From a virus: 22,104 bases of DNA. The notes beneath the pieces were generated by a model. It saw nothing but the letters and a program-made list of their open reading frames with translations. It searched no databases and had not been told where the DNA came from. The position numbers and the translations under genes are program-made. Location: positions 1 through 22,104 of the IMG/VR virus record IMGVR_UViG_3300042907_000215; one strand, written 5' to 3'. Numbering within the stretch: position 1 is the first letter of the stretch; each line of letters opens with the position of its first letter. This document shows positions 1 through 22,104 of this stretch, in pieces.

Positions 1-3000
1 ACCTCACTCAAATATATAGTCATTTTTGGTCCATCTAGTCCTCTTGAATATTCTATGTTATAAATAACAAAACGTGAACTAGAAGATGTAACAAGATCTA
101 ATCCATTATTATTCTTATAATCAATTGAAATAATATCACCAAGTTGAATTGTGGGGTTTGCAAAAATTTCTAGTCCAATTGCTTTTTTTGGAACCATTAA
201 TTTATCTACTAACCATCCCATTAAATTTTCTGCATCTTCTGTGGTTTGTATGTATTCTGCTTCTATAGAGAAAGCGCTTTTCCCATAATTCATTCTACTT
301 AATTTAACATTATTGTATTTTTCTTTTTGTATGTTTGGAGAATAGACTATAACATCGCCAATAAGTTCAGGGTCTGAAAAACTTGATTTCTTTTTAAAGT
401 AATCATCTACGGTAAGTTCATTACTGCTATCACTTGTAAATGCAATACCTTGAATTTTTAAAAAGTTTGAAGTAGTTGTGCTTACGTCTAATAAAGTATC
501 TGTTGCATTAAATATTAAAAACTCTGCTCCATATGCATTTGCTTCAAATCCAGAGATTGTATATTCTTTTACTTTGTCTGGAGCATTTACTATTTTTGCA
601 TATAGTGCTGGATATGCATTGTCAAACTTTGCATTAATGTATGCACACTCTCTCATTATAGTTCCAAATTCTTCAAAATAAATACTATAGGTTGGAGGAG
701 TCAAACTACTTATTCCCGTTAAGTATGATTCTTGTAAAATTCCACTCATTGCATATCTTCTTAATGATTGATCAACATTAATATCTGTTTTTGCAAACAC
801 TTTTCCAACTTGATCACTTACAATAAAACCAGCATCTTGTGAATAGTTGTTAGTTAGAGCATAAAAATTTTCAAACATACACTTAGAAGATCCTCTAATA
901 AATAAAGCAGTATTTGGATATGCTGGAAGTGGTGAAGTGTCATCAACTTGACCAATTAAAACATTATTTATATATAGGTAAAATCTTCTTGTATTTTTAT
1001 TTGCTAGGTCTTCATACTCTACTGCTAAATCATAAACTGTTGTGTATTGTTCAGCATATTTTCTTGATATCCCGACAAAATCTCCAGAGTCATATTGGAT
1101 CTGTTCATTGAATGCATTAAACAATAATGTTGGAATGGCATTTGCTTCTCCAGTGCCTTGTTCAATTTTATAAAATATAATATTTGAAGTGTCTTTTGTG
1201 GCGCCGTCTAATGCGATAACCTCAAAATAATATCCATTATTAGTTTCTGAATTAAGAAGAATTGCAAGTCCTCCAGAGTTTCCAGATATAACAACATTTT
1301 GTTCTGGCGATGGTGAATTATTTGTATAGTATTTCATTCCAGAAAGTGGGACTGCGGTAGAAATTACATTACCACTTTGTGTTTTTAATTCTCCTCCTAT
1401 GTCACCAATAATACGCATTCTGGCTCCAAAGTGTTTAAACACTGCTTTGTCTAGTGTTTTATAAACATATGATATGTGATCTATTGGTTTTGGATCTGTT
1501 GTAATAAACTCTTTACCTTTAAAAACAAGTGCTGATGATTGAACTAATCCTTTATTTTTAGCAGGGTCTATGGATTTTACAGATGATCTTTCTGTTTCTG
1601 TAAAAGGATGCTCTGATAAAAATCTTTTAATTACACCATTAACAAATGCTGAACTAGCAATAGTATTTGAAATACCAGCAGAGCCAGCAACTGTAGTTCC
1701 ACTAAAAGTAGTATCTCCAAATAAATATTTAGAGTCCATTAAACAACCTTTACGATTACTAGGATCGAACCAATAGTCATCTAATGCTGCTTTGTGAGAA
1801 ACAATAGCCGTTCCAAACTGAGCCCTTCCATGTTGTGCTACGGCACCATTCTTCATTCTTGTCACTCCAGATACCGTTTCATAATAGGGCTCTGAGTATA
1901 TTCTAACTTTTCCATTTGGATATATTTTGCCATTATATTTTAATTTATTTAAATAATTTTTGTATTCAGAATCACTACTTATCCATACATTTCCAATTCC
2001 CTCAACAAAATATTGAACTGCATCATATTTAATAACTTCACCATTAGCATAAAAATATCCTTGATTTCTTGAAATTAAATAAATACTTTCTCCAAAATCA
2101 ATAATGTTATTTATTAGTTGATTAGCAACTACAGTTGGGGCTACTCCTTCAAGTTTTGAATTTAATGCAATTGCTGACAATGTAAATCCACTTGATTTTT
2201 GACTTGACCCTTTTAGTTCTTCATAGTTAGATATTTCCCATAGAAGCGATGGTTTATATACCCAAAATTTATTCTCTGCGCTTGATACCGTTTCTTCACC
2301 TATTGCTGAATATGTTTTATCAATGTATCTTGACGTATAATTAATTTTTCCATCATTATAAATTTTTTTATCTTGAGAAGCAATTGAAATAATATTAGGA
2401 AGTTTTTTACCAGTAATTAATTTATTTTCAATAACACCAGTATCTTCATTTGTTTTTGATCCAATCAATGTTGTATCTATTGACCTCTTTGATGCTTCTG
2501 GTATTAAATAATTTTTGCTCATTGCAATAAAGTTATTGTATTCATCAAAAAACATTGCTGTTTGTGTTGAGACTGCTAAACTATTTAATACTTCTGCAAC
2601 ACTTTGATCTGGTCCCACAAAAAAATATGGAATTACTGGATCAATTTCTCCTTCTATTCTTTTATAAACATAATTACTAAATCCAATAGCATCTAGCAAA
2701 ATTGATATTGCATAACTTACTGATATGTTTGTAAGAAAAAGTTTTGGGGCAAGCATTGATTCAAAATAAAAATAAAAATCTCTTAACTCTAAAGATATAG
2801 TTCCACCAGTTATATCTGCTTGTGGAAAACCTTCTGAATATAAAGTTTTAATTGGAACGCTGTAATCATTTCCAGATACATTTAAAAATGTTTCATAAAA
2901 ATTAAATTTAATATTTTTTGTAACATATTTAGAAATAATACTATTTGTATTATTTTCATTAAATGCTTGGTCATCGTCAAATATTGAAATATTTCCAGTT

Positions 3001-4355
3001 GAGGCTAGAAGTTGTCCAACTGGCAAAGAAGTTGATCCAAGATCAGACAACTGTTTAGTTACTTTGTAGTTAATAGTTTTATTTGATATGTTTGCAATTA
3101 GTCTTGGTGACATCTCAATTAAATCAAATGTTGAGGCAAATTTATTCATTGTCTCTGCAACAATTCTAATTCCTCTAACATATTGAAATTCACGGTATGT
3201 AGTAATGTTATCTTTAATAAAATATTCTGGTGATGTAAAATTAGTAACAAAATTTGTTTCTTTAGTCAAGTCTGAATTTGTTAATTTCCAACCATACTCA
3301 GGAATAAACGTTTGATAAACTTTTGTTGTATTGTTCCAAATATGGTAAACTCCTTTATCTGTTGCTGATCCTACAACTAAATAGGCATAGCCATCAATTG
3401 ATTTGTTTGGCAACAATGTTGTAGAGGATATCTTTTCAACATGAATAAATCTATTTTTATGCTCAATTGGGACAATTAATCCATAGGATAACTCTACATA
3501 TCCATCTTCATTAATTATTGGAGTTGCGTCATCTCTTAGTGAATTAGCATTAAAAGTTTTTGCTGGTACCCATGAATTTCCAGATAAGTATTCTATTTTC
3601 CAATTAATAGGAACTTGTTTATTGGAGTTTCCATAAAGTGGATCTGCAATAGCAGTTGTAGAAGTATTAAAAGGGCCTAAATTTTTAGTTCCAACATGAG
3701 TTTGCATTTTAACTATAAGTCTATTAGCGGGAACATTTTCTTTATATACTACAAATGGTCCAACGTCTTCAATTGGATATTGGTTAGTTGTAGAATTTTT
3801 TGATATACCCCGTTCTGGTGAATTAGTGTCTGTCCCATTTTCTGTTCTATAAGACGTCCAATATTTAAATTGATCATCTCTTGCTGGCATATAGTATCTT
3901 GGCCTTTGAGAAAAAGAACTAATAGTACTAATTGAATTATCAACAAGTTGTTGATTTTCAATCAAATTAGTATTAAAATTATGAAGATGTCTTCCTGGAA
4001 TATAAAGGGCTTTATTAATTCCAGATCTTGGACGAAAAGGTTTAACACAATCTTCTAATGAATAAAACATATTATGTTTTTCTTTATCCTTAGAAAATAA
4101 TGATGGGACATCCTCATTGTCATATCCATTATCAACTACAATGTCTGCATCCGTTGCTCCCGTGTAAGAAGCGTTAGTGTCATTTGCATCAAATGAAAGA
4201 GACGCTTTTCCAATTCCTGTATCTCTATTTCTATAATTTCCTAATTTAAAAATATTATCTGGAACATTCATATTCCATTCTGCTAATATTGTTGCACGGG
4301 TTTCAAGCGTTGAATTAGTTTCTATATGGTTTTTTAATGTTGTATTTACAAACAT
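1..4355 (-). CDS. Large tail-tip / minor tail protein with a LamG-like domain (partial, 3' end outside window)
   Basis: I translated the minus strand by hand from the ATG at 4355 and found no stop down to base 1, giving at least 1451 residues. The ATG directly abuts the TAA of the preceding gene, so translation is probably coupled. The protein is rich in Asn, Ser, Thr and aromatic residues, as expected for a beta-rich tail-tip protein. Residues about 945 to 1170 look like a concanavalin/LamG-type module (GGLAILLNSETNNGYYFEV, then FYLYINNVLIGQVDD). Near the right end, LEIFANPTIQLGDIISIDY is typical of C-terminal regions of tail-hub and minor tail proteins. The position after the tape measure and a distal-tail-like gene fits a baseplate or adhesion role. 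The LamG-like part may bind a host surface glycan (inference). The true C-terminus is not visible. Confidence 0.85.
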   Translation of the reverse strand, partial: MFVNTTLKNHIETNSTLETRATILAEWNMNVPDNIFKLGNYRNRDTGIGKASLSFDANDTNASYTGATDADIVVDNGYDNEDVPSLFSKDKEKHNMFYSLEDCVKPFRPRSGINKALYIPGRHLHNFNTNLIENQQLVDNSISTISSFSQRPRYYMPARDDQFKYWTSYRTENGTDTNSPERGISKNSTTNQYPIEDVGPFVVYKENVPANRLIVKMQTHVGTKNLGPFNTSTTAIADPLYGNSNKQVPINWKIEYLSGNSWVPAKTFNANSLRDDATPIINEDGYVELSYGLIVPIEHKNRFIHVEKISSTTLLPNKSIDGYAYLVVGSATDKGVYHIWNNTTKVYQTFIPEYGWKLTNSDLTKETNFVTNFTSPEYFIKDNITTYREFQYVRGIRIVAETMNKFASTFDLIEMSPRLIANISNKTINYKVTKQLSDLGSTSLPVGQLLASTGNISIFDDDQAFNENNTNSIISKYVTKNIKFNFYETFLNVSGNDYSVPIKTLYSEGFPQADITGGTISLELRDFYFYFESMLAPKLFLTNISVSYAISILLDAIGFSNYVYKRIEGEIDPVIPYFFVGPDQSVAEVLNSLAVSTQTAMFFDEYNNFIAMSKNYLIPEASKRSIDTTLIGSKTNEDTGVIENKLITGKKLPNIISIASQDKKIYNDGKINYTSRYIDKTYSAIGEETVSSAENKFWVYKPSLLWEISNYEELKGSSQKSSGFTLSAIALNSKLEGVAPTVVANQLINNIIDFGESIYLISRNQGYFYANGEVIKYDAVQYFVEGIGNVWISSDSEYKNYLNKLKYNGKIYPNGKVRIYSEPYYETVSGVTRMKNGAVAQHGRAQFGTAIVSHKAALDDYWFDPSNRKGCLMDSKYLFGDTTFSGTTVAGSAGISNTIASSAFVNGVIKRFLSEHPFTETERSSVKSIDPAKNKGLVQSSALVFKGKEFITTDPKPIDHISYVYKTLDKAVFKHFGARMRIIGDIGGELKTQSGNVISTAVPLSGMKYYTNNSPSPEQNVVISGNSGGLAILLNSETNNGYYFEVIALDGATKDTSNIIFYKIEQGTGEANAIPTLLFNAFNEQIQYDSGDFVGISRKYAEQYTTVYDLAVEYEDLANKNTRRFYLYINNVLIGQVDDTSPLPAYPNTALFIRGSSKCMFENFYALTNNYSQDAGFIVSDQVGKVFAKTDINVDQSLRRYAMSGILQESYLTGISSLTPPTYSIYFEEFGTIMRECAYINAKFDNAYPALYAKIVNAPDKVKEYTISGFEANAYGAEFLIFNATDTLLDVSTTTSNFLKIQGIAFTSDSSNELTVDDYFKKKSSFSDPELIGDVIVYSPNIQKEKYNNVKLSRMNYGKSAFSIEAEYIQTTEDAENLMGWLVDKLMVPKKAIGLEIFANPTIQLGDIISIDYKNNNGLDLVTSSSSRFVIYNIEYSRGLDGPKMTIYLSE

Positions 4356-4991
4356 TTAAACCTCTTCCAGCGATACCGTAATATCCCAAAGATCATGATT
4401 GCTTTGTCCACGCTTAGATACTGTATATGAAAAATCAGAAACGTAAACTTGAACAATTTGGTTATACTGTTCTAAATGTGTATATGGTGCTGAAGTTCCG
4501 TCTTGTACATAGTTATTAAATTTGTCATAGGCTAGAAACATCCAAAATGGTCCCGTGTGGTTTTCATACCAGTCTAGCATTTCTACTCCGCCTGCGCCAC
4601 CATCAACGGTGTATTCGGGGCTTTGTGATGTCATACCAGAGCCTGCTCCAGTAGTAGCCCAGTTTGGTACAGAATAATAAGATCTTGATGGTAGATTGTT
4701 CCAACCTACACTTAAAGTATTTTTATCAGCAATATGAAAAGACCTCATATTTCCATTAATCATTCTTTGCCTTTGTTCAATTCTTTCTGTTTTAAATTGA
4801 AGTGGGCTGCGATTGTGATCAGATAAGATTAAAAATTTGTTAAGATTAGTAGTCTCTGTAGTATATGCTCCTATTTCAAATCCTTCTGGTACGTACATTC
4901 CATTTTCTAAAGTCCCTGGATTTTCTGACCATAGGATTCCTTGTGGTCTAGCATAACGCTTTCTTCCACTCATATATGCTGCGGTAGCCAT
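4356..4991 (-). CDS. Distal tail-like minor tail protein
   Basis: This 211-residue protein starts at an ATG that shares one base with the tape measure stop (TAATG), indicating translational coupling. I see no signal peptide or membrane segment. It is rich in Trp and Tyr, with stretches such as GPFWMFLAYDKFNNYVQDG and DLWDITVSLEEV that suggest a beta-sandwich. In siphophages the gene just after the tape measure usually encodes the distal tail protein, which joins the end of the tail tube to the tip. Size and place fit that role, but I recognise no diagnostic motif, so the assignment rests mainly on synteny. It could instead be another minor tail protein. Confidence 0.75.
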   Translation of the reverse strand: MATAAYMSGRKRYARPQGILWSENPGTLENGMYVPEGFEIGAYTTETTNLNKFLILSDHNRSPLQFKTERIEQRQRMINGNMRSFHIADKNTLSVGWNNLPSRSYYSVPNWATTGAGSGMTSQSPEYTVDGGAGGVEMLDWYENHTGPFWMFLAYDKFNNYVQDGTSAPYTHLEQYNQIVQVYVSDFSYTVSKRGQSNHDLWDITVSLEEV

Positions 4992-7900
4992 TAGAAACTC
5001 CTAATTCTTTGATTATCAACTTGTTTAATTTGATTAATAACGCTACGTGCAATATCATTTGGATTTGCACCACTATTACTCACATTAACGCTAAGGTTAT
5101 AATTATACAGGGTTTTGGAATTATTTACTGCTGTTTTTGATCCATTAGAATTTCTAATAGAAGAAGACATTGAATCAGGCGATTTAAAAGTTGGTGAATT
5201 TATAGCGCTAAGTAGTGGGCCAAATCTTTGAGTTGCTTTTCTATTTACTATAAACTCTCCAGGAGTAAGCATTGCAGGAACTGTATCAGTACCCCTAGCA
5301 AATCCACCAGATGCCATGTATTTGGGAACCATTCCACCCATATTTCCATATTTAATTTTATAATCTCTTTCAGCATTTGCTGCTGCTAAAACTAATGGAG
5401 AGTTAATATTTAAATGTGCAAGTGCTTTTTGATATGGGGCTTGTGCTGCCTTTATTGCTGCTGCTTGTTTTGCTGCTGCTGCTGCTGCATTTGCCTCTAT
5501 ACCACGAAGTGATTGTGCATCAACTGCTGTTTGTGTTTTTCCTGCTTTTGCAGCAGCCGCTGCTTGTGCTGCTTTTTGTGCTGCTGCAGCATCTGCTGCT
5601 GCTTTTACATCTGCTTGTTTACCTCTACCCATTGCGCCTGCAATATCAAATGCTGGAGCAGGTATATCCATTTTGGTAACTTTTGTAAGTGCTGCTTTTT
5701 GTTTGTCTGCAGTTACTGCATCTGCTGCTGCTTGTGCTTTTGCTTCGTTGTTTTTAACTCCAGCAAGCATACTTACATAATCAAATACTAAAGGATTTTT
5801 ATTTATTGCTGGATCTATTCTTTCAAGTTTTTTAATTGCATCTGATTGTTTTGTTGCAGTTATTTCATCTGCTATTCCTTTTGCAGTTGATTCTTTTTGT
5901 TTTTCTTGACCAAGTAAACTTACATAATCAAATACTAAAGGATCTTTGTTTATTGCTGGATCTATGTTTTCAAGTTTTTTAGTTGCTTCTGATTGTTTTG
6001 CATTCATTAATAGTATTGCTTGCATACTGTGGGCATAAATACCATTCATTTCTGCAACTTTAAGACTTACTCTCTCTCCTGCATCTGCATTTGTTTTTGC
6101 ATGTGCTTCTGCTGCTTTTACTGCAGCAAGAGCCTCTGCTGCTTTCATTTTATTTTCATTTGTAACTTTAGTTTGATGATCTGCCATAGCAACGGTTATG
6201 TTAGTTTTTGTTTGTTCATGTGTTTCTAATATTTGTTGAAAATTACGCTGTCTTGCTTCATCTTTAGCATTTGCAACATCCATAGCAGTTGTAATTTCTT
6301 TTGCTGGGGATGACACACTTATGTTAATGTTTGATCCTGAAACACTAACTGATGCTTTTCCAGATCCACCAGTTGGTCCACCAGTTGATCCACCAGTTGG
6401 TCCACCAGTTGATCCACCAGTTGGTCCACCAGTTGGTCCATTTGGTGTATTAGTAGTTTTAGTTGGTAGTGTTGTACCTTTAGGAGTAGGTCTTGATCCT
6501 GGATCTTTTCCAATACCGGCAAGGTAGCGACCAAAAGCACTTGCCCAAGTATCCATTGCTGCTGCATTTGCAATAAGTGCGTCCGTTTGGGCTTTAAGAT
6601 ATGCTGGATCCATAAAATTTTGACCAGTTTTTTGAACTGCTGCGGTAAGGTCTTTATTAAACTGTACCATTGCTTTATCTACTTTGAGTGAAGCAGCAGT
6701 TGTTGCTGTTGTAATTCCTTCGGCAGATTGTGAAATTAACAATGCTAGTTGTTCGTCATCAGCCTTAAACCCAGCAGCAATTGCAAGTCTATTAGCCTCT
6801 GCTACTCCTACTGCTTGTGCTTTTGTATATCCACCAATTTTCTTTAAATTTTCATCAATTTTTATAAATCTTAATCTAATCTTTTCATCAACATCAACTA
6901 ATTCTTCATTAAGTATTTTGCTGCTATCTTCAAGTTGTTTTCTAGTTTGCCCTGCTGGACTTGTAACACCTTTAATAGCATTTTCTTTTGCTTTTTGTGT
7001 TGCTTCCATTCTTGTTTTTGCATTTTTTGCAATCTGTGCATTTCTATATTCTTGCATTGCAGATGCTGCTGCAGCCATATCTCCACTTGCAAGAGCAGAA
7101 GCAATGTCCATTTTTTTAGATTGAAGTTCATTTGATTGCTCTTGTAGTTTATTAATTTCTTCAAGTGCGGCTATTTGTGCATCGTATCTTTCATTTATTT
7201 TATCTTCTTGTCTTGTAATTAATTCTAATGCATATGCATTATCTGCTAACTTATTTGTTGCTGCGCTTTTTTGAAGAATATATTCATTCTCAACTAGTTT
7301 TTCTTGTAGTGCAGCATAAGCCATTAATGCTTCATTTTTCATGCTTTGTCTTACAAGCGCATCTTGTTGAGCAATGGTTGTAACTCTATCGTATTTTTCT
7401 TCTGCTTTATTAACTGCAGTTTGGCTTGCTATAATTTCATCTAATGCTTTTCCTTTAAGTTTTCCATTAATTATTTGTTTGTTTGTAGAATTATTTGCAG
7501 CAATTTCCATTGCCACTTCATAAGAAACTCCTTTTTGTCTTAAAATATTTACTGCTTTAGTTTTGTCTGCTAACTCCTGCATCCTTTTAGCATTGTCTGC
7601 TACAAGATCGCCAGTAAATATTGCACTAAGAACTTTATTTAATACTGCTGCATCTTTTCCTATTTTTAAAATTCCATCTTTTATAGATAATCCAAATTTA
7701 CTAAAATTTTTCTGAATGTCTTCTGGAGACAACCCTTTAATATAATCAACAAACTCTGTTCCAACTTTTTTAGACTTTAATAATTGATTAGCAATTCCGT
7801 TAAATGCGTTAAACCCTCCACCTTTTTTAATTGGATTATTCATTGCTTTTCTTAATGCATTCATTCCGCCTAATGCATCAATAGATGCTTGTTGTACAAG

Positions 7901-10900
7901 TTTAAGTTTTTTAGCCATATCATCAAAGGTTGTATCTCTTTCTTTTTTAACAGCAGGAGTAGTAGGTCCAGTGCCACCACCAAAAGATGTATCAGACGTT
8001 GTTTCAGTAACCTTTTGACCTATTGCTTCTCTGTATTTAGCAAGTTGTGCTGGCAATGATAATTTGCTATATTGAGCCCCGCCATATTTTCCAGTTTCTT
8101 TTTGCCATTGTAAAAAGTTTTTATCTTTCATTAATATTTCATTGTCATATGTTAATAATGTTCTAATTGTTGAAAGGTATGTATTACGTTGTTCTGGACT
8201 TGTTAATTTCTTTAAGTATTCTGGATCAACTGTTCCAATAAACTTTGGTTCAATTTCAGAAAGTATCTTTGTAGTAAAGACTCCTTTATTGTCTTCAATT
8301 GCTTTTAAATCTTTTGAAAGTTCTTTTTGTGCTTCTGGATTTTTTAAAAGAGTTTCTGTTTCAAGATCGAGTTCAAGAACTCCACCTAACCTAGAGAACT
8401 TTTGCATCATTGTAAGAAATTCATCTGCATCCTTACCTTTTTTAGTTCCTAGTTGAAGCATAAAATCAGATTGCAAACTTTCAATTGGTTTTCCATTTGA
8501 ATCTTGAAATGCCTGAACAATATCTAATGCTGCAGCACCATCTTCTCCACCTAATTTAGTCATAATAGCAACTGTTTGTTGAAGATCTTCTTTCTTTGAA
8601 AATGTATTAAAAAGTTTAATAATTTCTGATGGGGCTATTTCTCCAGCACTTAGTTGAAGTTTAAGTCCTGCAACTTGAGTATCTTTTAAATTGCCCGTTT
8701 TTATTGCTTCTCCTAACATATCTTTTGATGCTCCAACAAAACCTTCTTCAGTTGTGCCTTTATATTTTTTTGTAACTGCTTTATCAATTGCAGTATTTAC
8801 TGAATTTCTTGTATTACCTTTTGTTGACTCATATGATTTTAAAACTGACTCTCTTTGTTTTAATCGTTCGGCATCAAGAATTGCTCTATTTTTATCATAT
8901 TTGTCATCTAATTGTTTAACTTCTGAAATTTTTCCTTCAATAATAAGTTGTTCTCTTTTTTGTTTATATTGAAGTTCGTATGAATCTATAAGTTGTTTTG
9001 ATTGTTCAAGCATATTTTGATTTTGAACAACAGCAGCACCACTTATTTCTGCAAGTTGTTTATTATATTTTACTTGTGTCTTATATGCAATAAAACCTCC
9101 AGCAAGTCCACCAATTGCTGCACCTGCAGCCGTCCCAATTCCTGCTCCTAGTGCGGTTCCTGCTCCTGGAATTATACTGCCTATTGCGCTTCCAGCCATA
9201 GACCCCGCTTTTGCTCCTATAAGGGCACCTCCTGCAGCGCCTAGTCCTATTTTTGCTCCCATTCCAAGTCCGTTGAAACCACCAAAACCACCTGAACCTT
9301 TAGCCTTTGCATTATTAAATAAAGCAGTTGAAGTTTTGGTAGAATCTTGCATTAGTTTTGTTCTAATTTCAATTCCAGTATCTAAAATATTTTCTCCATT
9401 TTGTCCAAAAATTCCTTGAAGTTCTCCAGCAACTTTAATTCCCATCATTGTGTCACCCATTGCTTGGCCTATATTAGCAGCAATTGAACGAGCCTGCTCT
9501 GAAGTAAGGGCTCCAGATAAAATAGATGTACTAAGTTGTGCTTTTAGATCTTCTGCTACTGATCCTCTGGTATTTTTAGGATCAATAAGTTTTTGTTGAA
9601 ATGCTTTTGCTTGCGCTATTCCACTGGCGCTGTTAACATAATTTTCTCCAAAAGTAGTTTTTCCAGTTACAGCAACAAGCCCACCTCGTGCTGTTTGTCT
9701 TTTTCTGTCCATTATTTGTGTTGAAGTTGCTTTTCCTGAAAACTCTGCATAAGATTGAATTGCTTTAGTGCTTGTTCCAGTTGCTTCTGTTAAGTCCATT
9801 GCAGCATTTTGGGCTTTGTCAAATTCCATTCTTAACTTAACCATTGCTCCTAAAAATGCCATAACTGGAATTGCAAATGCACCTGTTTTTGTACCTAGCA
9901 TTGGGGCAACCATTGACGCTACTCCCATGATGGGCGCAAGCGTCTGGCCAATTTCACCTGCTTTTCCAGGAGCCATAGCCAGCATTCCTGCTGCCATTGT
10001 TCCACCCATTAATCCACCGCTTATTCTTTGAGCACTTGCCCTTCTTCTTTCGGTTGCCATTTGTTTTGCAGTAGGTTGGGCGTTAGCATCTGGTGTGTCT
10101 GGTGTGCCAGATATGGGAGAACTTTGTATTGGCTTTCCATCTGGTCCAAGAAGTCCAGAAGGTGCGGAAGCCACAACGGGAGCAGGTGCTGCGACAGGCG
10201 TATAACGATTAGCAACAGCAGTCTTTCCTTTTTCTACTGCACTTGCTGCAACAGTTCTTGCTTTTTGAGCAGCATTTTTTGTTTTTTCTTTTGCTGCTTG
10301 AATTTTTTCTTGTTTTATTCTTTGTTTTTTATCACTTTCTGATTCCCAATGTCCTGTACCTTCCCAACCATCAGAATCGAGTGGACGCCATGTGTATCCA
10401 GGTCCAGGAGGAGTACCTGTTTTGCCGTCTTCATGCCCTGGAATATTATCAGATATCATGCCATTAATTAAAGCCCCATATTTCTGTGTCATATCTGCTG
10501 GAATAACTGATTCTCCAGGAGACAACATTGCAGGGACTACATCACCCGCACCCTTTGGACCTGGAACACTTACTATTCCGTCTGCAAATTTTCCAACTTT
10601 AACTGGACGCACTCTTGGAGTTATTGGCTTTGGAAATGCTCGATCTCTTAATGAAGCCTTATGTCCTTTTTGACGTTTTTTTAGTGACGCCTTTTCTTCT
10701 TCTTTTCGAATTGCTGCTTCTGTTTTTTTAGGTACAACTTTAGGTTGAACTGCTATGTGGGTTTTATGTAATTCTCTCCAGTCTACAGACCTAGCCTCTT
10801 CAAGTCTTTTTATCATTGAATCGTATGCAATTCGTTCTTGTGGATCAAGAAGGCCAAAAGAAGATATTGTTGCCTTTAATTTAGGAACAATTCTTTCAAT

Positions 10901-13900
10901 TTCTGCTTTCATTAATGTATGATATTCATCAGCAGTCATTGATCGTGCAATTGATGCTGTTGATAATGCAAAATCACTTCGTGCTCTAGAACCAATCGTT
11001 GAAGGGTCAAGCAGATTAATCATTGCTTGATTTTTTAATGAAAGCATTTGTGCAAAATCTCTTTTTCCAGAAGCACTTCCAAATACTCCTGCTGCGCCTA
11101 CATCTGCAACAACATTTCCAGAAAGATTAGATTTTGTAAGATCTTTATCTCCACGAAGAAATGATGCTACCGCTTGTCTAAAGAACTGTTCTTTTGTAAA
11201 TGTTCCAGGCATATCCTGAAACTTAGAATCAACTGGAGACTCTAAAACAATTAATCTTCTGTCTGGATTGGTTGGATCTACCATTGTGCCAATAGTTTGT
11301 TTTGGAGAATCTAGTCCATGCACATCCCTTTGAATTCTTGTACTTCTTTCTTCTGCCATTGCAGATTTTAAATCAATTGCTGGTTTAACAAAAACTTGAG
11401 AGCCACCTGGTTTTTCATAAATACCACCAATTCCAGGAACTGGAAAACTTCTTCCACTTGATTCTGCTATTAGTTTTCCATATTTTGTTGGTGTTGTTTT
11501 GGCAAGTTTACTTGATTGAACTTCTTCATCAATTGCGTCTAATAATAACTGTTGGGTTCTTACTGACTGAACATCGCTAAAAGTATCTGGCATTCCTATA
11601 AATAGTTTTTTAACTTTTGCTTGTGCTTGTTCTTTTTCTCGTTTCTTTTTTAGATATTCTGTAGGAGCCCATGATCCTGGAACCGCAGGTGGCATATTTG
11701 GATCTTTTTTTACTTCTCCTGCTAACCAAGGATTTTTATTAGCCGATGGATTTGCAGTATAGCCAGGTTTAGCAATAGGAACTTGTTGAGCATTAGCAGC
11801 ATTTGGCACACGATCATACATGTCTTCACCTGATATTGCGACTCTTCCAGAACCAGTTTGAACTGTCCAAGTGCTACCATTTGGAAGTGGAATTGACACA
11901 TAATTTACTGAAGTAACTTTTCCTGTGCTTTTTTTTATTCTATCTTTCTTTACTAAAACACCTTTACTTTGTGCTTCTTCTGCCCCAATGTTTACTCTTA
12001 CGTCTTTAATCTTGTTTCTTGATTTTGCAAAAGCATTTTTTAATGATGTACTTTTAATTTTTTCTCTTTCTTCCGCTTCAATCTTTGCAAAGTCCGATGA
12101 CGTAATTTCTGGTGCAACTGCTGGTTGAGGTGCTGGAGGTGGTGGTGGCAAAAGGGCTTTTAATCTATTTGTTATGCGTTCGTCAAAGTCTGCAAGGGCT
12201 GGATCACCCGTTGGAAATTGGCCTGATGCATTGGCATTTTTTAGCGATCCACGCCATTTTTCTGGACCATGTTTTTCAAAATCTTCTAAAAAGTCAGCAA
12301 GTTTTACTGGTTCATTGCCTATCATATCGAAATTAAGTTTTGGACTTTGAGTAAATCCATGCGAGTTTACTATATTTACGGTATGGTTTGGTCCAAAAGT
12401 ATTTTGAATACCTTTAAGTTTTTGAACTAAGCCTGCTCTATCTGCTTGAAATTCTGGAGATCCTTTTTCAATTTCTGCCAATAAGTCTTTAACTGTTACT
12501 TTTTTAAAAGAATCTACGTGAGCAAAATGAGTGCCTTTTGGAGTTCTACCTTGTTCAAATCCTGGAATATTATCAGCAACAATACCTTGAATTAAAGATC
12601 CATATTTTTCACTCATTGGTGCAGGAATTACGGATTCTCCTGGAGAAAGCATTGCAGGAACTATATCGCCTGCGCCTTTAGGGCCTGGAACACTTACTAT
12701 TCCGTCTGCATATTTTCTAGGGGCACCTCCTTTAAATCCTGGCCTCATCATTCCTGGATTTGTTCTTGCAAAGTTTGCTCCTGCTGCAGTTGCTCTTTGA
12801 TATGCTGCTGCAAGAGCATTTGTTGCTGCAACCTCTGATGTAAATGTTTGAATTAATCTTGAATGTGTTTGGTCTAGAGATGATGCAATTGCTGCTGCTT
12901 CCAATTGTTGAGTAGACATATACTGGGTTTGATTTCCAAGTATTTTAGACTGTCCACCAAGACCTAAAAATCCATTTCTTAATGTTAAAAATAATTTAAT
13001 TATATTTGCTGCACCGTTAGCAATTAAACCAAAAGTCATAAGCAGTGCTGGACCAATTAATCCAACTGCTCCAACTAACATCACAATTGCTTTTTTACTT
13101 CCTTCTCCAAGCCCGTTAAATTTTTCTAATATTCTTCCAAAAAACTCTACAATTGGAGTTATTGCTTTTAAGAACTGTTCTCCAACTGGAGCAAGTGCAA
13201 GTTTAAGACTTTCTAATGATTTTTTAAATTTAGTTCCAGTAGCATTTTCTACTTTTGCAAGTTCTCTTTCTGACAAAATTGCAAGTTCTTCTACTGAGGC
13301 ACCTGCTAAATTTAATGTTCTAGATGCTTGAGTTCCATCTTTAGTTATGTTTTGAAACAAAGTTGATAGTCTTGAGAATTGAAATTTTCCAAATAGTTGT
13401 TCAATTGCTCTTGCTCTGTTTAAGGGATCAAGTGTGTCAAGTGCTTGTGCAAACTGTACAACTGTGTTTTTAATATTACCTTTATTTCCTTCAACAATAC
13501 CGTTAATATTTATTCCAAGATCAGCAAGAAATCCTGCTGCTTTTTTAGAGGGGTTAATTAGTGACGCAAGTCCAGATTTAAGTGCGTTGGCGCCTTCTGA
13601 AGCGTTAATACCACCCTCTTTCATGGCAGTCATAAAGAATGCAAGATCTTCTACGTCTCCGCCTAACTGTCTAATTACTGGTGCTGCTTTTGGAATTGCA
13701 ATAGTTAAATCTTCAATATTTAAAACTGTTTGGTTTTCTACAGCGTTAAGAAAATCAATTTTTCCTTTTAATTCATCTGCTGCTATTCCAAATGCATTTG
13801 TTAAAGAAATTGTTGTTTCTAATGCTTGATTTTGTTCAATGTTTCCAAGAACTGCAAGTCTGGTTGCTTGAGAAACTTGTGCTAAAAGATCTGAACCCAT

Positions 13901-14716
13901 TTTTCCACTTGCAGCAGCGTCTGCTGCCATTTCCATTGTTTTTTCAATTGCAACACCATATTTTAAAAATTCTTTTGCTAAAAGTTGCACATCTTTTAAT
14001 GCCTTGTCTGTTTCTGTGGAAGAAGTAAACATTTCACCATAAACACGTTTAAACCTAATTGCTTGTTTTTCTAATTCCATAAATGTTTTTGATGCTGTTG
14101 TACCAAGCATTGCAAGAGGTACTGTAAAACCAACCATTAACTGACGGCCAGCCCATTGTGTATTCTTACCAAAATTTAAAAGGTTAGTAGAACCTTGTTT
14201 TAACAACTGTCCAAACAATTGTTGTTTCTGTGCAGCAAGAGCAGTCTTTGTTGCTAGATTGTCCATATCCAACGCAAGTGGTCTTATTGCTATTGATTGA
14301 ATTGCACCATTTGCTGTTCTACCCATTTTAAGATACTGGGTTTGCATTGTTTTAAGGCGTTCTTCTGATACCTTGCCAATTGTGTCATACTCTGATTTAA
14401 AAAGTCTTCCAAATGTTTTTGTTGCACCACCAGCATATCTAAAATATTCTCTAGTGGAAAATTTGTTTCTTTCTAATGAATCAGTAAAACTGTCAGCAGT
14501 ACTTCTAACTTCTTGTAGACTGGCTCTAAATTTTCCAGTAGCATTTATTGAATTTATAAGATTGGTTTGTAAACCAGCCTGTGCTTTTGCTGCTTGTGCA
14601 CTTGTTGCTGCAATTGAAGAATGAAAATTAGATAATTGTCTTTGAAGTGCTTTTAGTTGTGCAAGTGCTTGAGAGGCATCAAGATTAACTTGAATATTAG
14701 ATTGTACATCAGCCAC
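4991..14716 (-). CDS. Giant tape measure protein (3241 aa) with embedded modules
   Basis: The start is GTG at 14716, with GAGGTG (14728-14723) six bases upstream. Role: sets tail length and is expected to be ejected ahead of the DNA. Layout by residue: N-terminal coiled coil 1-175; TP901-type tape measure core about 178-560 (GKNTQWAGRQLMVGFTVPLAML, then tail-fibre-independent helical repeats); hydrophobic segment 540-577; repeat 1 at 668-723; Pro run near 855; kinase-like segment about 1075-1290; repeat 2 at 1376-1431; hydrophobic region 1563-1626; Gly-zipper region 1815-1876; coiled coil about 2500-2560; GPTGG linker 2759-2783; tandem 49-residue repeats 2907-3047; repeat 3 at 3132-3177. It is far longer than most tape measures (typically 700-2000 residues). 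About 1.5 angstrom per residue would imply a tail near 490 nm, less if the inserted modules do not count. Confidence 0.93.
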   Translation of the reverse strand: MADVQSNIQVNLDASQALAQLKALQRQLSNFHSSIAATSAQAAKAQAGLQTNLINSINATGKFRASLQEVRSTADSFTDSLERNKFSTREYFRYAGGATKTFGRLFKSEYDTIGKVSEERLKTMQTQYLKMGRTANGAIQSIAIRPLALDMDNLATKTALAAQKQQLFGQLLKQGSTNLLNFGKNTQWAGRQLMVGFTVPLAMLGTTASKTFMELEKQAIRFKRVYGEMFTSSTETDKALKDVQLLAKEFLKYGVAIEKTMEMAADAAASGKMGSDLLAQVSQATRLAVLGNIEQNQALETTISLTNAFGIAADELKGKIDFLNAVENQTVLNIEDLTIAIPKAAPVIRQLGGDVEDLAFFMTAMKEGGINASEGANALKSGLASLINPSKKAAGFLADLGININGIVEGNKGNIKNTVVQFAQALDTLDPLNRARAIEQLFGKFQFSRLSTLFQNITKDGTQASRTLNLAGASVEELAILSERELAKVENATGTKFKKSLESLKLALAPVGEQFLKAITPIVEFFGRILEKFNGLGEGSKKAIVMLVGAVGLIGPALLMTFGLIANGAANIIKLFLTLRNGFLGLGGQSKILGNQTQYMSTQQLEAAAIASSLDQTHSRLIQTFTSEVAATNALAAAYQRATAAGANFARTNPGMMRPGFKGGAPRKYADGIVSVPGPKGAGDIVPAMLSPGESVIPAPMSEKYGSLIQGIVADNIPGFEQGRTPKGTHFAHVDSFKKVTVKDLLAEIEKGSPEFQADRAGLVQKLKGIQNTFGPNHTVNIVNSHGFTQSPKLNFDMIGNEPVKLADFLEDFEKHGPEKWRGSLKNANASGQFPTGDPALADFDERITNRLKALLPPPPPAPQPAVAPEITSSDFAKIEAEEREKIKSTSLKNAFAKSRNKIKDVRVNIGAEEAQSKGVLVKKDRIKKSTGKVTSVNYVSIPLPNGSTWTVQTGSGRVAISGEDMYDRVPNAANAQQVPIAKPGYTANPSANKNPWLAGEVKKDPNMPPAVPGSWAPTEYLKKKREKEQAQAKVKKLFIGMPDTFSDVQSVRTQQLLLDAIDEEVQSSKLAKTTPTKYGKLIAESSGRSFPVPGIGGIYEKPGGSQVFVKPAIDLKSAMAEERSTRIQRDVHGLDSPKQTIGTMVDPTNPDRRLIVLESPVDSKFQDMPGTFTKEQFFRQAVASFLRGDKDLTKSNLSGNVVADVGAAGVFGSASGKRDFAQMLSLKNQAMINLLDPSTIGSRARSDFALSTASIARSMTADEYHTLMKAEIERIVPKLKATISSFGLLDPQERIAYDSMIKRLEEARSVDWRELHKTHIAVQPKVVPKKTEAAIRKEEEKASLKKRQKGHKASLRDRAFPKPITPRVRPVKVGKFADGIVSVPGPKGAGDVVPAMLSPGESVIPADMTQKYGALINGMISDNIPGHEDGKTGTPPGPGYTWRPLDSDGWEGTGHWESESDKKQRIKQEKIQAAKEKTKNAAQKARTVAASAVEKGKTAVANRYTPVAAPAPVVASAPSGLLGPDGKPIQSSPISGTPDTPDANAQPTAKQMATERRRASAQRISGGLMGGTMAAGMLAMAPGKAGEIGQTLAPIMGVASMVAPMLGTKTGAFAIPVMAFLGAMVKLRMEFDKAQNAAMDLTEATGTSTKAIQSYAEFSGKATSTQIMDRKRQTARGGLVAVTGKTTFGENYVNSASGIAQAKAFQQKLIDPKNTRGSVAEDLKAQLSTSILSGALTSEQARSIAANIGQAMGDTMMGIKVAGELQGIFGQNGENILDTGIEIRTKLMQDSTKTSTALFNNAKAKGSGGFGGFNGLGMGAKIGLGAAGGALIGAKAGSMAGSAIGSIIPGAGTALGAGIGTAAGAAIGGLAGGFIAYKTQVKYNKQLAEISGAAVVQNQNMLEQSKQLIDSYELQYKQKREQLIIEGKISEVKQLDDKYDKNRAILDAERLKQRESVLKSYESTKGNTRNSVNTAIDKAVTKKYKGTTEEGFVGASKDMLGEAIKTGNLKDTQVAGLKLQLSAGEIAPSEIIKLFNTFSKKEDLQQTVAIMTKLGGEDGAAALDIVQAFQDSNGKPIESLQSDFMLQLGTKKGKDADEFLTMMQKFSRLGGVLELDLETETLLKNPEAQKELSKDLKAIEDNKGVFTTKILSEIEPKFIGTVDPEYLKKLTSPEQRNTYLSTIRTLLTYDNEILMKDKNFLQWQKETGKYGGAQYSKLSLPAQLAKYREAIGQKVTETTSDTSFGGGTGPTTPAVKKERDTTFDDMAKKLKLVQQASIDALGGMNALRKAMNNPIKKGGGFNAFNGIANQLLKSKKVGTEFVDYIKGLSPEDIQKNFSKFGLSIKDGILKIGKDAAVLNKVLSAIFTGDLVADNAKRMQELADKTKAVNILRQKGVSYEVAMEIAANNSTNKQIINGKLKGKALDEIIASQTAVNKAEEKYDRVTTIAQQDALVRQSMKNEALMAYAALQEKLVENEYILQKSAATNKLADNAYALELITRQEDKINERYDAQIAALEEINKLQEQSNELQSKKMDIASALASGDMAAAASAMQEYRNAQIAKNAKTRMEATQKAKENAIKGVTSPAGQTRKQLEDSSKILNEELVDVDEKIRLRFIKIDENLKKIGGYTKAQAVGVAEANRLAIAAGFKADDEQLALLISQSAEGITTATTAASLKVDKAMVQFNKDLTAAVQKTGQNFMDPAYLKAQTDALIANAAAMDTWASAFGRYLAGIGKDPGSRPTPKGTTLPTKTTNTPNGPTGGPTGGSTGGPTGGSTGGPTGGSGKASVSVSGSNINISVSSPAKEITTAMDVANAKDEARQRNFQQILETHEQTKTNITVAMADHQTKVTNENKMKAAEALAAVKAAEAHAKTNADAGERVSLKVAEMNGIYAHSMQAILLMNAKQSEATKKLENIDPAINKDPLVFDYVSLLGQEKQKESTAKGIADEITATKQSDAIKKLERIDPAINKNPLVFDYVSMLAGVKNNEAKAQAAADAVTADKQKAALTKVTKMDIPAPAFDIAGAMGRGKQADVKAAADAAAAQKAAQAAAAAKAGKTQTAVDAQSLRGIEANAAAAAAKQAAAIKAAQAPYQKALAHLNINSPLVLAAANAERDYKIKYGNMGGMVPKYMASGGFARGTDTVPAMLTPGEFIVNRKATQRFGPLLSAINSPTFKSPDSMSSSIRNSNGSKTAVNNSKTLYNYNLSVNVSNSGANPNDIARSVINQIKQVDNQRIRSF
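5186..5323 (-). repeat. Tape measure VPAMLTPGE repeat, copy 3
   Basis: Residues 3132-3177 of the tape measure contain FARGTDTVPAMLTPGEFIVN followed by an RKATQRFG segment. This motif is common near the C-terminus of tape measure proteins. It is a diverged relative of the two internal copies at residues 668 and 1376 and is the one in the usual C-terminal place. Confidence 0.7.
5576..5998 (-). repeat. Three tandem 49-residue repeats in the tape measure C-terminal part
   Basis: Units begin at K2907, K2956 and K3005 (147 bases apart). Units 1 and 2 share KKLE(N/R)IDPAINK(D/N)PLVFDYVS and are nearly identical in DNA over about 63 bases (plus-strand starts 5771 and 5918). Unit 3 is shorter (43 residues) and diverged, keeping the KQ..A start and the Ala-rich end. 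An in-frame duplication with one recent copy is the simplest reading. Confidence 0.85.
6366..6437 (-). repeat. Six tandem 12-bp units encoding a Gly-Pro-Thr/Ser linker
   Basis: The plus strand reads six perfect-length copies of CCACCAGTTGGT or CCACCAGTTGAT. On the coding strand they give (P/S)TGG units at residues about 2760-2783 of the tape measure. The unit is a multiple of three, so copy-number change keeps the frame. It probably forms a flexible linker between the helical part and the C-terminal part. Confidence 0.9.
10424..10591 (-). repeat. Tape measure VPAMLSPGE repeat, copy 2
   Basis: Residues 1376-1431 read KFADGIVSVPGPKGAGDVVP and continue with AMLSPGESVIPA. They match residues 668-723 at about 44 of 56 positions with no gap. 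A 27-base stretch (10560-10586) is identical in DNA to 12684-12710. The two copies are offset by exactly 708 codons. Confidence 0.9.
12548..12715 (-). repeat. Tape measure VPAMLSPGE repeat, copy 1
   Basis: Residues 668-723 read KYADGIVSVPGPKGAGDIVP and continue with AMLSPGESVIPA. This copy follows the TP901-type core and hydrophobic segment, and opens the long insertion that ends at copy 2. Confidence 0.9.
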
Positions 14717-14742
14717 TCATAACACCTCTTTACTTTATTTTT

Positions 14743-15060
14743 TTATAGATTTAACAAAGAAGCGTCTTGAAGTTTAACTCCAGATGCTGCTTCAACAATC
14801 TTATAGACTGTTGGTAAATCTAAATTGTCTTCAAGATCCTTGACATTTTCTGCCAATTCTGGTTTATATTGCTGCATAGCAATCAAAACACATTCCATAA
14901 GAATGTTCATTGATTTCTCGTTGTCTTCTGCCACTGCTGCAATACCTTCAAATTTCTTCATAAATGGACGAAGTAATGAGATCTTGAGTGGTCTTACTGC
15001 GATCTTTGTACCATCAATAAGTACAACGGTATCTTCGTCGGTTTTTGCTGTTGTTGCCAT
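14743..15060 (-). CDS. Tail assembly chaperone, G-only form
   Basis: This 105-residue protein starts at an ATG behind AAAGGAG. It aligns with the N-terminal half of the 229-residue protein encoded just upstream: both begin MAT and share PLKI, an FM..F motif, ES..IL.EC, M.QY.P.L, DL.T.YKI and an E.A.G.K end. Two members of this family sit at the classic tail chaperone position between the tube protein and the tape measure. Chaperone G coats the tape measure during tail assembly and is not kept in the virion (family knowledge). No T domain follows: the gene ends in TAA and the tape measure begins 26 bases later, so frameshifting here cannot make a G-T product. It has its own promoter motif and uses more C/G-ending codons (AAG, GAC, ATC, AAC) than its paralogue, suggesting higher expression. 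Confidence 0.85.
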   Translation of the reverse strand: MATTAKTDEDTVVLIDGTKIAVRPLKISLLRPFMKKFEGIAAVAEDNEKSMNILMECVLIAMQQYKPELAENVKDLEDNLDLPTVYKIVEAASGVKLQDASLLNL

Positions 15061-15087
15061 TTGTTTCTCCTTTTGTTAAGTTAGTTA

Positions 15088-15096
15088 ATTATATCA
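15088..15096 (-). promoter_or_regulatory. Extended -10 promoter motif for the G-only chaperone
   Basis: The minus strand reads TGATATAAT, a TGn-extended -10. It lies 10 bases past the stop of the upstream gene and 27 bases before the ATG at 15060. The predicted transcript has a leader of about 20 bases containing AAAGGAG. No TTGACA-like -35 is visible. The same nine bases occur before two other late genes. Confidence 0.65.
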
Positions 15097-15105
15097 TGAA
15101 TAGGT

Positions 15106-15795
15106 TTATTTTTTAGTTAAATCTTCGTAATCTAAGCCCATTCCAATACCAAACCCTGCCCTTGCTGCATTAGGACCTTGTAATGATAGTACATCATTGC
15201 CATCACTTGTTTGTCCACCACTAAAGACTCTTGCTTTCATGTCTTCCCATTCTTTTTGTCCCTTGCCACTTTCAGAATTATTTTCTAAATCTACCCCTTG
15301 AATTGCTGCTAAGAATTTTTTTTCTTCATAATCTAATTCTCTTTTTGAAGACAAGGTTTGCATAAGTTCTGGTATTGACAAAGAAGTCTCTAGTTCTTCA
15401 TAGTTTTTCCATATACCCAAAGTAAATACTTCAGACTCTAATTTGGCTAAATCTAAATCAAACCAACCTTCTTCTTTTTCTTTTGATTGTTCTTTAATCT
15501 CTACTTCTGAAGTTGAATTAAATTTAATACCCGCTGCTATTTCAATAATCTTATAAAGTGTATTAAGGTCAATATGATCATCTAGATTTAAAAATAAATC
15601 TGGGCTATATTGTTTCATACAAACTTTACAGCATTCTAACAAGATGTCAATAGATTCTTCATCATTTTTTGAGTTTTCAATAAGCACAAAAATATCCATA
15701 AACTCCCTCATATACTTAATCTTTAAAGGAGAACATGAGATTGTCTGATCATTAAGTAATAAAATGTCTAAAGTATTAAAAACTTTTGTAGCCAT
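15106..15795 (-). CDS. Tail assembly chaperone, G-T-like fusion in one frame
   Basis: This 229-residue protein has two parts. Residues 1-95 are homologous to the G-only chaperone downstream. Residues about 110-229 look like a T domain (LGIWKNYEELETSLSIPELM, KKFLAAIQGVDL, QKEWEDMKARVFSGG, AGFGIGMGLDYEDL), which in related phages is normally reached by ribosomal frameshifting; here it is continuous. An acidic/Lys-rich linker (residues 98-110) joins the halves. The start at 15795 is supported by the shared MAT N-terminus. No Shine-Dalgarno precedes it, and a TGCTAAAAT motif ends six bases before the ATG, so the mRNA may be leaderless. Codons are AT-rich (TTT, TTA, AAA). Expected role: bind the tape measure (G part) and recruit tube protein (T part). 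Confidence 0.83.
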   Translation of the reverse strand: MATKVFNTLDILLLNDQTISCSPLKIKYMREFMDIFVLIENSKNDEESIDILLECCKVCMKQYSPDLFLNLDDHIDLNTLYKIIEIAAGIKFNSTSEVEIKEQSKEKEEGWFDLDLAKLESEVFTLGIWKNYEELETSLSIPELMQTLSSKRELDYEEKKFLAAIQGVDLENNSESGKGQKEWEDMKARVFSGGQTSDGNDVLSLQGPNAARAGFGIGMGLDYEDLTKK

Positions 15796-15801
15796 TAGTT
15801 A

Positions 15802-15810
15802 ATTTTAGCA
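15802..15810 (-). promoter_or_regulatory. Extended -10 motif placed for a leaderless transcript
   Basis: The minus strand reads TGCTAAAAT, then TAACTA, then the ATG at 15795. Transcription starting about seven bases after the -10 would begin at the start codon. The motif lies just after the terminator that ends the tube protein gene, so the chaperone gene needs a promoter here. One hexamer base differs from TATAAT. Confidence 0.5.
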
Positions 15811-15821
15811 TAAAACAACAA

Positions 15822-15848
15822 AACCCACTCCCGTTATGAGAGTGGGTT
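15822..15848 (-). terminator. Rho-independent terminator after the major tail protein
   Basis: On the minus strand an 11-bp stem (AACCCACTCTC / GGGAGTGGGTT, one G-U pair) closes a five-base loop ATAAC. It is followed by TTGTTGTTTT, a U-rich but interrupted tract. It begins 17 bases past the stop at 15866. Confidence 0.85.
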
Positions 15849-15865
15849 ATTGTTTACTTTTTTAT

Positions 15866-16531
15866 TTATGCGGTAGTATAGTTAGTGCCAGATCCATCAT
15901 AGAAGGTACGATCAACGATCTTACCGTATGTTGCTGTTGTGTCATCTGGAAGCATACGGAATGAAACTTCAAACATAGAAGCCTCTTCACGCTTTGCTGA
16001 AACTGTAACTGCCTCAATTGAAAGAGCACGATATCCAACATATACACGCTCTACTGAGTCAGACTTGTCTCCATCACCAGTTCCTGGACCACATGCAACA
16101 AGACCACGCTCAAGTGGTACTTCTCCAATATCTCCTGCTGAAAGTTGAAGAGTACGACCTGCTGATGTAGTTTTTGTTCCAGTCAATGCTGAATCTTTTC
16201 CTGCGGTTGCAAGAAGTAAATTTTCTAATGTTGCTTCAGCAAAAGCGGTAGCAAGAGAAACTTGCATTCCCTGCTTGTATAGTTTAGCAACGTCAAGAAC
16301 CTGATCTACGGCTACCTCGCCGAAATCTGGTGTGAAGGTCAATTCAAGACCATTCATTGTATAGCCAACATTTGTAAAGTCTGGGTCTACAGAAAGTGTA
16401 GATTTGTAAGACTCTGTAGCAACAAATGATGGAATTGCTGTTGCACCTGTTGGTGTAAGTTTGTAGTCTGCAACGAAAATTGCTGCTGCACCTACGATAA
16501 TATTTGTAGACGTACCACGTGAATATGCCAT
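15866..16531 (-). CDS. Major tail (tube) protein
   Basis: This 221-residue protein starts at an ATG behind AAAAAAGGAG. It is Thr/Ala/Gly-rich with no signal peptide or membrane segment. Segments such as MNGLELTFTPDFGEVAVDQV and FEVSFRMLPDDTTATYGKIV suit the tube fold of siphophage tail proteins. Its place between the tail-terminator-like gene and the chaperones is canonical. Six-fold rings of it would form the tail tube. It prefers CGT, AAG, ATC and TTC where neighbours use AGA, AAA, ATT and TTT, as expected for a very highly expressed gene. It is bracketed by its own promoter motif (16610-16602) and a terminator (15848-15822). Confidence 0.9.
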   Translation of the reverse strand: MAYSRGTSTNIIVGAAAIFVADYKLTPTGATAIPSFVATESYKSTLSVDPDFTNVGYTMNGLELTFTPDFGEVAVDQVLDVAKLYKQGMQVSLATAFAEATLENLLLATAGKDSALTGTKTTSAGRTLQLSAGDIGEVPLERGLVACGPGTGDGDKSDSVERVYVGYRALSIEAVTVSAKREEASMFEVSFRMLPDDTTATYGKIVDRTFYDGSGTNYTTA

Positions 16532-16573
16532 TTTTAACTCCTTTTTTCAATTTTTTTTCTATATTAAGTTATC

Positions 16574-16592
16574 AAAGCATTATTAATGCCTT
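16574..16592 (-). other. Hairpin in the 5' leader of the major tail protein mRNA
   Basis: The minus strand can form AAGGCATT-AAT-AATGCTTT, eight base pairs with one G-U and a three-base loop. It lies about 4 bases after the predicted transcription start and about 42 bases before the ATG. There is no U tract, so it is not a terminator. A 5'-end stabiliser or processing site is possible (inference). Confidence 0.45.
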
Positions 16593-16601
16593 CTCTAAAC
16601 T

Positions 16602-16610
16602 ATTATATCA
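16602..16610 (-). promoter_or_regulatory. Extended -10 promoter motif for the major tail protein
   Basis: The minus strand reads TGATATAAT, starting six bases after the stop of the preceding gene. It predicts a leader of about 63 bases, much longer than for the other genes, holding a hairpin and AAGGAG. No -35 consensus is visible. Confidence 0.65.
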
Positions 16611-16616
16611 GCCTTT

Positions 16617-17222
16617 TTATGTATAATATGGATCTAGGTTATTAATAGTATGATAGTCATACTCAATAATAAACTTATTAAGAGTAAGTCCACGAAGAGA
16701 GGATAGTTCCGTTAGGTCTCTAACCTCTTCAAGTTGATATACCTTGATGTCATGAAAATATACATTGTTTGTCAGTGGATTGTTTAAACTTTTTTCAAGA
16801 AGATCTTTATATAATGCTGTATCTGAATCGTTTTGATTAAGCCTGCACCAACGGTTCAGGTCTTCTGCTGATGCGTCTGCTCTATCTAGTAATTGAGACA
16901 AAATTGTGCTAACATCTAAAATTTTGCTGGGAGTTGAATATACATAGTATAATAACTGCTCGCACTTAAGAGGATACAAATTAGTTCTTCTATATCTAAT
17001 AAGTCTATCATATTGAACAATTACGTCTGGTTGTTGACTTAATGCAATTCCCTCATCGTCATACTGTGTTGGTATGTCTACTCTGTTTTTGCTTAAATCA
17101 TCAATTGCTGCTGGATTAGATGGTATTGTTAAAACACTAAGCCCATATTCATTTAATACTGCTTGAATGTAAGCATTTATCCAAATTGGTGGAAATGGTA
17201 AATTTACTACATCTTTTGGCAT
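16617..17222 (-). CDS. Tail terminator-like protein
   Basis: This 201-residue protein begins MPKDVVNLPFPP, and its ATG lies one base after the stop of the upstream gene. Central features are a YPLKCEQLLYYVYS segment near residues 82-95 and a Leu-rich C-terminal part. I see no membrane segment. Tail terminators cap the finished tube and bind the head connector. In this gene order (connector, head closure, gp10-like, terminator, tube) the slot immediately before the tube protein is normally that protein. The call is mainly syntenic; a generic tail-completion protein is the alternative. It is the last gene before the tube promoter. Confidence 0.68.
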   Translation of the reverse strand: MPKDVVNLPFPPIWINAYIQAVLNEYGLSVLTIPSNPAAIDDLSKNRVDIPTQYDDEGIALSQQPDVIVQYDRLIRYRRTNLYPLKCEQLLYYVYSTPSKILDVSTILSQLLDRADASAEDLNRWCRLNQNDSDTALYKDLLEKSLNNPLTNNVYFHDIKVYQLEEVRDLTELSSLRGLTLNKFIIEYDYHTINNLDPYYT

Positions 17223-17223
17223 T

Positions 17224-17901
17224 TTACTCTACCCCCACATTAATATTTGTAATCCAACGATAGCCGACTTCTCTACCCTTTGATTTTCCAATATTTGATC
17301 CTGCTTGTAAGTTTTTCTTGTACACTTGTGGATTGCTTAAATGATCATAAATTCCAGAAGCCCTTAGAAATGTTTGTTTAAAATAATAATTCATAAAGTT
17401 ATCAAATGTTTTTTCATAGGACCCTTGAACCCAGTCTCCTCCAGGATTTGAAACATTAACTGGATTTTTTGTAAAAATTTGTTCTCCCCCAACATTAAAA
17501 GAAAGTACGGAAGCATTTCTTGGTTTAATTACAACTGGTTGGCCGTACTCCATAATTCTTGCTTTGTTGTAGAACGGAACCAAAGAACCTTGCTTAATTG
17601 ATGTTGATTGTTTAAAATCAGACTTAATCGATAATCCAAGATTGCTTACGGTATGAGTAACTTGAAAAAGTCTTTTAGATGCCATTCCAACCTTGCCCCA
17701 TTCATAAACATGGTGCATAGACATTGGATCCATTTTTGCATTTGCATCAACAAACATCTTTAATGCTTCTACTGTGTCTTTTCCTAAGTTATTTAAAAAT
17801 ACTGTTTTTCCTTTTTGTGCCCCTTCAAAAAATCCAAAAGAATAATCAACAATATTATTCATCTTTTTCATAAATTTTTTATCATCAAATTTAACTTGCA
17901 T
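17224..17901 (-). CDS. HK97 gp10-like neck / tail-completion protein
   Basis: This 225-residue protein starts at an ATG overlapping the preceding stop by one base (TAATG). It has a Lys-rich helical N-terminus (residues 1-55), then HHVYEW (63-68), a central MEYGQPVVIKP (117-127) followed by VLSFNVGGEQ, and a basic C-terminus. The segment around a Gly-Xaa-Pro-V-V-I-K-P and LSFN motif is typical of gp10-like proteins in actinobacterial and other HK97-type phages. Such proteins act at the head-tail joint or tail completion. The position after the head-closure gene fits. Confidence 0.75.
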   Translation of the reverse strand: MQVKFDDKKFMKKMNNIVDYSFGFFEGAQKGKTVFLNNLGKDTVEALKMFVDANAKMDPMSMHHVYEWGKVGMASKRLFQVTHTVSNLGLSIKSDFKQSTSIKQGSLVPFYNKARIMEYGQPVVIKPRNASVLSFNVGGEQIFTKNPVNVSNPGGDWVQGSYEKTFDNFMNYYFKQTFLRASGIYDHLSNPQVYKKNLQAGSNIGKSKGREVGYRWITNINVGVE

Positions 17902-18347
17902 TAGTCAGCCCCACTTTGGTTTTCTGTTCTTCGTAAAACAACCTTGTAGTAATCTATTGTACCAAAAGGGTTTACTACTGGATCATAAGTAGCAATTTCA
18001 TAAATTGTACCTTTTCCAGAACGCTCTCCAGAAGTTTCTTGATATATGAGTTCGTCCATACTGTTTCTTATATTTGTAATAATAATGTTTGTAAGTGAGT
18101 TACTCTCTTTATTTGTTGATTTACGAATGTCATTTTTAATTCTTCCAATAAGCATGTTTTCATTTTTTGTAAAAATCTTTGCCTTAATGTCTTCTGCTAA
18201 TGCAGTTCCTCCTGAAGTAAAATTAACAATAACGCTTTTGTCAAAAATCCAATTCTTTAAACCAGATCCATACATATCACGTTGAATAGTTGGATAGTAT
18301 ATGTCTGCAATCATTGGATACAAAAAATCTGTTGCTTCGCATGACAT
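17901..18347 (-). CDS. Head-closure (stopper)-like protein
   Basis: This 148-residue protein overlaps both neighbours by one base. It opens MSCEATDFLYPMIADIYYP and continues with a GSGLKNWIFDKSVIVNFT strand region. The C-terminal part (GTIYEIATYDPVVNPFG, YYKVVLRR) resembles the beta-barrel ending of head-closure or stopper proteins, where a line such as IYEI...P.....YYKVVLRR is common. Its role would be to plug the connector after DNA packaging and receive the tail. The assignment is mostly from gene order and size. Confidence 0.65.
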   Translation of the reverse strand: MSCEATDFLYPMIADIYYPTIQRDMYGSGLKNWIFDKSVIVNFTSGGTALAEDIKAKIFTKNENMLIGRIKNDIRKSTNKESNSLTNIIITNIRNSMDELIYQETSGERSGKGTIYEIATYDPVVNPFGTIDYYKVVLRRTENQSGAD

Positions 18348-19273
18348 TACAGCACACCAATTTTAACTCTGGAATCTGCTATATACTTTGAAAGGATTTT
18401 ATCAACTAAAAGATTTCCAGTACCATCTAATATTGATTTATGAAACTGAAGTTTAAATTGATCTGTATTATAAGTAGTTACATATCTCTTATAGTAATCA
18501 AGTTTGCCACAACGAATGTCATCTATTAACATTAATGTTGCTTCTTTAATGTCAAGAGGAACTACTTTAAATCCCGTTTCTAAAACAAAAGTAAAATCTG
18601 ATTGGTTGTCAAAAGAGTTGCCGTAGCCGATTGGTCCAAGCCAGTCTGACTGGGCAGTTGGTAAAAACAAAGGAGCCTGCTCTGATCTGTTATATTCTTC
18701 TCCTGGCAAATCTTTAATAACCGCAGTTCCATTATCACTTAACTTAAAGGTAATTCCAAAAATTGCTGGGGTTGCTAGACTGCTGTCATAGTGAAGAATG
18801 TTGTCTTGATATACTTTTAAAACTTTATGACTTTTATAGTTAATTGGTGCATAGTCAGTTCCAAGTCCTACATACTCAATTATTTTCTTTTTATAATAAA
18901 ATCCCTCTTCAAGAACTGCGTCAATAATAGATCTTGCTAAAAATTCTTGTTTTTTATATTCTGCAATTTCAGTTGCTGTAGTTGCTAAATCATTTGGATC
19001 AGCATATGGTCTATAAATTTCAAGGCTATCTTGAACAACAATGTCTGCGCCTGCTCCACTTTCGGCTTCATAGATTGTAAGGGTATAAGATCCATCATAT
19101 TTTACGTAGTCGTCATCTAAAACATAAGATACTTTTTTGTTGGCATTTGAGGTAACTTCTTCTTCAATTTCTGTAAAATCTGGGCTTTCAATAACTAATA
19201 AGTAATCAGCATAGGCACTTGGAACATCATAGGTGATAGTGATTGGGTATGGCGGAAGTCTCAGTACTTGCAT
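18347..19273 (-). CDS. Head-tail connector (adaptor) protein with an extra N-terminal beta domain
   Basis: This 308-residue protein starts at an ATG sharing one base with the preceding stop. Residues 1-88 look like a beta-sandwich (ITITYDV, YLLVIES, SYTLTIYEAE). Residues 88-140 (YRPYADPNDLATTATEIAEY, then FLARSIIDAVLEEGFYYKKK) are helical and match the pattern of connector proteins in actinobacteriophages. The C-terminal part (PLDIKEATLMLIDDIRCGKL) supports a ring-forming adaptor. It would sit under the portal and extend the DNA channel. It is larger than minimal gp6-type adaptors (about 100-170 residues) because of the N-terminal domain and a middle insertion. Confidence 0.75.
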   Translation of the reverse strand: MQVLRLPPYPITITYDVPSAYADYLLVIESPDFTEIEEEVTSNANKKVSYVLDDDYVKYDGSYTLTIYEAESGAGADIVVQDSLEIYRPYADPNDLATTATEIAEYKKQEFLARSIIDAVLEEGFYYKKKIIEYVGLGTDYAPINYKSHKVLKVYQDNILHYDSSLATPAIFGITFKLSDNGTAVIKDLPGEEYNRSEQAPLFLPTAQSDWLGPIGYGNSFDNQSDFTFVLETGFKVVPLDIKEATLMLIDDIRCGKLDYYKRYVTTYNTDQFKLQFHKSILDGTGNLLVDKILSKYIADSRVKIGVL

Positions 19274-19497
19274 TATTTAATACCATAGTGCTTTGCAAGT
19301 TCTAAAGCGCTGGCCTCTCTAACTGATTTGTGTTGTAAGTATATATCAACAAACTCTGTTTTAACAATATTATAGCCTTGATCTATGTGTCCATACTTAT
19401 CAAAATAAAGGTTTTTATCAGAGTAGATTACTGCCTGACTGTTTTGTTCTTTTACTTCAACAATCTTTTCTTGAGTTGTTTTCTTTACAGTTGACAT
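19273..19497 (-). CDS. Small unknown protein between capsid and connector
   Basis: This 74-residue protein starts at an ATG behind AAAGGAG and ends on a TAATG overlap with the connector gene. It is charged and soluble, with a Lys/Glu-rich N-terminus, a Tyr-rich middle (YSDKNLYFDKYGHIDQGYN) and a helical C-terminus (REASALELAKHYGIK). I do not recognise a family. It is the first gene after the capsid terminator and a TGATATAAT promoter, so it leads the neck operon. Head-decoration or head-completion roles are possible by position only. Confidence 0.7.
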   Translation of the reverse strand: MSTVKKTTQEKIVEVKEQNSQAVIYSDKNLYFDKYGHIDQGYNIVKTEFVDIYLQHKSVREASALELAKHYGIK

Positions 19498-19514
19498 TTT
19501 ACTCCTTTGTTATT

Positions 19515-19523
19515 ATTATATCA
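19515..19523 (-). promoter_or_regulatory. Extended -10 promoter motif for the neck operon
   Basis: The minus strand reads TGATATAAT just after the capsid gene terminator. The predicted start site is about 11 bases before the ATG at 19497, leaving a leader that is essentially the Shine-Dalgarno AAAGGAG. A -35 hexamer would fall inside the terminator stem (CTGCCC) and does not match the consensus. Confidence 0.65.
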
Positions 19524-19536
19524 GATTTAATTAAAA

Positions 19537-19562
19537 AGGGCAGAGAACGAATCCCCTGCCCT
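19537..19562 (-). terminator. Rho-independent terminator with UUCG loop after the major capsid gene
   Basis: On the minus strand an 11-bp stem (AGGGCAGGGGA / TTCTCTGCCCT, with two G-U pairs) closes the stable tetraloop TTCG and is followed by TTTTAATT. It starts 17 bases past the capsid stop at 19580. Confidence 0.9.
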
Positions 19563-19579
19563 AGATAATTGCTTAATGA

Positions 19580-20692
19580 TTAGGAAGCAGCAATGTCCTT
19601 GTAGGCAATTGCATCTTCTTCTTCAATTTGAACACCAAAACGTACAAATACGGTGTATTCAATTGTATCTTTCTTTGGAACATATTGACGATTGACGGTA
19701 ATATCCCGTTGGAATCCCCAAATACGGTTCTGTGGGAAAGTAAGATCGACATAATCTGCTGGGTAGTAAGGAACTTCCATTACGTCAACGCCAAGTACAC
19801 GAGTGGTACGGGCTCCTCCGAATGTTTGTCCTACGCCATCAAGATAGTCTTGACGATTTGCTTGTGTGCTACCGTTACGGCTTGAGAAAGCCTCAGAAAT
19901 AGCATCTGCAAGAGTACCGTTGTTACGTACGATGCTTTGGAAAACATCTGTACCTGCATAGAACTTAAGATTGTTCTTAAGTGCACGATACTTACGTGGC
20001 ATTGCATTGATAATGCCTTGCATAACTGGAGTTGTCCAGTTATCGCTTGTAACTGCTGGAAGAACTGAATCGTGTGCATCTCCATTAGTTGTGATTTTGT
20101 TAACAAAACCATCCATAATAGAAAGGAATGATCCTGTTGAACCATCTCCGTTAATAGCCAAGTCTTCGATATCATTACCGAATGCGTTGGTCATCAAACG
20201 AACAAGATGATCTTCAAGAGCAGCCCCTTCAATATTATCTTCTAGACCTTCTGATGTAACTTCCCAATCAAGACGAATCTTTTTGGTTGTCAATTCTACT
20301 TTAGAAAAAGTAGCACCAGCGTTTGTATATGCACCACTGCCTTGAGCAGCAGCACGAATTACACGCTCACCAACGTTAACTTTTTCAAGTTCCATTGTAT
20401 TTGCTCGCATTGTAACTCTACGTCCGTCTTTTGCAAGAACAGTTGCATCCCAAACATAGTCAATAAATTGACGAGCCTGTTCAGGTCGTAGAATTCCACT
20501 ACCTGCTGCACCCGAAGGATTTACAGCGTTTGGTCCGGATGTGATTCCAGAAAGAGCCGTAGGAATATTTCCTAAGATTCCTGATGCTGGAGTTGATACT
20601 CCACCAATTCCACCGGAGGCAAATCCACCCTCAGCGTTATAAGCGCCTGGTACGGAAACTCCTGGTTGATTTTTAATGATTTCTTCTGACAT
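19580..20692 (-). CDS. Major capsid protein (HK97 fold)
   Basis: I start this 370-residue protein at ATG 20692, behind GGAGGT with a seven-base gap. A TTG five codons upstream is in frame but lies over that ribosome-binding site. Residues 1-67 are a Gly/Ser/Ala-rich flexible arm. The HK97 core follows (ILRPEQARQFIDYVWDATVL from residue 67). KKIRLDWEVTSEGLEDNIEG (137-156) and the helix to LAINGDG (178-184) match the E-loop/spine-helix part of the family. The C-terminal part (VLGVDVMEVPYYP, FVRFGVQIEEEDAIAYKDI) is also typical. There is no N-terminal delta (scaffold) domain, consistent with scaffold being supplied by the upstream gene. Codons are biased to CGT, ATC and TTC, as for abundant proteins. 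Confidence 0.95.
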   Translation of the reverse strand: MSEEIIKNQPGVSVPGAYNAEGGFASGGIGGVSTPASGILGNIPTALSGITSGPNAVNPSGAAGSGILRPEQARQFIDYVWDATVLAKDGRRVTMRANTMELEKVNVGERVIRAAAQGSGAYTNAGATFSKVELTTKKIRLDWEVTSEGLEDNIEGAALEDHLVRLMTNAFGNDIEDLAINGDGSTGSFLSIMDGFVNKITTNGDAHDSVLPAVTSDNWTTPVMQGIINAMPRKYRALKNNLKFYAGTDVFQSIVRNNGTLADAISEAFSSRNGSTQANRQDYLDGVGQTFGGARTTRVLGVDVMEVPYYPADYVDLTFPQNRIWGFQRDITVNRQYVPKKDTIEYTVFVRFGVQIEEEDAIAYKDIAAS

Positions 20693-20699
20693 ATTGTTC

Positions 20700-20705
20700 A
20701 CCTCC
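20700..20705 (-). promoter_or_regulatory. Shine-Dalgarno site that fixes the capsid start
   Basis: GGAGGT on the minus strand lies seven bases before ATG 20692. It overlaps the first codons of the longer TTG-initiated reading, which therefore has no ribosome-binding site of its own. Confidence 0.85.
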
Positions 20706-20715
20706 AAGTGAATTT

Positions 20716-21252
20716 CTACTTAAACAGGTCGGAGTCTGTGAGGAACCGTCCGCCCCATATTGATTTTTGAACCATCTCTGGTTCCTGAACAATCTCACCG
20801 AGATCGCCAGACTTGCGGAAAGCGGTGTCTTGCTCTACAGCATCCACTCTCTTTCCAAATTCATTGTAAGAATCCTTAACTTCTTTAACCTCACCGGAAA
20901 TGTTTTGGATTGACTTACTTAGATCAGCAATTTGAGCCTGTAGGCTTAATACAGTCTCTTCATTTAATGATTTAACCATTGCTGTTAGATCGCCAAAGGC
21001 ATTAGCAAGAGTATTCTTGATTTCAGCAATTGCTTCAACTGCAGTGTCATCAGATTTAGCGATCTCTTCTGTTTTTTCAACAGTCTCGACAACTTCTTCT
21101 GATTTAACAATCTCAGTTTCAACAACTGCCTCATTTGTTTCAACTGCAACAGTTTCTGCAACTTCAGCATCTACGCTTTTAGTTACAACTGTCTCAGTTG
21201 CCTCTGGTACGACCTCAACATTATCAACAACGTTTGTTGTCTCTTCTGTCAT
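20716..21252 (-). CDS. Nested in-frame scaffold protein
   Basis: ATG 21252 (residue 255 of the protease) is preceded by AAGGAGGT at 21267-21260 with a seven-base gap. That is the best ribosome-binding site in the window, and nothing in the encoded protein requires it. Initiation here would give a 178-residue protein (MTEETTNVVD...) consisting of the acidic and coiled-coil part without the protease. Lambda NU3 inside gene C is the classic precedent for a scaffold nested in frame in the protease gene. Translation from this start is predicted, not shown. Confidence 0.75.
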   Translation of the reverse strand: MTEETTNVVDNVEVVPEATETVVTKSVDAEVAETVAVETNEAVVETEIVKSEEVVETVEKTEEIAKSDDTAVEAIAEIKNTLANAFGDLTAMVKSLNEETVLSLQAQIADLSKSIQNISGEVKEVKDSYNEFGKRVDAVEQDTAFRKSGDLGEIVQEPEMVQKSIWGGRFLTDSDLFK

Positions 21253-22014
21253 AGGACTTACCTCCTTTTGCATCTTAATTGCACTAATGCCTTTTGCACT
21301 ATCAACTAAGAACTTTATCATTTTATCTTTGTCTGTATCAGACTTTTCAACAAAACCTATATTTTTCATCTGACTTCCACTTGTAGGACTTAATTCAAAA
21401 TCATTATCTGAAATCATAATTAGTCCAGATTCTTTATCCCAAAAAACATTTTCTACGGCTAAATCGGCAATATCGCCTTTCATAATGTTTACGCCGTCAA
21501 CTTTTTCAATTGATACAACACTAGCAAATTGATTTGCTGGACTATCGACAAGGGATAGTTCAAATAAATCATAATCTTTAATAATTCTAATTGGGCGATC
21601 TACCTTTTCATCATATCCATCATCCCATTTATTCATAATTCCACCGATTGAAAATCCAGAAAGGGTGCCATCTAAAACCTTTTCCCAAGTGTTTTGCGCT
21701 CCTTTTGAAACGTAAGCAGAAACAAAAACTCCTGAGTAAAACTTTTTTGAGTCGGCATCAAAGTACTTATCTTCTTTAAATGAAACCATCTTGCCAACTG
21801 CAGATGGTTGATGCATTTCTCTTATATTTCCTTTAAAAGCAGCAAATGCTTTTATGCTTGCATCGCTTGTTACAATGTCATTTTGTTTGTCTAAATTATC
21901 AAGAGTTGCAAATCCCGAAACAATTCTGCGCTCTTGATCAATCTTTGAGATTGGCATAGACAATCTAAGATTGTTGCCATCCGATTTCCAATGCGCTTTA
22001 TTAATGATATCCAT
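20716..22014 (-). CDS. Capsid maturation protease fused to scaffold-like C-terminal domain
   Basis: This 432-residue protein has two parts. Residues about 20-170 are a prohead protease of the HK97/XkdF type (serine protease family). They contain RRIVSGFATLDNLDKQNDIV, the likely catalytic His68 in REMHQPSAVGK, the likely nucleophile Ser122 in SGFSIGG, and FELSLVDSPANQFA (151-164). Residues 255-432 are acidic, Val/Glu/Thr-rich and then coiled coil (LQAQIADLSKSIQN, VKEVKDSYNEFGKRV), as in scaffolds. Its stop is TAG, whereas every other complete gene here ends in TAA. The ATG at 22014 has AAGG only two bases away, and a TATAAT nine bases upstream. Start M20 would match the usual protease N-terminus but has no ribosome-binding site. 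It should process the scaffold and perhaps itself during head maturation. Confidence 0.9.
   Translation of the reverse strand: MDIINKAHWKSDGNNLRLSMPISKIDQERRIVSGFATLDNLDKQNDIVTSDASIKAFAAFKGNIREMHQPSAVGKMVSFKEDKYFDADSKKFYSGVFVSAYVSKGAQNTWEKVLDGTLSGFSIGGIMNKWDDGYDEKVDRPIRIIKDYDLFELSLVDSPANQFASVVSIEKVDGVNIMKGDIADLAVENVFWDKESGLIMISDNDFELSPTSGSQMKNIGFVEKSDTDKDKMIKFLVDSAKGISAIKMQKEVSPMTEETTNVVDNVEVVPEATETVVTKSVDAEVAETVAVETNEAVVETEIVKSEEVVETVEKTEEIAKSDDTAVEAIAEIKNTLANAFGDLTAMVKSLNEETVLSLQAQIADLSKSIQNISGEVKEVKDSYNEFGKRVDAVEQDTAFRKSGDLGEIVQEPEMVQKSIWGGRFLTDSDLFK
21260..21267 (-). promoter_or_regulatory. Strong internal Shine-Dalgarno for the nested scaffold
   Basis: The minus strand reads AAGGAGGT inside the protease gene, seven bases before the in-frame ATG 21252. 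It is stronger and better spaced than the site at the protease start itself. Confidence 0.8.
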
Positions 22015-22023
22015 ATCCTTACT

Positions 22024-22032
22024 ATTATACCA
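22024..22032 (-). promoter_or_regulatory. Extended -10 motif just before the protease gene
   Basis: The minus strand reads TGGTATAAT, ending nine bases before ATG 22014. A start site seven bases downstream would leave a leader of about two bases. It has the same TGn-TATAAT form as the other promoters in the window and no clear -35. Confidence 0.5.
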
Positions 22033-22051
22033 ACTATTTTAATACTTTTTA

Positions 22052-22104
22052 TTAATTAGAAGATCTGCCTTCGCCTTGTGCATTTCTTCCAGCAATTGTG
22101 GATG
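22052..22104 (-). CDS. C-terminal end of upstream gene, probably portal protein (partial)
   Basis: Only 16 codons and a stop are visible. In my preferred frame they read STIAGRNAQGEGRSSN and end in TAA at 22052. This frame has few G/C-ending codons (3 of 16), like the rest of the phage. A second frame (ending KADLLINKKY, stop at 22039) is also open to the window edge but has more G/C-ending codons (8 of 21). The portal gene normally precedes the protease, so portal is the likely identity; the sequence alone cannot show it. Confidence 0.4.
   Translation of the reverse strand, partial: STIAGRNAQGEGRSSN

Follow-up and report, generated by a model that had tools for sequence, protein, structure and literature searches.

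Published work already describes enzymes that are joined to head proteins of phages and presumed to be injected (PMC5512222 and PMC9503650). As described in the main text of Iyer et al. (2017, PMC5512222), phage polyvalent-protein kinases and MuF-fused effectors are enzymes carried by virion or conjugation proteins and thought to enter the host. The domain considered here resembles the polyvalent-protein kinases of that text in being a predicted enzyme built into a virion protein. It differs from them in that they are described without the whole C-terminal subdomain, whereas the present domain keeps its C-terminal helices, and in that its carrier is the tail tape measure protein (TMP); the term "tape measure" is absent from that main text.

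The domain lies in a viral stretch of 22,104 nucleotides, analysed as a whole and called the window (positions 1 to 22,104 of IMG/VR record IMGVR_UViG_3300042907_000215). A search of the full-text literature, a scope outside which preprints and most subscription papers fall, found no kinase-fold enzyme borne by a TMP. The reading favoured here, with a probability of roughly 0.52, is that the domain is a complete two-lobed enzyme of an atypical kinase fold, which is modular cargo of the TMP and would be ejected into the host and modify a host target early in infection.

The tape measure protein and the domain family

The carrier and its main parts are as follows.

4991..14716, minus strand: ORF of the TMP, carrier of the domain (3241 aa, GTG start), from the ORF list and the Pfam and PHROG profiles
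12797..14716, minus strand: conserved N-terminal part of the TMP, residues 1-640, from N-terminus sampling of TMPs
10751..11599, minus strand: kinase-fold domain, TMP residues ~1040-1322, from a 64-sequence family alignment, AlphaFold2 and fold matches

An earlier note on this DNA had taken the motif-bearing ORF for a TMP, which is borne out by a PhageMin_Tail match on residues 254-443 (E 5.4e-25, Pfam profile search) and by matches to nine PHROG tape-measure families (phrog_10030, E 4.8e-92). As in siphophages, this long ORF lies between genes in the chaperone position and minor tail genes, and the gene order around it is similar to that of Streptomyces phage Wakanda. Residues 540-579 form a strongly hydrophobic stretch.

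The domain family is large, a single IMG/VR scan giving 426 related stretches. Relatives numbered 256, 398, 426 and at least 589 in the respective scans, and the best 80 of each were examined. Near-identical contigs are included in the locus counts, as are some contigs present under two identifiers, and numbers of distinct domain sequences are given alongside. The TMP N-terminus is retained in 255 of the 269 ORFs with the domain, and 13 others begin at the end of the locus. In the last one (L027), the domain sits in a separate ORF inside the contig, which also has an ORF with the TMP N-terminus. So far, the kinase-fold domain has always been found within a TMP.

Single-sequence and profile searches against Pfam, PHROG, NCBIfam and PDB sequences returned no credible domain match, with rows at chance level. 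Designed chlorophyll proteins (E 0.0016-0.06) were set aside, as only the C-terminal helices were covered. No match was found by tblastn with two domain queries in 50,697 phage records, nor by tblastn in 72,556 plasmid records. Relatives were also absent from two scans of genome contigs, in which 84,980 species are represented by a single genome apiece, hence no bacterial or prophage source or host can be named.

Predicted fold of the domain

Within the domain, the following elements were located.

11402..11434, minus strand: candidate glycine loop GIGGIYEKPGG at residues 1095-1105, comprising a turn and strand 2 (model strand 59-62)
11384..11386, minus strand: K1111, candidate ATP-binding lysine in strand 3 (VFVKPA, residues 1108-1113; invariant; model strand 68-74)
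11351..11353, minus strand: E1122, candidate helix-C glutamate and partner of K1111 (invariant; model helix 77-92)
11228..11254, minus strand: LIVLESPVD at residues 1155-1163, where strand 5 ends and a hinge-like link follows (model strand 111-122)
11126..11155, minus strand: RGDKDLTKSN, residues 1188-1197, catalytic-loop-like (loop directly after model helix 136-149)
11102..11104, minus strand: D1205, candidate metal-binding Asp in a DFG-like place (two residues past the short model strand 163-164)

The motifs that the earlier note had listed are confirmed, all at the TMP residues quoted there; its extent of the domain (10850-11500) was too small. The catalytic-loop-like element includes GDKDLTKSN (residues 1189-1197, with D1192 and N1197), in which the D-x4-N spacing is that of the HipA catalytic loop. 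D1205 belongs to an ADVGAAG motif (residues 1204-1210) and is separated from N1197 by a gap of 8 residues, whereas the Asn-to-Asp gap of canonical kinases is longer.

The AlphaFold2 model computed with 64 relatives (pLDDT 93.4, pTM 0.90) supersedes an earlier one from 4 sequences (pLDDT 50.4). Its secondary structure is two-lobed, with a sheet and helix C in the N-lobe and a helical C-lobe, the C-terminal helices being present between model residues 188 and 283. The order of elements is complete: strand with K, helix with E, hinge, helix, D..N, short hairpin and D. Lys1111, Asp1192, Asn1197 and Asp1205, proposed earlier as the active site, are placed by the model on the expected elements, namely strand 3, the catalytic loop and the position past the next short hairpin, and Glu1122 is placed on helix C. 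Modelling thus supports a kinase fold for TMP residues ~1040-1322, and the solved folds that the confident model matches are those of HipA, PI4K and similar kinases, in support of the earlier proposal.

In a Foldseek search of the PDB, HipA (2wiu) was the top match (E 4.9e-4), and no other entry reached E <= 0.001. TM-scores to solved kinases were low (HipA 0.36, rmsd 14.5), as would be expected if the likeness were a model artefact combining a generic alpha/beta fold with a chance spacing of motifs. This reading is disfavoured and appears very improbable in view of the pTM, the complete order of kinase elements, the invariance of their key residues and the outcome of realignment, in which 48 of the 50 listed entries were titled as kinase, PI3K subunit, HipA/HipT or CotH. 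The other two were a LepB fragment and DrFam20C1, which we take to be kinase-like proteins. Realignment drew on Foldseek's own top 1000, from which the better rmsd values stem, and the absence of a family from the 50 listed entries excludes nothing.

Among these listed entries, the best solved fold was the spore coat protein kinase CotH (5jd9/5jda; Z 12.1, rmsd 3.8, 217 residues), which differs from the domain in its sequence (identity 8-10%) and in that the domain sits in a phage tail protein. PI3/PI4 kinases, MavQ and CtkA gave Z 8.4-10.9 with identities of 7-15% (CtkA 10.9, PI4KII 10.2, MavQ 9.8), and HipA/HipT gave Z 8.4-9.3 (HipA 4pu5, 9.3). The places of PI4KII and of the lipid kinase MavQ near the top of the listed matches, together with the hydrophobic TMP stretch, would suit a PI4K-like or phosphotransferase-like enzyme whose substrate is a lipid or another small compound, for example lipid of the host membrane or precursors of the cell wall, modified during entry. 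Such a substrate is nevertheless quite improbable, as CotH and CtkA rank above and HipA about level among the listed matches; moreover, because ATP is needed, action outside the membrane is unlikely.

The likeness to HipA and PI3/4-kinases claimed in the earlier note stands for the fold and does not extend to a sequence family. HipA_C (PF07804) gave no match at E <= 5 in 26 members nor in the window record, and hhalign against E. coli HipA found no meaningful profile match; on sequence, HipA is rejected as a direct relative. The same 26 members had no match at E <= 5 to the PI3/PI4 kinase family (PF00454) or to the CotH family (PF08757). Judged by sequence, the domain is a member of none of these three families.

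Kinase-fold matches were obtained among the predicted phage proteins of BFVD, and those named here are five of the six matches with E <= 0.001. TM-scores to the query were 0.50-0.52 for A0A516M4V9, A0A6J5PWC9 ("ADP ribosyltransferase") and A0A6J5S481 ("Phage portal protein"), and 0.29 for A0A6B9L6W7 of Onyinye ("ADP-ribosyltransferase") and R4T6E8 of HHTV-1. Where a label or neighbourhood is given, these are head or portal-region proteins or ADP-ribosyltransferases, in contrast to the tape measure carrier. HHTV-1 gp13, taken as R4T6E8 by its protein length (1100 aa), aligns with the domain on the catalytic loop (LTGNRDIHGGNF versus LRGDKDLTKSNL; hhalign P 0.0011, with a probability of just 20.8). 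Its homology is a hint, as it was assigned no family, had no relative beyond its own two records and was not detected by the family HMM. The gp13 gene lies near a gpF-like gene.

The putative active site

K1111, E1122, D1192, N1197 and D1205 are invariant in 269 of 269 loci (154 distinct domain sequences), as are R1188 and D1190, which the earlier note had not named. The earlier note had paired Glu1122 with Glu1123 on the helix; the former is invariant, while the latter is not conserved, with E in 8 of 189 rows. G1098 is found in 268 of 269 rows (with one gap), E1159 in 264 and S1160 in 267. Invariance at D1190, D1192 and D1205 is partly selected, since most loci were fetched by peptide patterns containing one of them. 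The N-terminus-sampled set, which is free of this bias, keeps the same five residues in 31 of 31 domains (28 distinct), and the range between the score cut-offs contains no degenerate copies of lower score.

Across 132 distinct sequences, 18 of 281 aligned residues are invariant, 11 of which are D, E, K, R, H or N (82 such residues in the domain). The pattern goes beyond chance: all five residues of the earlier note, counting E1122, are among these 11; a random five would be so with p 1.7e-5, a value that is indicative, as the residues were not randomly drawn. Pseudokinases are generally common and catalysis by the domain is a prediction, so the kinase fold might instead belong to a pseudoenzyme, or to a module of structural role, binding just a nucleotide or a host factor. 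That K, E, D, N and D are invariant over the 154 distinct sequences, among which pairwise identity falls to ~30%, argues against this reading and makes it rather improbable. The domain is likely to be a catalytically active enzyme.

On sequence evidence, the domain is under purifying selection, with dN/dS of 0.32-0.50 against five relatives. In the three distant ones of these, it is 53-59% identical, against 29-39% for the C-terminal part of the TMP; compared with L004, that part is kept as well as the domain. In all five comparisons, conservation is higher in the N-terminus of the TMP than in the kinase domain.

A variable segment and its possible delivery

TMPs were also sampled irrespective of cargo, using residues 1-622 as the query. 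Among the 80 TMPs of this sample, 18 run off the contig (5 with the domain). The kinase domain is present in 26 of the 62 complete TMPs and missing from 36, the median length being 3022.5 aa with the domain and 2569.5 aa without. On an N-terminal tree of 149 rows, its presence changes at least 7 times, 6 of the changes being forced by starred branches, and N-termini up to 89% identical yet differ in its presence. Some rows of the tree are loci fetched with the domain and others were fetched with the N-terminus, hence the proportion of carriers on it is meaningless. Wakanda (L242) stands on it as a row without the domain, on a very long branch, and L027 was left off as a false row of that kind, since its kinase sits in another ORF.

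The carrying segment differs sharply among TMPs with near-identical N-termini. L232 (with the domain) and L226 (without) are 84% identical over residues 1-696, and similarity returns at residues 1356 and 1062, respectively, at 38%. In L234 and L250, the N-termini are 99% identical while the kinase domains are 45% identical. Because the right-hand border of the segment is diffuse, the latter pair may reflect fast divergence rather than exchange. The kinase domain is apparently a swappable cargo of the TMP. Further features were noted around it.

11717..12574, minus strand: second variable module, residues ~715-1000, from HMM counts
12617..12697, minus strand: VSVPGPKGAGD...PAMLSPGES motif, copy 1, residues 674-700, close to where the variable segment begins
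10493..10573, minus strand: VSVPGPKGAGD...PAMLSPGES motif, copy 2, residues 1382-1408, past the kinase domain

In relatives, the second module is found both together with the kinase domain and in its absence, and all four combinations occur (HMM counts over 61 TMPs, the 1404-aa L199 being left out of the 62). It had no noteworthy Pfam match, and other TMP cargo segments had no Pfam family above the cut-off within the segment. A glycine zipper in one protein falls beyond the segment. Motif copies on both sides of the domain, as in the window, are unusual rather than general: with one regular expression, 8 of the 31 sampled carriers had a copy upstream within 450 residues, 3 downstream and 1 on both sides.

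These comparisons bear on where the enzyme acts. While virions assemble, the TMP is produced in the cytoplasm, where ATP is available, and CotH kinases act on spore coat proteins. An active enzyme in the producing cell, modifying the TMP, the tail chaperones or virion proteins and regulating assembly or ejection, would fit CotH as the closest solved fold among those listed and the location of the domain in a structural protein. However, as 36 of the 62 complete related TMPs are without the domain, assembly in general does not need it. Near-identical TMPs also have strongly diverged domains, which suits a target that faces outwards better than it suits a conserved partner in assembly. Action in the producing cell is thus unlikely, if worth keeping in mind.

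In the favoured reading, that of an ejected enzyme, K1111, E1122 and D1205 would bind ATP-Mg, and the catalytic-loop residues D1192 and N1197 would serve the transfer of phosphate or, less likely, AMP. The domain would ride in the tail within the few TMP copies per virion. A folded domain of 280 residues should not fit the tail lumen, so it would be unfolded or at the tip. It would then be ejected along with the TMP, refold inside the host and modify its target early in infection. Computation supports the fold, the invariant active-site set, the optional presence, the variation of the segment and the selection. Use of ATP and catalysis are probable, and we would give even odds to the enzyme being delivered into the host cytoplasm and acting there.

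A broader and more tentative suggestion, to which we give somewhat less than even odds, is that TMPs of many environmental, actinobacteriophage-related phages have a cargo bay at residues ~700-1350, in which unrelated modules are swapped, with the tail tube as the effector route and the kinase-fold enzyme as the first recognised cargo. A survey of mosaicism among phage proteins could not confirm that TMPs show any that is genuine and recent (PMC10684548). The near-identical N-termini with 45%-identical kinase domains, and the differing presence of the domain at N-terminal identities of up to 89%, address this gap as stated there. If the finding is real, the rulers of tail length would double as effector carriers, and closely related TMPs with and without cargo would be natural test pairs.

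A predicted kinase fold within the tape measure protein

The head and tail genes of this virus record of 22,104 bases lie on the minus strand. Residues about 1040-1322 of its tape measure protein (TMP; positions 11599-10751, minus strand) form a domain for which the earlier note had proposed a kinase-like fold.

Features of the tape measure gene
14716-4991, minus strand: tape measure protein of 3241 aa carrying the kinase-fold domain (Pfam PhageMin_Tail, E 5.4e-25; PHROGs)
11717-12574, TMP residues about 715-1000: second variable module, with an H-V-G ... G-x-x-K-W-x-x-S pattern

Structure prediction supports the proposal, and each of the motifs read from the sequence was recovered at the residues assigned to it. 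The AlphaFold2 model, built from 64 sequences of less than 90% identity, places the secondary-structure elements in kinase order (pLDDT 93.4, pTM 0.90). It begins with strands at model residues 42-46, 59-62 and 68-74, the last bearing K1111, and a helix (77-92) carrying E1122, followed by strands 102-108 and 111-122, the hinge LESPVD, a helix (136-149) and the loop RGDKDLTKSN. After this loop come a short hairpin (159-160 and 163-164), D1205 (model residue 166) and the C-lobe helices.

Against the PDB, the top Foldseek match was HipA (E 4.9e-4), the next being mostly kinases, with low TM-scores and large rmsd. Realignment of the Foldseek top 1000 ranked CotH best (Z 12.1, rmsd 3.8, 217 residues), then CtkA (10.9), PI4KII (10.2), MavQ (9.8), HipA (9.3), a bacterial kinase (9.2), HipT (9.1) and VPS34 (8.9). 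Among the 50 realigned entries listed, 48 name a kinase, PI3K, HipA/HipT or CotH; the other two are a LepB fragment and DrFam20C1, which we take to be kinase-like. The suggested resemblance to HipA or PI3/4-kinases is one of fold and not of sequence family. Membership of HipA, PI3/4-kinase and CotH was rejected by sequence comparison, and no Pfam, NCBIfam or PHROG family covers the domain. Among predicted viral proteins, the best matches include some labelled ADP-ribosyltransferase or portal (TM-scores up to 0.52). The predicted structure of R4T6E8 also matches; from its length, this protein is taken to be gp13 of the haloarchaeal virus HHTV-1, an unannotated protein of 1100 aa (9436-12735 of the HHTV-1 locus) encoded near a gpF-like gene. 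The gp13 sequence contains LTGNRDIHGGNF, and its alignment with the domain spans the catalytic loop at low probability.

Conservation of the predicted catalytic residues

In all 269 pooled loci with the domain (154 distinct domain sequences), K1111, E1122, R1188, D1190, D1192, N1197 and D1205 are identical. Because some of the patterns used to fetch loci contained D1190, D1192 or D1205, loci fetched via the TMP N-terminus were checked, and all seven residues are kept in 31 of 31 domain-bearing ones (28 distinct). The sole motif residue to fail was E1123, the second helix Glu put forward, a position where only 8 of 189 rows have Glu. Of 281 positions, 18 show no variation across 132 distinct sequences, and 11 of the 18 are D, E, K, R, H or N, out of 82 such residues; the five residues singled out in the earlier note all fall within these 11 (random-draw probability 1.7e-5, only indicative). 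No weaker copies were found between score cut-offs, hence no degenerate versions are hidden there. The dN/dS of the domain against five relatives is 0.32-0.50, and the TMP N-terminal part is the more conserved in all five comparisons. The computations support a kinase-fold domain with an intact catalytic residue set, under selection and optional.

Distribution and likely exchange of the domain

In IMG/VR, a single-sequence scan found 5 relatives and an alignment of 4 sequences found 20; wider profiles gave 256, 398 and 426 related stretches in successive scans, of which the best 80 were examined each time. No relatives of the domain were found in a genome collection spanning 84,980 species, in 50,697 phage records or in 72,556 plasmids. 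The TMP N-terminus is present in 255 of 269 domain-bearing ORFs, and 13 more begin at the locus end. The remaining one, L027, carries the domain on a separate ORF within the contig (8945-10111), another ORF of which has the TMP N-terminus; this is either a split gene or a sequence error. Members of the family have so far been seen in TMPs only.

The window's major capsid protein shares 41-43% identity over about 81% of its length with 15 listed Streptomyces phage rows, among them Wakanda (Stanwilliamsviridae), whose head-to-tail gene order is similar. Two adjacent genes ahead of the TMP (14743-15060 and 15106-15795), in the tail-assembly-chaperone position, hit the PHROG family phrog_10504, which has no assigned function, at E 2.5e-20 and 1.3e-17. 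They apparently represent a domain duplicated in two genes rather than one frameshifted gene. Hydrophobic stretches flank the cargo segment at TMP residues 540-579 (12980-13099) and 1589-1630 (9827-9952). Of these, the stretch at 540-579 is strongly membrane-like, its 19-residue mean hydropathy reaching 2.29.

When TMPs were sampled only by their N-terminus, the domain was present in 26 of the 62 complete ones, or in 24 of 55 once identical ones were removed. The N-terminal tree requires at least seven presence changes, six forced by starred branches, and some pairs with N-termini as much as 89% identical consist of one TMP with the domain and one without. L232, which has the domain, and L226, which lacks it, are 84% identical up to residue 696, and their alignment resumes at 1356/1062 with 38%. 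In three distant relatives, domain identity is 53-59% against 29-39% for the TMP C-terminal part; in the close relative L004 both are 96%. N-terminal and kinase identities are weakly related (Spearman 0.19, 10,296 non-independent pairs). Between the TMPs L234 and L250, identity is 99% for the N-terminal part and 45% for the kinase domain; in 50-residue windows, it is 1.0 (501-650), 0.14-0.58 (651-1300) and 0.58-0.92 (1301 on). Exchange of the cargo segment between TMPs is likely, given the sharp left border, and not certain, since the right border is diffuse and the deepest trough (0.14-0.30, at 751-1050) lies mostly upstream of the domain, reaching into its start; rapid divergence in place is possible.

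The second variable module, upstream of the kinase domain, turned up in 63 ORFs once the search had been iterated. It occurs whether or not the TMP has the kinase domain, and had no Pfam match of note. Among 61 complete TMPs, 18 hold the kinase only, 8 both, 10 the module only and 25 neither. The window's segment has a copy of a VPGPKGAGD...PAMLSPGES motif on either side (TMP 674-700 and 1382-1408); both copies lie near the domain in 1 of 31 sampled carriers, so the motif is not a general border. Kinase-less TMPs hold other segments at the same place (residues about 700-1100), five of which (L181, L183, L198, L192 and L205) share an S-H-I motif, then a K-W or W-containing stretch, and are possibly other enzymes; those of L192, L181 and L198 gave nothing above cut-off in Pfam.

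Proposed action and relation to known systems

From its fold, the domain would bind ATP-Mg and transfer a phosphoryl (or adenylyl) group. ATP is located in the cytoplasm. As TMP copies exit the tail via the tip at infection, an ejected domain that refolds could, by general TMP biology, reach the host cytoplasm. The optional presence and strong variability of the domain speak for a host-facing target, not a fixed assembly role. The main uncertainty lies between action after delivery and action in the producing cell.

No publication on a TMP-borne kinase was found in full-text searches of a paper collection without preprints and most subscription titles; passages of PMC8876498 and PMC7824862 concern unrelated matter. 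Enzymes fused to head-packaged MuF and portal proteins are already published (PMC9503650). Polyvalent-protein kinases are described in PMC5512222 as without the C-terminal subdomain, whereas the TMP domain has it. Finally, the authors of PMC10684548 state that they were unable to confirm recent mosaicism in TMPs, and the TMP family described here supplies candidate cases of it.
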